Assembly: GCA_947498645.1 (NCBI GenBank)
Contig: CANMKS010000001.1
Span: 1 to 64,000 of the forward strand
Source of the DNA: an uncultured Paracoccaceae bacterium
GTDB lineage: Bacteria > Pseudomonadota > Alphaproteobacteria > Rhodobacterales > Rhodobacteraceae
Length of the DNA: 64,000 nt
Reading direction: 5' to 3'
Position numbers and translations under genes: made by a program
Notes under the pieces: model-generated
Seen by the model: the letters and a program-made list of their open reading frames with translations, nothing else
The model's database searches: none
What the model was told of the DNA's origin: nothing
Shown here: piece by piece, positions 1 through 64,000 of the stretch
Layout of the letters: every line of letters starts with the position of its first letter
Position numbering within the stretch: the stretch's first letter is position 1

Positions 1-459
1 TTTTGCGAAAAGAGGAGCGTTGATCGCACCCACAGCCTGCTGCAAACTAAGTCATCAGTAAAGGCCTGGGTCATCTTAATAGAGAGGTTCGTACCTATTC
101 GACAGGACCTTCCATCACAAAGCCGCCGTTTGTCCGCGGCGCAGCATCGGTCGATTTGGGCTCAGTGCCGTCATCTGACGCTTTCGGTCGGGCTTCGAGC
201 CGCCATGATCGCCTCCAAGGTCGGCTAGGCGGACAAAGCGACCTTCCGCCTCAACCAGATAGATGACCGCTCCCAGCCCTAAACGGACATGTCCATTTAG
301 AGCAAAGGACGCTAACCGGACCTTCACTGCGGGCGCAGCCGCGCCAACGACAACATCATAAGCTGTCATTTGAGCCGGTTGCCATGCACTTAAGGGCCGC
401 TTCCTATGAATTCTAACCAATGGATTTTGTCGCAAGGCTCCATCGCATAAACCGCACAC
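1..459. other. Gene-free left edge
   Basis: No convincing coding region was found on either strand. A 114-codon open frame on the minus strand (459-115) has no recognisable domain and runs through repeat-like sequence. The stretch holds one copy of a degenerate intergenic repeat at 121-191, which pairs with 11279-11349. It lies downstream of the last gene of the polyol island. No U-tracted terminator hairpin was recognised here. Confidence 0.6.
121..191. repeat. Degenerate intergenic repeat, copy 1
   Basis: These 71 bases align without gaps to 11279-11349, with about 50 identities counted by eye. The shared blocks are AGCCGCC, CGCAGCATCGGTC, GGGCTC, CATCTGA and GGTCGG. A third, partial copy (GCATCGG, TTGGGCTC, AGCCGCC) lies near 13494-13526. 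All copies lie outside genes and have no open frame in common. The function is unknown; an old mobile repeat is my inference. Confidence 0.55.
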
Positions 460-1455
460 TCAGCTTATCGTTGCCTGTATTTTTAAGCTCCCTTTCGGCG
501 GGCTGGACAACAGAATATTGGAGACATCTTCCAGAGGCATGCGATGCGACACGACGCGGCTGATATCTGGACCGAAAGCGGCAATCGTTTCGAGTGCTTG
601 CGGGATGTTGTGGTTCAACGAATGAGAGCCGGCGAATGTCAATTGACGGCGGAACACCTCGAACGGGGACATCTCGATGCGTGCGTCAGATGGGCAGACG
701 CCGAAGAACAGGCCTTTCGCGCCATTGGCCATGTAGTTTACCAGATTGCCCGCGACCGCAGGAACGCCGGTGGCATCCACGACCAGATCAACCCCGTGGT
801 GCAGGGCCGCCAATTGAGAGGATCCAGAGGTCACGAAATTAAAACCAAAACTTGCCGCCAGTTCCAGTCGAGTATCATCAATATCGGTGAACACAATGTC
901 AGGCACATTGCGGGCGCTCAACGCCATGGCCAACAGTAAGCCCATAGGACCGGCCCCGAAAATCAGTGCATTGTCCGTTATTGGGGAACGCACGGCATCA
1001 AGCCCATTCAGGACGCATCCCATCGGTTCGCACAAGGCGGCTATGCTGAAGTCCATGTCCCCGATCCGGTGAAGCGCGGATGCTTTGACCCGACTGAACT
1101 CGGCAAAGCCTCCGTTTTCGGTTACGCCATATGCGCCGAGGGAGTCGCACAAATGAGCCCAGCCGCGCAGGCAGGCGCGGCACGTGCCACATTCGAGGTT
1201 TGGGTCAACAACGACCCGGTCCCCAACGGCAAAACCTGTGACGCCGGGCCCGACATCAGCCACCACGCCTGCGTATTCGTGACCCGGAACCACGGGAAAT
1301 GCGGACGTTCCGTAATTGGCCTTCAGCACTTCGAAATCTGTGTGGCAGAGTCCGCTGGATTTGACTGCGATCACCACTTCGCCGTTGCCCGCAACGGGAT
1401 CGGGAAGGCTTGCGCAGGTGACTTCACCACGAGCGGGAAAAATTATTCCTTTCAT
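460..1455 (-). CDS. Zinc-dependent polyol dehydrogenase (MDR family), D-altritol 5-dehydrogenase-like
   Basis: 331-residue medium-chain dehydrogenase, expected to oxidise a sugar alcohol to a ketose with NAD in the cytoplasm. Catalytic zinc ligands are visible as C37, H59-E60 (in PGHEYAGVV) and E143. The four structural-zinc cysteines are C89, C92, C95 and C103. The Rossmann glycine motif GAGPMG is at 167-172 and an acidic residue near 191 favours NAD. The ATG has a good ribosome site (AAAAGGACG). It is the last gene of the polyol island, 260 bases after the GatZ gene. In Agrobacterium a PF00107 dehydrogenase next to a PfkB kinase and a PF08013 protein makes D-tagatose from D-altritol, so that reaction is the leading guess. 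L-iditol/sorbitol or arabinitol dehydrogenase are alternatives. Confidence 0.85.
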   Translation of the reverse strand: MKGIIFPARGEVTCASLPDPVAGNGEVVIAVKSSGLCHTDFEVLKANYGTSAFPVVPGHEYAGVVADVGPGVTGFAVGDRVVVDPNLECGTCRACLRGWAHLCDSLGAYGVTENGGFAEFSRVKASALHRIGDMDFSIAALCEPMGCVLNGLDAVRSPITDNALIFGAGPMGLLLAMALSARNVPDIVFTDIDDTRLELAASFGFNFVTSGSSQLAALHHGVDLVVDATGVPAVAGNLVNYMANGAKGLFFGVCPSDARIEMSPFEVFRRQLTFAGSHSLNHNIPQALETIAAFGPDISRVVSHRMPLEDVSNILLSSPPKGSLKIQATIS

Positions 1456-1468
1456 AGCCGCGTCCTTT

Positions 1469-1715
1469 TCAGTGATAACCGTACAAATACTTGTTCAAAG
1501 AAGCGCTCAAACCATCCGCACAAATTTTCTGCAACCAGCCCTCAAAGGCATCAGCGAAACGTGGTTCATCGATTAGATTTCCGCATAATTTGTGTTGTCC
1601 CAGCCACGCGCAGGGTTGGTCGCTGGCAGCTTTCGCAACCTTGATCAGGGCGAGCGGTCATAGCTTGAGCATAGGATCGAATCAGGCAGGTCGCGCAGTG
1701 TGGCGTTGGATAATT
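1469..1715 (-). pseudogene. Possible C-terminal remnant of a mannitol-dehydrogenase-family gene
   Basis: Between the zinc dehydrogenase and the GatZ gene the minus strand translates, without a start codon, into about 58 residues ending at a TGA at 1471-1469. It contains PLALIKVAKAASDQP and DEPRFADAFEGWLQKI. This pattern (a DPLA-type stretch, then a PRF-hydrophobic helix and a basic tail) recalls the C-terminus of long-chain mannitol/arabinitol dehydrogenases. The frame is closed upstream by a TGA near 1665 and seems to continue in a neighbouring frame, as in a frameshifted relic. The R. sphaeroides polyol operon, as I remember it, carries mtlK next to smoS, so the context fits. The identification is from pattern memory only. 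Confidence 0.4.
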
Positions 1716-2999
1716 TCATCGCGTGGGTTTTCGGTCTGACGATGGCGGGCAGCCAAAGCCACATGCCGCGTAGTATCTTGAAACCGCTTTGCACACATGA
1801 GTGTCCAGAAGCGTGCGGATGTCGCCGGAGGTTTCGTCAAATTCAAGTCCGCCGAAGACCTGCGTGACAAGCCCATTGGGGACGTCTGCTGCGACAAGAT
1901 TGTTGAGAAGTCGATCAACGGCGTCGCGAACGGGCGCTTCTTGCCAATAATAACGAATCCGATCGCTAAAGCTGAAATGCCGTTGCAAGGCGATGTCCGC
2001 TGGTGTTCCAGCATAGTAGCCGTCCCAATGCGCGGGCGCATTGTTCATTGCTTCGTCGAGCACGCCGATGATCCCAGATACCGTCTTTGGACAAACCCTG
2101 TCCTCGATTGCAGCCAATGCAAAAACCGCCTCGCGAAACCGGAAAGTCAGTTCCGGTCCGACCTTGAGGAAGAAGACGTGACGCTCGACAAGTTGGGCGA
2201 GGCTAGATGTAGGCTGATAATCAGTTGAATGACCTTCGAAGGTCAAACGCGGGTGCCGGTTAATCGCTGCGACAAGATCAACTGCCGCGGCAGGATCGAA
2301 CTGACGAACAGAGCTGTGGCTGAAATCTACCCCGGGCTGTGTCACAACTGAGACGACGCGCTCCCACGCACCTTCTAAGCCTTCTTTGCGGAAGGCGGAT
2401 TCATGCGTTTGGATGGTCTCATTCAACCGTTCTGGTGTCGTGATTTGGAGATCCTGCATATCGTCGGTCTCGCCCCCAGGTACGGGAACTTCGGATCCGA
2501 TAACGTAAATCAATTTTGACGGATCTGGCGCATAGTCTTCCGCAATTCTGCACAGGCGAGCGGCTCTTTGCGCGATGTCCGAAAAGCTCGGGCGCGGTTC
2601 GCCGCCGCAGGCCATACTTGCGTCTAGATGTATCTTCTGAAAACCCGCTTCGACATAGCTGCGCACCAACGTCTCGGCTTTGCGCATCGCAGCGGCGACC
2701 GGTTCATCACGCCAGGGGTTCGGGCCAAGGTGATCGCCACCCAAAAGCAATTGATCCGTCTCGACCCCAGCATGGCTTGCCAACCGCGCGACCCAAGACG
2801 CAAAGTCGGCGGGTTTCATGCCGGTATATCCACCTTCATGATTGACTTGATTACAGGTGGCCTCAATCAGAACGGGCAGGTCATTTTCGGCCACGAAACC
2901 AAGCGTCGCCTCCAAGACGTGCTGATTTGCGGTGCAGAAGCTCGGCAAGCCGATACTCTCTCCGTTCTTATTGCGTTCAATAAGCCCGTGGACATTCAT
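1716..2999 (-). CDS. GatZ/KbaZ-family protein (PF08013), probable D-tagatose 6-phosphate 4-epimerase
   Basis: 427-residue member of the tagatose-bisphosphate aldolase 'non-catalytic subunit' family. Recognisable stretches are SFCTANQHVLEA near 20, IEATCNQVNHEGGYTGM near 45-61 and GGDHLGPNPW at 87-96. No class II aldolase catalytic subunit (GatY/KbaY) is present, so a stand-alone function is likelier than aldolase stabilisation. In Agrobacterium a PF08013 protein in the same gene context epimerises D-tagatose 6-phosphate at C4 to D-fructose 6-phosphate. The start is set at the ATG four bases after the kinase stop. The open frame extends upstream, but only through the kinase gene. Confidence 0.85.
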   Translation of the reverse strand: MNVHGLIERNKNGESIGLPSFCTANQHVLEATLGFVAENDLPVLIEATCNQVNHEGGYTGMKPADFASWVARLASHAGVETDQLLLGGDHLGPNPWRDEPVAAAMRKAETLVRSYVEAGFQKIHLDASMACGGEPRPSFSDIAQRAARLCRIAEDYAPDPSKLIYVIGSEVPVPGGETDDMQDLQITTPERLNETIQTHESAFRKEGLEGAWERVVSVVTQPGVDFSHSSVRQFDPAAAVDLVAAINRHPRLTFEGHSTDYQPTSSLAQLVERHVFFLKVGPELTFRFREAVFALAAIEDRVCPKTVSGIIGVLDEAMNNAPAHWDGYYAGTPADIALQRHFSFSDRIRYYWQEAPVRDAVDRLLNNLVAADVPNGLVTQVFGGLEFDETSGDIRTLLDTHVCKAVSRYYAACGFGCPPSSDRKPTR

Positions 3000-3003
3000 G
3001 CGC

Positions 3004-3966
3004 TCAACCCCCGGCGATGTTTCGTTGGTCTTCGTGTTCTTTGACGAAACGAACAAGCGTCTCGAGGCTCGATGCGCCTTCCATAGGACCTCGATGCTGA
3101 ACGGCACACGCACCGGCTGCTGAGGCAAGGGAAACGGCTTTGTCGATGTCCAACCCTTGAAGCCAAAGCGCAATGAACGCGCCGCCAAAACAATCACCTG
3201 CGCCGGTTGGGTCGATTTCAGTCACCGAATAAGCGGGGATGAAACGGTCGCCGCTCGCGTCATAAATGCGGACGCCGCCCGACCCCATTTTGTGAACAAC
3301 ATACTGAAGCCCAAGCGCCAGAAGCTCTTTCGCGGCAATCGCTGGATCGGTCGCGTCGGTGAGGAGCGTTAGTTCTTCTCCGCTTGGAAGGAACACATCC
3401 GTGAGGGACAGGACATCGGCCATGGCGTCCCGTAGTCCGGGCGCGCTCAGAATTTCCTTTCTCAAGTTTGGATCGAAGGAAATTGTCCCGTCATTGTTTT
3501 TGACTTTGCGGGCGGCCTCAAGGTTCAGCGCCACAAATTCGGGGCTGGATAGCGAAGACCCCATGACGTGGAGGTGATCTGCGGCATCGAGAACCTTCGC
3601 CACTTCGGGCGTTCTTGGGATCGTCCCGCAAGCACTGTGTTTTATGTTGTAAACAAAATCGCGGGACCCATCCGCATGATACCGTACGAAAGCACTGCCT
3701 GTGGGGCGATCCGGGTCAATTGAGACCCCCGATATGTCCACACCATCCAAAGAAAGCCGGTTGAGATTGATTATGCCAAAGTCATCGTCTCCAACTGCCG
3801 AGACTATGCCGCAAGGCTGACCGAGCCGTGCGACCTGATCGATGAAAATTGCAGGTGCACCGGACGGGAAAGGGCCGGTAAGCCCAATTGCTTCAAGAAA
3901 ACCATCGCCGATGCTGTCGGCCATGATTTCAACCAAAACTTCGCCAATAACCACGACTTTCTTCAT
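3004..3966 (-). CDS. PfkB-family sugar kinase, probable D-tagatose kinase
   Basis: 320-residue ribokinase/PfkB protein that phosphorylates a ketose, here probably D-tagatose at O6. The N-terminal substrate loop GPFPSGAPAIFIDQVARLG lies near 31-49. The C-terminal signature DPTGAGDCFGGAF at 252-264 holds the catalytic base D258 and the anion hole. The ATG at 3966 is chosen over an earlier one at 3990 because AGAGG sits eight bases before it. Its stop lies four bases before the GatZ start, consistent with one operon. Fructokinase or 2-keto-3-deoxygluconate kinase remain possible by family, but the neighbours favour tagatose. Confidence 0.85.
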   Translation of the reverse strand: MKKVVVIGEVLVEIMADSIGDGFLEAIGLTGPFPSGAPAIFIDQVARLGQPCGIVSAVGDDDFGIINLNRLSLDGVDISGVSIDPDRPTGSAFVRYHADGSRDFVYNIKHSACGTIPRTPEVAKVLDAADHLHVMGSSLSSPEFVALNLEAARKVKNNDGTISFDPNLRKEILSAPGLRDAMADVLSLTDVFLPSGEELTLLTDATDPAIAAKELLALGLQYVVHKMGSGGVRIYDASGDRFIPAYSVTEIDPTGAGDCFGGAFIALWLQGLDIDKAVSLASAAGACAVQHRGPMEGASSLETLVRFVKEHEDQRNIAGG

Positions 3967-4021
3967 GCGGTTAGCCTCTGGCAGGTACACTTAAAAAGTG
4001 CAGGTCGCACGCGTGGGCACG

Positions 4022-4804
4022 TCAGCTCATCCATTGGCCACCGTCCACGTTGTAGCACTGCGAGACGATGTAATTGGCATCATCTGAAGCGAGGAACACG
4101 GCCATCCCGGTCAGGTCATCTGGTGTCGCGAAACGGCCATAAGGCACGCTTGCTGCGACCTCAGCTTTCTTCTGTCCAGGCTTCTTATTCTCCAACTTGG
4201 CGAACATTGCATCAACATGGGTCCAGTGTTCGCCGTCAACGACGCCGGGGGCAATTGCGTTCACATTGATACCATGCCCTATGAGGTTCAGACCTGCGGA
4301 TTGGGTCAGTGAAATCACGGCAGCTTTGGTCGAGCAGTAAACCGCCACAAGTGACTCGCCGCGCCGACCGGCCTGTGAAGCCATATTGATAATTTTCCCA
4401 CCTTTGCCGCGTGAGATCATGTGGCGGGCGACCGCCTGCATCGTGAACATCGTCCCCGCAACATTTACGGCGTACAGCCGATCGAAGCTGTCCCGCGTGA
4501 TATCGGCGATTGGCGCCGCATCAAAAAGTGCTGCGTTGTTGATGAGAATGTCGATACCGCCGATGGCGTCCACAGCACCGGCTACGCAAGCGTCGATGCT
4601 ATTCTGATCGGTCACATCAATGTGCAGCGCGATTGCCGCGTCTCCGATTTCAGACGCTGTATTCTGTGCAGCATCAAGATCAATATCGGTTATGGCGACG
4701 CGGGCGCCTTCCCGAACAAAGCGCTCAGCGAAGCCACGGCCAATGCCACGCGCCGAGCCGGTAATGAGTGCGGTCTTTCCCGCAAGTCGTTGTGTGTTTG
4801 TCAT
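4022..4804 (-). CDS. smoS: Sorbitol/galactitol dehydrogenase, SmoS/PolS-like SDR
   Basis: 260-residue classical short-chain dehydrogenase. Cofactor motif TGSARGIG is at 15-22, NNAA near 89-92, and the catalytic triad is S143, Y156, K160 in MASQAGRRGE...VYCSTK. The whole chain, including GINVNAIAPGVVDGEHW and the C-terminal NVDGGQWMS, closely resembles the Rhodobacter sphaeroides sorbitol dehydrogenase SmoS/PolS as I remember it. That enzyme oxidises D-glucitol to D-fructose and also galactitol and L-iditol. It lies between the kinase and a second SDR in the same orientation with short gaps. Here galactitol (giving a tagatose) or sorbitol would both feed the downstream kinase and epimerase. 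Confidence 0.88.
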   Translation of the reverse strand: MTNTQRLAGKTALITGSARGIGRGFAERFVREGARVAITDIDLDAAQNTASEIGDAAIALHIDVTDQNSIDACVAGAVDAIGGIDILINNAALFDAAPIADITRDSFDRLYAVNVAGTMFTMQAVARHMISRGKGGKIINMASQAGRRGESLVAVYCSTKAAVISLTQSAGLNLIGHGINVNAIAPGVVDGEHWTHVDAMFAKLENKKPGQKKAEVAASVPYGRFATPDDLTGMAVFLASDDANYIVSQCYNVDGGQWMS

Positions 4805-4832
4805 TGGTCTTCAAATTCGTCCCTTGAGGGTG

Positions 4833-5612
4833 TTATCGCGTGGTGTATCCGCCGTCGATCACCAGAATGTCGCCCGTTACGTAGCTTGACGCAGGAGAGG
4901 CGAGGAAAAGCGCGGCCATCGCCACCTCTTCTGGCTGTCCGACACGCTGCATCGGCGTCATATCTCTCCAGATCGGGAACCACTCGGGGTTGTCGATGCC
5001 GCCTTGGGACATGTCAGTCTGAATGTAACCGGGCGCGATGGCATTGACGCGGATATTGTCCAAGGCAAGTTCGCTGGCGAGACTCTTGGTCATCATGTGA
5101 ACAGCAGCCTTCGAGCTGTTGTAGGCGACCTGGTTTTGCGGGATGTTCGAGGCGATGCCGGACATGGACCCGACATTGACAATTGCCCCGCCGCCCTGCG
5201 CCCGCATAGCTGGAATAGCTGCGCGACAGCAACGAAAGACCGCATCAACATTAAGCGACATCACACGCTGCCAATCCTCGTCCGAGAATTCTGCTGAATC
5301 ACCGTGGATAGCGACGCCGGCATTATTGATGAGAATGTCTAGCCGTCCCGACTTTTCAAGGACATCGGCAATGATTGCCCCCGGTGCTCCAAGGTCGGTT
5401 AGGTCAGCGGCAATAAATGTGGCGTCGTAACCCAATGCGCCAAGCGTCTTTCCTACCTCTTCGCTATCGTTGCGCGAGCTGATAAACAGCCGTGCCCCGG
5501 CGTCTCCGAGTGCTCTGGCAGTGGCCAGGCCGATACCGCGGGTACCACCCGTAATAAGAGCAACTTTGCCATCAAGCTTGAAGCGGTTCAGTAAATTCTC
5601 GTTTTCCGGCAT
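4833..5612 (-). CDS. Galactitol-dehydrogenase-like SDR
   Basis: 259-residue short-chain dehydrogenase. TGGTRGIG lies near residue 21, NNAG near 96, and the catalytic S149, Y164, K168 in VGSMSG...AYNSSK. The tail (MTPMQRVGQPEEVA, then SPASSYVTGDILVIDGGYT) matches the pattern of Rhodobacter galactitol dehydrogenase (GatDH), which oxidises galactitol to L-tagatose and several 1,2-diols and hexitols. The ATG at 5612 is preferred to a TTG at 5624 because GGAG stands seven bases upstream. It is the second of three consecutive SDR genes. The exact substrate is not readable from sequence. Confidence 0.8.
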   Translation of the reverse strand: MPENENLLNRFKLDGKVALITGGTRGIGLATARALGDAGARLFISSRNDSEEVGKTLGALGYDATFIAADLTDLGAPGAIIADVLEKSGRLDILINNAGVAIHGDSAEFSDEDWQRVMSLNVDAVFRCCRAAIPAMRAQGGGAIVNVGSMSGIASNIPQNQVAYNSSKAAVHMMTKSLASELALDNIRVNAIAPGYIQTDMSQGGIDNPEWFPIWRDMTPMQRVGQPEEVAMAALFLASPASSYVTGDILVIDGGYTTR

Positions 5613-5668
5613 TGATAACTCCAACTCTGTCCTAAAGTGTTCTTTGGCGTAGAACGGTTTCTAGTGTT

Positions 5669-6397
5669 TCAGATGTCGCATCCATGCGGCAATATCGTAA
5701 GGTCGCGCACCACAACCCCTGGCGGGCGGGTCACCATAAACATCACTGCATCGGCGACCTCTTTGGCCCCCATCAGCGCCTTTGCGGCCAGCGCCTCGTC
5801 CATTTTCGCTTTCGGCCAGTCATCAAGCAGCGGCGATATCACCGGGCCGGGCAAGACCGCCCCCATGCGAATATTGTGTTTGATCAACTGGCGTCTGGTC
5901 GCGTGCAAGAACGTTTGCACTGCATATTTCGAGGCGGAGTAGATTGGCTCCCACACAACTGGTGTCACTGCTGCAACCGAGCTTGTGAATATGATATCGC
6001 CGCGTTTCTGGGCAATCATATGAGGCAACACCGCGTGAACAGATCGGAACACCGCATTGGTGTTTAGATTAAGCACCCTGTCCCAGTCGTCGGGATCTCC
6101 GTCGGCTACGGCACCCCCGATGTACGCACCTGCATTGGCATGAAAAATGTCCAGCCCCCCGACAAGGCCAAGAATTTTGGGCAGCATTGCCGTGACCACA
6201 GGGCCGTCAAGAAGATCGACGACCAGAGGATGCGCTTTGTCGCCTAGGTCTGAACAGACACGTGCCAACCCCTCCTCTGATCGGTCGATCAGCACCACGT
6301 CAGCACCTGCCGCGATCATCGTGCGTGCGCACTCCAGTCCGATCCCAGAGGCGGCACCTGTAATCGCGGCAGTTTTTCCAGAAAGCTGTTGGGTCAT
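5669..6397 (-). CDS. rbtD: Ribitol 2-dehydrogenase-like SDR
   Basis: 242-residue short-chain dehydrogenase. GAASGIG is near residues 14-20, followed by LIDR, then [14 protein letters not shown]. Catalytic S139/S140, Y153 and K157 follow, then [20 protein letters not shown]. These stretches closely recall Klebsiella ribitol dehydrogenase, which makes D-ribulose from ribitol. No FGGY ribulokinase is nearby, so either the kinase lies elsewhere or this member acts on a hexitol. The ATG at 6397 is chosen because AAGGA lies eight bases before it; the earlier ATG at 6406 has AAAGG too close. It follows the permease gene by 18 bases. Confidence 0.82.
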
Positions 6398-6415
6398 GGT
6401 GCTCATCCTTTGGTA

Positions 6416-7660
6416 TTACGCGCGGCCATGGCTGGCACGTGAGCGTCGGGCGATTGAGTCCACGATGACCGCAAAGGCAAGAACACCGCCGGTAATCATG
6501 AAGCGAAGCGAGGAACTCAGGTTGAGAAGCGTCAAACCGTTCGAGATGGCCATGATGACCAGAACACCCAGAAGCGCTGACCATGCTGAACCACGACCTC
6601 CAAAGAGAGAGGTGCCACCAATGACCGCTGCTGCGATTGCATTAAGATTGACGTCGCCAGTCCCTGCCTGAATGCTTGCTGAGGCCAGTCTCGCCGACGA
6701 GAAAACACCACCAAGCGCTGCAAAGGTTGAACACAGCACGAAGGCCGACATTCGGATCGAATCCACATTAATCCCGGATCGCCTGGCCGCTTCAGCGTTA
6801 CCACCGATAGCGAACATTGAGCGACCCCACTTTGTGCGTGTCAGCGCGTACTCAGCACACACAACAACAAGCGTGAATATGGCAAACATCCACGGCACAC
6901 CTCGACCCTGTTCGAGGTAGTAAACGGCAAAGACCAAAACGGCAGTGATGATCAAAGCCTTAATAACAGTGACGCTTAGATTTGCGGAAGAAAGGTTCGC
7001 TTCATTGCGACGTTTCGCAGCAACAATTCCGCCATAGATGAGCAGGAGTCCCGGCAGGATTGCCAGAGTATAGGACAGCCATGCAGGCAAGATCATAAGC
7101 TGACCAAACCGCACGAGCGGAGATGTGAACGGCAGGTTAATTGAACCCGTTGGTCCGAGGATGTAGAGTTGCAAGCCCAATAGAGTGAGGAGCCCGGCTA
7201 GGGTTGCCACGAAGCTTGGCATTTCAAAACGATTGCGCAGAAGGCCGAAAAGTAGGCCTACGAACGCGCCAGCGGCCATTGCCCCCAGTATCGCCAAGGG
7301 AAGCGGTAGACCTGTTTTCACCCAAAGTACGCCGATCATCGCGGAAGCGAGTCCACTCATTGATCCAACTGAGAGATCGATTTCTCCGAGCAGCAACACA
7401 AATATGATGCCAAGCGCGATGAACCCGACAGCGGACGCATCGAAAAGAAGATTGGCGAGGTTGTTCGGCGCGAGAAAGACCGGGTTAAGCGAAGTAAAAA
7501 CGACCGAGATAAGAACGAGGCCAGCAAGAACTGGAAGCATCCCTAAATCCCCAGACCTTGTCCGGTCTATAAACTCTCGGATTGCGCCGGAAATTCCCTC
7601 GTCGTGACGTACACGCGTATCTGCGCGATCAAGTTGTTGGCTATTGTTGCCGTCGGTCAT
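6416..7660 (-). CDS. Sugar ABC transporter permease (XylH/RbsC type)
   Basis: 414-residue integral membrane protein of the BPD_transp_2 family, with about 10-12 hydrophobic segments. It carries the conserved LLGEIDLSVGSMSGLAS stretch and the cytoplasmic EAARRSGINV loop that docks to the ATPase. Its length and internal insertion between segments fit the xylose-type (XylH) branch rather than the shorter RbsC branch. The ATG at 7660 has AAGGAC eight bases upstream; an in-frame TTG overlaps the ATPase stop but is less likely. It forms the membrane channel of the importer encoded with the next two upstream genes. Confidence 0.9.
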   Translation of the reverse strand: MTDGNNSQQLDRADTRVRHDEGISGAIREFIDRTRSGDLGMLPVLAGLVLISVVFTSLNPVFLAPNNLANLLFDASAVGFIALGIIFVLLLGEIDLSVGSMSGLASAMIGVLWVKTGLPLPLAILGAMAAGAFVGLLFGLLRNRFEMPSFVATLAGLLTLLGLQLYILGPTGSINLPFTSPLVRFGQLMILPAWLSYTLAILPGLLLIYGGIVAAKRRNEANLSSANLSVTVIKALIITAVLVFAVYYLEQGRGVPWMFAIFTLVVVCAEYALTRTKWGRSMFAIGGNAEAARRSGINVDSIRMSAFVLCSTFAALGGVFSSARLASASIQAGTGDVNLNAIAAAVIGGTSLFGGRGSAWSALLGVLVIMAISNGLTLLNLSSSLRFMITGGVLAFAVIVDSIARRSRASHGRA

Positions 7661-7674
7661 TTTCAGTCCTTCGC

Positions 7675-8475
7675 TCAATCTGTCGTCGTTTCGAGTTTGC
7701 GTGCCTCGCGCCGGGAAACAGAGTTGTCAGAGGCGCCGGTGATCGCAGAGACAAGTTCCTCATGCGAATTCTCGGTCGTAAACACGCCATTGTTTCGGCC
7801 AAGACGCAGCACAACAATTCGGTCAGCGACTGCGCGTACGTCTTCCATGTTATGGGAAATCAGGATCACCCCGTGTCCTCGGCCACTTACCCGCTCAATA
7901 AGGTTCAGAACCTCCGCGGTTTGGGCGACACCAAGAGCTGCGGTCGGCTCGTCGAGCATGATTATTTCGGGTTCCATGACAAGCGAACGCGCAATCGCAA
8001 CTGTTTGACGCTGCCCGCCGGAAAGTGATGCGATGGGCTCGCGGACCGACGGGATGCGGGCCGCCAGTTCTTGGAGCAACTTCCACGCGCGGACTTCCAT
8101 TTCCACTTCGTTCAGCCGCCATGGTGAAATCTCTTGACCAAGGAACAGATTTGCAACGACATCCAGATTCTCACAAAGTGCAAGATCTTGAAAAACCGTC
8201 GCAATTCCCATTTCAAGCGCTTTGCGGGGGTTGTCGAACGTAACTTCTTCACCGAGATATTCGATCGTGCCGGACGTCGGTTGATGCACCCCGGCAAGCA
8301 CTTTAACCAGTGTCGTCTTGCCCGCGCCATTGTCTCCGACCAGAGCGACGACCTCGCCAGCGTGGACTTCCAGCTCAATGTCGCCCAGGGCTGTGACAGC
8401 GCCGAATTGTTTGGAAACTCCACTCATTTTCAAGAGTAAGTCCCCGTGTTTTCGTGTTGTTTGTGTCTGTGTCAT
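7675..8475 (-). CDS. Sugar ABC transporter ATP-binding protein (single domain)
   Basis: 266-residue ATPase with one nucleotide-binding domain: Walker A GDNGAGKTT at 48-56, signature LSGGQ at 151-155, Walker B IIMLDEP at 171-177 and the switch histidine in ILISHNMEDV. Ribose/xylose importers usually have a double-domain ATPase of about 500 residues. A single-domain protein is typical of the FrcA-like fructose/polyol group, where it presumably works as a homodimer. The ATG at 8475 is supported by AGAGGGGACC just upstream. It ends 14 bases before the permease ATG, so the two are translated together. Confidence 0.9.
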   Translation of the reverse strand: MTQTQTTRKHGDLLLKMSGVSKQFGAVTALGDIELEVHAGEVVALVGDNGAGKTTLVKVLAGVHQPTSGTIEYLGEEVTFDNPRKALEMGIATVFQDLALCENLDVVANLFLGQEISPWRLNEVEMEVRAWKLLQELAARIPSVREPIASLSGGQRQTVAIARSLVMEPEIIMLDEPTAALGVAQTAEVLNLIERVSGRGHGVILISHNMEDVRAVADRIVVLRLGRNNGVFTTENSHEELVSAITGASDNSVSRREARKLETTTD

Positions 8476-8540
8476 ACGGTGGTCCCCTCTGGTTTGGTCT
8501 GGTGCTGGCGGCACATTCGCCCGCCAGCATCCCTTTTTCG

Positions 8541-8566
8541 CGGCGTCGGAGGGAGGACCGACGCCG
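8541..8566 (-). promoter_or_regulatory. Stem-loop between binding-protein and ATPase genes
   Basis: A perfect 9-bp stem (CGGCGTCGG pairing with CCGACGCCG, 8-base loop AGGGAGGA) sits nine bases after the binding-protein stop and about 65 bases before the ATPase start. No U tract follows it on the minus strand, so it is not a classical terminator. Such a structure may protect the upstream message from 3' decay, letting the periplasmic protein be made in excess over the membrane parts. The pairing is seen directly; the role is inferred. Confidence 0.6.
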
Positions 8567-8575
8567 TGTTCTCGA

Positions 8576-9625
8576 TCACTCGATGCCGAGTTCAGCACAA
8601 TATGCTGCAAAATCATCGGTACAAAGCTGCTCTGCAGTCACGATGCCTGTGTCGATCACGATTTCCTTGAGGTTGCCACGTGTCACGACGGCCGGCACGA
8701 AGAGTTGCGACGGTGCATCGTAAAGCGTTGTTGTGGCTTCAGGAGTGCCACCGTTCAAGAATGTGAATGCGATATTGGCCGCAGCCGCGCCCACAATCTC
8801 GCTAGGCTTGGAGATCGTATTGAACTGATCGCCGGCGATGATGAGCTGAAGTGCAGCTATCTCGGCGTCGTTGCCAGTGACTGGTGGGATTGGATCAACG
8901 CCAGCCGCCTTCAAAGCCGCAACTGAACCGCCTCCGGTGCCATCATTGGCCGCAACCACACCTACGATTTGGTCTCCAAATCGCGTAATCTGGCCCGCAA
9001 CCCATTCTTGTGCTTTTGGCGGCGCCCAGCCCGGCGTGTCAAACTCAGCAAGATGCTCATATTCAGACTCTTCAACCGCTCTGCGCGAGCCATCAGCGAT
9101 CAAGCCGGCGGCTGCATCGGTTGGAGATCCATTAACTTGAAGAATGCCGACGCCTTCGGGTGAGACACCCGTAATACGCAGATGCTCAATGAGGCTTTGC
9201 GCGATGGCATAACCAATCCCTTCATTGTCAAAGGAGACATAGAAGTCTGGAGCGCGATCGGGGATTGGCCGGTCATAGGCCACAATTTTGATACCTTGTG
9301 CTTGTCCCAACTCGACCATGGCAGCTGCTGCGCCCGAATCCACGGGATCAAGCACGACAACGGTTGCGCCTTGCGCAATCACTGAGTTGAACTGCTGCTG
9401 CTGTAGCGCGACGTCGTTATTGCCATTTTGATAAATGGCTGTGCAATCCGGGCAGATCTTTTTCAATTCCGCCTGGAAGCCGGGCCAATCATGCTCGTCG
9501 TAGCGGGTCGAGCCTTGATCAGGCATCAAGAACGCGACGGTTCCTGTTGTTTGAGCATAGCTTGCGGTGCTGCTTAGAAAGAGCGCCGTAAGCGTCGCGG
9601 CAACTGTTGTTAACTTAAGTTTCAT
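8576..9625 (-). CDS. Periplasmic sugar/polyol-binding protein (XylF/RbsB type)
   Basis: 349-residue solute-binding protein of the Peripla_BP_4 group. It starts with a clear Sec signal peptide (MKLKLTTVAATLTALFLSS, cut probably after SYAQ near residue 25). The mature part has the VAFLMPD opening strand, a binding-cleft stretch VVLDPVDSGAAA and YDRPI, and a late NDGTGGGSVAALKAAG as in xylose-type proteins. The ATG has a strong GAGGAGA ribosome site; longer in-frame starts run into the regulator gene. It delivers the substrate to the permease/ATPase encoded just downstream. The ligand is presumably a hexitol or pentitol, judged from the enzymes that follow. Confidence 0.9.
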   Translation of the reverse strand: MKLKLTTVAATLTALFLSSTASYAQTTGTVAFLMPDQGSTRYDEHDWPGFQAELKKICPDCTAIYQNGNNDVALQQQQFNSVIAQGATVVVLDPVDSGAAAAMVELGQAQGIKIVAYDRPIPDRAPDFYVSFDNEGIGYAIAQSLIEHLRITGVSPEGVGILQVNGSPTDAAAGLIADGSRRAVEESEYEHLAEFDTPGWAPPKAQEWVAGQITRFGDQIVGVVAANDGTGGGSVAALKAAGVDPIPPVTGNDAEIAALQLIIAGDQFNTISKPSEIVGAAAANIAFTFLNGGTPEATTTLYDAPSQLFVPAVVTRGNLKEIVIDTGIVTAEQLCTDDFAAYCAELGIE

Positions 9626-9785
9626 TGGAGTCTCCTCTGTTGGTTTCTCTCTTGGTTGACCGGCTTTGTTCTGTAAGCCGGCGGCAGGGTACCGCCCCGC
9701 TGGAAGAGCCCAGCAGGTTGCAGATACATTCTTTGTCAATAGTAGCGGACGTTCCTGTCGGGACTGCCCTTTCCTAGCGCGGCGT

Positions 9786-10694
9786 TTACGCCGCTTGGAT
9801 ACTTCGATCTGGGTCGAAGTTCGTGGTCGCATGGTCAAGCATTCGGGATCGGAATCGCGAAGGTGACATCCCTTTCTGTGCTGCAAATTGACGATTGAAG
9901 TTCGACAGGTTGTTAAACCCACATCCAAAGCAGATATCGGTGATCTTCTCGCCATGATCAGAGACGAGCATTTGACAGGCCAGACCGATGCGCAGTCGAT
10001 TGACATAGCGCACAAGGGACATGCCTGTGTGCTTCCGGAAGCTGCGTGAAAAGGTTGATCGACTTATGCCAGCGATCTCGGCCAAGTCACCTTCGTTAAA
10101 TGGTTCAGTCAGGTTAGCGTCAATGAAAGCTAGGGCCCTGTTCAGCCCAGTGGACATGTAGCCCGAAGGGTCAGGCAGGTACTCAGTACCGGTCAGTTGA
10201 TGAGTTTGGCTGTCCTGACTAAGAGCACCAACTATCCCAATGAAAAGTTCGATCCGGCGGATACCATGCGCATGCATCAGTTCGGCCAAATTTGGTGCTA
10301 CGACTTCAGATGTGGCATTCGAAAACAACAGGCCACTGCGGCTTTTGTCCAGCATTTCTGAAAGGCATTGAAGCTCGGGAAGGATGCCCATCGCGCCACG
10401 GATGGCCTCATCCGTGAATTGTATTCCCCGATTGCGCAACGGAACTATTTCGTCGGCCTCAACATCACTTACCCAATTGTGCGGCAAATTCGGGCCGGTC
10501 AGCACAAGATTGCCAGGTTCAAACGTGCCGATAAAGTCGCCAACGAAGTAACGCCCCGTCGTCGCAACGACGTGATGCAGCTCATACTCAGGGTGAAAAT
10601 GCCAGCGCACCGTTGAAAACGGATAGCCGTGTTCATAAGCTCTAAATGTCTCACCGCGCCCTATTTGGACAACTTCTAGATCCGGTTGCATCAT
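9786..10694 (-). CDS. AraC-family transcriptional regulator of the polyol island
   Basis: 302-residue regulator: an N-terminal cupin ligand-binding domain (HFHPEYELHHV near 31-42 and GPNLPHNW) and a C-terminal double helix-turn-helix. The first helix pair is in LAEIAGISRSTFSRSFRKHTG, the second in ITDICFGCGFNNLSNFNRQF. It is encoded immediately upstream of, and in the same direction as, the transporter, about 160 bases before the binding-protein start. It most likely senses a polyol or derived ketose and activates the island. Start: tandem ATGs after GGGGGAGA. A small hairpin, GCGGCG-TTTA-CGCCGC at 9779-9794, spans its stop codon but lacks a U tract. Confidence 0.88.
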   Translation of the reverse strand: MMQPDLEVVQIGRGETFRAYEHGYPFSTVRWHFHPEYELHHVVATTGRYFVGDFIGTFEPGNLVLTGPNLPHNWVSDVEADEIVPLRNRGIQFTDEAIRGAMGILPELQCLSEMLDKSRSGLLFSNATSEVVAPNLAELMHAHGIRRIELFIGIVGALSQDSQTHQLTGTEYLPDPSGYMSTGLNRALAFIDANLTEPFNEGDLAEIAGISRSTFSRSFRKHTGMSLVRYVNRLRIGLACQMLVSDHGEKITDICFGCGFNNLSNFNRQFAAQKGMSPSRFRSRMLDHATTNFDPDRSIQAA

Positions 10695-11502
10695 TCTCTC
10701 CCCCTTTCTATCAAACCGCTCCTCGCAGTTCGATTGAGTAGCACATCGGCTGCTTCTCCACTTTGACGTTAGCGACCTGTATTCTGGCAGACTACAGCAG
10801 AACAGGGGTTAAACTGGTACTTTTTTGCTGTTGTGATTTCTTTTTTGTTTGTTTTGTACAATTTAGCTGTACCGGTAATCTTTTCAACGGGCACGAAAAT
10901 GACTTGAACGAGCGACTTTAGCCTACATTTCGAGTAAATCCGAAGGTGCCATACGATCAAAACGAAAGACTCGAACGGGGAAACGAGTCATGACTTCAGC
11001 TGTCAGCACTTCGTTTTCGAGATTAGGTTCAACGACTTGTCAACGCGTCAAAGCGGAGAGATTGCTGCCTGTGTACCGCTGCGTGCGGCAATTCGCTGAG
11101 CGACGTTTTTCAGGCCACCCGCTTTTGGAATGTTGAAGTTCGGGACCTCCAAACTTTGAAGGGACAGCATGATGTACCGTGAACCGGTTTAGGGATGCCA
11201 CAGCGCAATATTCGATAAACTATTGAAAGGCAGGTTAGTGCTTTCCGCGTAACTTCACAAAGATCGCTAACTGCGCAGAGCCGCCATCGGTTCATCACGC
11301 AGCATCGGTCACATAGGGCTCCTTACCGACATCTGATGGTTTTGGTCGGATGACCTGATCCAGCCCGAACCGGACATTCCATCTGCGGGCGGGACTGGCT
11401 GGTCAGCGGACGGAGCGGCAATTCGGCAAACCTAAAGCAATGTCAGCTTTTTGCCCTGATCGATGTAGTTGTTGGCCTTCTCCGCTGGTTCAAACGAGTC
11501 GC
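10695..11502. other. Gene-free accessory stretch
   Basis: About 800 bases without a convincing gene. The part at 10790-10960 is strikingly AT-rich, with runs of T, and may hold the regulator's promoter. Short open frames (for example 10960-10769 and 11298-11110, minus) have no recognisable domain or ribosome site. The right part carries copy 2 of the degenerate intergenic repeat (11279-11349). Confidence 0.6.
11279..11349. repeat. Degenerate intergenic repeat, copy 2
   Basis: Pairs without gaps over 71 bases with 121-191. The longest exact block is CGCAGCATCGGTC. The two copies flank the polyol island, on the downstream side at the left and upstream of the regulator at the right, in the same orientation. 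Whether this reflects insertion between repeats or chance placement cannot be told from the window. Confidence 0.55.
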
Positions 11503-12192
11503 TTATTGATCAGCAACCAAAGGTCGCGGCTTCTTGAGCGTCTTCCAAAGCCAAAACAACATTAATAGAATGATTGTCAGTTCAGGTAGTGACAAGATAC
11601 CGGAATTTTGCACTGCTTCTGGAAAGGCAGAGGCACCCGGTCCTGTGAATGCTGATCCGGCTGCGATAATAAAGCCGATGCACATTCGTATAAGGTGCTG
11701 GGAAATCCGGTGTCTTTTCGAGATTTGTGTTCCAAGAATTAGCTTCAAGTCACCCACAAATGCGATAACCGCCATTCCGAACAAGAAAAAGTAATCCTCT
11801 GCCGCAAAACCGTACAAGCGCGAGTTGGGCTGCGTTGTCGCGTACCAGCCCCCGGCGAAAAGGCCAATTGCGTTAAGCGCATTCAATACCGCGACACCAA
11901 TGAACAGTCTTCGGGCGCCGCTTGTCCGAATACGTATCGCCAATACGCCACTGGCTACCAATGTTGTCCCGAGGATTCCCGCATGAAAGGTGATCCAAAA
12001 GGTTTCGAACTTCAGCGCGCCAAGGATCGCACCTAGCACTGACGCCAAGCCCATACTGAAAACGAAGATGCGGCCTGCGCTTATGTGGACTTTGCGCCCC
12101 TTTCTTGACCCTAGAGCGATGGCGCCCACAACAACGGCCAATGTGCCGAGCAGTACATGAGCGAGCAATGTTGTTACATCTAGAGAGGGCAT
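11503..12192 (-). CDS. Predicted integral membrane protein (DUF2306-like)
   Basis: 229-residue protein with about six to seven hydrophobic segments (near HVLLGTLAVVVGAIALG, FSMGLASVLGAILGALKF, GILGTTLVASGVLAIRI and later). A KVHISAGRIFVFSM motif resembles the His-bearing loop of DUF2306-type or ferric-reductase-like four-helix membrane proteins. The function is unknown. The ATG at 12192 has AGGATA upstream and is preferred to an earlier start at 12276. It is divergent from the membrane-bound AraC regulator, which suggests that the regulator controls it. Confidence 0.6.
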   Translation of the reverse strand: MPSLDVTTLLAHVLLGTLAVVVGAIALGSRKGRKVHISAGRIFVFSMGLASVLGAILGALKFETFWITFHAGILGTTLVASGVLAIRIRTSGARRLFIGVAVLNALNAIGLFAGGWYATTQPNSRLYGFAAEDYFFLFGMAVIAFVGDLKLILGTQISKRHRISQHLIRMCIGFIIAAGSAFTGPGASAFPEAVQNSGILSLPELTIILLMLFWLWKTLKKPRPLVADQ

Positions 12193-12309
12193 GGCGTATC
12201 CTGATTGTGTGATGGTTTCTTTCTGATATGCATGCTCAATTAGTGACCTGTCGTCCGTGCATGACGGCGAGGACATTTTATCTCTCTGACTATTGAGTGC
12301 GTTGCTGAA

Positions 12310-13470
12310 GTGGTGGAATCCAGCGTACTAAAAAGCATGGAAAACGCGGCCATCTTAACCCTTGCAGGATTTTGTCTTGGCATTGCGCTGACCGGGCTCT
12401 TCGCTGTTGTGTTGCGGAAAGGCGGCGACCGCGAACGGCTCTGCCTCGGGATAGTTTATTTCACATTCATTGGATTGATCGCGCTTCCGCTAGTCACAAC
12501 TTTCGCTGAATTTGCGTTATTAGATTATATGCCGGCGTTGCTGGTCATGCTGCTTGCACTGCCACCGGCCTTTTATCACTACATTTTGGTTAAAACTGCC
12601 TCGCCGGCCGCTTCGCATTTTCCGTGGCGTGACACTGCAATGCCTATCGCAGGCACGGTGGTCTGTTTTGGTTTTTGGATTCTACCCGCGCAGGCCAAGG
12701 AAGTTATGTTCATTTCCGGCGATCTGCCACCAGGGTTGTTGCCAGCCGTATTAGCCCTTTTGACATTCGCGCTTCTGACCCTTTGGCTGTTGGCATCGTT
12801 TGCTTATCTTGTCGGAACACTCCGACACCTTACCGCTTTTCGCGCGCATAACCGGCAGCTTTATTCGGACGCCGAAGAACGGGATATGCGTTGGGTGAAT
12901 GTGGTGATAGCAGTGTTGGTCTTGATCTGGGCGACCGGGGCAATTTCCTTGGCAAGCGAAAATTATTCAGACGGCTCCATGTTCGCTGAGGAACTTTTTC
13001 TAGCGCTGATTGCCGGTGGTTTGTTGGTTATGAATGTCTTCGCGCCAATCGGGACACCTGAAGAGGTTTCATCGGATGACGAGGACGGGCCAGACATCAA
13101 GTACGCGCGGTCTGCGTTGTCGAGTGACTACGCGGCAAAACTGGCCGAACGGCTTGAAACGGCAATGCGGAACGAAAAGATTTATCTGGACCCAAGCCTG
13201 TCACTACAGAAATTGTCGAGACATATTGGCGCGCGGCCAAATCAAGTTTCCCAAACTTTGAACCAAGAGATTGGCGCAAATTTTTTTGACTACGTTTCGC
13301 GATGGAGAATTGAAGCGTCGAAGCCCTTAATCACCGCGGGCGATGCATCCGTGCTGGACGTGGCACTGGAAGTTGGTTTCAATTCCCGCTCAGCGTTTTA
13401 CAATGCTTTCAAACGTGAAACGGGCATGACACCGAAGGGGTATCGAGGCCTGCAACGAGGCGCTGGTTAA
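12310..13470 (+). CDS. Membrane-anchored AraC-family regulator
   Basis: 386 residues if the GTG at 12310 is used; an in-frame ATG lies at 12337, and neither has a strong ribosome site. The first ~245 residues form about seven transmembrane helices. They are followed by an acidic linker (SSDDEDGPD) and a C-terminal AraC helix-turn-helix (LSRHIGARPNQVSQTLNQ, then VLDVALEVGFNSRSAFYNAF). This 7TM-plus-HTH_18 layout is known from many Rhodobacterales and Bacteroidetes regulators. It implies direct sensing in the membrane, though the signal is unknown. It is divergent from the membrane protein at 12192. Confidence 0.82.
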   Translation: MVESSVLKSMENAAILTLAGFCLGIALTGLFAVVLRKGGDRERLCLGIVYFTFIGLIALPLVTTFAEFALLDYMPALLVMLLALPPAFYHYILVKTASPAASHFPWRDTAMPIAGTVVCFGFWILPAQAKEVMFISGDLPPGLLPAVLALLTFALLTLWLLASFAYLVGTLRHLTAFRAHNRQLYSDAEERDMRWVNVVIAVLVLIWATGAISLASENYSDGSMFAEELFLALIAGGLLVMNVFAPIGTPEEVSSDDEDGPDIKYARSALSSDYAAKLAERLETAMRNEKIYLDPSLSLQKLSRHIGARPNQVSQTLNQEIGANFFDYVSRWRIEASKPLITAGDASVLDVALEVGFNSRSAFYNAFKRETGMTPKGYRGLQRGAG

Positions 13471-13681
13471 AAGCGGACATTTGTGCATTGTGCTGCATCG
13501 GATCGTTTGGGCTCCAAGCCGCCGTTCGATCAGTTGCAGCATCTTGCCGCCACGCCAGCTTAGCTCAGATGAAACGGCCCTTACCGGACACTCACCAATT
13601 GATCGCCATGCTGCGGTGTGGCCCGTCAGACCGGCCATTCGCTGCGTGTGCACGAATGACCGCTTTGTGAAGAGCTCGACG

Positions 13682-14794
13682 TCATTCTGCTGCAATAGGT
13701 TTGGCAATCTGCGAGTCAGGGAGGTTAGCACTGCGAACCGCTTCCTTAAACAGAGACTTATGGCACCCGGTCCATGGCCTGCCTGACGCCATCCTGAACA
13801 CAAAGTCCTCCTCATCCTTGCCCTCTGCCTGATCAAGGAAGAAGGACATGCCTTCATTGGGTAGGCAGACAAAGCGACCTCGGCAACTCTTCATTGGTCC
13901 AACGTAGATCCCGAAGAAATGCCCGCCAACATCGCGCACTCTGAGCTGCGCCAGTTCTGAAACTCTACAACCCGTATAGAGTGCGCCGGTTACAAGTTGA
14001 GCCAAATCAGGTCGGCACTCTGAGATCAGTCGTTTCGCTTGTTTTCTGGTTAGAAAGTATTGCCGCGGAACGTCGGCGTGCGGCACACGACGGAGTAGTC
14101 TCCAGGATCGGTCAGATTCAATTTCCCCGTTTTCCCAAGCCATCCGAAATGTGCCCCTAAGAATGCTGATCAGAGTGTTGAGTGTTTTCTTCCGCTTCCT
14201 CAGTCGCTCATGATCCATCGTTTCAAGCGGAACACGCTTTCCGAGCAGCTGCCGCCCATACTTTGGCGGAGACTCTAGGATGTCGATGCAGAACTGAGTG
14301 AATTGGCGGGAGGTGAATTCTTCGAGAGGGGTGTCTCCCAATCGGGGAATGATGTGATGATTGATCAGTGAAAGTGTTGTTTCAAAATAGTTTACCGATG
14401 CTGCGACACGCTTCCACTCAACGTAGTCTTTCAGTGCATCACCGATTGTGAAATTTTCCGCGGTCTTTGTGTATCTCAGATGTCTATTCGCACCCTTTTC
14501 ATACGGTACTGCTGCCGCAGCTACGATTTCAGGTTGCGAAAACCAGATATTGGCCAATCGCTCAGCTTCGGTAAAATCAACACCGCCTTCATGGAAAGCG
14601 CCGACGGGGGCGAGTTGGGTCTGTTTGTAGGTTCCATTGTTCAACCGCACTCGCGCAACCCAGCATGTGGGCTTCGATGCGTTTCTTCTGACGCCTATGT
14701 GACGGCAGAATTTCACGATGTTCCAATAGGGGTAATTTCTTACGGCCAAGGCACTGACAACTGATAGGTCGTTGAGGTTTAAGGCAGGCTTCAT
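13682..14794 (-). pseudogene. Truncated tyrosine recombinase (phage-type integrase)
   Basis: 370 codons. An N-terminal arm/core-binding part (TIGDALKDYVEWKRV, RLGDTPLEEFTSRQFTQF) is followed by the start of the catalytic domain: ALYTGCRVSELAQLRVRDV supplies the first arginine and MKSCRGRFVCLP the lysine. The chain stops after LPDSQIAKPIAAE, before the HxxR box and the tyrosine nucleophile, so it cannot recombine DNA. The sequence after the stop is repeat-like. The ATG at 14794 has GGAG upstream; a TTG at 14818 is an alternative. It is probably the relic integrase of the mobile element whose replication genes lie at 17.4-20.5 kb. Confidence 0.8.
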
Positions 14795-14904
14795 TGCGTT
14801 CTCCAGATTAGGAGACAAACCCTACATTGGAAGATTCAGCCTGCAATCATCTCAATGCCACAGGGTCGGGAATAGACCTTGGCTCGGCCAATGCCGATAG
14901 CGCC

Positions 14905-15546
14905 TTACTGAGGCCCATTCTCAACAATCATCAATGCATCATCTGATAACGGCCTCTGCAACTTGAGCGCCTCATCTGTCGGCGCACTCAGCCAAGTCTC
15001 AACATTCGTCTTGTCAGTCAAAATGACCGGCATCGCCTTTGGATGAACTTCGCCCACAGTCTCATTCGCATCGGTCGTCAGAAAGCTGAACAGCTCGTTG
15101 GTTGTCTCGCCCTCTTTGAGCTTCCGCACTGACGTCCACTGCGTCCAGATCCCGGCAAAGAAGGCCAAAGGCTGCTCTTCATTCAAAGCGAACCACACAG
15201 GGGCTTTGTCCTTCCCCGGTCGAGTGTCGTACTCAGAGAAGGCCGTGAACGGAACCACACACCGGTTCTGGATGCCCAACCAGCGTCGCCAGTGAGGTGA
15301 GGCAGTGTTGCGCACATTGGTAACCCCGCGCTCTACTTTCTTGCCCTTCATCGCAAAAGCCGGTGGCGGCATGCCCCACCGCATCATGGTCAGCTCTTGT
15401 CCCTGATCGGAATTGCGCACCACGGGAGCCATTTGGTCGGGATAGATGCCTGGGAGTGCGGGCAGGTTTCCCGTCGTGTCCTCAATGCCGTTGAACAACT
15501 GGCGAATGGCGTCTTGCGCCCTTGTCATGGAGTAGAGGTTACACAC
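14905..15546 (-). CDS. SOS response-associated peptidase (SRAP; YedK/HMCES family)
   Basis: 213-residue SRAP protein, which covalently caps abasic sites in single-stranded DNA through its N-terminal cysteine. The start is placed at a GTG so that the chain reads (M)CNLYSMTRAQ, leaving C2 exposed after methionine removal as the family requires. Other family motifs are MRWGMPPPAF, NVRNTASPHWRRW, RCVVPFTAFSEY (catalytic E) and VHPKAMPVIL (catalytic H). The same reading frame continues upstream without a stop into a separate small domain (15873-15547), so a long fused product is possible. A LexA box lies 333 bases upstream of this GTG, in front of that small domain. Confidence 0.85.
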   Translation of the reverse strand: MCNLYSMTRAQDAIRQLFNGIEDTTGNLPALPGIYPDQMAPVVRNSDQGQELTMMRWGMPPPAFAMKGKKVERGVTNVRNTASPHWRRWLGIQNRCVVPFTAFSEYDTRPGKDKAPVWFALNEEQPLAFFAGIWTQWTSVRKLKEGETTNELFSFLTTDANETVGEVHPKAMPVILTDKTNVETWLSAPTDEALKLQRPLSDDALMIVENGPQ

Positions 15547-15873
15547 GCCTAAAAAATCCACTGATGACCACTGCGCCTCTTGCGCTGGAGACGAGTATGA
15601 AGGGCATAGCGTGCCATCTGCAAGAGTGAGGTCATGGAAGTGTGCCAGGAAGCGCTTGGCACATTCTACGTCCAGCAGGTGAACGGCAGCAGCATCACCG
15701 CCCATACTTGGCGCTGGATGAACGGCATACTGACCAGAACCGACTTCATTGGATAACCACCAGTGGATCTCATCGAGGCGCATCCCAAAGCCGCGCGGTG
15801 GAACGCGCAGCTTCACACGCACCGGGAAGGCGGCATCATCTGTCTTTGCGGTGGGTGTCGAACGTCTGACCAT
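15547..15873 (-). CDS. Small conserved-looking protein open into the SRAP gene
   Basis: About 109 codons from an ATG at 15873 (a GTG sits just before it), in the same frame as, and with no stop before, the SRAP gene. The sequence (FPVRVKLRVPPRGFGMRLDE, then IHWWLSNEVGSGQ, then LLDVECAKRFLAHF) looks like a compact alpha/beta domain. I recall it as small stand-alone hypothetical proteins of Rhodobacterales and Rhizobiales. Either a stop codon has been lost and the two genes are fused, or the upstream domain is a genuine N-terminal extension. The function is unknown. The LexA box six bases before the ATG marks it as SOS-controlled. Confidence 0.55.
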
Positions 15874-15878
15874 CACGA

Positions 15879-15893
15879 GAACATTTCAAGAAC
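15879..15893 (-). promoter_or_regulatory. LexA operator (alphaproteobacterial SOS box)
   Basis: On the minus strand the sequence is GTTC-TTGAAAT-GTTC, an exact match to the GTTC-N7-GTTC direct repeat recognised by alphaproteobacterial LexA. It lies six bases upstream of the ATG of the small domain that opens into the SRAP gene. A DNA-damage role is already known for SRAP proteins, which supports the site. Confidence 0.8.
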
Positions 15894-16096
15894 GCTCAAG
15901 TGGCGCAAGCTGTTCTTTGAGTAAACGTCAATTGGCGGCAACGGCAGCATTCAATTCGAGCAGTGTTCGTGCCCTGATCATGTGCGCACAGAGAACGCTG
16001 GCAGTCCCCGATCCCCAGAGCGGTCGTTGGTCCTCAGCGCAGCAACCTGTCGAGATCGATTCTCTAAATGATCAAACGTTCATCTAGACTAAACCA

Positions 16097-16348
16097 CTAC
16101 CGGCTGGCGCCGGTAGGATTTGCGATGTGCTGTTCCAGGTACTGAAGTACGATGTCCTCTGTGACGGCTCCGTTGGTGGTCGAAAAGTACCCGCGTGCCC
16201 AAAAGCGCCTGCCCCAGTAGCGTCGCTTCAATTGCGGGAACTCGCGTTGGATCCCGTGTGAGGATCGCCCCTTCATCAGTCCTACCAAGTCGCTGGGTTT
16301 ACAGAGATGGATATCGACCCGGCCACCGAGTAGTTTCCGATGTCGCAA
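16097..16348 (-). pseudogene. IS200/IS605-family transposase (TnpA) fragment
   Basis: 83 codons matching the C-terminal half of an IS200-type Y1 transposase: LVGLMKGRSSHGIQREFPQL, RYWGRRFWARGYFST and the catalytic-tyrosine helix VLQYLEQHIANP. The N-terminal half is missing, and the HUH histidines appear only as a degraded VDIHLC. An 8-bp hairpin (CTACCGGC-TGGC-GCCGGTAG, 16097-16116) at the stop end fits a right-end IS200/IS605 subterminal hairpin. The element is dead. Confidence 0.8.
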
Positions 16349-16514
16349 CGACTATCCCATTTCGAGCACTGGATTTTCAGATGTCTGATACTCAGACTTT
16401 GAACCAAGCATGCTGCATGTGCAGCGAATGTCCGGTCTCCGCCCTTCTGTGGAAAAACAACGTGTTGCTAGCGCAGAAAGTGGTGATTTGAACAGCGCGT
16501 GAGCGCCTGTCTTG

Positions 16515-16874
16515 TCAGGCTTTCCGCATTTGCTGCGGTGCAGGAAAGATCTTCGGCAGTTTGCGGAGGTTTTGGGCGGTGGCGGCGAGGAGGAATTCGT
16601 CGTTTGCGCCGCATGGGCCGCGTAATCGGAGCCGTCCCAGGCCAAGGATGCGTTTGAGGTGCGCAAAGAGCATCTCGACCTTCTTCCTGAGCTTCATCGA
16701 GATGTCGTATTGGCGGGTTTTGGCGATGTCGCGGGCGACCTGACGGGCATCTTCGTTTTCTTCACGGGCGATCTTTCGCGCATCAGCGTTAGGGCAGCAT
16801 TTGGCTTTGGATGGACAGGCCTGACAGACCTCTTTTAGAGCGCGGTAATACGCCCCTTGTAAATCCTTCCCGAC
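16515..16874 (-). pseudogene. IS1182-family transposase C-terminal fragment
   Basis: About 119 codons at the end of a minus-strand open frame. They read like the zinc-ribbon and C-terminal DDE part of an IS1182 transposase: CQACPSKAKCCPNADARKI, EENEDARQVARDI, KLRKKVEMLFAHLKRILGLG and GPCGANDEFLLAATAQNL. The final catalytic glutamate lies in KKVEMLFAHLKR. Sequence upstream of about 16874 no longer resembles the transposase, so the 5' two-thirds are gone. Confidence 0.8.
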
Positions 16875-17410
16875 AGCAACCTTAGATTCGCGCTTGCAGC
16901 GAACGGCAGTTTCGTCCCGCAATGTGTGAGTTAGACGAGGCCTGGAGTTCGCGCTTGCAGCGAATGTCCGGTTCGACCGGCCACACGGCGGAGGGAAATG
17001 ATATCCGCAGTATGGCGCATTACGACGCCGTTCGGTGCAGGAGAGATCCAAACCATTAGCAATACGCCACGTGAGCAGGAGAAGTCGATGACAGTGTGGT
17101 CATAGATACCTCTTGTCATCTCTGTTGAACCACAACGGTTCGGTTCTGCTGGTCAGCCAATCAATGAAGGAAAACCTCTTTTGTACTCCAAAACAATGTG
17201 AACGCCATTGATGTGTCATTCACCAAGTTCAGGCTAACTTTTGGGTAAATGTCACATAAACCCTCGATAATTTTGCGATAAGAAGAACTTAGCTCAAAGC
17301 TATTTGGCTGATATACTCAGGATAAATCACTCAAAAATGATAGCTAAGTGCAGGATATTATCTCTTTGTCTGAAGCTCTTGTCTCTTTTCTGATCTTTTT
17401 CTTCTAGCGG
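16875..17410. other. Non-coding junction beside the IS remnant
   Basis: Holds the 16-base sequence GCAGCGAATGTCCGGT at 16957-16972, identical to 16421-16436 on the other side of the IS1182 remnant. After about 17150 it becomes markedly AT-rich up to the next gene. No gene is recognised. An open frame across 17051-16875 is merely the upstream extension of the transposase remnant. Confidence 0.5.
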
Positions 17411-17830
17411 TTAGGCTGACGGTTTTTTCGCTGTTGCTCCCTGTACTTTGGCACCGGTTGGAAAGCTTGCATGTGTGTTGCGGGCGGTGTGACCCCAAGT
17501 GTCAGGAAAGCGTTTTTGGAGAATGTGGATCAATAACTTGGTGTCAGCTGGGCCTCCAAGGGCTGCCTGAAGTGCCTGGCGCGTCCAGTAAGCTGTCAGA
17601 TAGGTCCAACCTAATTGGCAAGCCTCATCAAAATCCGGATAGCGGTTCGCCCAATTGTACATTGTTGAAAGGGATACCTCGATCCGCGTGCACCATTCCT
17701 CCGGGAAATGTCCCTGACGTGCAAGGTCAGTGACCAATTTACAAAATTCCGGCCGATATTTCAGAGCGTTCGTAGCGCGAGGATCTCTTACGATTGGAAC
17801 GATGTTAGATCGTTTGCGACTTTGCTTCAT
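17411..17830 (-). CDS. HTH protein resembling a phage terminase small subunit
   Basis: 139-residue basic protein. A helix-turn-helix-like stretch (RPEFCKLVTDLARQGHFPEE, then VSLSTMYNWANRYPDFDEA) is followed by a helical part (LQAALGGPADTKLLIHILQK, then RFPDTWG). This pattern is typical of small terminase subunits or terminase-like HTH proteins of alphaproteobacterial mobile elements; no large terminase is encoded here. The ATG at 17830 has AGGACG upstream. It is last in the cassette primase, DUF3987, small protein, this gene. Confidence 0.6.
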   Translation of the reverse strand: MKQSRKRSNIVPIVRDPRATNALKYRPEFCKLVTDLARQGHFPEEWCTRIEVSLSTMYNWANRYPDFDEACQLGWTYLTAYWTRQALQAALGGPADTKLLIHILQKRFPDTWGHTARNTHASFPTGAKVQGATAKKPSA

Positions 17831-17918
17831 CTGTATTGATCGTCCTACAACTAAAACTGTTTCAACGTGGGCCGTTTTTGGCTTCACGCGATGCGTCCAA
17901 CGACACGGCGCGCTCCTT

Positions 17919-18149
17919 TCATGCGAAAGGATGGCACATGGTTGAGACACGGTGGGGCGAGCTTGTAGAGAGACGGGTTAGCTCAGCCGGCATTGGCGCG
18001 GATTCCATAGTCTGCACGGGAGATGCTGCTAATTTCGCTACTATTGCTACATGTGGCTGTCTTGGGCGCAGATTTGTAGCGGTTTTAGCAGTTTTAGCGA
18101 GGGCGCCGGCTTGATTCCCCGCCAAGGCACGTTTCACATCAAACCACAT
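17919..18149 (-). CDS. Small mobile-element protein after the DUF3987 gene
   Basis: 76 codons starting MWFDVKRALAGN, with a low-complexity Ala/Thr/Lys-rich middle (KTAKTATNLRPR). The start overlaps the end of the DUF3987 gene by 11 bases and has GAGG seven bases upstream. I recall similar short proteins with an N-terminal W-D-V/A-K-R-AL motif after primase/DUF3987 genes in Rhodobacterales elements. The function is unknown. The evidence is position, start site and motif recall. Confidence 0.5.
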   Translation of the reverse strand: MWFDVKRALAGNQAGALAKTAKTATNLRPRQPHVAIVAKLAASPVQTMESAPMPAELTRLSTSSPHRVSTMCHPFA

Positions 18150-19632
18150 CACGCGGCCTCGCAATGCGCCATGCCGCTTTGCGGGCGCTGCCCCTGATGA
18201 TCAGTCCAGTATCCAGCCGCAAAAGCCACCCATGCTCTTCGAGAATAGCGATTGCTGCCCTGGCCGCCTTGGTTTCGCGCAATTGTGTCGGACCATATTG
18301 CACAACCTCGCTGGCTGTTATGTCGTCATGCTCCCATCTGTCAGATAGCCAAGTACGTAGCTTTTCGGCCTTCGCAATCTCTGCAGACACCTTGACTCCG
18401 TTGATCAAACGCACCACTTCGGACAGATAATATTGCGCCAATTCAATTGCGCTCGCCATATCTAGCGCTTCAACCTGCTGGGCTTCCAGATCACGCCACA
18501 GAGTCAATACCCCCGCAATACGAGCTGCCTGCTCTGCTGCTTTGGACGCGTATCCACTTACATCTGCCAAATCGCCGTCCTTGCCTTGAGCGCGTTCAAC
18601 TTCATCGTGAAAGCGAATGAGCAGTGCCCGTGCGTTTGGCGCCAGTGCCAGGACGCGCGGGCTAACTCCACCAATTCTGTCATCTACCGGCATGGGCGTT
18701 TGCAGAATGCTGGCCAGACGGTCGTTGAAAGCTAACAAGGCCTTGTCATCCCGCCTCGATCGTGCGTGGAACCGCGTACCTATCGCGCTGGGCGGCTCAC
18801 AAATCAAAAAGCGCGGTAGAAAGCCCGTATCTGTTGTTTTTCGGTCAGCCATAAATTCCAATGCCACGATTGGTTGCACCATAAGGTGAATGGCCAACCG
18901 CCGTCCGTACAGCGCCAAATGGCCATCGCCTCCACGAGTCCGACGGATTGGGTTGCCTTGCCAGAGGTCATTCAGCGCGGCCAAGGTCTTTTGCCTGTTT
19001 TCACGGTTCATGGCGTTGCCAGCTAGGAACTGCCCACCTTCGTCAGAGAAAATTCCGAGCGAAGGTTGCCCAACCATAAAGAGTTTGGTCAAACCTTCAA
19101 ATGTTGGTTCGCTTACCGTTCTATCTGGCGCAAGTGGGCGCTGGGGTTCTGGCCCTAACGCGTCAAGATCTGCCTGGGCGGCAGTCTTTTTCTCGCCTTT
19201 GCTGCTTTTTGCGTCTTTCAGGATGCGGTCGCGGTCGCCTTTCCAAAGATCCAAGTTGTTTTCCCAACTCGCTGTCTCATCTATCTGGTTGGCATGCGCC
19301 TGCCTTTCGTGTTCGCGCAGTGACTTCATAAAATGCTCGTCGCAACTTGATTTCCGCTCACCGCTTTTTGCGATTGTCAGGCAAAAGAGTGAAGTTGGTC
19401 GGTCACCGCCAAGCGTCTCGACATTCGCATGGCCTTGGACAGCCAAGGATGCGATAGACAGTGCAGATTGCGCTGGAAGGGCAAGAGGGGCCAATACAAT
19501 ACTTTGCACAGCTTCTACAGCCCGGCGCAGCGGACCTAGTGCAGCGACAGGATAGGCCTCTCCGGTGGCAATAGCGCCAACAAGCGGCTGTGGTCCTTCT
19601 GGCGCGAAAGCAATGGGTTGCGGCAAAGTCAT
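18139..19632 (-). CDS. DUF3987 (YfjI-like) protein of a mobile-element replication cassette
   Basis: 497-residue protein of the DUF3987 family, commonly found next to Toprim primases in phages, phage satellites and integrative elements. It is thought to be a divergent helicase-like partner. Visible features are SLFCLTIAKSGERKSSCDEH near 80-100 (a P-loop-like AKSGERKS), GIFSDEGGQFLAGNAMN near 200 (acidic Walker-B-like) and FLPRFLICEPPSA. A coiled basic segment follows residue 120, and a winged-helix-like C-terminus starts near 430. Its ATG overlaps the primase stop by four bases, so the two are translationally coupled. Confidence 0.8.
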   Translation of the reverse strand: MTLPQPIAFAPEGPQPLVGAIATGEAYPVAALGPLRRAVEAVQSIVLAPLALPAQSALSIASLAVQGHANVETLGGDRPTSLFCLTIAKSGERKSSCDEHFMKSLREHERQAHANQIDETASWENNLDLWKGDRDRILKDAKSSKGEKKTAAQADLDALGPEPQRPLAPDRTVSEPTFEGLTKLFMVGQPSLGIFSDEGGQFLAGNAMNRENRQKTLAALNDLWQGNPIRRTRGGDGHLALYGRRLAIHLMVQPIVALEFMADRKTTDTGFLPRFLICEPPSAIGTRFHARSRRDDKALLAFNDRLASILQTPMPVDDRIGGVSPRVLALAPNARALLIRFHDEVERAQGKDGDLADVSGYASKAAEQAARIAGVLTLWRDLEAQQVEALDMASAIELAQYYLSEVVRLINGVKVSAEIAKAEKLRTWLSDRWEHDDITASEVVQYGPTQLRETKAARAAIAILEEHGWLLRLDTGLIIRGSARKAAWRIARPRDVV

Positions 19633-20510
19633 TGCGGGAACCCATTCGAAGTCAGAATGTCATTCCAATCACGGCCCTCGGGCGCTGGTAGCAGCGACAC
19701 CGACCATCCAAGCGCAACGGCACGATGTGCCAATACATGGGCCGCATCCAGGCCCGCTGCGTCGCCATCTGCTGCAATGATTAATTTGGCGGGAGAAGCA
19801 GGCAACCGCAGGCGGCGCAGTCCAGAGGTAGACAGTGCCGCCCAGATGGTTGCGGTGTGCGCAAGCGAACCAGACGCAAGGCTTAGAGCCGTCTCGATCC
19901 CCTCGGAAACCACAAGCGGGCCAATGCCATCTATGAGTCTAACCGCGCCCCCCGCCGTTGATGCTAGCATTACCTTTGTCGGGTCAACATCAGCTTTGCC
20001 GCTACCGTCAGACTGCAGGTAGGTACGGTGGATGGCAAAGTTGTCGCTACCCGCTATCCGTGCGACAAGCGCGGGGAGGCGTTTCGCGCTCGCTCCATGC
20101 CAGGCTGCAGGGTGAAACCGAAGACTATTTCCAAGCGCGCTAGTGATCCCACGCCTCCTGAGATACAATTCAGCGATGGTGCCGGTGATCGGTTGAGCCT
20201 CCAACCAGACCGACCGAGCTTGACGCGATCGCTGCAAGGCCTTTGATTTGCGTTCGCTTTCGCGCTTGGCCAAAGATTCTGAGGTTGGCAGCCTGATCGT
20301 GCCGGTGATCAAACCTAGAGCAGCAGCGATGTCAGAAAACTTGCAGCTGGACTTATGACAATATGCCAGCATGCCCTTATGTCCACCTTTCAGACTGAGT
20401 GCATTCTGATCGTGGCGCCGTTCAGGCTGGCAAACCGGGCAAGGTGCGGTGCCGTAGTGGCCATGCCATTTTCCGTTCAACGAGAGCGTTATTGTTTGGG
20501 CATCAAACAT
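19629..20510 (-). CDS. Toprim-domain primase of a mobile element
   Basis: 293 residues from the ATG at 20510, which has GAGGTG upstream. An N-terminal zinc-binding part (CPVCQPERRHDQNALSL, then YCHKSSC) resembles the CHC2/P4-type primase finger. The Toprim domain follows, with GPLVVSEGIETALSLASG (catalytic glutamate) and KLIIAADGDAAGLDAA (DxD-type). It would prime replication of the element together with the DUF3987 protein. It points away from rimO, so the element boundary probably lies between about 20511 and 20730. Confidence 0.85.
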   Translation of the reverse strand: MFDAQTITLSLNGKWHGHYGTAPCPVCQPERRHDQNALSLKGGHKGMLAYCHKSSCKFSDIAAALGLITGTIRLPTSESLAKRESERKSKALQRSRQARSVWLEAQPITGTIAELYLRRRGITSALGNSLRFHPAAWHGASAKRLPALVARIAGSDNFAIHRTYLQSDGSGKADVDPTKVMLASTAGGAVRLIDGIGPLVVSEGIETALSLASGSLAHTATIWAALSTSGLRRLRLPASPAKLIIAADGDAAGLDAAHVLAHRAVALGWSVSLLPAPEGRDWNDILTSNGFPQ

Positions 20511-20779
20511 GAACACACCTCGAAGTTGCGATTGAGCAAACAGCTTGGTAAAGACTGCGGCCAAAAGATAGCATCTTTGGGCTGCCGACACCGACGGATC
20601 GCACGCCAACGACACTCACTTAGAGCACTCGCTAGGTAGTTCAATCAGAATTGGGTCAGGCCCAGATAAGACCACAGGCACAGCGGGCCCGCTATTGCGC
20701 GCCCGCATCGGCAAACCTGTCACCAGGACTGATGCCACACCCCATTCCCAACGCCCCCACCCCGCGCTATACGGCGCGG

Positions 20780-22210
20780 ATGACACAGAACCCGCCATCG
20801 CTCCGCCCTGACCTCGCGCCTGCTGCGAAAATCACCGATGCCCCCCGCGACGGGCAACCGACCATCGGCATGGTTTCACTTGGTTGTCCCAAGGCGCTGG
20901 TGGACAGTGAACGCATCCTGACCCGCCTGCGGGCCGAAGGTTACGCGATTTCGCCCGACTACGCGGGTGCAGAGGCGGTGATCGTGAACACCTGCGGGTT
21001 TCTCGACAGCGCCAAGGCGGAATCCCTTGATGCCATTGGCGAGGCATTGCAGGAAAACGGCAAGGTCATCGTCACGGGCTGTCTGGGGGCGGAACCGGAT
21101 TATATCCGCGAACATCACCCACAAATCCTTGCCGTGACGGGGCCGCATCAATACGAACAGGTGCTCGATGCCGTCCACGCCAATGTGCCACCCGCGCCCG
21201 ACCCGTTCATTGACCTGCTGCCTGCCAGCGGGGTCAGCCTGACGCCGCGCCACTACAGCTACCTGAAAATCTCTGAGGGCTGTAACCACAAGTGCAAGTT
21301 CTGCATCATCCCCGATATGCGCGGGCGGCTGGCATCGCGCCCCGCCCATGCGGTGCTGCGCGAGGCGGAAAAGCTGGTGCAGGCCGGGGTCAAGGAACTG
21401 CTGGTCATTTCTCAGGATACCTCTGCCTATGGGCTGGACCGGAAATACGATGTGAACCCTTGGAAAGATGGCGAGCTGCGCAGCCACATCACCGACCTGA
21501 CGCGCGCGTTGGGGCAACTGGGCGCATGGGTGCGCCTGCACTACGTCTACCCTTACCCCCATGTGCGCGACCTGATCCCGATCATGGCGGACCCGTCAAA
21601 CGGCGTGCTGCCCTATCTGGATATCCCCTTTCAGCATAGCCACCCCGACGTGTTGCGGCGCATGGCGCGGCCTGCGGCGGGTGCAAAGACCCTCGACGAG
21701 ATCGCAGCATGGCGGGCGGCCTGCCCTGACATCACCCTGCGATCGACCTTCATCGTGGGCTATCCGGGCGAGACAGAGGCCGAGTTCCAGCACCTGCTGG
21801 ATTGGCTGGATGCCGCACAGCTGGACCGGGTGGGCTGTTTTCAATACGAAAACGTCGCGGGCGCGCGCAGCAACGCCCTCCCCGACCATGTGGCGGCGGA
21901 GGTCAAACAGGACCGGTGGGAACGGTTCATGGCCAAGGCGCAAGAGATTTCCGCGGCGAAACTGGCGGCCAAAGTGGGCCGGACGCTCGAAGTGATCGTG
22001 GACGACATTGATGAGGACGGGATCGCCACCTGTCGGACATGGGCGGACGCGCCGGAGATCGACGGGAATTTGTTTATTGATGACGGGGTTGAGGGGTTGG
22101 CCGTGGGGGATGTTGTGACGGTGGAGGTTGAGGAAGCGGGAGAGTATGATTTGTGGGGAGCGCACAATAGAACTGCTGTGGTAGAGAGTCCCACCGTCAG
22201 GCCTAAGTGA
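20780..22210 (+). CDS. rimO: Ribosomal protein S12 methylthiotransferase RimO
   Basis: 476-residue radical-SAM enzyme that adds a methylthio group to the conserved aspartate of ribosomal protein S12. It has the N-terminal UPF0004 domain with its cysteines in [18 protein letters not shown] and VTGCLGAE. The radical-SAM 4Fe-4S motif is in [13 protein letters not shown], the mid-domain in [15 protein letters not shown], and a C-terminal TRAM domain follows. The ATG at 20780 is chosen because the chain then begins [14 protein letters not shown] as in relatives. An in-frame ATG at 20732 (after CAGGACTG) is possible. It marks the return to core-type, GC-richer sequence. Confidence 0.93.
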
Positions 22211-22737
22211 TTCGGAGATCGCGAACCCTCAAATTAAGTCGAAAATGTGTCAAATCGATATTTTATTAGTTGAAACCTGATATACTTCGAAAATACATTG
22301 ATTTTTCTTTGCCATTTGATTGCCCTCCCAGCGTGTCAGTTCTCACTGCACAAATCGACGATTCTGCTCGAGGTAGGGCTGCTACGCCATTGAAGGAGAA
22401 CACAATATGAACATAGATGTCCTTCATCGCCCATGTGGACAACCCTGTGATTGAATCGCATCGACTGACGTCGCCCTTTCGAATGACTCCCCGTCAACCA
22501 AATAAATCTGTATTTCGTGTTAAAAATCCGTTGACCCACAAGGGCTAGATGCGAAAAAATGTCGGAAGTGGGAGGTCAAAGGTTAGCACTCAGACCTCCC
22601 CCCTGGCTCCGACAAGGAACCATCGCGTGTCAAAAAACACGGCGTTTCACACTCCTTGTGTGGCACGCGATGGAACCGAGCGTCAAGATATTTGATCGTT
22701 CAGCGGGGGCCATAACTGCCACCAAAGGAGACCCCAA
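22211..22737. other. Structured intergenic stretch before a broken HTH gene
   Basis: The first 110 bases are AT-rich. Two inverted repeats stand out. GGGAGGTC at 22570-22577 pairs with GACCTCCC at 22593-22600, with outer GTCGGA/TCCGAC pairs at 22561-22566 and 22608-22613. CCATCGCGTG at 22620-22629 pairs with CACGCGATGG at 22664-22673. No convincing gene was found. The structures may form the leader of the small operon that starts at 22738. Confidence 0.5.
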
Positions 22738-22941
22738 ATGGCAAAGTTTAGAAAGAACCGCAGTCCAAAACTGACAAAGCAGCTTGCCGCTCACATTAAG
22801 TGACTTTGGCTCAACACCCCACTAAACCAAGCGCAAATTTCCGCGGCGCTAGGCGCAATCAACCAAGGCCGCGTCTCAGAAGTGGTTAACGGCCATCGTT
22901 ACCCTGATGTGGCGCCAATGGAGATGGAGGGTTGGGCATGA
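22738..22941 (+). pseudogene. Small HTH protein gene interrupted by an in-frame TGA
   Basis: A strong ribosome site (AAAGGAGACCCCAA) leads into an ATG and 21 codons, MAKFRKNRSPKLTKQLAAHI and one K, then TGA at 22801-22803. The same frame continues for 45 clean codons (LWLNTPLNQAQISAALGAIN, then QGRVSEVVNGHRYPDV) to a TGA at 22939-22941. The second part is the recognition region of a small HTH protein I recall from alphaproteobacteria. Relatives usually have a tryptophan at about this place, so a single TGG-to-TGA change would explain the break. The last codons overlap the next gene's ATG in an ATGA. Confidence 0.7.
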
Positions 22942-23150
22942 CAAAGATCGTAGGCAAGAACGATGGACCCGGCGGTCGTAATGACCACTATGACGTTGGC
23001 AATCGCACGAATGTCCCACGTCGCAATATCGTTGCGGAAATCAAACGTGGTGAGCACCCCGGTGCACATATCGTCACCGTCAATGATCGCGAGTATGCGA
23101 GCGACAATCCCGATCACTCCAAGTCAGACAATGTGAATCGCAGCAAATAA
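22938..23150 (+). CDS. Small DUF3892-like protein
   Basis: 70-residue hydrophilic protein (MTKIVGKNDGPGGRNDHYDV, RRNIVAEIKRGEHPGAH, VNDREYASDNPDHSKSDNV). It is likely to be a member of the small DUF3892-type family of unknown function. It overlaps the preceding HTH frame by four bases (ATGA), so its translation would normally be coupled to that gene and may now suffer from the upstream TGA. The longer start at 22932 (TTG) is less likely. Confidence 0.55.
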   Translation: MTKIVGKNDGPGGRNDHYDVGNRTNVPRRNIVAEIKRGEHPGAHIVTVNDREYASDNPDHSKSDNVNRSK

Positions 23151-23190
23151 ACGTTGGGGCGGTTGCAAAGCCGCCCTCACCATGTGCGCC

Positions 23191-23225
23191 GCCCGGCTTT
23201 GCCCGGGCAGCGGCCGACCTCCCCC
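23191..23225. repeat. GC-rich intergenic repeat, copy 1
   Basis: 35 bases beginning GCCCGGCTTTGCCCGGGCAG and ending CCTCCCCC. They are nearly identical, with two single-base length differences, to the reverse complement of 39439-39473. Both copies lie in intergenic DNA downstream of core genes. It contains the short hairpin CCCGG...CCGGG. Confidence 0.7.
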
Positions 23226-23352
23226 AGGAGGCCGCTTTTGCGACATCTCGATCAGAACCAACCTCGCACATCTGGCATTCGCATTGCCCCAAAGGACCGA
23301 ACCGCACGCGTCCTCCAGGTCGGCCGCTGTCCTACCGTTGTGATCCAAGCCG

Positions 23353-23403
23353 GTAGGGTGGGTGAAACCCACGTTCGGGACGCGTGGGTTTCACCCACCC
23401 TAC
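23353..23403. repeat. REP-like palindrome (21-bp perfect stem)
   Basis: GTAGGGTGGGTGAAACCCAC followed by G (23353-23373) pairs perfectly with 23383-23403 around a 9-base loop. It lies at the 3' end of the YigZ-domain gene and includes its stop codon. The GTAGGGTGGG...CCCACCCTAC type is a widespread bacterial REP-like element often linked to TnpA_REP enzymes. A related palindrome lies at 46323-46348. It may also act as a transcript 3' end for the minus-strand gene. Confidence 0.8.
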
Positions 23404-23729
23404 ATCCCATCCAGATAAACCCGCACTGCGTCCTGCACCCGCCGGAACCGATCACCGCCCAGCTTTGTCCCGCCAAACCACCGGGTCACCACAACGATGT
23501 GGCCTTCCAGCCCTTCCCGCTCCAGCATGCGCACAATCACCATGCCCGCGCCACTCTCCCCGTCGTCGTTCTTCAACGGCCCGTCAGGCAGCAGCACGGC
23601 CCAGGTATTATGCGTGGCTTTGGCGAATTTCTTGCGGCGGCAGAGCGTTTTCACAAACGCTTTCGCCTCTTCCGCTGACCCCACAGGGCCACCAGCCACC
23701 GCGTATTTTGAGCCGCGGTCGCTCAGCAC
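23400..23729 (-). CDS. YigZ/IMPACT N-terminal domain protein (UPF0029)
   Basis: 109-residue protein equal to the UPF0029/Impact N-terminal domain alone: RGSKYAVAGGPV, then FAKATHNTWAVLLPDG, NDDGESGAGMVIVRMLEREG and VVVTRWFGGTKLGGDRF. The last two are the family hallmarks. Full YigZ proteins are about 200 residues; the short single-domain version is common in Rhodobacterales. The molecular function is unsettled (related to translation control and peptidase-like claims). The start is uncertain: GTG at 23729, or a CTG further upstream. A REP-like palindrome overlaps the stop. Confidence 0.8.
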   Translation of the reverse strand: MLSDRGSKYAVAGGPVGSAEEAKAFVKTLCRRKKFAKATHNTWAVLLPDGPLKNDDGESGAGMVIVRMLEREGLEGHIVVVTRWFGGTKLGGDRFRRVQDAVRVYLDGM

Positions 23730-23758
23730 ATTCTCGATAACTTTCAGTGTCTTAAGCC

Positions 23759-23995
23759 TTAGGACGTGACCTCACGAGCGGCCCAATGACCGGAACAACC
23801 CACCCCGCCGGGCAGGCTTTGGATGGGCGTCGCATCGCCGGGGGCCATGGCGCAAGCGCCGGCACCCGCATCCCACTGCATGCCCACCGGGCAGCTTTGG
23901 GCCTGTGCAACAGGCGCGTTTGGTGTGGGCAGTATCGTCTCCTGCGCCTGTGCGGCCACGGGTAACAGGATAAAGGCAAGTGCTGTGAGACGCAT
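23759..23995 (-). CDS. Small secreted protein, unknown function
   Basis: 78 residues with a clear signal peptide (MRLTALAFILLPVAAQAQ, probable cut after AQA). A short proline/alanine-rich mature part with three cysteines follows (SCPVGMQWDAGAGACAMAPG, then GGVGCSGHW), suggesting disulfide formation in the periplasm. The ribosome site AGGAGGATCTT is excellent. It is encoded about 30 bases before the YigZ-domain gene in the same direction, probably co-transcribed. No family with known function was recognised. Confidence 0.75.
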   Translation of the reverse strand: MRLTALAFILLPVAAQAQETILPTPNAPVAQAQSCPVGMQWDAGAGACAMAPGDATPIQSLPGGVGCSGHWAAREVTS

Positions 23996-24142
23996 AAGAT
24001 CCTCCTGCGATCAGTATCTGGGATCAGCATAACCGCAACGACCGATATCTCAAAGCACCCGCCGCGGGACATCTTGACCCACATCAAAGCCAGCAGCCCC
24101 CGCCTCTGCTAACACACCTGCGACCAACCAAAGGAGAGGGAT

Positions 24143-25012
24143 ATGAAAGACGCAGCCGTCGCCGCAAAGGCAACCCCCCGCCAGAGCACGCGCAAACCGG
24201 CCGCATTGGCGAAATTGGCCCGCCGCCCCTATGAGGCCGAAAAGGCCGAATTGCAGGCGGAATTGCTCAAGGTCCAGCTGTGGGCGCAGGAAACCGGCCA
24301 GCGCTTTGTGTTGCTATTTGAAGGCCGCGATGCTGCGGGCAAGGGCGGGACGATCAAGCGGTTTACCGAACACCTCAACCCGCGCGCCGCACGTGTGGTG
24401 GCCTTGAACAAACCCACCGACGAAGAACGCGGTCAGTGGTATTTTCAGCGTTATATCAACCACTTGCCCACATCGGGCGAAATGGTGCTCTATGACCGCA
24501 GCTGGTACAACCGCGCTGGCGTCGAACGTGTGATGGGCTTTTGCGAACCTGAAGAATACCTCGAATTCATGCGCCAGACGCCCGAGTTGGAACGGATGCT
24601 GACCCGCTCTGGTATCAAGCTATACAAATACTGGTTCTCGGTCACGCAGGACGAACAAAAACGGCGCTTTGCCAGCCGCGCGACCGATCCGCTGAAACAG
24701 TGGAAGCTGTCCCCGATCGACAAAGCGAGCCTTGATAAATGGGACGACTATACCGAAGCCAAGGAAGCGATGTTCTTTTACACCGATACGGCCGATGCGC
24801 CCTGGACGGTGGTCAAATCCAACGACAAGAAACGCGCGCGTCTCAATTGCATGCGCCATTTCCTGTCCACATTGGATTACCCCGGCAAGGACCTCAACGT
24901 CGCGCAGGCGCCCCAACCGGAAATCGTTGGCAGCGCGCAAAAGGTGGTGCACCGGGCCGATCATATCCTTGGCACCGCGCTGCACCCTGATACGCGGCGC
25001 GTGAAGGCATAA
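24143..25012 (+). CDS. ppk2: Polyphosphate kinase 2 (PPK2 family)
   Basis: 289-residue enzyme that transfers phosphate between polyphosphate and nucleotides, typically making GTP or ATP from the diphosphate. Walker A GRDAAGKGGT is at 61-70, followed by FTEHLNPRAARVVAL. The lid region holds ERGQWYFQRYINHLP and the Walker-B-like MVLYDRSWYNRAGVERVMGF. Conserved YWFSVTQDEQKRRF and DDYTEAKEAMF follow. Length and single domain fit class I PPK2. It is transcribed alone, with GGAGAGGG before the ATG and a rho-independent terminator at 25020-25050. Confidence 0.93.
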   Translation: MKDAAVAAKATPRQSTRKPAALAKLARRPYEAEKAELQAELLKVQLWAQETGQRFVLLFEGRDAAGKGGTIKRFTEHLNPRAARVVALNKPTDEERGQWYFQRYINHLPTSGEMVLYDRSWYNRAGVERVMGFCEPEEYLEFMRQTPELERMLTRSGIKLYKYWFSVTQDEQKRRFASRATDPLKQWKLSPIDKASLDKWDDYTEAKEAMFFYTDTADAPWTVVKSNDKKRARLNCMRHFLSTLDYPGKDLNVAQAPQPEIVGSAQKVVHRADHILGTALHPDTRRVKA

Positions 25013-25019
25013 AAAGAAA

Positions 25020-25050
25020 GGGCGCTGGGAAGAATGCAGCGCCCTTTTTT
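25020..25050 (+). terminator. Rho-independent terminator after ppk2
   Basis: GGGCGCTG (25020-25027) pairs with CAGCGCCC (25037-25044) around a nine-base loop and is followed directly by six T residues. It begins eight bases after the ppk2 stop. An A-rich run precedes the stem, so it may also stop minus-strand transcripts from the convergent DUF6455 gene. Confidence 0.9.
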
Positions 25051-25068
25051 GCGACGGCGGCCTGCGCC

Positions 25069-25323
25069 TCAGGCGCGGCGCAAACCCGTAAAGGTCTGTT
25101 TATTCACGCAGTAATCCGGCGCCTGATCCAACTGCGGTCTCTGGGCAAGCAGTTTGTCGCAGGTATCAACCTGCGCGCAGTCCCGACAGCCCCTGATCAT
25201 GTCTGTATATGCAGTGATATCGATCTTGTTTTCGTCCAGCGCTGTCGAAAGATCGACGTCACAGGCCTCTGCCATCGTGATGACCCGCCAGAAATATGCG
25301 CGGGCGTCGTCCAAGGTTGCCAT
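25069..25323 (-). CDS. DUF6455-type small protein
   Basis: 84 residues with six cysteines, spaced as in the small DUF6455 proteins of Rhodobacterales (EACDVDL, GCRDCAQVDTCDKLL, PDYCVNKQTF). The cysteine pairs suggest metal or disulfide binding. No signal peptide is visible. The ATG has GGAGGG six bases upstream. It is convergent with ppk2 across the terminator. The function is unknown. Confidence 0.8.
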   Translation of the reverse strand: MATLDDARAYFWRVITMAEACDVDLSTALDENKIDITAYTDMIRGCRDCAQVDTCDKLLAQRPQLDQAPDYCVNKQTFTGLRRA

Positions 25324-25607
25324 GATGGACCCTCCGGTTGCGGTGGATGCAGCAATAGCATCCCACCACAGAGGGCACTTTGCGCTGGATCAAAATGCCC
25401 GTCTCAGAAGGCATAATTGGGACAATTGCCAGCGCATTATCTCCTTACGGTCTTCGCAAATTCGCCATAATCGGAATCCAATCATCGGGGTGTTGCAGCC
25501 CGATATGCAATCCGGCTGATAGTGGCACCGGGCAGCATTGCCTCTTGCCAAATCCTCACCGCGCCACGGTTTTCGTGATGCCGCACCGACAGCAAAGGCA
25601 TTTCTTG

Positions 25608-26477
25608 ATGCAACAACTAAAAACATTTCTCCGCGAGCAAGTCTTCTTTCTAACAATCGCATTCGTTTCCTTTTCCACCCAACCTGCCATCGTCTGGGCG
25701 CAGGAGATCAACCCAATCCCTTTTACCCAAGCCCTGAGCGTGTCACGCGGAAGTGTCACGCCGGCATCGCAAGACGCGGTCTACCTGACCCAGAAGGACA
25801 TGTGCGCCTATGTCACGCAAAGCTGGGGTTGGTCTGACTGCACCGGCGTCGATGCCATGATCTGGGGCCAGATCCCCGGTGTAGACACAACCATCGTTGA
25901 GACCCCCAATAGCGCAGGCTACGTGACGTTCGAGGACTGGGAAGGCGAGGACAAAGAGGCCGTGATCCGCGATATCGAAGACAACCTGCGGGTCGGCCTG
26001 CGCGCCCAGGCCGAGGCGACAGGTTCCGACATCGCCTTCACCGGGTGGAGCGTTTACCCCACGCTCGATCGTGAAAAGCAGATGATGTATTATGCCACAA
26101 ACCTGCGCTGGGACGGCGACGACACCGTCAACATCACCGCGACCGTCTTTGACCGTCGTGGCTATGTCGAGTTCATGATCGTTCCGTCTGCCGCCAATGT
26201 GACCGCAGCACAGACAGAGAAGCTGATCACCAACACGCTGGCAAGCTACACACCAACCGCCGGTGAAAACTACGCCGCATGGGAAACGGGCGACAAGATC
26301 GCGGCCGTCGGCGCTGTCGGTGTTCTTGCCGCTTTGGCTGGTGTCCAGTACAGCAAGGGCGCTGCAACCGGCCTGATGGCTGTTCTGCTCTTGATCCTCA
26401 AGAAAGCCTGGTTTGTCCTTTTGTTGCCATTCATCTGGCTGAAAAGCCTGTTTGGGCGTCGCGGCTCTGACGTTTGA
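25608..26477 (+). CDS. DUF2167 family exported membrane protein
   Basis: 289 residues. An N-terminal signal/anchor (FFLTIAFVSFSTQPAIVWAQ) is followed by a roughly 200-residue beta-rich extracytoplasmic domain (QKDMCAYVTQSWGW, GYVTFEDWEGEDKEAV, FTGWSVYPTLDREKQMMYYA). Two hydrophobic helices lie at the C-terminus (VGAVGVLAALAGVQ and AVLLLILKKAWFVLLLPF), then a basic tail. This is the layout of DUF2167 proteins of unknown function. The ATG at 25608 is used, with AAAGG upstream; in-frame ATGs at 25578 and 25380 would add non-signal-like sequence. Confidence 0.8.
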   Translation: MQQLKTFLREQVFFLTIAFVSFSTQPAIVWAQEINPIPFTQALSVSRGSVTPASQDAVYLTQKDMCAYVTQSWGWSDCTGVDAMIWGQIPGVDTTIVETPNSAGYVTFEDWEGEDKEAVIRDIEDNLRVGLRAQAEATGSDIAFTGWSVYPTLDREKQMMYYATNLRWDGDDTVNITATVFDRRGYVEFMIVPSAANVTAAQTEKLITNTLASYTPTAGENYAAWETGDKIAAVGAVGVLAALAGVQYSKGAATGLMAVLLLILKKAWFVLLLPFIWLKSLFGRRGSDV

Positions 26478-26622
26478 TCCGGCACATACCCTCGGACCCG
26501 CACGGCGGGTGCGAGGGCCAGCGGATCATCCCGCGTATCCAGAACATCCAGCGCCGCCTGAGAAAGCCCCCGGATCAGCCCTTTTGAACTGGTCGCATTG
26601 GTCTTGGTAAAAAGGGTCCGGT

Positions 26623-26982
26623 CTACCAGATCAACCCGACGATCACGCACACCCAGGCAACTCCCACTCCAATCGCCGTGACGGCCACCGCCGCTGAGCC
26701 GCAATCCTTGGCTTGCTTGGCCGCATCGCGCTTTTCGGTGCTGATGTCATCGACCACCCGCTCAATCGCGGTGTTCATGCATTCTGCCGCCAGCACGATG
26801 ATCCCGCCCATCAAGACCATACCCCGTTCGCCCGCAGAGAGCGGCAGTAAAAAGGCCAGCACCGCAAAAACCGCATTGGCCACGATCCACTGCATAAGCG
26901 ATCCCTCGGTCCGGTAGACATGGACAAACCCGTCCCACGACCAGATTGCGCGTTGTCGCACGCGCATGATTTGCTGCCACAT
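26623..26982 (-). CDS. dgkA: Diacylglycerol kinase DgkA
   Basis: 119-residue small trimeric-type membrane kinase that recycles diacylglycerol to phosphatidic acid in the inner membrane. It has three hydrophobic helices and the family signature LAAECMNTAIERVVDDIS, which holds the catalytic glutamate and asparagine. The ATG at 26982 has AAGGAC upstream. It is divergent from the hemolysin III-type gene with about 150 bases between the starts, so a shared promoter region is likely. Confidence 0.9.
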   Translation of the reverse strand: MWQQIMRVRQRAIWSWDGFVHVYRTEGSLMQWIVANAVFAVLAFLLPLSAGERGMVLMGGIIVLAAECMNTAIERVVDDISTEKRDAAKQAKDCGSAAVAVTAIGVGVAWVCVIVGLIW

Positions 26983-27129
26983 CAGTCTGTCCTTCACCAA
27001 TTGCGGGGCGGTCCGCGCGGGATCGTGGGCGATCTGGTGGCCTCTGCCAAGTCCTCGTGTTGACCCAACGGAACATTTGACCGGCGATGTGACTTGCCTA
27101 CCATCTATCTCAGTCACGAGGAAAATCAG

Positions 27130-27768
27130 ATGTATCCGACCTATGCCCGTTCTGAACGGATTGCCGATGGGACCATGCATGCCGTGGGTGTGATCGGCGC
27201 ATTAAGCGGGGCCATCGTCTTGATCGTCTGGAGTGCGGGGCATGTGTCACCCGGACAGATCGCCGCCATCAGCGTCTACGGGGCGACGCTTATCGCCACA
27301 TTCGTGGCCTCCGCCTTTTATCATATGACGCCCTGGGAACGGATCAGACCCGCCCTGCGCCGCTTCGATCATGCGGCGATCTATCTCAAGATCGCGGGCA
27401 CCTATACGCCGCTGGTTGTGATGATCGGCAGTGGCTTTGCCTATCTGGTGCTTGGGATTGTCTGGGCGCTTGCGGTTGTGGGCATGACGCTGAAACTGTT
27501 CTTCTGGCGCACACCGGGGCGGTTTGGTCCGGCGCTTTATCTGATCATGGGGTGGCTCAGCCTTGCGCTGATCTGGTCGCTTTGGCCCATTGTGCCTGTC
27601 TCAGCGATGGTGCTGATGGGGGTTGGCGGGCTGCTTTATACCGCAGGCGTGCCGTTTTACGCCTCCGAAACATTGAAGTATTCTATCGCGATCTGGCATG
27701 GGTTTGTTGTTGCCGCCTCTGCCTGCTTCTTTGCGGCGATTGCGATTTCGTCGATGGCCTTGGCGTAG
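27130..27768 (+). CDS. Hemolysin III / PAQR-family membrane protein
   Basis: 212-residue seven-helix membrane protein of the HlyIII/YqfA group. It has the conserved ERIADGTMHAVGVIGAL, a metal-binding-like SAFYHMTPWERIRPALRRFD, then HAAIYLKIAGTYTPLVV, and the C-terminal YSIAIWHGFVVAASACF. The histidines and aspartate correspond to the zinc site of PAQR proteins. The role is uncertain: a ceramidase-like lipid hydrolase or membrane homeostasis has been suggested for the family. The ATG at 27130 follows GAGGAAA. Confidence 0.88.
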   Translation: MYPTYARSERIADGTMHAVGVIGALSGAIVLIVWSAGHVSPGQIAAISVYGATLIATFVASAFYHMTPWERIRPALRRFDHAAIYLKIAGTYTPLVVMIGSGFAYLVLGIVWALAVVGMTLKLFFWRTPGRFGPALYLIMGWLSLALIWSLWPIVPVSAMVLMGVGGLLYTAGVPFYASETLKYSIAIWHGFVVAASACFFAAIAISSMALA

Positions 27769-27776
27769 GGCCAGCC

Positions 27777-28130
27777 CTAGTCCAGAAACGTCCAGGTATC
27801 TGCGCCATCAAAGTGGCGCACCGGGACCGAAGCCACCACCTCGGGATCAGCCAGCCGCAAATTGACGGCCATATAGGCATCCGGCCCATCGGGTTGCAGG
27901 TTTTCCCAATGCGTCGTGCAACCGCAGACACGGCAGCGATGGAACGCAAGTGACTTGTCGCCATAGGCATAGCTGTCGGTCGCGCCGGTGATGTCGATCT
28001 GGGGGATCTTCGCGTAAATCCAAAGCGCGCCCAACCGACGACAGACAGAACAATTGCATGACGTCGTCTTGGACGGTGTATGATCGAAACGATAGCGGAC
28101 AGCGCCGCAATGACATGACCCGGTAATCAT
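27777..28130 (-). CDS. GFA-family (CENP-V domain) zinc protein
   Basis: 117-residue protein of the Mss4-fold family named after glutathione-dependent formaldehyde-activating enzyme. Zinc ligands occur as GSCHCGAVRY, CNCSVCRRLGALW and CRVCGCTTHW. Most single-domain members have no proven formaldehyde activity, so the enzyme name should not be transferred. It follows the M48 protease gene by three bases and is convergent with the hemolysin III gene. Confidence 0.88.
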   Translation of the reverse strand: MITGSCHCGAVRYRFDHTPSKTTSCNCSVCRRLGALWIYAKIPQIDITGATDSYAYGDKSLAFHRCRVCGCTTHWENLQPDGPDAYMAVNLRLADPEVVASVPVRHFDGADTWTFLD

Positions 28131-28133
28131 CGG

Positions 28134-28847
28134 CTACAGCCCTCCTGCGACGCGCTGCACGGTGCGCAGCCGGTCAGCATTGGCCGGGTGGGTGCCAAGA
28201 AAGCGATCACCCGGATCAGGAATACGGAAAAAGAACTGCGCACCGCGCAGCGGATCAAAACCCGCCGCTGCCGCGATGCGCGTGCCTGTGGCGTCGGCTT
28301 CAAGCTCAAAATCCTTGGAATAGCTGCGCGCGCCCACACTGGCCCCAAGCCGGGCGGCATTGTCGATAGCGGCCTGATCCCTGGCACCCAATGCGCCCGC
28401 CAAAGTGCCCACCAGAACCGCGCCCAGTGTCGCATTCTGCCGTTGCCGGGCAATATGCCCTTCGATGTGATGTGCCGCCTCATGGGCGATCACAAAGGCA
28501 ATTTCATCGCGGTTGCGCGCCTCTGCAATCAGCGGAATGGTGAAGGCAATGATCGGTTGCCCATTGGGATCAAGCGTTTGATAGGCGTTCACCGGCTGGC
28601 CGGGGCGATCATCGACAATGATGCGGAAATTGCAGTTTTGCTGAGGCGCGCGGCGGCGGCAGAGGCTTTCTGCAACCGGCGTGACCCGCGTGACGGCATT
28701 GGTGAAATTGTTGATGGCCTGACGCTGCGACAGGCGTTGTGTTGTCGCGGCAGGCTTAAGCGGTGCAATCTGCGGGCCAGTATCAACCGGTGCAGCAGAA
28801 CAGCCGGCAAGCCCCAATACCAATCCCAAAACGCTCAGTCGCATCAT
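28134..28847 (-). CDS. M48-family metalloprotease lipoprotein
   Basis: 237 residues with a lipoprotein signal (MMRLSVLGLVLGLAGCS, lipid-attached cysteine). A periplasmic M48 catalytic domain follows: HEAAHHIEGH provides the zinc histidines and catalytic glutamate, and FELEADATGTRIAAAAGFDP the third ligand. The C-terminus has THPANADRLRTVQR, typical of the family. It probably takes part in envelope protein quality control. The start at 28847 follows GGAATTGAC; an earlier in-frame start would spoil the signal peptide. A decayed paralogue lies just upstream at about 28929-29258. Confidence 0.9.
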   Translation of the reverse strand: MMRLSVLGLVLGLAGCSAAPVDTGPQIAPLKPAATTQRLSQRQAINNFTNAVTRVTPVAESLCRRRAPQQNCNFRIIVDDRPGQPVNAYQTLDPNGQPIIAFTIPLIAEARNRDEIAFVIAHEAAHHIEGHIARQRQNATLGAVLVGTLAGALGARDQAAIDNAARLGASVGARSYSKDFELEADATGTRIAAAAGFDPLRGAQFFFRIPDPGDRFLGTHPANADRLRTVQRVAGGL

Positions 28848-28928
28848 GTCAATTCCATTCGTTACACGTGTTTGTTGTAACTTAATACAAAGAGCGAGGC
28901 ACAAATATCAAAAAACGGTGGCGGGCCA

Positions 28929-29258
28929 ATGATGGGGCAATTTTTTGCACGAGCGGGCAGCCTCTCGGCGCACCGTCCGCAACCGATCATGGCTGGCCGA
29001 GGCATCAGAACCGGGACGATCCAGCCTTTCTAGGGTTTCCGCACCCAAGGCATCGGCCGTCAGCTCAAACCCTTAGCTGGGCGCGGGGAATCTGAAAATC
29101 GCACTGGTGCGCAGCGGTTTTGCCACAGGGGCCACCCGGCTGGCGGCCTGTCAAAACGGCACATGCGCCAGCTGAGTGGTTTCAACTGCGGCAGGCGCAA
29201 GACCAACATGACCGCACCCGGCCAAAGCCGCCAACATCGTTAACACTATGACACGCAT
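28929..29258 (-). pseudogene. Decayed M48-protease-like lipoprotein gene
   Basis: An ATG at 29258 opens MRVIVLTMLAALAGCGHVGL, a perfect lipoprotein signal, but a TGA ends it after 35 codons at 29153-29151. The same frame goes on as QAASRVAPVAKPLRTSAIF, a TAA, then GFELTADALGAETLERLDR and SHDRLRTVRREA. The last pieces match FELEADATG and ADRLRTVQR of the intact neighbour, and the zinc HExxH segment is absent. This is a tandem paralogue with an internal deletion and stops. Confidence 0.7.
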
Positions 29259-29361
29259 TACTCGTCCAAAATGGTTAAAAATTTGCTAACACATATCATC
29301 GCCGATTGACTAAAAACGCCCATAAATTGCACTTAAGATTAACGCCCGCTAGGCTACGACC

Positions 29362-29595
29362 ATGTTTACCATCGAACACGATTATGACGCGACCGTTGTG
29401 ACCTTGATTGACGAAGGCGCAGCACCGCTCAAAGAAGATGTGATCATCAATGCGTTTGATGATTGCGTCACCGTTTCCCAGGTCGATCCCCGCAGTGATG
29501 AGGTGGTGCGCATCACCCTGTCGCTGACGCAGCTGCGCGATCTGGAAGCCGCTTTGGACCTGCCCGAGGGCATCTATCAATTGCGCAAGACCTGA
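29362..29595 (+). CDS. Small conserved acidic protein
   Basis: 77-residue soluble acidic protein (MFTIEHDYDATVVTLIDEGA at the start, LPEGIYQLRKT at the end), with an alternating beta-strand and helix pattern. I recall near-identical small proteins upstream of HDAC-like genes in Rhodobacterales, but no function. It is followed after 65 bases by the amidohydrolase gene in the same direction, so it may be co-transcribed. Confidence 0.7.
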   Translation: MFTIEHDYDATVVTLIDEGAAPLKEDVIINAFDDCVTVSQVDPRSDEVVRITLSLTQLRDLEAALDLPEGIYQLRKT

Positions 29596-29660
29596 GCGTT
29601 GAGGCAATTGCCGGAGCCTCCGGCGGAGATATTTTTGAACAAAAGAAGAGAGAGAGCAGC

Positions 29661-30758
29661 ATGACCACAGGGTTTTTCTGGGATGAGCGTTGTTTTTGGC
29701 ATGGCGGCGGGAATTACGCGGGCATGTTGCCGGTTGGCGGGCTGGTTCAGCCTCTGGACGGCGGATTGCCGGAAAGCCCTGAAACCAAAAGGCGGCTCAA
29801 GAACCTTATTGAGGTGACAGGCCTTGCGCAGGAGCTGGCAATGCGCGGTACAACACCCGCCACCCGCGAAGATCTACTGCGTGTGCATCCGGCCTCTTAC
29901 CTGGATGAATTCAAGGCGTTGTCTGACGCAGGCGGCGGGGAGTTGGGACGGCGCACACCCTTTGGACCGGGTGGCTATGAACTGGCCGCACTCTCGGCGG
30001 GGCTTGCCAAAACGGCCCTCGCGGCCGTGTTGCGGGGCGAGGTCACAAACGCCTATTCCCTGTCGCGCCCACCCGGCCACCATTGCCTGCCGGACTATCC
30101 CAACGGGTTTTGCCTGCTCAACAACATCGGCATCGCGATCGAGGCCGCGCGGGCCGCAGGCCTGGCCAAACGCTTTGCCGTGCTTGATTGGGATGTCCAT
30201 CACGGCAACGGGACCGAGGCCGTCTTTTATGACCGCGCCGATGTGCTGACCATTTCGCTGCATCAGGACCGCAACTATCCGATGGACACCGGCGCGTTTG
30301 CGGATCGCGGCGAGGGCGATGGTATCGGCCATAACCTCAACATTCCGCTGCCCCCCGGCACCGGCCACAAGGGCTATCTGGCCGCAATGGAGCAGCTTGC
30401 CCTGCCCGCCATCCGCACCTTTGCCCCTGACGTGCTGATCATCGCCTGCGGCTTTGACGCCGCTGCCAATGACCCGTTGGGTCGCATGCTCGCCATGGCC
30501 GAAACATTCGGCCAGATGACCCGTCAGGTCATGGACCTCAGCGCCGATATCTGCGGTGGCAAGCTCTTGATGGTGCATGAAGGCGGCTATTCGGAAACCT
30601 ATGTGCCGTTCTGCGGTCACACCGTCCTGCAGGAAATGGCAGGCAGCACGATCACAGCGCCTGACCCCTTTGCAGAGGTCTTTCCCCTGCGCCAACCCGA
30701 TGCACGGTTTGATGCCTTTCTGGAGGCCTGGCTGACAGACATGGCAAAAGCACTTTGA
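29661..30758 (+). CDS. Histone deacetylase-family (acetylpolyamine-type) amidohydrolase
   Basis: 365-residue zinc amidohydrolase of the class II HDAC-like bacterial group. The catalytic histidine pair is H140-H141 in SRPPGHHCLPDY. Zinc ligands D178 and H180 are in LDWDVHHGNGTE, and the third aspartate is in IIACGFDAAANDPLGRM. The C-terminal MVHEGGYSETYVPF glycine-tyrosine loop supplies the transition-state tyrosine. Likely substrates are acetylated small molecules such as polyamines rather than histones. AGAGAGAG precedes the ATG. Confidence 0.9.
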   Translation: MTTGFFWDERCFWHGGGNYAGMLPVGGLVQPLDGGLPESPETKRRLKNLIEVTGLAQELAMRGTTPATREDLLRVHPASYLDEFKALSDAGGGELGRRTPFGPGGYELAALSAGLAKTALAAVLRGEVTNAYSLSRPPGHHCLPDYPNGFCLLNNIGIAIEAARAAGLAKRFAVLDWDVHHGNGTEAVFYDRADVLTISLHQDRNYPMDTGAFADRGEGDGIGHNLNIPLPPGTGHKGYLAAMEQLALPAIRTFAPDVLIIACGFDAAANDPLGRMLAMAETFGQMTRQVMDLSADICGGKLLMVHEGGYSETYVPFCGHTVLQEMAGSTITAPDPFAEVFPLRQPDARFDAFLEAWLTDMAKAL

Positions 30759-30822
30759 TCGCCACACTTGCCAATCCAAATGGCCACTCATATCTGCCAG
30801 AAAGACCACCAAAGGACCGCCC

Positions 30823-31401
30823 ATGCCTGCCCCAAATCCCGCTGCCCTTGATTTCCTGCTCACCCGCCGTTCGCGCCCGGCCAAGACGCTCACAGCACCG
30901 GTGCCTGACCGGGGGACTGTCGAGACGCTGCTGACAGCAGCGGCCCGCACGCCCGATCATGGCAAGCTGGAACCCTGGCGGTTCATCGTGCTGGAAAAGC
31001 CCGCCCTGCAACGCCTTGCGGAACTGGTGAACACCCGCGGCGCGGCCCTGGCACTTGACCAAGAGCAGATCGCCAAGGCACATGCACAATACGGCAATGC
31101 CGATCTGGCCATTGCGGTGATCAGCGTGCCAAAACCGTCACCCAAGATCCCACAGATCGAACAGATCTATTCCGCGGGTGCGGTTTGTCTTGCCCTGGTG
31201 AATGCAGCCCTTGCGGCGGGCTGGGGCGCGAATTGGCTTTCTGGCTGGGCCAGCCATGATCGCGCGTTTGTGGCCGAAGGGCTGGGCTTGGCCAGCGATG
31301 AAACAGTGGCAGGTCTGATCCACATCGGCACCGAAACATCCGCCCCGCCGGAACGCCCGCGCCCTGACCTTGACGCGATCACCACATGGGTCAGCGCATG
31401 A
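30823..31401 (+). CDS. Nitroreductase-family protein (YdjA-like)
   Basis: 192-residue FMN-dependent nitroreductase-fold protein close to the short YdjA type. It has the LLTRRSRPAKTL phosphate-binding arginines, AARTPDHGKLEPWRFIVL, and the C-terminal GWGANWLSGWASHDRAF and IHIGTE. The physiological substrate is unknown. The ATG follows AAGGACCGCCC. Its stop overlaps the next start as ATGA, so the EI24 gene is translationally coupled. Confidence 0.88.
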   Translation: MPAPNPAALDFLLTRRSRPAKTLTAPVPDRGTVETLLTAAARTPDHGKLEPWRFIVLEKPALQRLAELVNTRGAALALDQEQIAKAHAQYGNADLAIAVISVPKPSPKIPQIEQIYSAGAVCLALVNAALAAGWGANWLSGWASHDRAFVAEGLGLASDETVAGLIHIGTETSAPPERPRPDLDAITTWVSA

Positions 31402-32093
31402 TCCTCACCGCCTTTTTCAAAGCGCTCGCACAACTGCCAGACCGTCGGTTTCGGTCGGTGCTCTGGCGGGGCATTGCCCTGACCATTGCGCTTTTGATCG
31501 GGATTTATGCAGGGTTGCTTTGGGTCATTGAGTGGCTGACCCAAGACCCCATTACCTTGCCCGGTGGCACACAGATCACATGGCTGGGCGATCTGCTCAG
31601 CTGGGGCTCACTTGGGTTGGTGATCCTGCTGTCGGTCTTTCTGATGGTGCCTGTGGCCTCTGCCATCACATCGTTGTTTCTGGACGAGGTCGCTGGCGCT
31701 GTCGAAGAACAGCATTACCCCAACCTGCCAACCGTGCCACCCGTCAGCTTTGCCGACGGGCTACGCGATACGGTCAATTTCCTGGGCGTACTGATTGCGG
31801 CGAATATTTTTGCCTTCATTCTTTATGCAATGCTGCCCTTTGCGGCGGTGTTTATCTTTTATGCGTTAAATGGGTTCCTGCTGGGCCGCGAGTATTTCCA
31901 GCTGGCCGCAATGCGGCGGGAGGGCCGGAAGGGCGCCAAGGCACTGCGCAAGCGGCATCAGGGTACAATCTGGCTGGCAGGTTGCCTGATGGCGGTGCCG
32001 CTGTCGGTTCCGCTGCTCAATCTGTTTATTCCGATCCTGGGTGCGGCGACATTCACGCACCTTTATCACGGGCTTAGGGTCAGGACCGATTAA
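31398..32093 (+). CDS. EI24/CysZ-like membrane protein
   Basis: 231-residue inner-membrane protein of the EI24 domain family, with about five to six hydrophobic helices and the conserved GREYFQLAAMRR segment after the long central helix pair. The family includes the sulfate permease CysZ, but most members have no defined role. The start is taken at the ATG in the ATGA overlap with the nitroreductase stop; an in-frame ATG at 31386 would overlap further. Confidence 0.8.
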   Translation: MILTAFFKALAQLPDRRFRSVLWRGIALTIALLIGIYAGLLWVIEWLTQDPITLPGGTQITWLGDLLSWGSLGLVILLSVFLMVPVASAITSLFLDEVAGAVEEQHYPNLPTVPPVSFADGLRDTVNFLGVLIAANIFAFILYAMLPFAAVFIFYALNGFLLGREYFQLAAMRREGRKGAKALRKRHQGTIWLAGCLMAVPLSVPLLNLFIPILGAATFTHLYHGLRVRTD

Positions 32094-32106
32094 ACCCATG
32101 GCGTCA

Positions 32107-32301
32107 GCGCCACTTTCACGAAGTATCAGTGGTTTGGAGCGCGCCGACCATAGTTGTTCTACGGGCAAGCGGTCCACGCCGCTGAGATGAAGTGAAAGCG
32201 GCGCCCTTTGGGTTTGGCGGATTTGCCCTGTGAGCATTGTTGCAATGCCTTGAAATAGAATGACTATTGCTGCGGCACTGCGCCTTGTCACAGGGCAAAT
32301 C
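32107..32301. repeat. Intergenic element with two large inverted repeats
   Basis: Between the convergent EI24 and DUF1467 genes. GCGCCACTTTCAC (32107-32119) pairs with GTGAAAGCGGCGC (32192-32204) with one mismatch across 72 bases. GATTTGCCCTGTGA (32220-32233) pairs perfectly with TCACAGGGCAAATC (32288-32301) across 54 bases. The second spacer holds AATAG-AATGA-CTATT and further partial complementarity. No open frame was seen. It looks like a folded RNA or a palindromic mobile repeat. Confidence 0.65.
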
Positions 32302-32338
32302 TGACAAACTGACGCCGTGGATTTTATCGGTCCTGACC

Positions 32339-32626
32339 CTAGTCAGCGCTGACCGCCGGGGTCGACATCCGCTCGAACCAGTCGATATCGCGCACTGTGA
32401 TGGCTCCGGACAGGATCACACCGGCAATCACAGCCCAGATCGGAAAGGCCCACAGTGTGGTGACTTTCGCCTTGCGCTTGATATCGAAATTGGCGGGCGA
32501 TGACGCATGGGTGCCGGGCACGATTTCTCCGGCTTCGCCTTGTGTCTCAAGGCGCAAGGGCAGCACGACAAAGAACACCAAGGTCCAGATGACGGCGAAA
32601 AGAACAAGTGCAGAGACAGGACCCAC
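32339..32626 (-). CDS. DUF1467 family membrane protein
   Basis: 95 residues with two transmembrane helices (VSALVLFAVIWTLVFFVVLP and VTTLWAFPIWAVIAGVILSG) flanking a conserved LRLETQGEAGEIVPGTHASS loop. The function is unknown. It follows the methylmalonyl-CoA epimerase gene on the minus strand, an arrangement common in alphaproteobacteria. Confidence 0.88.
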   Translation of the reverse strand: MGPVSALVLFAVIWTLVFFVVLPLRLETQGEAGEIVPGTHASSPANFDIKRKAKVTTLWAFPIWAVIAGVILSGAITVRDIDWFERMSTPAVSAD

Positions 32627-32688
32627 GGGGCTATTCCTTTGGTAAACGATTAGGTCTCAGATACGCTGTTCAGGCGTCAGGACAAGGG

Positions 32689-33093
32689 CTAGACCTGTTC
32701 AAGTTCGACCAGACAGCCGTTGAAATCCTTGGGATGCAGGAAAATCACTGGTTTGCCATGGGCCCCGATCTTGGGTTCTCCGCCACCCAGAACGCGCGCG
32801 CCTTCGGCAAGCAGATGATCGCGGGCCACAAGGATATCGTCAACTTCATAGCAGATATGGTGGATGCCACCGGCGGGGTTCTTGTCCAGAAACCCCTGAA
32901 TAGGAGAGTTATCCCCAAGCGGGTACAACAGTTCAATCTTGGTGTTGGGCAAAGTGATGAAAACGACGGTGACACCGTGGTCTGGTTCGTCCTGCGGCGC
33001 ACCGACGTCGGCACCCAGCATCGTGCGATACTGCGCGCTTGACGCCTCCAGGTCCGGGACAGCGATAGCAACGTGATTTAGACGACCGATCAT
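32689..33093 (-). CDS. mce: Methylmalonyl-CoA epimerase
   Basis: 134-residue vicinal-oxygen-chelate enzyme that interconverts (2R)- and (2S)-methylmalonyl-CoA in propionyl-CoA degradation. Metal ligands and family motifs are IGRLNHVAIAVPDLE (first His), IELLYPLG, GGIHHICYEVDD (second His) and FLHPKDFNGCLVELEQ (Glu). The ATG at 33093 has AGGAGA upstream. The rest of the propionate pathway is not in the window. Confidence 0.93.
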   Translation of the reverse strand: MIGRLNHVAIAVPDLEASSAQYRTMLGADVGAPQDEPDHGVTVVFITLPNTKIELLYPLGDNSPIQGFLDKNPAGGIHHICYEVDDILVARDHLLAEGARVLGGGEPKIGAHGKPVIFLHPKDFNGCLVELEQV

Positions 33094-33218
33094 GGGGATT
33101 CTCCTGTTTGGCGCAATATGGCGTGGGCCATTGGGGGGTGCAACGCCTGAAGCGGTTAATGCGCTGTTCACTTTATTGCCGCGTAATGTCGGGGCAACCT
33201 CTGAAAGGACGAATCGTC

Positions 33219-33935
33219 ATGGACGGCCTGTGTGACTTGATACAAACCCGCGCCCCAACAGCCCGCCGCCCGCTTCTGGGCCTCACTGTGCTGATCGTCG
33301 AAGACAGCCGATTTGCGAGCGAGGCCGTGCGCCTGATGTGCCTGCGATCTGGTGCGCGGATCAGACGGGCGGACAGCCTTGAAAACGCGCGGCGGCATCT
33401 TGCCGTCTATCGCCCGACGGTGCTGCTTGTGGATGTGGGGCTGCCTGATGGGTCGGGGCTGGCGCTGATCGAAATGCTGGCCAAGGCCACCCCCCGGATT
33501 GAGGTGATCCTGGGCATCAGTGGCGAAGCGGCGGTTGAGGCGGATGTGCTGGCCGCCGGGGCGGATGGGTTTCTGGAAAAGCCACTGGGCCGCCTTGCGC
33601 AATTCCAAAGCGCCATTCTTGCACAGCTTCCTGCCGATCGGCAGCCCCCGGTGCCGCGCCTGCTGCAAGAGGATGTTCTGGTCCCTGATCCCGTCGCCCT
33701 GCACGATGATCTGGTCCAGATTTCTGCGATCCTGAATGACCCGGCAAATCGGGACCGGCTGGCCTATGTCACACAGTTTCTGGGTGGGCTGGCGCGCAGC
33801 GCCAAAGACCGCAAACTCGGCCATGCGGTCAGCGCGCTTGAACAAAGTCACAAATCAGGCCGCAACCCCGCAAAAGAGATTGCAACCCTCTTGGCCATGA
33901 TCGACGCGCGCCTTGCGGCGCGCAGCCCGGTTTAG
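33219..33935 (+). CDS. Response regulator (REC domain plus helical C-terminus)
   Basis: 238-residue protein from the ATG after AAAGGACG. The REC domain has acidic residues in VLIVEDSRF, the phospho-acceptor aspartate in [13 protein letters not shown] and the lysine in GFLEKPLG. The remaining ~100 residues are helical ([36 protein letters not shown]) and could be an Hpt-like bundle. No DNA-binding domain is seen, so it acts through protein contacts. The partner kinase is unknown. It is convergent with aspS, overlapping by four bases. Confidence 0.8.
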
Positions 33936-35785
33936 CTTTCCGGTGGCAGCACCCGCAGACGCAATTCACGCAGCTGTTCGTTCTGCGGCGCGCTGGGGGC
34001 GTCCATCATCAGGTCTTCGGCGCGTTGGTTCATTGGGAACATGATGACCTCGCGGATGTTGGACGCATCCGCCAACAACATCACGATGCGGTCAATCCCC
34101 GCCGCACAGCCGCCGTGGGGCGGTGCGCCATATTGGAACGCATTGACCATCCCGCCAAAGCGTTTTTCAACCTCGTCCTTGCCGTAACCGGCCAGTTCAA
34201 ACGCCTTGAACATGATCTCGGGCCGGTGGTTCCGAATGGCGCCCGACACCAGTTCATAGCCGTTGCAGGCCAGATCATACTGATAGCCCAGCACCTTGAG
34301 CGGATCACCTTGCAGCGCGTCCATCCCACCTTGCGGCATGGAAAACGGGTTGTGCTCAAAATCAATCTTGCCGGTTTCTGCGTCCTGTTCGTAAATCGGG
34401 AAATCCACGATCCAGGCAAAGGCAAAGCGGTTGAGGTCGGTCAGCCCCAACTCTTCGCCAATCACATTGCGGGCCTTGCCGGCCACGCCTTCAAATGCCT
34501 TGGGTTTGCCGCCAAGGAAAAACGCCGCATCGCCAAGGCCCAGGCCCAACTGCTGACGGATCGCTTCGGTCCGTTCGGAGCCGATGTTTTTGGCCAGCGG
34601 CCCGGCCGCTTCCATCCCGCCTTCGACTTCGCCTGATTTCAGCTTGGCCTGCGCCTCTTTCACTGAAATCCCCAGTTCTTGCGCGACGGCATCGGCTGTC
34701 TTTTCACGCCAGAAGATATAGCCCATGCCGGGCAACCCTTCTTTCTGGGCAAAGGCGTTCATGCGATCGCAGAACTTGCGGCTACCGCCGGTTGGTGCCG
34801 GGATCGCGCGAACCTCGGTCCCCTCCTGCTCCAGCAGTTTGGCAAAGATCGCAAAGCCGGAGCCCGCAAAATGCTCGCTGACGACCTGCATCTTGATCGG
34901 GTTGCGCAGGTCGGGTTTATCGGACCCATACCAAAGTGCTGCATCCCGATATGAGATTTGCTCCCACGTCTGATCAACCTTGCGACCACCGCCGAATTCT
35001 TCAAAAATCCCCGTGATGACAGGCTGGATCGTGTCAAACACATCCTGCTGCTCAACAAACGACATCTCCAGGTCCAGTTGATAGAAATCCGTGGGCGAGC
35101 GATCCGCGCGCGGGTCTTCATCGCGGAAACACGGGGCGATCTGAAAATACTTGTCATAGCCCGACACCATGATCAGCTGCTTGAATTGCTGCGGGGCCTG
35201 CGGCAGCGCGTAAAACTTGCCCGGATGCAGACGCGATGGCACCAGGAAATCACGCGCGCCTTCGGGGGAAGATGCGGTAATAATTGGCGTCTGATATTCG
35301 CGGAACCCGCTATCCCACATGCGGCGGCGCATGGAGGCCACAACATCCGAGCGCAGTTTCATGTTGTCCTGCATCGCCTCGCGCCGCAGGTCCAGATAGC
35401 GGTATTTCAGGCGGGTTTCCTCAGGGTATTCCTGATCACCAAACACCATCAGCGGCAGTTCCTTGGCAGCACCCAACACTTCAATGTCGCGCACAAACAC
35501 TTCCACCTCACCAGTGGGCAGCTTGGCGTTCACCAGTTCGGGGTCGCGCGCCTTTACCTCGCCATCAATGCGGATACACCATTCCGAGCGCACCTTTTCC
35601 ACATCGGCAAAGGCTGCTGAATCAGGGTCACACAGCACCTGTGTGATGCCATAGTGATCGCGCAAATCGATAAACAGAATGCCGCCGTGATCCCGCACCC
35701 GATTCACCCAGCCCGACAGGCGAACAGTGTCGCCCACATTGGCGGCGGTCAGATCGGCACAGGTATGGCTGCGATAGGCGTGCAT
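33932..35785 (-). CDS. aspS: Aspartyl-tRNA synthetase
   Basis: 617-residue class II synthetase of bacterial type that charges tRNA-Asp. The N-terminal OB anticodon-binding domain contains [20 protein letters not shown]. Motif 2 is [19 protein letters not shown], the bacterial GAD insertion is in the middle, and motif 3 is [13 protein letters not shown]. Whether it also charges tRNA-Asn (non-discriminating type) cannot be told here. It is transcribed alone towards the response regulator, with which it overlaps by four bases. Confidence 0.96.
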
Positions 35786-35980
35786 GGGTCAAGTCCTCAA
35801 AGGGTCAAACGGTCGGCCCGATACACCCCTTTGGCCGCATGAAGTCAACCATTCCTCATCATCTTGCCCTAAAAACTCCTGCCAGAGGCATCAAAAGCGC
35901 TGCAAAGCCCATCCGCCTCTTGCACATGGGCGCACCATCCCTATAACCCACGACAATTTGCAAATCAGGGGGGCACTGCC

Positions 35981-38900
35981 ATGCCAAAGCGCACCGACAT
36001 CCAGTCGATCATGATTATCGGCGCCGGCCCCATTATTATTGGACAGGCCTGCGAATTTGACTACTCCGGCGCACAGGCCTGCAAGGCGCTGCGCGAAGAA
36101 GGGTACCGGGTCATCCTCGTCAATTCGAACCCCGCCACAATCATGACCGATCCCGGTCTGGCCGATGCCACCTATATCGAGCCCATCACCCCCGAAGTTG
36201 TCGCCAAGATCATCGAAAAGGAACGCCCCGACGCGCTGTTGCCCACAATGGGCGGGCAGACCGGGCTGAACACATCGCTGGCGCTGGCTGACATGGGCGT
36301 TTTGGAGAAATTCGGGGTCGAGATGATCGGCGCCAAGCGCGAGGCCATCGAAATGGCCGAGGACCGCAAGCTCTTCCGCGAGGCGATGGACCGTCTGGGC
36401 ATTGAAAACCCCAAGGCAACAATCGTGACAGCCCCGGAAGTCGCTGGCAAACAAGACCTTGATGCCGGTGTCAAAATCGCCCTCGCAGCATTAGAGGACA
36501 TCGGCCTGCCCGCCATCATCCGCCCCGCCTTTACCCTTGGCGGCACCGGCGGCGGCGTGGCGTATAACCGCGAAGAATATGAACATTTCTGCCGGACCGG
36601 TATGGATGCCTCTCCCGTGGGTCAAATCCTTGTCGATCAATCCCTGCTGGGCTGGAAAGAGTTCGAAATGGAGGTCGTGCGCGACAAGGCTGACAATGCC
36701 ATCATCGTCTGCGCCATCGAAAACGTGGATCCGATGGGCGTGCATACCGGCGATTCCATTACTGTGGCGCCTGCCCTGACGCTGACAGACAAGGAATATC
36801 AGGTCATGCGCACGCACAGCATCAATGTGCTGCGCGAAATTGGCGTGGAAACCGGCGGGTCCAACGTGCAATGGGCGGTGAACCCCGCCGATGGGCGCAT
36901 GGTCGTGATCGAGATGAACCCCCGCGTGTCACGGTCGTCCGCGCTGGCGTCAAAAGCGACAGGTTTCCCCATTGCCAAGATCGCGGCGAAACTCGCCGTC
37001 GGCTACACGCTGGACGAGTTGGACAACGACATCACCGGCGTCACGCCCGCGTCGTTTGAACCCTCTATAGATTATGTCGTCACCAAAATCCCGCGCTTTG
37101 CATTTGAAAAATTCGCAGGGTCCGAACCCTACCTGACCACGGCCATGAAATCCGTGGGCGAGGCGATGGCGATTGGCCGCACCTTCCACGAATCCATGCA
37201 AAAGGCACTGGCGTCGATGGAAACCGGCCTGACCGGCTTTGACGAAATCGACATCCCCGGCGCGCCAGAGGCGGCGGCAATCACCAAGGCGCTTGCCAAA
37301 CAAACGCCTGACCGCATCCGGGTTATCGCCCAAGCCATGCGGCACGGGCTGTCGGACGACGATATCCACGCCGTCACGAAATTCGACCCATGGTTCCTCG
37401 CCCGTATCCGCGAGATCATCGAAATGGAGGCGGAGATTACCGCCAACGGCCTGCCCACGACCGAGGAAGGGCTGCGTGCGGTCAAAATGCTGGGCTTCAC
37501 CGACGCGCGTCTGGCCAAGCTGACCGGCGGAACCGAAGATCAGGTGCGCCAGGCCCGCCGCGCCCTTGGCGTCAATGCCGTCTTCAAACGGATCGACACA
37601 TGTGCGGCCGAGTTTGAAGCACAAACACCCTATATGTATTCCACCTACGAAACCCCGGTCATGGGTGATGCGGAATGCGAAGCGCGGCCCTCGGACCGCA
37701 AAAAGGTTGTCATCCTTGGCGGCGGCCCCAACCGGATCGGGCAAGGGATCGAGTTTGATTACTGCTGCTGTCACGCCTGTTTCGCCCTGACCGATCAGGG
37801 GTATGAGACGATCATGATCAACTGCAACCCCGAGACGGTCAGCACCGATTATGACACCTCGGACCGGCTCTATTTCGAACCGCTGACCTTTGAACATGTC
37901 ATGGAAATCCTGCGGGTCGAACAGGACAACGGCACCCTGCACGGCGTCATCGTGCAGTTCGGCGGGCAGACCCCGCTGAAGCTGGCGAATGCGCTGAACG
38001 ACGCGGGCATCCCGATCCTTGGCACCACACCCGACAGTATCGACCTGGCCGAAGATCGTGAGCGTTTTCAGCAGCTTGTCCAGAAACTGGGCCTCAAGCA
38101 ACCGCGCAATGGCATCGCCTCTACCGACGCCGAGGCGCTGGACATCGCCGAAGGCATCGGTTTCCCCCTCGTGATCCGCCCGTCCTTTGTTCTGGGTGGT
38201 CGCGCCATGGAAATCGTGCGCGATATGGATCAGCTGCGGCGCTATATTTCTGACGCGGTGGTTGTGTCGGGTGACAGCCCTGTCCTGCTTGACAGCTACC
38301 TGTCGGGTGCTGTCGAGGTTGATGTTGACTGCCTGTCCGACGGCAAGGACACCCATGTCGCGGGCATCATGCAGCACATCGAAGAGGCGGGCGTGCATTC
38401 GGGCGACAGCGCCTGCTCTCTGCCCCCCTACTCGCTTTCGGACGCGATGATCGCGGAAATCCGCGCGCAAACCGAAAAGCTTGCAAAGGCGCTGAACGTC
38501 GTGGGCCTGATGAACATCCAGTTCGCGGTCAAGGATGAAGAGGTCTACCTGATCGAGGTGAACCCACGCGCCTCGCGCACGGTGCCCTTCGTGGCCAAGG
38601 CGACGGATTCGGCCATCGCATCTATCGCTGCACGGCTGATGGCGGGCGAACCGCTGTCCAACTTCCCCCTGCGCGCGCCCTACCCGGAAACCGAAAACCC
38701 CATGGATGTGCTGCCCCTAGGTGACGCCTTTACGCTGGCCGACCCGCATACACCGTGGTTTTCCGTGAAAGAGGCCGTCCTACCCTTCGCCCGCTTCCCC
38801 GGCGTCGATACGATCCTCGGCCCCGAAATGCGATCAACGGGCGAGGTCATGGGCTGGGACCGGTCCTTCCCCCGCGCGTTCCTCAAGGCGCAGATGGGTG

Positions 38901-39310
38901 CCGGGACCGAACTGCCAGAGGCAGGGACCGTCTTTATCTCGATCAAGGACGCCGACAAGACCGACGCCATGCTGGAAGCGGCGCAAATGCTGCTGAAACT
39001 GGGGCTGAACATCGTGGCGACACGGGGCACAGCAGCTTGGCTGACCGAGAATGAGATCGCCTGCGAAGTGGTCAACAAAGTCTACGAAGGCGGGCTGACC
39101 ATCGTTGACCGGCTCAAGGACGGGCATATCGCATTGGTCTTCAACACCACCGAAGGCGCACAGGCGGTCGAAGACAGCCGCGACATCCGCGCCGTCGCCC
39201 TCTACGACAAAATCCCGTATTTCACGACAGCGGCAGCGTCACATGCGGCAGTGCTGGCGATGCAGGCACGGGTTGAGGGGGATGTTGGGGTGAGGAGCTT
39301 GCAGGGGTAG
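35981..39310 (+). CDS. carB: Carbamoyl-phosphate synthase large subunit
   Basis: 1109-residue enzyme that makes carbamoyl phosphate from ammonia (delivered by CarA), bicarbonate and two ATP, for arginine and pyrimidine synthesis. It shows the duplicated biotin-carboxylase-like/ATP-grasp halves: first [17 protein letters not shown] near 14 and [18 protein letters not shown] near 310, then [17 protein letters not shown] and [20 protein letters not shown]-terminal MGS-like allosteric domain ([21 protein letters not shown]) follows. carA is not adjacent. A hairpin AGCGCCC/GGGCGCT at 39331-39356 follows the stop but lacks a U tract. Confidence 0.97.
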
Positions 39311-39438
39311 TAGAGTATCACCGTAAGGCCAGCGCCCGGACCTCGGGGCGGGCGCTCCGACAGGTCCGTTTGGCATGACGCGGGCCACCCCACCAGCCCC
39401 ACAATGAAACCCCACCGTTGCAAAAGCGCCCTCCCCAT

Positions 39439-39473
39439 GGGGGAGGTCCGGGCGCTGCCCGGGCAAGCCGGGC
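39439..39473. repeat. GC-rich intergenic repeat, copy 2 (inverted relative to copy 1)
   Basis: The reverse complement begins GCCCGGCTTGCCCGGGCAGC and ends CCTCCCCC, nearly identical to 23191-23225. It lies between carB and the BrnA-like gene, beside a CTCCCCATGGGGGAG palindrome. Confidence 0.7.
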
Positions 39474-39497
39474 GGGATATCGCATCAAGCGCCGCTC

Positions 39498-39935
39498 TCA
39501 CCTCTCCGCCTCAAACCGCGCCATCCGCTCTGCCAGTTCCGCCTCCATCTGCTGTATCCCACCCCAGCCGGGCCGCCCTTCTTGCGTGTTGTCCAACCGC
39601 TCCGGATGCAGCACGTAATCCGTCGTGTCCGGCCCATCGACGATCCCCGCCAGCCGGTAGTGCATAAACGCCCGCAGCACCCGGTTCATCCGCGGCTGAT
39701 ACCCCTCGCCCATCGCCTTGAAGAATTTCACCACATCCGCGTCCAGCCGGATGGTGACGGAAATCCTCTTGGGATCGCGCCGGTCTTTGTCTTCCCAGAT
39801 CTCATCCCATTCCTTGGGCAGGCAGCGCAGCTTGGTCGCCACGGAATGCAGATCATATTCAATCATCCGTCGCGCATCGACGGCGTATTGCCAATGCATC
39901 CGCTGGGTCTTGGTCATGTCCTTGGGGGTGGTCAT
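39498..39935 (-). CDS. BrnA-like antitoxin-family protein without a toxin neighbour
   Basis: 145-residue protein. The core KRISVTIRLDADVVKFFKAM, then QPRMNRVLRAFMHYRLAG, matches the ribbon-helix-helix DNA-binding part of the BrnA antitoxin family. Charged segments flank it. No BrnT RNase toxin is encoded on either side. The long Rhodobacterales variants may therefore act as plain regulators. The ATG at 39935 follows GGAGG. A phased 11-bp repeat array 50 bases upstream (39985-40041) is an obvious candidate operator. Confidence 0.7.
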   Translation of the reverse strand: MTTPKDMTKTQRMHWQYAVDARRMIEYDLHSVATKLRCLPKEWDEIWEDKDRRDPKRISVTIRLDADVVKFFKAMGEGYQPRMNRVLRAFMHYRLAGIVDGPDTTDYVLHPERLDNTQEGRPGWGGIQQMEAELAERMARFEAER

Positions 39936-39984
39936 TGCGGGCCTCCGTTTGCCCGTTAATCTGACGCCCAAAGGTGAATCCCAT

Positions 39985-40041
39985 CCATACGCAGCGTACG
40001 TACGGTGTATGTACGCTGTATGTACACCGTCCATACGCCGC
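39985..40041. repeat. 11-bp tandem repeat array in a divergent promoter region
   Basis: Consecutive 11-base units with consensus GTATGTACGCT: GTACGTACGGT (39996-40006), GTATGTACGCT (40007-40017), GTATGTACACC (40018-40028) and GTCCATACGCC (40029-40039). CCATACGCAGC precedes them at 39985-39995. The 11-base period keeps the units on one face of the helix. It sits between the divergent BrnA-like and KAS III genes. Possible cooperative repressor site; role inferred. Confidence 0.7.
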
Positions 40042-40104
40042 GTCGCAGTGGACAATCCCACCCCCCGCACCCTAGGGTGATCGGACGAATTTGGAGAAGC
40101 ATCC

Positions 40105-41223
40105 ATGCATAACGTCGCAATCACAGGCACCGGGGTTTTCACCCCTTCCCAGGTCATCACCAACGACGAACTGGTAACCGCATTCAACGCCTACGCCGAC
40201 CTGTGGAACACGGAAAATGAAGCCGCGATAGCGGCGGGAGAGGTTGAGGCAAAAACCCATTCCTCCAGCGATTTTATTCTGGCCGCGTCAGGGATCGAAC
40301 GCCGCTATGTCCTTGATAAAGAAGGCGTTCTTGATCCATTCCGCATGTTCCCTTATCTCGCTCCCCGCTCCGATGACCAACCCGGATATATGGCCGAGAT
40401 CGGGGTTGATGCCGCGGGCAAAGCCCTCTCCGCTGCCGGGGTGGAGGCCGCCGACGTTGATCTGGTGATCTGTGCCGCGTCGAACATGGAGCGCGCTTAC
40501 CCGGCGATTGCTGTTGAAATTCAACAGCTTATCGGCGCGGGCGGCTTTGCTTTCGACATGAACGTCGCCTGTTCAAGCGCCACATTCGGCATCCAGACGG
40601 CGGCCGATATGATCCGCTCCGGCTCTATCCGGCGGGCGTTGGTCATCAACCCCGAGATTTGTTCGGCCCATCTGGAATGGCGTGATCGCGACTGTCATTT
40701 CATTTTTGGCGATGTGGCCACGGCGACGTTGCTGGAACGTGACGAAGATCTGAAACCCGGACATTTCAAAGTGTTATCCACCCGCTGCGCCACCCAGTTC
40801 AGCAACAACATCCGCAACAACAACGGCTATCTGCGCCGCACCCATGATCAAATGGAAGACCGCCGCGATATGCAGTTCATGCAGAACGGGCGCAAGGTCT
40901 TCAAAGAGGTGTTGCCACTGGTCAGCAAGCACATCGCCAGTCACATGCAAGAGGAAGGCGTCAAAGCGGACGACCTGCGTCGGCTCTGGCTGCATCAAGC
41001 CAATAAGACGATGAATGACTACATCGGCAAAAAGGTCTTGGGCCGCTCCCCTGAACCGCACGAGCAACCCAATATCCTGCAAGATTACGCCAACACATCC
41101 TCTGCCGGATCAATCATTGCATTCTCTCAACATTCCAATGACTTATCGCCGGGCGATAAAGGGTTGATCTGCTCGTTCGGGGCGGGGTATTCCGTCGGTT
41201 CAGTCATCGTTGATCGTGCATAG
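40105..41223 (+). CDS. Beta-ketoacyl-ACP synthase III-like protein
   Basis: 372-residue thiolase-fold condensing enzyme. The catalytic cysteine C156 is in MNVACSSATFGIQ, the histidine in LWLHQANKTMNDYIGKKV and the asparagine in YANTSSAGSI. It is longer than housekeeping FabH (about 320) and has an N-terminal insertion, so it belongs to the extended KAS III group. It may initiate a special fatty-acid or secondary pathway rather than bulk synthesis. The ATG follows TTGGAGAAG. Its promoter region holds the 11-bp repeat array. Confidence 0.85.
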   Translation: MHNVAITGTGVFTPSQVITNDELVTAFNAYADLWNTENEAAIAAGEVEAKTHSSSDFILAASGIERRYVLDKEGVLDPFRMFPYLAPRSDDQPGYMAEIGVDAAGKALSAAGVEAADVDLVICAASNMERAYPAIAVEIQQLIGAGGFAFDMNVACSSATFGIQTAADMIRSGSIRRALVINPEICSAHLEWRDRDCHFIFGDVATATLLERDEDLKPGHFKVLSTRCATQFSNNIRNNNGYLRRTHDQMEDRRDMQFMQNGRKVFKEVLPLVSKHIASHMQEEGVKADDLRRLWLHQANKTMNDYIGKKVLGRSPEPHEQPNILQDYANTSSAGSIIAFSQHSNDLSPGDKGLICSFGAGYSVGSVIVDRA

Positions 41224-41235
41224 GGAAAGAACATC

Positions 41236-41310
41236 ATGAAGATCATTATTGCGGCTGGACTGCTGTTCACCCTTGCTGCCTGCGGCGTGCCATTGGTGCC
41301 GCTGATCTAG
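41236..41310 (+). CDS. Tiny lipoprotein, 24 residues
   Basis: MKIIIAAGLLFTLAACGVPL ending VPLI and a stop: a complete lipoprotein signal peptide with lipobox LAAC and only nine residues from the cysteine. A GGGAAAG stretch precedes the ATG, and the gene begins 12 bases after the KAS III stop. Such minimal lipoproteins recur in Rhodobacterales in my memory. The function is unknown; entericidin-like peptides are the nearest known type. Confidence 0.6.
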   Translation: MKIIIAAGLLFTLAACGVPLVPLI

Positions 41311-41320
41311 GATCAGGCCC

Positions 41321-42034
41321 CTAACCGCTGACCCGTTTGTGTACATCTTCCAGGCTTTCCACCCGTTCTGAATAGCGGTCGGTCAGCATCGCACTGCGCC
41401 CGCGTGTCATGAGGGTGAACCGCGCCAGTTCTTCCATCACATCCACGATCCGGTTGTAGAGCGGCGAAGGCTTCATCCGCCCGTTCTCAAACTCGTTCCA
41501 GGCCATCGGCACTGAGGATTGATTGGGGATCGTGATCAGCCGCATCCAGCGCCCCAAGATACGTAACTGATTGACAGTGTTGAAGGATTGCGAGCCGCCG
41601 CTGACCTGCATGACGGCCAATGTCTTGCCTTGTGTTGGTCTGATCCCGCCGATTGGCGATAATGGTATCCAATCGATCTGGGCCTTCATGATGCCAGTCA
41701 TCGCGCCGTGGCATTCGGGGCTGGACCAGACCATGCCTTCGGACCAGATGACCAACTCGCGCAGCGCGGCCACCTTGGGATGCGTCTCATCCGCGTCGCC
41801 GGGCAGCGGCAGGCCTGATGGATCAAAGAACCGGGCCTCGCAGCCCAACGCGCGCAGCACACGTGCGCCCTCTTCCGCTGCCAGGCGGGAATAACTGGTT
41901 TCGCGCAATGACCCATATAGCAGCAGGATGCGCGGCGGGTGCTGCGGTGCGTCCGGCCCTGCCAATGCCGCGACGTCCAATGGACGCAAGGCACCCGGCA
42001 CGATGTTCGGCATGTCAGCGCTGTCGATTGTCAT
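41321..42034 (-). CDS. arsH: ArsH-family NADPH-dependent FMN oxidoreductase
   Basis: 237-residue flavodoxin-fold protein of the ArsH type. It has the FMN phosphate loop [14 protein letters not shown] and the conserved [35 protein letters not shown] and the C-terminal [20 protein letters not shown] are diagnostic of ArsH. ArsH oxidises trivalent organoarsenicals in some bacteria. No arsB/acr3, arsC or arsR accompanies it here, so the role may be general redox. Its ATG overlaps the stop of the upstream HTH gene by one base. Confidence 0.88.
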
Positions 42035-42483
42035 CAGGCGTTATCTTCGAGGTGCAGCTTCATATCAATGAGCACCTGTTGCAGCGCGGTCGTCTCGCGC
42101 AGCAGGCGTTTTGCTTCGTTGATGGTGATCACCCCGTCCGCAATGGATTGATTGTATTCCGCCATCAGCAGCGCAAATCGCTGGCTGAGTTTGATCACAT
42201 CCGTATTGATCTCGCCCTCGCTGTTGGCGCGGGATTTGTCATAGGACAATGCTGCCCCGTTCAGCTCTGCCAGCGCAGAGGTCACATGTGGGTAAGACGA
42301 TGCCGCTTCCAGTGCCACAACAGCATCAACCGGCATGAACCGGTCGGCATGTTCAGCGTTGTCGGAATAGTAACGGCCCAGCGTTGCCTTGGACTTTCCG
42401 GTCAGCTCGCAGGCCGCTTCGATGCCCACATCCTTGACCAAGGCTTCGGTGTGCTTTTTCAAATAGTTACCATTGCCAGCCAT
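42034..42483 (-). CDS. Conserved hypothetical HTH-like protein coupled to arsH
   Basis: 149-residue protein. The N-terminal third looks like a helix-turn-helix ([20 protein letters not shown]) and the C-terminal half is helical ([20 protein letters not shown]). It somewhat resembles phage CII-type regulators, but the assignment is weak. GGAG precedes the ATG. It overlaps arsH by one base, so the two proteins are co-translated and this one may regulate or assist it. Confidence 0.6.
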
Positions 42484-42786
42484 AGGTGTACTCCAACTAG
42501 ATCATGCTGCCGCTGCGGAAGGGGAAACCGCCATATCTATTCCCATTAAAGCGGTTCGCCCGCCATGTCATTGATAAAGCGTTCCTCTGAGGGACGAGTA
42601 ACCAGTGTCCATGCGGTAGTCATGGTATGTTAAGGATCGCGATCCCCCCCCAACACCTTTGGTTCTGTCGCCTGCGTTGCTGTGGCGGCGGAACGTATCG
42701 TGCGTTGGTGATCGTTGCAGACTGCCGCGTGCAAAAAGTCATTTGCCATACTTCAACGCGCTGTCGAAACGCGATAATGACACGTC
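42484..42786. other. Divergent promoter region between the arsH operon and tdk
   Basis: About 300 bases with no gene recognised. It holds a run of eight or nine C residues and the 12-base palindrome GGATCGCGATCC near 42634-42645. Promoters for both directions are expected here, but no motif was firm enough to place. Confidence 0.5.
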
Positions 42787-43386
42787 ATGGCAAAGCTCTA
42801 TTTCAACTATTCCACCATGAACGCAGGCAAATCGACGGTTCTGTTGCAGGCCTCGCACAATTACATTGAACGGGGGATGCAGACCTATCTGCTGATCGCC
42901 CGGTTTGACGACCGCGCGGGCGTTGGCCGGATCGGCAGCCGGATCGGTATTGGTGCGGATGCAGACACCTTTGGTGCTGATGACGATCTCTTTGAAATGA
43001 TCGCTGCCCGCCTGAAAGAAGGGCCCTGCGCCTGTGTGTTTCTGGATGAGGCGCATTTCATGACGCCCGATCATGTCTGGCAATTGGCCCGTGTCGTTGA
43101 TGATCTGGGCGTGCCAGTCATGACCTACGGGTTGCGTGTTGATTTTCGCGGGCGTCTGTTTCCGGCCTCGGCGTCACTGCTCGCCCTTGCTGATGAAATG
43201 CGCGAGGTCCGCACGATATGTCATTGCGGCAAGAAGGCCACGATGGTGGTCCGCCGCGACGCGGATGGCAAGGTGCTTGCCGCTGGTGATCAGATCGTCG
43301 TGGGCGGGAATGAGCGTTACGTCTCGCTTTGCCGCCGCCACTGGCGTGAAGAAATGGGCGATTACGCTGATCCCAACAGAGATTAG
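42787..43386 (+). CDS. tdk: Thymidine kinase
   Basis: 199-residue type II thymidine kinase of the salvage pathway, making dTMP from thymidine and ATP. The P-loop is STMNAGKST at 9-17, the catalytic carboxylate is in VFLDEAHFMTPD, and a lasso loop with zinc cysteines (TICHCGKKA and the later SLCRRHW) is present. Length is normal. It is convergent with priA, with a four-base overlap of the two ends. Confidence 0.95.
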   Translation: MAKLYFNYSTMNAGKSTVLLQASHNYIERGMQTYLLIARFDDRAGVGRIGSRIGIGADADTFGADDDLFEMIAARLKEGPCACVFLDEAHFMTPDHVWQLARVVDDLGVPVMTYGLRVDFRGRLFPASASLLALADEMREVRTICHCGKKATMVVRRDADGKVLAAGDQIVVGGNERYVSLCRRHWREEMGDYADPNRD

Positions 43387-45575
43387 TAAAAACTCTGCGG
43401 GTCGATGTCGATCGCCATGCGCAGATTGGTCGGCAGACGGAACTGCCCCGCCCATTTTGCCAATGCCTGCTGCAAAGGAGCCGTCTTTGCGGCCTTCACC
43501 AGCAACCTGACCCGATGGCGCCCGCGCACCCGCGCGATGGGCGCTGGTGCAGGGCCAAAGACCTGCGCCCCAATCTGCCGTAATGGCGCATCCATTCGCG
43601 CCATTTCCGCCCCAAGATCAAAGACGTCCTGCACGTTTGGACTGCTCAGGATGATCCCCGCCATGCGCCCGTAGGGCGGCACGCCTGCGGCTCTGCGTTC
43701 TTCTGCCTCTGCGGCCCAGAAACTTTCCTCATCACCTGCCAGTATGGCGCGGATCACCGCATGTTCCGGTTGATAGGTCTGCAACAGTGCCTCGCCCGGT
43801 GTCTCTGCCCGGCCGGCACGCCCTGCAACCTGCCGCATCAGTTGAAACGTGCGTTCAGCCGCCCGCAGGTCAGACCCTTGCAAGCCAAGATCCGCGTCAA
43901 TCACGCCCACAAGCGTCAGCAATGGAAAGTTATGCCCTTTGGCCACCAACTGGGTGCCGATGATGATATCCGTCGCACCCTGCGCGATCTCTTCGATATG
44001 CGCCTTCATCGCGCGGGCAGAACCATAAAGATCAGACGAAAGCACCGCGACCCGGGCATCGGGGAACAGCGCCGCAACCTCTTCGCCCATACGTTCCACG
44101 CCGGGGCCGACGGCGCTCAGCCGGTCTTCGGCCGCGCAACTGGGGCATTGGGTTGGCATCGGTTTGGTGTCGCCGCATTGGTGACACATCAGCCGTTTCA
44201 GGAAACGGTGTTCCACCATGCGCGCATCACATTGATCACAACCTATCTGATGCCCGCAGGCCCGACACAGCGTGATCGGTGCATAGCCCCGCCGGTTGAG
44301 AAAAATCAGCGATTGTTCACCCTTTTCCAGCCGTTGCTGGATCGCGCGCCGCAGGGTGGGTGACACCCAACTGCCCCCCGGCAGATCCTCGGCCCGCATA
44401 TCAATGGCTGCCATCTTTGGCATCACCGCCGCCCCAAACCGCGATGTCAGTTCCAACCGCTGATATTTGCCTGTTTCCACATTGGCCCAGCTTTCCAGCG
44501 ACGGCGTGGCTGAGGCCAGAACCACCTGCGCCCCGTTGATTGCCGCCCGCAGCACGGCCATATCGCGGGCATTATAAAGCACGCCGTCTTCTTGCTTGTA
44601 CGATGTGTCGTGTTCCTCGTCGACGACGATCAGCCCGATATCCTGATATGGCAAAAACAACGCCGACCGCGCGCCAACAACCAATTGCGCATCGCCCTGC
44701 CCGACCATGCGCCAGCAACGGCGCCGTTCGGTCATGGTCACGCCGGAATGCCATTCGGCGGGTTTCATGCCGAAACGTGCTTCGACCCGCGTGATAAACT
44801 CACCCGACAATGCGATTTCTGGCAAGAGCACCAGCGCCTGCCGGCCCATGCGCAGGCATTCGGCAACCGCCTCCAGGTAGACTTCTGTTTTGCCAGAGCC
44901 AGTCACGCCCTTCAGCAATGTCGTTCCGTAGCCGTCACTGCGAAGGGACGCGCGCAAGGCCGCGGCGCCTGCGGCCTGATCTGCGCTGAGTTCCTTGCCG
45001 CCATAGTCGGGATCAAGTGCGGGATAGGCTGTGTCGCGCGGCGCCTGTTCTTCGGAAACAGCCCCCAATTTGACAAGCCCTTTGACGACGGATGTGCCCA
45101 CGCCCGCCATCTCGGCCACCTCGCCCAAGGTGAAGGACAGCCCGCCATAGTCACGCAGCACGCCCAGCACCTTTTCACGCGCACCGGTCATGCGGTCCGG
45201 AGTCACGTCGCCCAGACGGTAAACCTTGCGCATGGATTGCGCATCACCCAGGCCCGGCGCGCGCGTGGCAAGGCGCAGCATCGCAGGCATCGGGGTCAGT
45301 GTGTATTCAGCGGCACGGGTCAGGAACTGGCGCATCTCATCCCGCATGGGCGCCACATCCAGAACGCGGATGACCGCCCGCACCTTGTTGTAATCAAAGT
45401 CCCCTTTGCCCGCGCCCCAAATCACACCCAGCACCTTGCGCGGGCCCAGCGGCACCTCGACAAAGGCACCCAGATGACAACCGCCTTCGGGTGCCTTATA
45501 ATCAAGCACACGGTTCAGCGGCTGCGTCGTCAGCACGCCGACAAGGTCACCTTCGTGGAAATAGCTGTCGGTCAT
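43383..45575 (-). CDS. priA: Primosomal protein N' (PriA helicase)
   Basis: 730-residue replication-restart helicase that reloads the replisome at stalled forks. The N-terminal 3'-end-binding domain has FVEVPLGPRKVLGVIWG, Walker A is GVTGSGKTEVY, and motif II is VVDEEHDTSYKQED. The zinc cysteines occur as CRACGHQIGCDQC and CHQCGDTKPMPTQCPSC, and the helicase C-terminal motifs include QVAGRAGR. The ATG at 45575 follows AAAGGCAGCA and begins MTDSYFHEGDLVGV. Confidence 0.95.
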   Translation of the reverse strand: MTDSYFHEGDLVGVLTTQPLNRVLDYKAPEGGCHLGAFVEVPLGPRKVLGVIWGAGKGDFDYNKVRAVIRVLDVAPMRDEMRQFLTRAAEYTLTPMPAMLRLATRAPGLGDAQSMRKVYRLGDVTPDRMTGAREKVLGVLRDYGGLSFTLGEVAEMAGVGTSVVKGLVKLGAVSEEQAPRDTAYPALDPDYGGKELSADQAAGAAALRASLRSDGYGTTLLKGVTGSGKTEVYLEAVAECLRMGRQALVLLPEIALSGEFITRVEARFGMKPAEWHSGVTMTERRRCWRMVGQGDAQLVVGARSALFLPYQDIGLIVVDEEHDTSYKQEDGVLYNARDMAVLRAAINGAQVVLASATPSLESWANVETGKYQRLELTSRFGAAVMPKMAAIDMRAEDLPGGSWVSPTLRRAIQQRLEKGEQSLIFLNRRGYAPITLCRACGHQIGCDQCDARMVEHRFLKRLMCHQCGDTKPMPTQCPSCAAEDRLSAVGPGVERMGEEVAALFPDARVAVLSSDLYGSARAMKAHIEEIAQGATDIIIGTQLVAKGHNFPLLTLVGVIDADLGLQGSDLRAAERTFQLMRQVAGRAGRAETPGEALLQTYQPEHAVIRAILAGDEESFWAAEAEERRAAGVPPYGRMAGIILSSPNVQDVFDLGAEMARMDAPLRQIGAQVFGPAPAPIARVRGRHRVRLLVKAAKTAPLQQALAKWAGQFRLPTNLRMAIDIDPQSFY

Positions 45576-45658
45576 TGCTGCCTTTGTGGGTTTTCGCCGC
45601 CTGCCCAATCAGGTAAACGCTGGCTCAACAAACACCAACCCATGCCCGGAGTGAAGAG

Positions 45659-46312
45659 ATGAAGTTTTTCGTAGATACAGCCGAGATCGACCAGATCAAA
45701 GAACTTAACGATCTTGGCATGGTGGATGGGGTCACGACGAACCCGTCACTGATCGCCAAATCGGGCCGTGACATTCTGGAAGTCACCAAAGAAATCTGTG
45801 ACCTTGTGGATGGTCCTGTGTCCGCCGAAGTGGTGGCACTGGATGCCGAAACCATGCTGGCCGAAGGCCGCAAGCTGGCAAAGATCGCTGACAATATTGC
45901 GGTGAAGGTTCCGCTGACCTGGGCCGGTTTGCAGACCTGCAAGACACTGTCGGACGAAGGCACGATGGTCAACGTCACCCTGTGTTTCTCGGCCAATCAG
46001 GCATTGCTGGCGGCCAAGGCCGGCGCTACATTCATCAGCCCCTTTATTGGCCGTCTGGATGATATCAACCTTGATGGGCTTGAGCTGATCGAGGATATCC
46101 GCACGATCTATGACAACTATGGCTTTGGCACCAACATTCTTGCCGCCTCCATCCGTTCGGCCAACCACATGAGCGATTGCGCCAAGATCGGCGCAGATGT
46201 GGCAACGGCACCGCCGAATGTGATCAAGGCGATGGCGAACCACGTTTTGACCGATAAAGGTCTGGCCGGGTTTATGGCCGACGTTGAAAAGGCCGGTATC
46301 AAAATTCTGTAA
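45659..46312 (+). CDS. Fructose-6-phosphate aldolase/transaldolase (TalC/FSA type)
   Basis: 217-residue small transaldolase-family enzyme ([20 protein letters not shown]). The Schiff-base lysine is in [13 protein letters not shown], and [15 protein letters not shown] and [13 protein letters not shown] follow. It may act in the pentose phosphate pathway as transaldolase or as fructose-6-phosphate aldolase; short sequences of this type are hard to tell apart. GGAGTGAAGAG precedes the ATG. A perfect palindrome follows the stop by ten bases. Confidence 0.9.
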
Positions 46313-46322
46313 GATGCCACGG

Positions 46323-46348
46323 GTAAGGTGGATCATGATCCACCTTAC
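46323..46348. repeat. REP-like perfect palindrome
   Basis: 26 bases, GTAAGGTGGATCA followed by its exact reverse complement TGATCCACCTTAC. The outer GTA(A/G)GGTGG...CCACC(C/T)TAC sequence and the following ATCCCA match the palindrome at 23353-23403, so the two belong to one family. It lies after the transaldolase stop and may help end its transcript. Confidence 0.75.
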
Positions 46349-46462
46349 ATCCCACCCCAACTAGGGCAAAAGTGCCACGTTTGGCACTTTGCCGCCAAAA
46401 AGCCTGCGACAAGCGGCGTAACCCTCTGCTATGTTGACAAAAAACAAAGCAGAGCAGGCACA

Positions 46463-47158
46463 ATGAACCAACAAATTATGGCGGATGATCTTCGTGAAAA
46501 GATCATCGCAAACCCTGATGTCCTTTTGGAAGATCACGATCTGATGCGCGCCCTTGTGGGGGCCAGCGAAACCGGGGCGGGTGGCAATGTCGTTGACCTG
46601 CGCTCTGTCGCGATGGATCGGCTTGAGGCGCGTTTTGACCGTCTTGAAGACAACCACCGCAATGTCATTGCCGCCGCCTATGATAATCTGGCAGGCACCA
46701 ATCAGGTTCACCGCGCGATCCTGCGCATGATGGATGCCAGCACATTTGCCCAGTTCCTTACCGATCTGACCGGCGAAGTGGCCGATATCCTGCGTGTCGA
46801 TGCGATCCGCCTCGTGCTGGAAAGCCGCGACAACGAAGAGCTTAACAACGATGGCACCACGGTTGCCGTGATGCCAGAGAACTATGTCGACGGCTACATC
46901 ACCCTTGGACGCAATATGCCCGCCCGCCAGATCACCCTGCGCCCATTCCACAAGGTTGGCGGTAGCCTTTACGGCCCCCGCGCCGAATACATCAAGTCCG
47001 AGGCCTGCCTGAAGGTTGACCTTGGCCCCGATCATCTGCCCGCCATGCTGGTCATGGGCAGCGAAGACCCTTTGCAGTTCACCCCCCAACAGGGCACCGA
47101 CCTTCTGACGTTCTTTGCCGGTGTCTTTGAACGGGTTGTGCGGCGCTGGTTGGCGTAA
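46463..47158 (+). CDS. DUF484 family protein
   Basis: 231-residue GAF-like DUF484 protein: PDVLLEDHDLMRALVGA near the start, LEARFDRLEDNHRNVIAAA, the GAF-like core LTGEVADILRVDAIRLVLES and a C-terminal FAGVFERVVRRWL. In many proteobacteria DUF484 genes sit immediately before xerC, as here with a five-base gap. The function is unknown. The start ATG at 46463 follows AGAGCAGGC. Confidence 0.88.
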   Translation: MNQQIMADDLREKIIANPDVLLEDHDLMRALVGASETGAGGNVVDLRSVAMDRLEARFDRLEDNHRNVIAAAYDNLAGTNQVHRAILRMMDASTFAQFLTDLTGEVADILRVDAIRLVLESRDNEELNNDGTTVAVMPENYVDGYITLGRNMPARQITLRPFHKVGGSLYGPRAEYIKSEACLKVDLGPDHLPAMLVMGSEDPLQFTPQQGTDLLTFFAGVFERVVRRWLA

Positions 47159-47162
47159 ACCG

Positions 47163-48077
47163 ATGATCGCGCCTGCCCTGTCAGACGCATCCAACGCATG
47201 GCTCGCTCATCAACGCGCCCTTGCGGGCGCTGCCGAGAACACGTTGAAAGCCTATCAGACCGACGTTCTGGGTTTTCTGGCCTTCATGACACAGCACAAC
47301 GGCGGGTCGCAGGGCCTTGCACCCATTGCCCGCGTCAGCGTGCGCGATATGCGTGCATGGATGGCCCATGAGCGCGGGCGCGGCGTGGGTGCCCGGTCTT
47401 TGGCGCGCGCCCTCTCTGCGGTGAAATCCTTTTACAAATGGTTGGCCGAGCGTGAAGGGTTTGAGCCGACAGCGGTCCTGTCGACCCGTTCGCCCAAGTT
47501 TCAGCGCAAACTGCCCCGCCCGCTTGAAGAATCTGCGGCCGCACAGATGATCGAAACCGTCGCGTTTCAATCAAAAGAGCCCTGGATCGCGGCGCGGGAC
47601 GTTGCTGTTGTCACCCTGCTTTATGGCTGCGGTTTGCGGATCTCCGAGGCGCTTGGCCTGACTGGCACCGATGTTCCCCTTCCGGAGGTTCTTCGCATCA
47701 CGGGTAAAGGTGGCAAAGAACGCATCGTGCCTGTCATTGACGCCGCCCGTGATGCTGTTGATGCCTATCTGGATCTTTGCCCATACCCCGTTGAACCCGA
47801 CACACCAATCTTTCGCGCGGTGCGCAGCGGCCCACTCTCACCACGTGTGATCCAAAGGGTGATGGAGCAGGCGCGCCTGCAACTTGGCCTGCCGGCCACT
47901 GCCACCCCACATGCAATGCGCCATTCGTTTGCAACCCATCTGCTTGCTGCGGGGGGTGATTTGCGCGCGATTCAGGAACTTCTTGGTCATGCCTCATTAT
48001 CGACAACACAGGCCTATACAGCCGTCGATGCCGCACATCTGATGTCGGTTTATGAAAAGGCCCACCCCAAGGCGTGA
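47163..48077 (+). CDS. xerC: Site-specific tyrosine recombinase XerC
   Basis: 304-residue recombinase that works with XerD at dif to resolve chromosome dimers. The full catalytic set is present: R159 in YGCGLRISEAL, K182 in TGKGGKERIV, H250 and R253 in HAMRHSFATHLL, H276 in LGHASLS and nucleophile Y285 in TTQAYT. The SAM-like core-binding domain occupies the first ~105 residues. It follows DUF484 by five bases. Unlike the recombinase at 13.7-14.8 kb, it is complete. Confidence 0.93.
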   Translation: MIAPALSDASNAWLAHQRALAGAAENTLKAYQTDVLGFLAFMTQHNGGSQGLAPIARVSVRDMRAWMAHERGRGVGARSLARALSAVKSFYKWLAEREGFEPTAVLSTRSPKFQRKLPRPLEESAAAQMIETVAFQSKEPWIAARDVAVVTLLYGCGLRISEALGLTGTDVPLPEVLRITGKGGKERIVPVIDAARDAVDAYLDLCPYPVEPDTPIFRAVRSGPLSPRVIQRVMEQARLQLGLPATATPHAMRHSFATHLLAAGGDLRAIQELLGHASLSTTQAYTAVDAAHLMSVYEKAHPKA

Positions 48078-48120
48078 CTATCGCGTTGCCCCACCCGTCA
48101 AATTAAAGCATGAAACTGCC

Positions 48121-48819
48121 ATGACACTCCGTACCAAAGCCCTTCTTGTTCACCTGTTCACAGCGACCGGTGCCGTTTTTGCCATGCTCGCAATGCTGGC
48201 CGCCGTGCAAGAACAATGGAGCCTGATGTTTCTCTGGCTTGTTGTGGCCTTTTTTGTGGACGGCATTGATGGCCCCTTGGCGCGCAAATATGATGTAAAG
48301 ACCAATGCCCCCGCATTTGATGGGGTTTTGCTGGATCTGATCATCGACTATCTGACCTATGTGTTTGTGCCCGCATACGCCCTGTTCAAATCAGGGCTTT
48401 TGCCCGGTTGGACAGGTTGGTTTGCGATCATCATCATCACCTTTGCATCTGCGATGTATTTTGCCGACACACGCATGAAAACAAAGGATAATTCCTTTTC
48501 CGGGTTTCCGGGCTGCTGGAACATGCTGGTGCTGGTGATCTTTGCGTTGCAACCCAATTTCTGGGTGTCGCTGGTGCTGGTCGCCAGCCTTGCCATCACG
48601 ATGTTTGTTCCCCTGAAATTCGTGCATCCTGTGCGGACCGAACGCTGGCGCATGATCACGCTGCCGATGGCACTGGCATGGACGTTCTTTGCGGGCTGGG
48701 CGGCTTGGGTGGATTTCCATCCCGAAAGCTGGGCGCATTGGGGTTTGATCATCACGTCAGTTTATCTGCTGTTTGCCGGTGTCAGTCAGCAAATCATTCC
48801 CGAGCGTAAGATCGCCTAA
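48121..48819 (+). CDS. pcs: Phosphatidylcholine synthase
   Basis: 232-residue CDP-alcohol phosphotransferase-family membrane enzyme that condenses CDP-diacylglycerol with choline, the bacterial Pcs route. The motif D-G-x-D-G-x2-A-R...G-x3-D-x3-D is seen as FVDGIDGPLARKYDV then FDGVLLDLIIDY. About eight hydrophobic helices follow, with the Pcs-typical GCWNMLVLVIF. The ATG at 48121 lies 43 bases after xerC. Phosphatidylcholine is a normal lipid of Rhodobacterales. Confidence 0.9.
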   Translation: MTLRTKALLVHLFTATGAVFAMLAMLAAVQEQWSLMFLWLVVAFFVDGIDGPLARKYDVKTNAPAFDGVLLDLIIDYLTYVFVPAYALFKSGLLPGWTGWFAIIIITFASAMYFADTRMKTKDNSFSGFPGCWNMLVLVIFALQPNFWVSLVLVASLAITMFVPLKFVHPVRTERWRMITLPMALAWTFFAGWAAWVDFHPESWAHWGLIITSVYLLFAGVSQQIIPERKIA

Positions 48820-49265
48820 ATCAACAGCCCCGCAGCGCCCTCCAGCTTGAGCAGTTCTACTTTCGCCTCAATCCCGCCCGCACCGGAATAGCCACCAAGC
48901 CCATCTGCCGCCAGAACACGGTGGCAGGGAATGAAGATCGCGATGGGGTTTGCGCCGCAAGCCTGTCCGATGGCTTGTGCTGAAACGTCCAGTTCCTTTG
49001 CCAGATCCCCGTAGGTCCGCGTTTCGCCATAAGGAATGGCGCAAAGAGCCGCGTAGAACCTTTGCTGAAAATCGCTGCCACGCGGGGCGAGTGGCAGTGC
49101 AAAATCTTGCAGATCGCCCGCGAAATAGGCGGCCAGTTCTGCGGTGGCCCGATCGTAAAGCGGCCCGCTGGTCAGGTTTCCCGCGTCATTCCAAAGCAGT
49201 TGGGTTATCGCGCCGTCCTGCGCATTGGCCCCAAGCGGCCCCACGACAGAGGAGGCGCAGATCAC
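48816..49265 (-). CDS. ogt: Methylated-DNA--protein-cysteine methyltransferase
   Basis: 149-residue DNA repair protein that removes O6-alkyl groups from guanine onto its own cysteine. The active site is IFIPCHRVLAADG, preceded by the helix-turn-helix-like PYGETRTYGDLAKELDVSAQ and the arginine-finger region GQACGANPIA. The start is a GTG whose last bases overlap the thioesterase stop (GTGA). There is no AdaA domain, so it is the constitutive Ogt type. Confidence 0.92.
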   Translation of the reverse strand: MICASSVVGPLGANAQDGAITQLLWNDAGNLTSGPLYDRATAELAAYFAGDLQDFALPLAPRGSDFQQRFYAALCAIPYGETRTYGDLAKELDVSAQAIGQACGANPIAIFIPCHRVLAADGLGGYSGAGGIEAKVELLKLEGAAGLLI

Positions 49266-49699
49266 ACCTTAAGCCCCCGCACCGCCATCATTGTGGCGGT
49301 GATGGTCGCAACCGTCGATTCCTTCGTGCCATCAACGGCAATCGCGCGCCCTTCTGTAAAGGTCAGCGTCCGCCCCGATTTGATCACTTCACCTTCGAAC
49401 CGGAACGACTGCCCCCGTGCAGGCGCCATGAAGCTGCATTTGAATTCAACCGTCAGCACTTCGCTTTCGGCGTCCATCAGTGTCAGCGCTGCAAACCCAC
49501 AAGCGCTGTCCATGCCCGAGGTGATCACGCCTGCATGGATGAACCCGTGATGCTGCGAAAATGACGGGTTGAACGGCATTTCCAGTACGACCCGTCCCGG
49601 TGCGACGTCGGCAACCGTGATCCCCATTGTTGCCATCGCACCCTGACGATCAAAGTCCGCCCGCATACGTTCAACGGATTGGGGATCACCGTAATCCAT
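49262..49699 (-). CDS. PaaI-type hotdog-fold thioesterase
   Basis: 145-residue acyl-CoA thioesterase-like protein with the PaaI core FSQHHGFIHAGVITSGMDSA near 50-70, holding the catalytic aspartate, then FKCSFMAPARGQSF and VIKSGRTLTFTEGRA. The substrate is unknown. It is sandwiched in an ileS-thioesterase-ogt chain of overlapping stops and starts (TGATG and GTGA), so all three are translationally coupled. Confidence 0.88.
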   Translation of the reverse strand: MDYGDPQSVERMRADFDRQGAMATMGITVADVAPGRVVLEMPFNPSFSQHHGFIHAGVITSGMDSACGFAALTLMDAESEVLTVEFKCSFMAPARGQSFRFEGEVIKSGRTLTFTEGRAIAVDGTKESTVATITATMMAVRGLKV

Positions 49700-52635
49700 C
49701 AGCCAAGTGCCGTGTTGCAGCGGCTACAGACACCGGCGTGACGATGCGTGCCCACATCCGGCAGGATTTTCCAGCAGCGTTGGCATTTGTCACCTGTCGC
49801 GCGATCAAAGACAACCGCAACGTCTGCAACATCGTCCAGGCGGAATGCATCTGCTGGCGCGGCGTCGGTTGAAACGAAGATGCCGGACGTGATGCACAGA
49901 TCGTCAAAGCTGACGGTTTCCAGCAGCTTTGCGGTGTCACCGCTCACGTAGACGGTTGGTGCCGCCTCGAGCGATGCGCCGATCACTTTGGCGGTCCGCT
50001 CAACCTCCAACGCGCCTGTCACCACGCGGCGCACTTTGCGCACATCGGCCCATTTGGCGGCAAGTTCAGCGTCCTGCCAAGCAGAAGGCGTCTCAACGAA
50101 ATCCTCCAGATGGACCGAGCTTTCGTCGCCGGGGAACCGTTCCAGCCAGACCTCTTCCATGGTGAAGGTCAGCATCGGGGCCAGCCATTTGGTGATGCGG
50201 TGGAACAGGATGTCCAGCACCGTGCGGGCCGCCCGACGACGCAACGTATCGCCGTCACAATAGAGCGCATCCTTGCGGATATCGAAGTAGAACGCAGAGA
50301 GGTCAACCGTGGCGAAGGTAAAGACCGCCTGAAACACACCCTGAAAATCATAAGCTGCGTAGCCTTCGCGGACTTTGACATCCAACTCGGCCAGACGGTG
50401 CAAGACCCAGCGTTCCAATTCCGGCATATCCGCCGGTTCGACCCGGTCGCTTTCGGTGAAATCAGACAGTGACCCCAGCATATAGCGCAACGTGTTGCGC
50501 AAACGGCGGTAGCTATCGGCCACACCTTTCAGGATCTCGTCCCCGATCCGCAAGTCAGCCGTGTAATCTGACTGCGCCACCCAAAGCCGCAGAATGTCAG
50601 CGCCGTATTGCTGGACCACCTGTTCGGGCGCGATGGTGTTGCCGATGGATTTGGACATTTTCATGCCCTTCTGATCCAGCGTGAACCCGTGGGTCAGTAC
50701 ACCGCGATAAGGGGCGTGCCCCATGGTGCCGCAGGCCTGCAACATCGACGAATGGAACCAGCCACGGTGCTGGTCGGTGCCTTCAAGGTAAAGGTCAGCC
50801 ATGCCGTCCGTTGATCCATCTGCACGGTCGCGCAACACAAATGCATGGGTTGAGCCGGAATCGAACCATACGTCCAGGATATCGAACACCTGCACATAGT
50901 CTTCGTGGTTGACGTCATTGCCAAGCAACCGCTCTTTTGCGCCGTCCTTATACCATGCGTCAGCGCCTTCTTCTTCAAACGCTTGTAGCACGCGGGCATT
51001 CACGGCCTCATTGCGCAGCAGGTAGTCGGGATCGGTGGGTTGTGCGTCTTTCTTGACAAAACAGGTCAGCGGCACACCCCAGGCACGCTGGCGTGACAGC
51101 ACCCAATCAGGTCGCGCCTCGATCATTGCATGCAGACGGTTGCGCCCTTTCTGCGGTGTCCATGTCACCAACTCGTCGATGGAGCGCAGCGCGCGTTCGC
51201 GGATCGTGGTGCCGTAGGTGTCCTGCCCGTCGCCGACAGCTTTGTCGATGGCGGCAAACCATTGCGGCGTGTTGCGATAGATGACCGGCGCTTTGGACCG
51301 CCACGAATGAGGATAGCTGTGCTTGATCACGCCGCGCGCGAACAGGCCACCCACCTCGGCAAGCTTAGCAATGACGGCCGCGTTGGCGTCACCTTCCCAA
51401 GGATTGGTTTTGTTTTTCTTGTTGGGTTTGTCGCGCATGATCTTTTTGCCGCCAAAGAACGGCAGGCCTTGGCGGAACGATCCGTCTTCAATGACGTTGT
51501 AGGTTATGACCTGCTCAAGCATGCCAAGATCGCGGTAAAGCTCAAACTCTTCCATACCGTGCGATGGAGCGCAGTGAACAAAGCCGGTGCCCTCATCATC
51601 GGTCACAAAATCGGCAGCGCGGAAATCACGGGCGTCGTCCCATTCAGCATGATAGTCCAACCCAGCGTTCAAAAGCGCATCAGCATTTAGAGGATGTGAC
51701 AGCGATGTATTCGACAGATCACCGGCATCGCCCACGCGGGAAAAGGCATCGACACGGGCCTTGGCAAACACTCCTTCAGCCAGCCTATCGGCCAATACAT
51801 AACGCTCACCCTTGGTGACCCAGTTGTCTTCGGGCGCGTCGGTGACTTCGTAAACACCGTAGGAGATATCATTGGAATAAACGACAGCCTTGTTGGACGG
51901 CATAGTCCAAGGCGTCGTTGTCCAGATCACGACAGACGCACCTTTGATGGCATCATTGTCGGTGTCGCGCACAGGGAACTTTACCCAAACGGTAAAGCTT
52001 TCCTTATCAAGATACTCTACCTCCGCCTCGGCCAGTGCTGTCTTTTCCACCGGCGACCACATCACAGGCTTGGACCCTTGATAAAGCGTGCCGTTCATCA
52101 GGAATTTCTGGAATTCCTCTGCGATCACCCGTTCGGCGTGGAAATTCATTGTCAGGTACGGATCGGCCCAGTTCCCGGTGATCCCAAGGCGCTGAAACTC
52201 TTCGCGTTGGATGTCGACCCAGCCTTCGGCGAATTTGCGGCATTCCTGACGGAAATCTACGACGTTTACGTCATCCTTGTCGCGCCCCTTGGCGCGGTAT
52301 TTTTCTTCGATCTTCCATTCGATAGGCAGACCGTGGCAGTCCCATCCGGGGATATAGCGGGCATCTCTGCCCATCATCTGCTGGCTGCGCACCACCATAT
52401 CCTTGAGTATCTTGTTAAGCGCGTGGCCGATGTGCAGATGCCCGTTCGCATAGGGAGGGCCATCGTGCAGGGTGAAGGGCGCACGGCCCTCTTTTTCGCG
52501 CAGGCGGTCGTAGACCCCGATCTGTGCCCAGCGCGCCAGCCACTCAGGCTCGCGTTTAGGCAGGCCCGCCCGCATCGGAAAATCGGTGCGTGGCAGGTTC
52601 AGGGTTGATTTATAGTCAGTGGTTTCGGCGCACAT
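49699..52635 (-). CDS. ileS: Isoleucyl-tRNA synthetase
   Basis: 978-residue class I synthetase with editing domain. The HIGH motif is in [13 protein letters not shown] near 65 and the editing (CP1) domain spans about 200-410 ([31 protein letters not shown]). KMSKS is in [13 protein letters not shown]. The anticodon-binding domain and a C-terminal zinc finger ([22 protein letters not shown]) follow. The zinc finger and length identify the bacterial (mupirocin-sensitive) type. Confidence 0.96.
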
Positions 52636-52878
52636 GGGTGGCGTCCTTTAAGCAGTCGTTCAGGGGAATAGCGAAGGCACGGTGCGCACACGCTGACACC
52701 TTTTCCCGGCAGGCGTGAAAGGTTCAGGCCGCCGGGCAAATAATGCTTATGCTCATCTGCCGCAACATATCGCGGCTTATAGGCCGCACGCGCGCGAGGG
52801 TAAAGCCTCTGTTCGTCGCGGACATGGCAAGTAAGATACGCATTGCCAGAGGCGACAGGCATCGCCAAAAGCATTGCC

Positions 52879-54057
52879 ATGAAGAAGATGCGTATTGCGA
52901 TTGTTGGCGCCGGGATTGGCGGCTTGACGGCGGCAGCGTTGCTGGCTGATCGCGGTCATAGGGTGACTTTGCTGGACCAGTTCACAGCGCCGCAACCGGT
53001 GGGCTCGGGGCTTGTTATTCAGCCGGTTGGCCAGACTGTACTGGATCATGTTGGCGCGGGCGATGCAGCACGTGCCAAGGGAAACCCGATCACACGCATG
53101 TTGGGCCATGAAGCCTGCAACAATCGCTGCGTTCTGAACGTTTGGTACGACAGACGCGCGGGCGGTCAGTTTGGCTTGGCGATCCATCGCGCCAGCCTGT
53201 TCGCGGCGCTTTATGACGCGGTGATGACACGGGACATTGCGGTTTTGCCCAATGCGCAGGTCACCGCCACGCGCTCGGGCATGATAGATACGCGCGATGG
53301 CAAGACACATGGCCCTTTTGATCTGGTTGTTGACAGTGCCGGCGCCCGTTCGCCGCTGTCGCCGATCACTGCAAGGGATCTACCTTATGGCGCGATCTGG
53401 GGCACGGTGGATTGGCCCGAAACCACTCTGCCGCAAAACCAGTTGAGCCAGTGTTACCGCAAGGCCGACCGGATGCTTGGCGTTTTGCCCATTGGCACGT
53501 TGCCCGCAGAAACCACGCCGAAAGCGGCCATTTTCTGGTCGATGCCCCGCGATGATCATGCAAATTGGGCCGCTGCCGGGCTTGAGGCATGGCGCGCAGA
53601 GGCATCCGCGCTTTGGCCCGATTTTGCGCCATTTGCGGCGCAGGTGACGGACCTTGGGCAAATGACGATGGCCCGTTACGCGCATGGTACGTTGCGCAAG
53701 CCATGGTCGCCCGGCTTGGTGCATATCGGCGATGCTGCCCATCGGGCCAGCCCGCAGCTGGGGCAAGGGGCCAATATGGCGCTTTTGGATGCGATGGCGC
53801 TGGCGCGCGCATTGGATCAGGCGGAAGGTGATGCCGCCCTTGCCCTATATGCCGCGGCCCGGCGCTGGCATGTGTTGACCTATCAGGCAATGAGTGCGGC
53901 ATTCACCCCGCAGTACCAGTCCGACAGCCGCTGGCTGCCGGTTTTGCGCGACCGTGTGCTTTTTCCTTTGTCGCAGGTGCCGCCGGGGCCAAAGGTGCTG
54001 ACCGCGATTGTCTGCGGCACAATGATGCGCCCTTTGGGGCGGTTGGGACGGCTTTAG
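52879..54057 (+). CDS. FAD-dependent aromatic-type monooxygenase
   Basis: 392-residue class A flavoprotein monooxygenase: N-terminal ADP-binding GAGIGGLTAAALLADRGH, a DSAGARSPLSP motif, and the second FAD motif LVHIGDAAHRASPQLGQGAN that places FAD next to the hydroxylation site. It resembles salicylate- or 6-hydroxynicotinate-hydroxylase-like proteins, but the substrate is unknown and no aromatic pathway genes lie nearby. The ATG at 52879 is used. It is convergent with the extensin-like gene, overlapping by four bases. Confidence 0.85.
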   Translation: MKKMRIAIVGAGIGGLTAAALLADRGHRVTLLDQFTAPQPVGSGLVIQPVGQTVLDHVGAGDAARAKGNPITRMLGHEACNNRCVLNVWYDRRAGGQFGLAIHRASLFAALYDAVMTRDIAVLPNAQVTATRSGMIDTRDGKTHGPFDLVVDSAGARSPLSPITARDLPYGAIWGTVDWPETTLPQNQLSQCYRKADRMLGVLPIGTLPAETTPKAAIFWSMPRDDHANWAAAGLEAWRAEASALWPDFAPFAAQVTDLGQMTMARYAHGTLRKPWSPGLVHIGDAAHRASPQLGQGANMALLDAMALARALDQAEGDAALALYAAARRWHVLTYQAMSAAFTPQYQSDSRWLPVLRDRVLFPLSQVPPGPKVLTAIVCGTMMRPLGRLGRL

Positions 54058-54974
54058 CGGCAATACGTCCCGCTGCGGTAGCGTGCGGTATCAAAATGAA
54101 AGTGGTCACGGTGGAACCGGTTTGCTTCGGGGCCAAGCACCGTGCCAAACGGCCCACAGGCCGCCCGCCACATCTGCCGCAGTTGCGCACCGTCATCTGC
54201 CGAATTCCAATCCGTCAGCAGCGTCATTTCGGTCCCGTTGTTCAGGCGGATGCCTGCAATGTCGATGGCCCGACCAAAGGCGTGTTCCGACAGCCGCGCG
54301 CCAGCCTGATTGTTACGAGTGCGGCACGCATAATGCGACACCACACGCAACGAAGATACACCGCCCCCTTCCCCACCAACCGCAGGCAGAACGCCCCGTT
54401 CGACCCATGTCTTGAGCGCCGAGGCCGTGCGGCAGTCAATCGTCGCCTGCGGGCTGAGCGTCACCCCGGCAACGGAACGGACCCGCACCGCATTGTCGAT
54501 CCCACAGGCACCGGAGCCGGCCACGCGGCCAAGGGTCTTGCCCTGAATTGACGGGTCACCGCAGACTTGGCCGCGCAGGCTGGCCAGACGGCGTTCTTCT
54601 GCTGCGGCCTCGATGCTGGCGGGCCGCGTCGCAGGGCGCATGGAGGATGCGATGGCATTGGGGCTGAAAGCAAAGAGGTTCCGTTCGGCGCGGAACAAAG
54701 CACGGGTCTGCGCGCCGAACGCCAGATCGGGCCGCTCGAACGGGCGGGGCACGGGTCTGATGTCTGATCCCGCCAGGATGGCCTCTGCTGATCCGCGCGG
54801 GATGGGTCTGATCGTGTCTTCTGTTGGTTCGGCCACGACCGCCGGTGCCGGTTCAGTCACGTCTGTTTCGGCATTCACCGGCAGATCAGGGCGCGCCACA
54901 GGCCGGACAGCGTCCTGGGCCCAAAGCGCGCCCGCTGGCAGCATGACAACCAGACATGCCGCCCAAATCTTCAC
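54054..54974 (-). CDS. Extensin-like C-terminal domain protein, exported
   Basis: 306 residues with a signal peptide ([20 protein letters not shown]) and a proline/glutamate-rich linker to about residue 130. The C-terminal Extensin-like domain (PF06904) follows: VCGDPSIQGKTLGRV, VVSHYACRTRNNQAGARLSE, HAFGRAIDIAGIRL and HRDHFHFDTARYRSGTYC. The His/Asp pattern resembles DD-carboxypeptidase (M15) folds, suggesting a peptidoglycan role. It overlaps tyrC by four bases and is likely translated with it. Confidence 0.85.
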   Translation of the reverse strand: MKIWAACLVVMLPAGALWAQDAVRPVARPDLPVNAETDVTEPAPAVVAEPTEDTIRPIPRGSAEAILAGSDIRPVPRPFERPDLAFGAQTRALFRAERNLFAFSPNAIASSMRPATRPASIEAAAEERRLASLRGQVCGDPSIQGKTLGRVAGSGACGIDNAVRVRSVAGVTLSPQATIDCRTASALKTWVERGVLPAVGGEGGGVSSLRVVSHYACRTRNNQAGARLSEHAFGRAIDIAGIRLNNGTEMTLLTDWNSADDGAQLRQMWRAACGPFGTVLGPEANRFHRDHFHFDTARYRSGTYCR

Positions 54975-55897
54975 GTCTTTGCCGCCTTGGTGCGGCCAAA
55001 ATCGGGGGCGTCGGTGTCCTGGCCTGCCTCAATAATTCCGCGCCGGATTGAACGGGTGCGCGTAAAGTAATCGTGCAAATGGTCACCATCACCTTGCCGA
55101 ATGGCCCGCTGAAGCGCGAAGAGTTCTTCGGTAAAGCGGCCCAGAATCTCCAAGGTTGCTTCCTTGTTATTGAGGAATACATCGCGCCACATGACCGGAT
55201 CAGACGCGGCAATCCGCGTAAAATCGCGAAAACCGGCAGCAGAGTATTTGATCACTTCGCTGTCTGTCACCCGGCGCAGATCGTCAGCCACGCCAACCAT
55301 CGTATAGGCAATCAGGTGGGGAGTGTGACTGGTGACAGCCAGCACCAGATCATGATGTTCGGCATCCATCTGTTCGATCAATGCACCCATGCCGCGCCAA
55401 AGATCGGCCAAGCGGTCAATGGCTGCCGTCTCACTGCCTTCTGTGGGCACCAGAATGGTGTAGCGTCCGTCAAAAAGCTCGGCAAAGCCGGACCTTGGGC
55501 CGGAATGCTCTGTCCCGGCGAGCGGGTGTGCGGGCACAAAGTGAACGCCTTTTGGGATATGTGGCCCCACGCTTTCAATCACGGTCCGCTTGACCGACCC
55601 CACGTCACTGACCGTGACTCCGGGTTTCAGGACCGGCCCGATTTCAGCTGCGACAGCGGCCATGGCCCCGACGGGCACGCAAAGCACCACAAGATCCGCG
55701 TCTTTTGCTGCCTCTGCGGCCGTTTCGCAGATTGTATCACACAGCCCGATCTCACGCGCGATGGCGCGGGTCTCGGGCGAACGGGCGTAGCCCACAATCT
55801 CGCCCGCCAATCCGGCGCGCCGCATGGCGTGACACATGGATGAGGCGATCAGGCCAAGGCCGATCAGGGCGACGCGGTCATAGATTTGCGTCATCAC
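54971..55897 (-). CDS. tyrC: Prephenate/arogenate dehydrogenase
   Basis: 308-residue NAD(P)-dependent enzyme of tyrosine synthesis (TyrA family, without a chorismate mutase or ACT domain). The Rossmann [17 protein letters not shown] is at 13-29. Catalytic and substrate histidines lie in [15 protein letters not shown] and [15 protein letters not shown]. It may use prephenate or arogenate, which cannot be settled by eye. It is coupled to hisC by an ATGA overlap at 55894-55897; HisC-type enzymes can supply aromatic transamination. Confidence 0.9.
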
Positions 55898-56979
55898 GCG
55901 GCCCCTTTGAATTGCGCAACCGCATGGGCGACACGGCGGCAGGCGCTTTCATCGCCTACTGTGATCCGCAGGCAGTGCGGCAAGCCATACCCTGCCACAC
56001 GCCGCACGATGATGCCTGCGCTGCGCAGGTGATCGTCGCAGGCGTTGGCTTCTGCCTCATCGGTAAAGCGGGCAAGGATGAAGTTCGCTGTTGAGGTATC
56101 GGACGGCACCCCAATTTCGGCCAGGGCATTGGCCAACCAGTCGCGCCATTTCGCGTTCTCGATGCGGCATTTTTCGGTGTGTTCTGTGTCGCGCACAGCA
56201 GCTTCTGCGGCCGCTAGTGCTGCGGCGGAAAGGTTGAATGGCCCCCTGATCCGGTTGAGCACATCGATCACAGCCTGCGGACCATATCCCCAGCCAATGC
56301 GCATCCCGCCAAGACCATAGATCTTCGAGAAGGTGCGCGACATGAAGACGTTGTTGCGCGCCTCAACAAGTGACTTGCCGGCGTCAAACCCATCGACAAA
56401 TTCTGCGTAGGCCCCGTCCAGAACCAGCATTGCCTGTGAAGGCAACCCTTCGGCCAGACGCGCGACCTCTGCGCTGCCGATCATTGTGCCGGTTGGGTTG
56501 GCAGGATTGGCAATGAACACCAGTTTTGTCTTGTCGGTGCAGGCCTCAAGGATCGCGTCCACATCGACAATACGTTCATTCTCGGGCACCACAACAGGCG
56601 TTGCACCGCACGCATGTGCATAGATCGGGTACATCGCGAAGCCGTGTTCGGTGAACAGCACCTCATCACCCGGCCCGGCATAGGCCTCGGCCAGCAGTTT
56701 CAGCACATCGCCGGAACCGACGCCGCAGAACACCCGTGCTGCATCAACGTGCCAAACCTCGGCAATTGCGGCGCGCAGGCTCGCATGATCGGTTGATGGG
56801 TAGCGGTGCAGGTCATGTGTGGCGCGCACGACCGCTTCTTTCGCTGCATCGCTTGGCCCCAGCGGGTTTTCGTTCGATGACAGCTTGAGCACGTTGCTTT
56901 GCCCGCTCAGCGTAGAGGCACCGCCCTGATAAAGTGCGATGTCCAGAATGCCCGGTTGGGGTTGAATGCCGTCAGCCAT
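55894..56979 (-). CDS. hisC: Histidinol-phosphate aminotransferase
   Basis: 361-residue PLP aminotransferase of fold type I. It has the N-terminal [15 protein letters not shown] substrate clamp, [13 protein letters not shown], the PLP lysine in [20 protein letters not shown], and the C-terminal arginine near [12 protein letters not shown]. It works in histidine synthesis and, by its coupling to tyrC, may also transaminate prephenate or aromatic keto acids. The ATG at 56979 ([11 protein letters not shown]) is used; an earlier in-frame start at 57087 is unlikely. Confidence 0.92.
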
Positions 56980-57131
56980 AAAGGTCCGTTCCCGTCTCGT
57001 TTCGCCTGTTCTATCGCCCTGCCCGAGGCAAGGCCAGTGCCAAGGTGGACTTGGGTGTTTTGTCTGATGACAGCGGATTTTTGGCAATCCCGCGAAAGCC
57101 TGCCAATGGCAAGATGATTAAGGTCTGGGAC

Positions 57132-57746
57132 ATGACCGCGCAACATCAACTCATCCAGTCTTATGACATCGCCGCAAGCCAGTGGCGCACCAAGATCGAA
57201 GGCCTTGGATATGCGGCCGCCTATCGCTGGATGGTCGAGACCTGCGGCATTCAAACAGAGCATGCGGATGTCATCGACATAGGCTGCGGTACCGGCGATT
57301 TCAGTCGCGCGCTGATCGAGGTCGCAGGACCACCCAATTGCCTGACGTTGCTGGACCCGTCGGAACAGATGGTGCGGACAGCGACCCGGTCGCTTGTCCA
57401 TATCGCTCCGCGTCTGAAGCCATTGGTTGCCAGCCTTGAGGACAAGCCCCGGCATGGGCACGATCTGATCCTTTGCGCCCATGTGATCGAGCATTTTGCC
57501 GATCTGGGCGCGGCGCTCTTTCTGTTGAAATCCTGCCTCGCACCCGACGGGAAGCTCTTGCTGGTCGTCAGCAAACCGCATTGGTGCAACTGGATCATCT
57601 GGGCGCGCTGGCGTCACCGGTGGGTCCGTCCAGCCCGCATGTTGGACGTCTTCGCCCAAACCGGATTGTCATGCGACTGGGATGCGTCTTTCCCCGCAGG
57701 CCCACCCAGCCGATCCAGCCACGCATATCTTGTCAGACATCAATGA
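57132..57746 (+). CDS. Class I SAM-dependent methyltransferase
   Basis: 204 residues from MTAQHQLIQSYD. Motif I VIDIGCGTGDFSRAL binds S-adenosylmethionine, LLDPSEQMV is motif post-I, and LILCAHVIEHFADLG is motif III-like. It resembles UbiE/BioC/CmoA-type small-molecule methyltransferases; the substrate is unknown. An in-frame ATG at 57114 is also possible. Its stop overlaps an ATG of the next gene (ATGA at 57743), linking it to the monooxygenase-fold protein. Confidence 0.82.
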   Translation: MTAQHQLIQSYDIAASQWRTKIEGLGYAAAYRWMVETCGIQTEHADVIDIGCGTGDFSRALIEVAGPPNCLTLLDPSEQMVRTATRSLVHIAPRLKPLVASLEDKPRHGHDLILCAHVIEHFADLGAALFLLKSCLAPDGKLLLVVSKPHWCNWIIWARWRHRWVRPARMLDVFAQTGLSCDWDASFPAGPPSRSSHAYLVRHQ

Positions 57747-57757
57747 AAGAGACCCCC

Positions 57758-58051
57758 ATGATCTATGTCGAAGTCAACTTTTGCGTTGCCCCGCGCGACC
57801 GCGCCGCAGCCCTCGATTGCCTGACCAAAGAGGCGCCCGTGATGCGCGCCCTATCGGGCAATCGCGGATGCAGGGTTCTGATTGATCCAACAGCAGAGGG
57901 CGCAGTGACCTTGCTTCACCAATGGGACGATCTGGCCAGCCTTGATGCGTATCGCTCTGGCCCGCTGTTCGCCCAGGTCGGAGGTGTCCTGCGCCCGATG
58001 ATGACAGGTGCCCCCAGCACGGTGGTTTATGAAGCCACGCCAGTCGGCTAA
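57758..58051 (+). CDS. Antibiotic-biosynthesis-monooxygenase-fold (ABM) protein
   Basis: 97-residue dimeric ferredoxin-like-fold protein (MIYVEVNFCVAPRDRAAALD, then LLHQWDDLASLDAYRSGP). It is of the YgiN/quinol-monooxygenase type, which act on quinols or other small aromatics without cofactor. The ATG at 57758 has AAAGAGA upstream. An in-frame ATG at 57743 overlaps the methyltransferase stop and would add five residues. The substrate is unknown. Confidence 0.8.
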   Translation: MIYVEVNFCVAPRDRAAALDCLTKEAPVMRALSGNRGCRVLIDPTAEGAVTLLHQWDDLASLDAYRSGPLFAQVGGVLRPMMTGAPSTVVYEATPVG

Positions 58052-58060
58052 GCTGTCGTG

Positions 58061-58810
58061 ATGTCATCCCTACCTGCATATTGCGTATATCGTGACTTTC
58101 CGCCTGAGGCGGGCAAGACAGTGCAGTTTGATCGCCACTACCTGCTTTATGCCGCAAAGGGGACAATGCGCCTGCAAGCGGAAGGGCGGTCATGGACAGT
58201 GCCGCCCGCCCGCGCGGCACTGATCGCGGCTGGCGCACCCATTACGTTGTCGATTGCCACAACGATCACCTGTTGTTCGGCCCTCTTTTTACCAGAGGCA
58301 TATACTGCACCAAAGGCGCCTTTGCGGGTGCTGGACATGTCACCATTGGCCCGTGAACTGGTTTTGGCCTGCCGGGGCTACGCGCCCGAATTGGAAACGC
58401 TGCCTGCGGAAGGCAAGCAGCTTTTCGACACGCTCTATATGCTGGCAACAAAAGCGGCAGAAGCGCCGAACGACATGTGGATGCCGGTGGCGCAATCCGA
58501 ACCGGTCCTCGCGGCGTTAGAGATGACGGAGGCACGTTTGGCAGAGCCTGTGGGCTTTGCTGCAATTGCCGCCGAAGTCGGCGTAACCGAACGCACCCTT
58601 GCCCGTCGCTTCCAGGAAGAGTTGGGCATGCCATGGCGCGATTGCCTGCGCCGTCTGCGGATCATTCGCGCGGTCGAGGCTCTGGCCGATCCGGAACGTC
58701 AGATCACGCAGATTGCTATGGACGTGGGCTATAACTCTTCCAGCGCGTTCAACAGTGCATTTTTGGATTTCACCGGTCAGACCCCTTCGGATTTTCGTAA
58801 TCTGGAATGA
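58061..58810 (+). CDS. AraC-family transcriptional regulator
   Basis: 249-residue regulator: N-terminal cupin-like domain (FDRHYLLYAAKGTMRLQAEG) and C-terminal AraC helix-turn-helix pair (FAAIAAEVGVTERTLARRFQ, then ITQIAMDVGYNSSSAFNSAF, ending with the typical FTGQTPSDFR). It begins nine bases after the ABM gene, so the methyltransferase, ABM and regulator genes probably form one unit that it may control. A GTG directly precedes the ATG. Confidence 0.88.
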   Translation: MSSLPAYCVYRDFPPEAGKTVQFDRHYLLYAAKGTMRLQAEGRSWTVPPARAALIAAGAPITLSIATTITCCSALFLPEAYTAPKAPLRVLDMSPLARELVLACRGYAPELETLPAEGKQLFDTLYMLATKAAEAPNDMWMPVAQSEPVLAALEMTEARLAEPVGFAAIAAEVGVTERTLARRFQEELGMPWRDCLRRLRIIRAVEALADPERQITQIAMDVGYNSSSAFNSAFLDFTGQTPSDFRNLE

Positions 58811-58840
58811 AAAAAGCCGCCCCGGATCGGAGCGGCTTTG
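58810..58840 (-). terminator. Rho-independent terminator of rpsD
   Basis: Read on the minus strand, AAAGCCGC (58839-58832) pairs with GCGGCTTT (58820-58813) around an 11-base loop and runs into a six-T tract (A6 at 58810-58815 on the plus strand). It lies about 50 bases after the rpsD stop and abuts the stop of the convergent AraC gene. The flanking T residues could make it bidirectional. Confidence 0.88.
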
Positions 58841-58890
58841 ATCATTTGATCCCGAAACATGTCCGGGATGATCTCTGACAGGGTCAGATA

Positions 58891-59511
58891 TCAGTTCTTT
58901 GCGTAGAATTCGACGACGAGGTTTGGTTCCATCGCAACTGGATAAGGCACATCGCCCAGACCAGGTGTGCGTGTGAAGGTCGCGGTCATCTTGTTATGGT
59001 CAACGTCCATGTAGTCAGGCACATCACGCTCTGGCAGCTGGGATGCAACCAAGACCAGCTCAAGCTGCTTGGACTTCTGACGCACTTCGATCACGTCGCC
59101 CTCTTTGACGCGGTAGGAGGGGATGTTCACGCGCTTGCCGTTCACAGTGACGTGGCCGTGATTCACGAACTGACGTGCAGCAAAGACGGTTGGAACGAAC
59201 TTGGCGCGGTAAACAACGGCGTCCAGACGACGCTCGAGCAGACCGATGAGGTTTTCACCTGTATCGCCTTTAACACGCTCGGCTTCGCCGTAGATGCGGC
59301 GGAACTGCTTTTCTGTCAGGTCGCCGTAGTAACCCTTCAGCTTTTGCTTTGCGCGCAGCTGTGTACCGAAATCGGACAGCTTGCCCTTGCGGCGCTGACC
59401 GTGCTGGCCGGGGCCATATTCACGACGGTTGACGGGTGATTTTGGACGACCCCAGATGTTTTCGCCCATCCGGCGGTCAATTTTGTACTTGGCAGCGGTA
59501 CGTTTAGTCAT
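58891..59511 (-). CDS. rpsD: 30S ribosomal protein S4
   Basis: 206-residue primary 16S rRNA-binding protein of the small subunit. It begins [20 protein letters not shown], followed by the N-terminal helical domain, and has the S4 RNA-binding domain [20 protein letters not shown], then [16 protein letters not shown]. The ATG at 59511 follows AAGGAG; the longer open frame upstream is not used. It is transcribed alone and ends at the terminator at 58810-58840. S4 stands outside the ribosomal operons, as usual in alphaproteobacteria. Confidence 0.97.
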
Positions 59512-59767
59512 ACGCTGATCTCCTTCTTTCAGTTGCGAAGGGCGTTGTCCTTTCCCCGGATTTGGCCGGGGTGACAGGGTTCCGCTTGCGCGGGCCACCA
59601 ACACCAATGAATGGGCGGCTTATAGAGGGGATTCTGGTGGTGTCAACGGGCACGGCATTGCCGTTCATCTAAAGTTATCTGCGCGACTTAAGTTTGAACC
59701 TATTTCGTCCCAATATGGCCAAAGACATACGATATGTGGTATGCAGGGACAGTAACGAGGACAAAAT

Positions 59768-60205
59768 TTGCCTGTATTATTGATCATCGGGTTAACCAGT
59801 GTGGCGGTATTGTGGCTTACTGCTCACCTTACGGTAAAGCGCCGCTTTGCCGCCTTGAATACCGATCTGTCCGAGATTTATCAGGCGGCAGTTGCCGTTC
59901 CGCCGGACGAAGGTGCCACGCCGCGCCTGATTGCGCTTTGTATTGATCTGATGCGCAAACAACATTGCACCGATCCCTTCGACGATCTCAGCGCGCATGA
60001 GCAGAAGATGGCATTGCATGCCCATGCGGTTGAAGTCCTGCCGTCGTGGATGTCAAAATATGCGTCCCTTTGGCTGGCACCGGGCAACCGGACGCTGATC
60101 CGGCAGATGCATCAGGTAAAATCATCGCGCCCCGCAAAAAAGCCGAACCTTTATTACGGTGCCGTAAGACGACAACAGCAATTGCGCAGCGCTACAAAAA
60201 CCTAG
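59768..60205 (+). CDS. Hypothetical membrane-anchored protein (TTG start)
   Basis: 145 residues: one N-terminal transmembrane helix (VLLIIGLTSVAVLWLTAHL) followed by a cytoplasmic, partly helical, basic domain (RFAALNTDLSEIYQAAVAV, CTDPFDDLSAHEQKMALHAH, basic C-terminus). The start is a TTG with GAGGAC five bases upstream, a good spacing, and no ATG/GTG start fits the membrane helix. No family was recognised. It precedes the split DMT transporter genes by 13 bases. Confidence 0.6.
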   Translation: MPVLLIIGLTSVAVLWLTAHLTVKRRFAALNTDLSEIYQAAVAVPPDEGATPRLIALCIDLMRKQHCTDPFDDLSAHEQKMALHAHAVEVLPSWMSKYASLWLAPGNRTLIRQMHQVKSSRPAKKPNLYYGAVRRQQQLRSATKT

Positions 60206-60218
60206 ACAAGCTGCGACT

Positions 60219-60686
60219 ATGCCGCAGTCTGCACAGCCCACGCATCTGATCCACTTTGCCGCTGCCTTTGGCGCAGGCGGCTTGCTGTCGCTGATGGTGC
60301 TGTTCAACGGCACATTGGCCGCTTACGGATCGCTGTTCTTTGCTTCCTGGGTGCCGCATCTGACCGGCACTGTTGCAGCCCTTCTTTTGCTCGCGATCAT
60401 GCGTCCGAAACGTGCGAAGGCCGCGCGCCCACCGCTTTGGGTCTATCTTGGTGGTGTGTCGGGTGCGGTCACTGTCATGCTTACCTCTGCCACGCTGAAT
60501 TCAGCCCTGGCCCTATCGGGCACAATCGCGTTGGGACTGGCAGGGCAAATGGTCTTTTGCCTTTTTGCCGATATACGCGGCCTTTTCGGTCTGCCCCAAC
60601 GCACACCGGGCGCACGCGACTATCTGGCGTTGTCCTTGATCATCGCGGGCAGTCTGGTCCTGATCTTTTTTGGAAGTACGCCATGA
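60219..60686 (+). CDS. DMT-superfamily half transporter (DUF606/YdcZ type), first of a pair
   Basis: 155-residue membrane protein with five hydrophobic helices, the size of one DUF606 (YdcZ) half-unit. Two glycine-rich repeats, WVYLGGVSGAVTVMLTSATL and ALGLAGQMVFCLFAD, mirror those of the following gene. The two products probably form a heterodimeric small-molecule exporter or importer. Its stop overlaps the next ATG as ATGA. Confidence 0.8.
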   Translation: MPQSAQPTHLIHFAAAFGAGGLLSLMVLFNGTLAAYGSLFFASWVPHLTGTVAALLLLAIMRPKRAKAARPPLWVYLGGVSGAVTVMLTSATLNSALALSGTIALGLAGQMVFCLFADIRGLFGLPQRTPGARDYLALSLIIAGSLVLIFFGSTP

Positions 60687-61108
60687 TCGGTTTTGCCGCG
60701 CTCGCCATATTGGCCGGTGTTCTGGTGTCGCTCAGCCGTCAGATCAACGGGCGGTTGGCCTTGTCCACGTCGGCGATGGAATCATCCTTCTGGAACCATA
60801 TCGTCGGGCTGGGCTTTATCACGGTGGTGGCCGCGCTTGCTGGCGGGCTGTTTGCCGGATCGCCTGCGCAAGCGCCATGGTGGGCCTATCTGGGTGGGCC
60901 GGTCGGCGTGATCTTTATCGCTGCGGGCAGTTGGCTGATCGCGCGGATTGGTGCGGCGCAAACCGCCTTGCTAATCATTGCGGGGCAGATGGTGTTCGGC
61001 GTGTTGCTTGATATGTGGCTTGGTGCGCCCGGTAATCTTTGGGCAAGGATCACCGGTGTTGCGTTGATCCTTGCCGGTATGTGGGTGTCACGGACAGGGC
61101 GCGACTAG
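60683..61108 (+). CDS. DMT-superfamily half transporter (DUF606/YdcZ type), second of a pair
   Basis: 141-residue partner of the preceding gene, with about five helices. It has the start pattern LAGVLVSLSRQINGRLA typical of YdcZ proteins, then WWAYLGGPVGVIFIAAGSWL and ALLIIAGQMVFGVLLD. It is coupled to the first half by ATGA. Paired DUF606 genes are common. The substrate is unknown. It is convergent with the uronate-dehydrogenase-like gene, overlapping by four bases. Confidence 0.8.
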   Translation: MIGFAALAILAGVLVSLSRQINGRLALSTSAMESSFWNHIVGLGFITVVAALAGGLFAGSPAQAPWWAYLGGPVGVIFIAAGSWLIARIGAAQTALLIIAGQMVFGVLLDMWLGAPGNLWARITGVALILAGMWVSRTGRD

Positions 61109-61941
61109 GTTTCTTTGCGATCGTCAACGACGCCAAGTGCGGCGACGCCTGAATTGCCCAGTTCCACAGTCGCAAAGGGGCCACCGATGCATAGGTTTGC
61201 GAGGTCTTTGTTGTCGAGCGGTGGTGTATCCGCAAAGACCGCCTTGGCGAAGTCTTCGGCGTTGTCCTTGGGACGGTACCCAAGATGCCCGGCCTTGGTG
61301 TTATCCACCACGGCCCTGTCGTTGTTCGAGATGCCATAGACAATCGTGAAGCCCACAACCGGGCTGTCGATGGACCGTTCGACCAGATGGATCAGGTCAT
61401 CATAGGACAGCCACGTGCCGATGCTGCGCGCATTATTTGCTTGTGCGCAGGAGAAGATGCGCATGCACACACTCTCAATTCCGCGTTTGTCCCAGTAGAG
61501 GCTGGCAAGGTCTTCGCTGAAACACTTGGCCAGTCCGTAATACGTGTCGGGGCGATGTGGCGCATCCAAACCAATCGTATCGGTCTTCTTGTGCATACCC
61601 ACCGCGTGAACGGAACTGGCATAAACCACCCGCTTGACGCCATGCCGATAGGCGGCTTCCCAGACGTTATAGGCCCCGATGATGTTGGATTGCAGGATGT
61701 CGTCCCATGCGGCCTCATCACCGATGGCGCCGAAGTGGACAACCATTTCCGCGCCCTTGATCACCTCTAGCATCGCGTTCAGGTCCGACAGATCAGCCTT
61801 CACGTAGCTTTCGCCGGGGTAAAGTTTGCCCACATCGTCGGCGATATCGGTCGAAACCAACGCATCACACATCTTGCTCAGCGGTTCACGCAGATAAGAC
61901 CCAAGGCGGCCCGCTGCCCCTGTCAGCACAAGTTTTTTCAT
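61105..61941 (-). CDS. NAD-dependent epimerase/dehydratase, uronate dehydrogenase-like
   Basis: 278-residue extended SDR. TGAAGRLGSYLRE is the cofactor motif near 8-20, VHFGAIGDEAAWDDILQSNI and YASSVHAVG follow, and the catalytic YGLAKCFSEDLA holds Tyr and Lys. NAEDFAKAVFADTPP near the C-terminus and the overall length resemble Agrobacterium-type uronate dehydrogenase (galacturonate/glucuronate to aldarolactone). The assignment is by pattern only. It is last in the minus-strand operon with an aldolase and an FAD oxidoreductase, four bases after the aldolase stop. Confidence 0.75.
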   Translation of the reverse strand: MKKLVLTGAAGRLGSYLREPLSKMCDALVSTDIADDVGKLYPGESYVKADLSDLNAMLEVIKGAEMVVHFGAIGDEAAWDDILQSNIIGAYNVWEAAYRHGVKRVVYASSVHAVGMHKKTDTIGLDAPHRPDTYYGLAKCFSEDLASLYWDKRGIESVCMRIFSCAQANNARSIGTWLSYDDLIHLVERSIDSPVVGFTIVYGISNNDRAVVDNTKAGHLGYRPKDNAEDFAKAVFADTPPLDNKDLANLCIGGPFATVELGNSGVAALGVVDDRKET

Positions 61942-61944
61942 TCT

Positions 61945-62724
61945 TTAGTCCTTTCCTGTTGCTGTGCGCATCTGCGCCAGCAACGCATCTGCGCCCTTGG
62001 CGAGCACATCTGAATCCAGCCCGCAGGCCACAAAATCAAAACCATCATTGATCAGTTCGGCAGCAAATGCCGGGTTGGTCGACAACGTACCAACAGGGAT
62101 GCCCGCCGCCTTCAGCTTTTTCGCTTGCGCGCGGATCATATCCCAGACCTGCGGTGACTGTGTCTGCCCCAGCAGCCCCATATCGGCCCCGATATCAGCA
62201 GGGCCGAAGAAAACACCGTCAACACCTTCCACCGATCCCATGTCCACCGCCTGTTCAACGGCGGCCCGTGTTTCCGCCTGAATGATCACGCCAATATTGT
62301 CATTGGCCTGTGCATGGTAATTTTCGATCCGTCCAAACTGGCTCGCCCGGATGGAGCCTGCCACGCCGCGGATGCCGTGTGGCGGGTATTTCGTGGCGGC
62401 AACGGCGGCTTTGGCCTCTTCCACGGATTGCACCATCGGGAACAGGATATTGGGGGCACCGCTGTCCAGCAGCCGTTTGACCATCACCGCATCATTCCAC
62501 GGTGCGCGTACCATCACGCCGGGGCCGTGCGGTGCGATGGCCTGCAACTGCCCGATCACCGTCGCCACATCACCGGGGGCGTGTTCCATGTCCACCAGCA
62601 ACCAGTCAAAACCCGATGTAGCGACCACTTCGGCAGTCAGATTATTGGCAAGACTGACCCAAAAGCCGATTTGGGACGCGCCATTGCGCAACCCTTCAAG
62701 AAAGAGGTTTTGGGGGTATTTCAT
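61945..62724 (-). CDS. HpcH/HpaI-family aldolase
   Basis: 259-residue class II, metal-dependent pyruvate aldolase of the HpcH/HpaI/GarL type. It has GFWVSLANNLTAEVVATSGF, WLLVDMEHAPGD (catalytic histidine region), MVRAPWNDAVMVKRLLDSGA, PMVQSVEEAKAAVAATKYPP, HGIRGVAG and VDGVFFGPADIGADMG. Such enzymes cleave 4-hydroxy-2-oxo acids to pyruvate or tartronate semialdehyde plus an aldehyde. With the uronate-dehydrogenase-like neighbour, a 2-keto-3-deoxy-aldarate is a reasonable substrate guess. It overlaps the FAD oxidoreductase gene by four bases. Confidence 0.88.
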   Translation of the reverse strand: MKYPQNLFLEGLRNGASQIGFWVSLANNLTAEVVATSGFDWLLVDMEHAPGDVATVIGQLQAIAPHGPGVMVRAPWNDAVMVKRLLDSGAPNILFPMVQSVEEAKAAVAATKYPPHGIRGVAGSIRASQFGRIENYHAQANDNIGVIIQAETRAAVEQAVDMGSVEGVDGVFFGPADIGADMGLLGQTQSPQVWDMIRAQAKKLKAAGIPVGTLSTNPAFAAELINDGFDFVACGLDSDVLAKGADALLAQMRTATGKD

Positions 62725-63926
62725 ATGACAGCCTTTTCAACAAATCTCTCGCCCCGCTCAATCCGGTCATAACCGAAGGGCGACAGGTCAAGCGTGCGAT
62801 ATTCGCCATGGGTGATCAGCTCTGCCGTACCGCGCCCCATGGCGGGTGATTGCTGAAACCCGTGACCTGAGAAGCCATTCACAAAAATAAAGTTCTCAAC
62901 CTTGCTGTGCGGGCCCAAAATCGCGTTCTGGTCAAAGGTGTTATAGGCATAGTGCCCGGCCCATGAATTGCGCAGTTTGATCGCCTCGAACTGGGGAATG
63001 CGGGTGGCAATGGCAGGCCAGGCCTTGTTTTCCCAGATGCTGTGATCCTGCATAAAATCATCATAATCCACAGCCGGATCATCATCAGGCGGACACCCTG
63101 CCAGATAGTAGGTGCCATCCGTGCGCATGTGCACGCCCGACGGATCAATCGTGAGTGGCAGATCGCGGTCCAGCGGCTGTTCCGCTTCAAAAATGAACGT
63201 ATAGCGTTTGCGCGGTTCAACCGGAATTTCGATCCCCGCCATGCGCGAAGTAAGGACCGCGCGTGGACCGGAGGCATTCACCACAGTGCCGCAGCTGATC
63301 ACCTCACCCGATTTCAGCACGACGCTTTCAACGCGCGTGCCTGACGCGTTTGTGTTCATCGCGACCACTTCGTTGGTCAGATATTCCACCCCGCGTTCCC
63401 GCGCCGACCGCCGCCACCAGTCAAACAGTGTATTGCCGTCGAAATAGCCTTCATCCAGCAGATTGTGATTGGCCGCGACGATGTCATCAAGATTGTAGAA
63501 CGGGTAAGCGGCCGCAATTTCATCCGGCATCATGTGCTTGGTGCCAGCCCCACAGGCGGCCTGAAGTTCCTGGCCTTCCTTCAGGGTCGCCGCAAAGGCC
63601 GCGTTGTCGGCCAGATACATGTAGCCATAACTTTGCAACCGCAGATGCGGCACCCGGTCGTCGCCACCCATGTAAGCACGGAAGTTTTTGACAAAATCCG
63701 CGGCAAACTGGGACACCCGAATATTGATTTCGCGGCTGAATTGCTGCCGCATGCACGAATTGGTGTGCGCGGTCGAAGTGAATTCGTAGGTCGGGTCACG
63801 TTCCACAACAAGGATAGACCCGTCAAAATCAGGGTTGTCTGTCAGGAACCACGCGACCGATGATCCATACATCGCACCACCCACGATCACGACATCATAG
63901 CTGGCTTTGGCTGGTGTTTGCGTCAT
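62721..63926 (-). CDS. DAO-type FAD-dependent oxidoreductase
   Basis: 401-residue FAD-binding oxidoreductase of the glycine/sarcosine-oxidase (DAO) fold. It has the N-terminal VVIVGGAMYGSSVAWFL nucleotide-binding motif, VVERDP, CGTVVNASGPRAVLTSRMAG in the middle, GHYAYNTFDQNAILGP, and the C-terminal FVNGFSGHGFQQSPAMGRGT. It oxidises an amine or a 2-hydroxy acid; members near sugar-acid genes are often dehydrogenases of hydroxy acids. Its ATG overlaps the stop of the gene entering from the right edge. Confidence 0.88.
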   Translation of the reverse strand: MTQTPAKASYDVVIVGGAMYGSSVAWFLTDNPDFDGSILVVERDPTYEFTSTAHTNSCMRQQFSREINIRVSQFAADFVKNFRAYMGGDDRVPHLRLQSYGYMYLADNAAFAATLKEGQELQAACGAGTKHMMPDEIAAAYPFYNLDDIVAANHNLLDEGYFDGNTLFDWWRRSARERGVEYLTNEVVAMNTNASGTRVESVVLKSGEVISCGTVVNASGPRAVLTSRMAGIEIPVEPRKRYTFIFEAEQPLDRDLPLTIDPSGVHMRTDGTYYLAGCPPDDDPAVDYDDFMQDHSIWENKAWPAIATRIPQFEAIKLRNSWAGHYAYNTFDQNAILGPHSKVENFIFVNGFSGHGFQQSPAMGRGTAELITHGEYRTLDLSPFGYDRIERGERFVEKAVI

Positions 63927-64000
63927 GCGGTTGCCCCCTTTGCAACGGCTGCCAATACGGCATCGACATCCGCTTGGCTGAGCCCGTAATCGTTCCGCGC
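63923..64000 (-). CDS. C-terminal end of an unidentified gene (cut by window edge)
   Basis: The last 25 codons of a minus-strand gene are visible, ending YGLSQADVDAVLAAVAKGAT then A and TGA. The stop overlaps the ATG of the FAD oxidoreductase (ATGA), which shows it is the preceding gene of the same operon. The tail is a plain amphipathic helix and does not identify the family. Confidence 0.7.
   Translation of the reverse strand, partial: ARNDYGLSQADVDAVLAAVAKGATA

Follow-up and report, generated by a model that had tools for sequence, protein, structure and literature searches.

How can a protein that must carry its reactive cysteine at the very N-terminus be encoded in frame behind another domain? 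This question is raised by one gene in the window, by which we mean the whole stretch of 64,000 nucleotides analyzed here. According to the relevant parts of PMC9436759, the alpha-amine of Cys2 of SRAP proteins is the first nucleophile and bonds the abasic site, and no cross-link forms once formaldehyde blocks it. Since SRAP chemistry needs this free N-terminal cysteine, a conserved in-frame fusion represents a natural test of how the end is made. In the sections that bear on this point, two published accounts disagree. Self-cleavage before the cysteine is argued in PMC3765255 (Aravind 2013), citing the tagged YedK crystal 2icu; the sequence preceding the cysteine was missing from every one of the five SRAP structures that the PDB contained at the time, as well as from the tagged YedK. 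In PMC9436759, the removal of Met1 in E. coli is independent of the active site, and YedK active-site mutants still lose Met1. A fused gene bears directly on the choice between an internal start and self-cleavage.

Layout of the gene

The frame runs from 15876 to 14905 on the minus strand and is open throughout (323 aa), encoding a small N-terminal domain, hereafter the N-domain, and then a complete SRAP with no stop between them. Alignment with homologues places the start at the ATG at 15873 and not at the GTG at 15876. The layout agrees with the earlier note, which had described a domain of about 109 residues followed without a stop by a full SRAP: the N-domain has 109 aa and no library match above cut-off, PF02586 is covered nearly in full, and SRAP is the one curated family in the frame. 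The features of the gene and its promoter are as follows.

15903 to 15908, minus strand: -35-like hexamer TTGCGC, its TTG spacing shared by 18 of 29 boxed N-domain loci
15879 to 15893, minus strand: LexA (SOS) box GTTCTTGAAATGTTC, an exact GTTC-N7-GTTC at a conserved place, with a box also before lexA and recA
15880 to 15885, minus strand: -10-like hexamer AATGTT, overlapping the second half-site of the LexA box
15547 to 15873, minus strand: N-domain, 109 aa from the ATG at 15873, recognized from homologues, dN/dS and a structural model
15544 to 15546, minus strand: junction codon GTG, proposed internal start, based on codon conservation in fused loci
15541 to 15543, minus strand: SRAP cysteine codon TGT, immediately after the junction GTG
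14905 to 15546, minus strand: SRAP, 213 aa, CNLY-type (PF02586 E 6e-30; PDB phmmer E 8.1e-52)
14907 to 14905, minus strand: stop codon of the frame

Over the whole frame, residues 112-316 match PF02586 (E 2.1e-28); when translation begins at the GTG at 15546, the match covers positions 1-203 of the 214 in the profile (E 6e-30), and the SRAP start is not disrupted. The residues C111, N186, N189, E214 and H277 are invariant in all 17 fused proteins that were aligned, of 26 known, and we take them to be the equivalents of the YedK catalytic residues. The cysteine stands directly behind a start codon in 26/26 fused loci, counting ATC as a start. The SRAP of the window is complete, and on the best reading it is started internally, which would give a free Cys2 at its mature N-terminus. 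A second SRAP-like match in the genome (C1:245007-245444) is distant, at 28% identity, so the copy in the window looks accessory.

The N-domain family

The N-domain has no Pfam match above the cut-off and none in NCBIfam, PHROGs or PADLOC. Within the family to which the window belongs, a single-protein search of 295 sampled genomes placed it in 11, the window's own included. A class-wide profile search matched 3/385 genomes, one of them weakly, which marks the N-domain as rare at this depth of sampling. When one genome per species was scanned, it turned up at 14 loci, in Paracoccus, Defluviimonas, Gemmobacter, Sedimentitalea and other Rhodobacteraceae, and in Novosphingobium; it also lies on two plasmids (Sphingobium and Paracoccus) and on 9 viral or proviral contigs, the counts of these separate searches overlapping because some loci recur. 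When the window N-domain alone served as the query, a first viral scan found no relative, and no N-domain match was found in phage records.

Comparisons of close fused pairs gave dN/dS values of 0.03-0.11 for the N-domain and 0.07-0.14 for the SRAP part; the other pairs computed gave 0.08-0.26, with one saturated. By these sequence comparisons, the N-domain is a real family under purifying selection. Its model (pLDDT 71) shows a beta-alpha-beta-beta-alpha order with a low-confidence tail, which tentatively suggests a generic ferredoxin-like fold, a beta-alpha-beta-beta-alpha-beta sandwich; fold comparison of the model returned generic matches only, with no viral match below E 0.001, and a PDB profile search returned nothing below E 0.6. 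The model of the fusion shows two folded parts joined by a low-confidence stretch at residues 88-118 and says nothing about cleavage.

LexA box and promoter

The earlier note had seen a perfect GTTC-N7-GTTC LexA box before the frame; the box does match exactly (15893-15879, minus strand) and is separated by 5 nt from the ATG at 15873. Its abundance in the window was rejected as evidence, with four perfect copies against 2.0 expected and 15 of 100 shuffles reaching four. The box counts as evidence because its position before N-domain starts is conserved, not because of its number. A perfect box lies within 80 nt of the start at 29 of 43 distinct N-domain starts, and 24 of those boxes lie 0-8 nt before the start; the other 14/43 are without a box, one of them for want of upstream sequence. 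The box is also present in 10/20 unfused N-domain copies. In the window the promoter reads TTGCGC, 17 nt, AATGTT, 6 nt, ATG. Among the boxed N-domain loci, 18/29 have a TTG 17-18 nt upstream of the -10-like hexamer, against 3.3% at random places, and in most the start codon follows the end of that hexamer by 5-9 nt. Upstream of lexA and recA of this genome there is also a GTTC-N7-GTTC box, in reverse orientation. The sequence mark of the LexA regulon in Alphaproteobacteria, namely this box over the promoter and at lexA and recA, is therefore present. The gene appears to be under LexA/SOS control and switched on by DNA damage, as we infer from the box and the promoter geometry. The hexamer ends so close to the start codon that a leaderless mRNA from the ATG at 15873 is predicted.

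Unfused N-domain genes with the same LexA box occur in several settings. Two of them (L022 and L041) lie near phage head genes, another (L032) near an abortive-infection-like gene, and another (L015) beside a plasmid gene for a single-stranded-DNA-binding protein.

Island context and other small partners

The gene sits on a small island that resembles a phage satellite, as judged from the genes around it:

13682 to 14818, minus strand: integrase, adjoining the gene (phrog_1, E 5.5e-24)
17411 to 20615, minus strand: terminase small subunit, helicase (DUF3987) and Toprim primase, on the same island (phrog_309, phrog_2373, phrog_510; Pfam)
12310 to 13470: AraC-type regulator, at the island flank
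20651 to 22210: radical-SAM/TRAM gene, at the island flank

Two transposase remnants also lie on the island beside the gene. Besides the terminase small subunit, the frames searched between 13682 and 20615 include no phage structural gene.

Other small genes stand before SRAP elsewhere. A small Cys-rich protein (CxxC...CxxC), with a tail like KWIWRDERA, is encoded directly before the same SRAP type at 18 distinct loci (21 matches among 205 loci), for example at L038 4301-4615 and at L169-L173. A stop lies between the two genes in 18/18 distinct loci, in a search whose pattern did not require one. Among these loci are Paracoccus plasmids and phage Pyei1, in which an SOS box lies about 325-341 nt before SRAP. 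Two examples of the Cys-rich protein had no Pfam match. At two loci (L038 and L177) the Cys-rich gene lies between an unfused N-domain and SRAP. At four others (L106, L123, L178 and L202), different small genes lie between the SOS box and SRAP, with a stop intervening. SRAP operons on mobile elements thus seem, from their gene order, to swap small upstream partners.

The fusion across relatives

The earlier note had named, as grounds for abandoning its proposal, a fusion present in one strain with a disrupted SRAP start. This is not so: the SRAP start of the window is intact, and the in-frame fusion is found at 26 distinct loci in Rhodobacteraceae, including Paracoccus, and on viral or proviral contigs. 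The search it had proposed for the small domain as a stand-alone gene found the N-domain unfused at 21 distinct loci; at one of these (L031), a SRAP of the MCGRF type begins 3 nt after the N-domain stop, in the same frame. Identical copies were removed from these counts, two broken fragments (L030 and L075) entered only the fused count, and the weak match L019 was left out. All 26 N-domains that stand directly before the SRAP type of the window are fused to it. The fused rows are scattered over the SRAP tree, with 12 changes by parsimony and at least 3 forced by well-supported branches, in a tree of 105 rows without L021 in which 39 of 102 inner branches are unresolved. Because the fused loci share ancestry, they are not 26 independent cases.

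The N-domain is damaged in 2 of the 26 fused loci, by a stop in L030 and by a frameshift in L075, and the SRAP frame and its GTG persist in both. No conclusion was drawn from these two loci as natural tests of the internal start: intact close relatives exist for both, and the damage may have arisen only recently. The fused Paracoccus locus L021 has a stop inside SRAP.

The junction codon as an internal start

In the 26 fused loci, the codon before the SRAP cysteine is GTG in 19, ATG in 4, ATC in 2 and TTG in 1. The junction valine is thus encoded by GTG in 19/19, against 201 of the 512 other valine codons in the same genes; not one of ten further valine-rich SRAP columns is all GTG. On a tree of 25 rows (L021 left out), the junction valine shows 0 synonymous changes against 4-10 at the ten control columns, defined as having valine in at least 13 rows. 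Valine would use several codons if only the residue mattered; GTG throughout therefore favors internal initiation.

The pairing of the region before the junction with the anti-Shine-Dalgarno sequence has a median of -6.7 kcal/mol over the 26 loci, against -2.2 at other in-frame places, and in 15/26 it lies within the best tenth of in-frame places. Among 300 synonymous randomizations, 0 reached the observed mean. The junction of the window itself is weak (-3.1, 27th percentile), and L025, L026 and L030 are likewise weak. Unfused relatives carry a start codon at the same place before the cysteine, mostly ATG (70 of their 80 tree rows; fused rows have ATG in 4 of 25). Non-ATG starts are found in 21/25 fused and 10/80 unfused rows, a comparison with only 3 supported independent pairs on a poorly resolved tree. 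The internal start codon, by which a nested in-frame start is recognized, is conserved. The restart of SRAP at the GTG at 15546, as proposed in the earlier note, gains support from both the codon-level conservation and the Shine-Dalgarno enrichment over relatives. Because relatives keep a start codon exactly where SRAP must begin, one gene probably makes two products.

The ATC junctions belong to two fused Paracoccus loci, one of them L021; ATC is a poor and unusual start codon. Near-identical unfused SRAP genes on Paracoccus zhejiangensis plasmids (L171 2504-3127 and L204 1501-2124) also have ATC before the cysteine, and an in-frame stop precedes it by a few codons, with a CTG lying between. 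Their annotated SRAP begins further in and drops the essential cysteine. With the stop just upstream of it, ATC may serve as the start there, and the sequence suggests AUC initiation and a misannotation in these two copies.

Explanations of the fusion

We consider it probable that the gene is an SOS-induced, nested two-product gene. DNA damage would cause LexA to leave the box overlapping the -10 element, and an mRNA beginning at or next to the ATG at 15873 would be translated, leaderless, into the N-domain-SRAP fusion. Ribosomes starting separately at the GTG at 15546 would yield SRAP alone, and removal of the initiator methionine would leave its cysteine N-terminal and able to form a thiazolidine cross-link with an abasic site. 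The N-domain would act as a conserved SOS partner, directing SRAP, or a version of SRAP unable to cross-link, to some site or partner. That it is a new SOS-linked partner of SRAP had been suggested in the earlier note, and the conserved box and promoter, the purifying selection on the N-domain and the boxed unfused copies speak for it. The open frame, the conservation of start codon and frame, and the selection on both domains are features of the DNA; from these we infer the making of both proteins and a role for the fusion. We hold more tentatively, as a possibility somewhat short of an even chance, that the two nested starts supply locked and open forms of one DNA-capturing protein upon damage, with the N-domain setting where or when SRAP acts on mobile-element DNA. 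The locked form would be the leaderless full-length product, its reactive cysteine held in a peptide bond that self-cleavage, if anything, would open; the open form, active SRAP, would come from the inner start.

It is conceivable, though we think it unlikely, that these are two ordinary genes merely lacking a stop between them, with the read-through fusion a tolerated by-product. This shares the internal start with the nested two-product explanation, and the likelihoods given to the two overlap. The unfused N-domains at 21 loci, the SRAP that follows a stop by 3 nt in L031, and the persistence of the SRAP frame and GTG behind the broken N-domains of L030 and L075 all fit it. However, a stop-free common frame is kept in 26 loci scattered over the SRAP tree, with the parsimony changes given above, whereas the Cys-rich upstream gene always has a stop before SRAP. 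The frame kept open suggests that the long form also matters. A rather improbable alternative makes the fusion the sole product, with SRAP cutting itself off before its cysteine and the N-domain as a propeptide. YedK is reported, in the relevant part of PMC3765255, to lose a longer tag ahead of its cysteine, which means that the cysteine could also be freed by cleavage; the lost pre-Cys sequences of the SRAP structures point the same way. Additionally, the Cys, Asn, Glu and His columns are kept in all the fused SRAPs aligned (17 of 26), and no residue other than V, M, I or L occurs at the junction. Constraint at the protein level nevertheless leaves the all-GTG valine, the zero synonymous change and the Shine-Dalgarno enrichment unexplained; a start codon also precedes the cysteine in unfused relatives, and Met1 was still lost in the active-site mutants of YedK, in the pertinent part of PMC9436759. 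We give very little credence to a permanent fusion without a free cysteine, in which SRAP only binds DNA: the open frame and the purifying selection on both domains agree with it, but the cysteine, the active-site columns and the start codon before the cysteine are all conserved. Overall, the codon evidence favors internal initiation, and some self-cleavage of the long form is possible.

Comparison with known systems

SRAP itself is known. What appears to be new is that SRAP has here an N-terminal partner, conserved and apparently under SOS control, together with an internal start that is likewise conserved; among the titles listed by a broad literature search there was no report of a SRAP fusion or of an internal start. 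The gene draws attention to a small-domain family linked to SOS that none of the searched libraries annotates, and to mobile-element SRAP operons with differing small upstream partners.

Like the SRAP family YedK/HMCES (PF02586, formerly DUF159), the gene has a complete domain, a cysteine after the start codon, an SOS link and an association with prophages; unlike that family, it has a further domain, N-terminal and in frame, under an SOS promoter of its own. The closest solved SRAP is 2aeg, Agrobacterium AGR_pAT_140 (PDB phmmer E 8.1e-52), which has the same MCNLY start as the SRAP of the window, but its chain begins at that methionine, without an N-domain. The Zn-ribbon-like partners in SRAP/Ku neighborhoods, as described in part of PMC3765255 (Aravind 2013), are also small proteins co-encoded with SRAP, and a Cys-rich gene likewise stands upstream of SRAP at some of the loci analyzed here, whereas the N-domain of the window is fused and has no CxxC pair. 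Finally, as in bacterial genes with in-frame internal starts (N-terminal proteoforms), one frame would give two products. The gene of the window differs from these in that its second start would expose a catalytic residue, while its first start is predicted to be leaderless and SOS-controlled.
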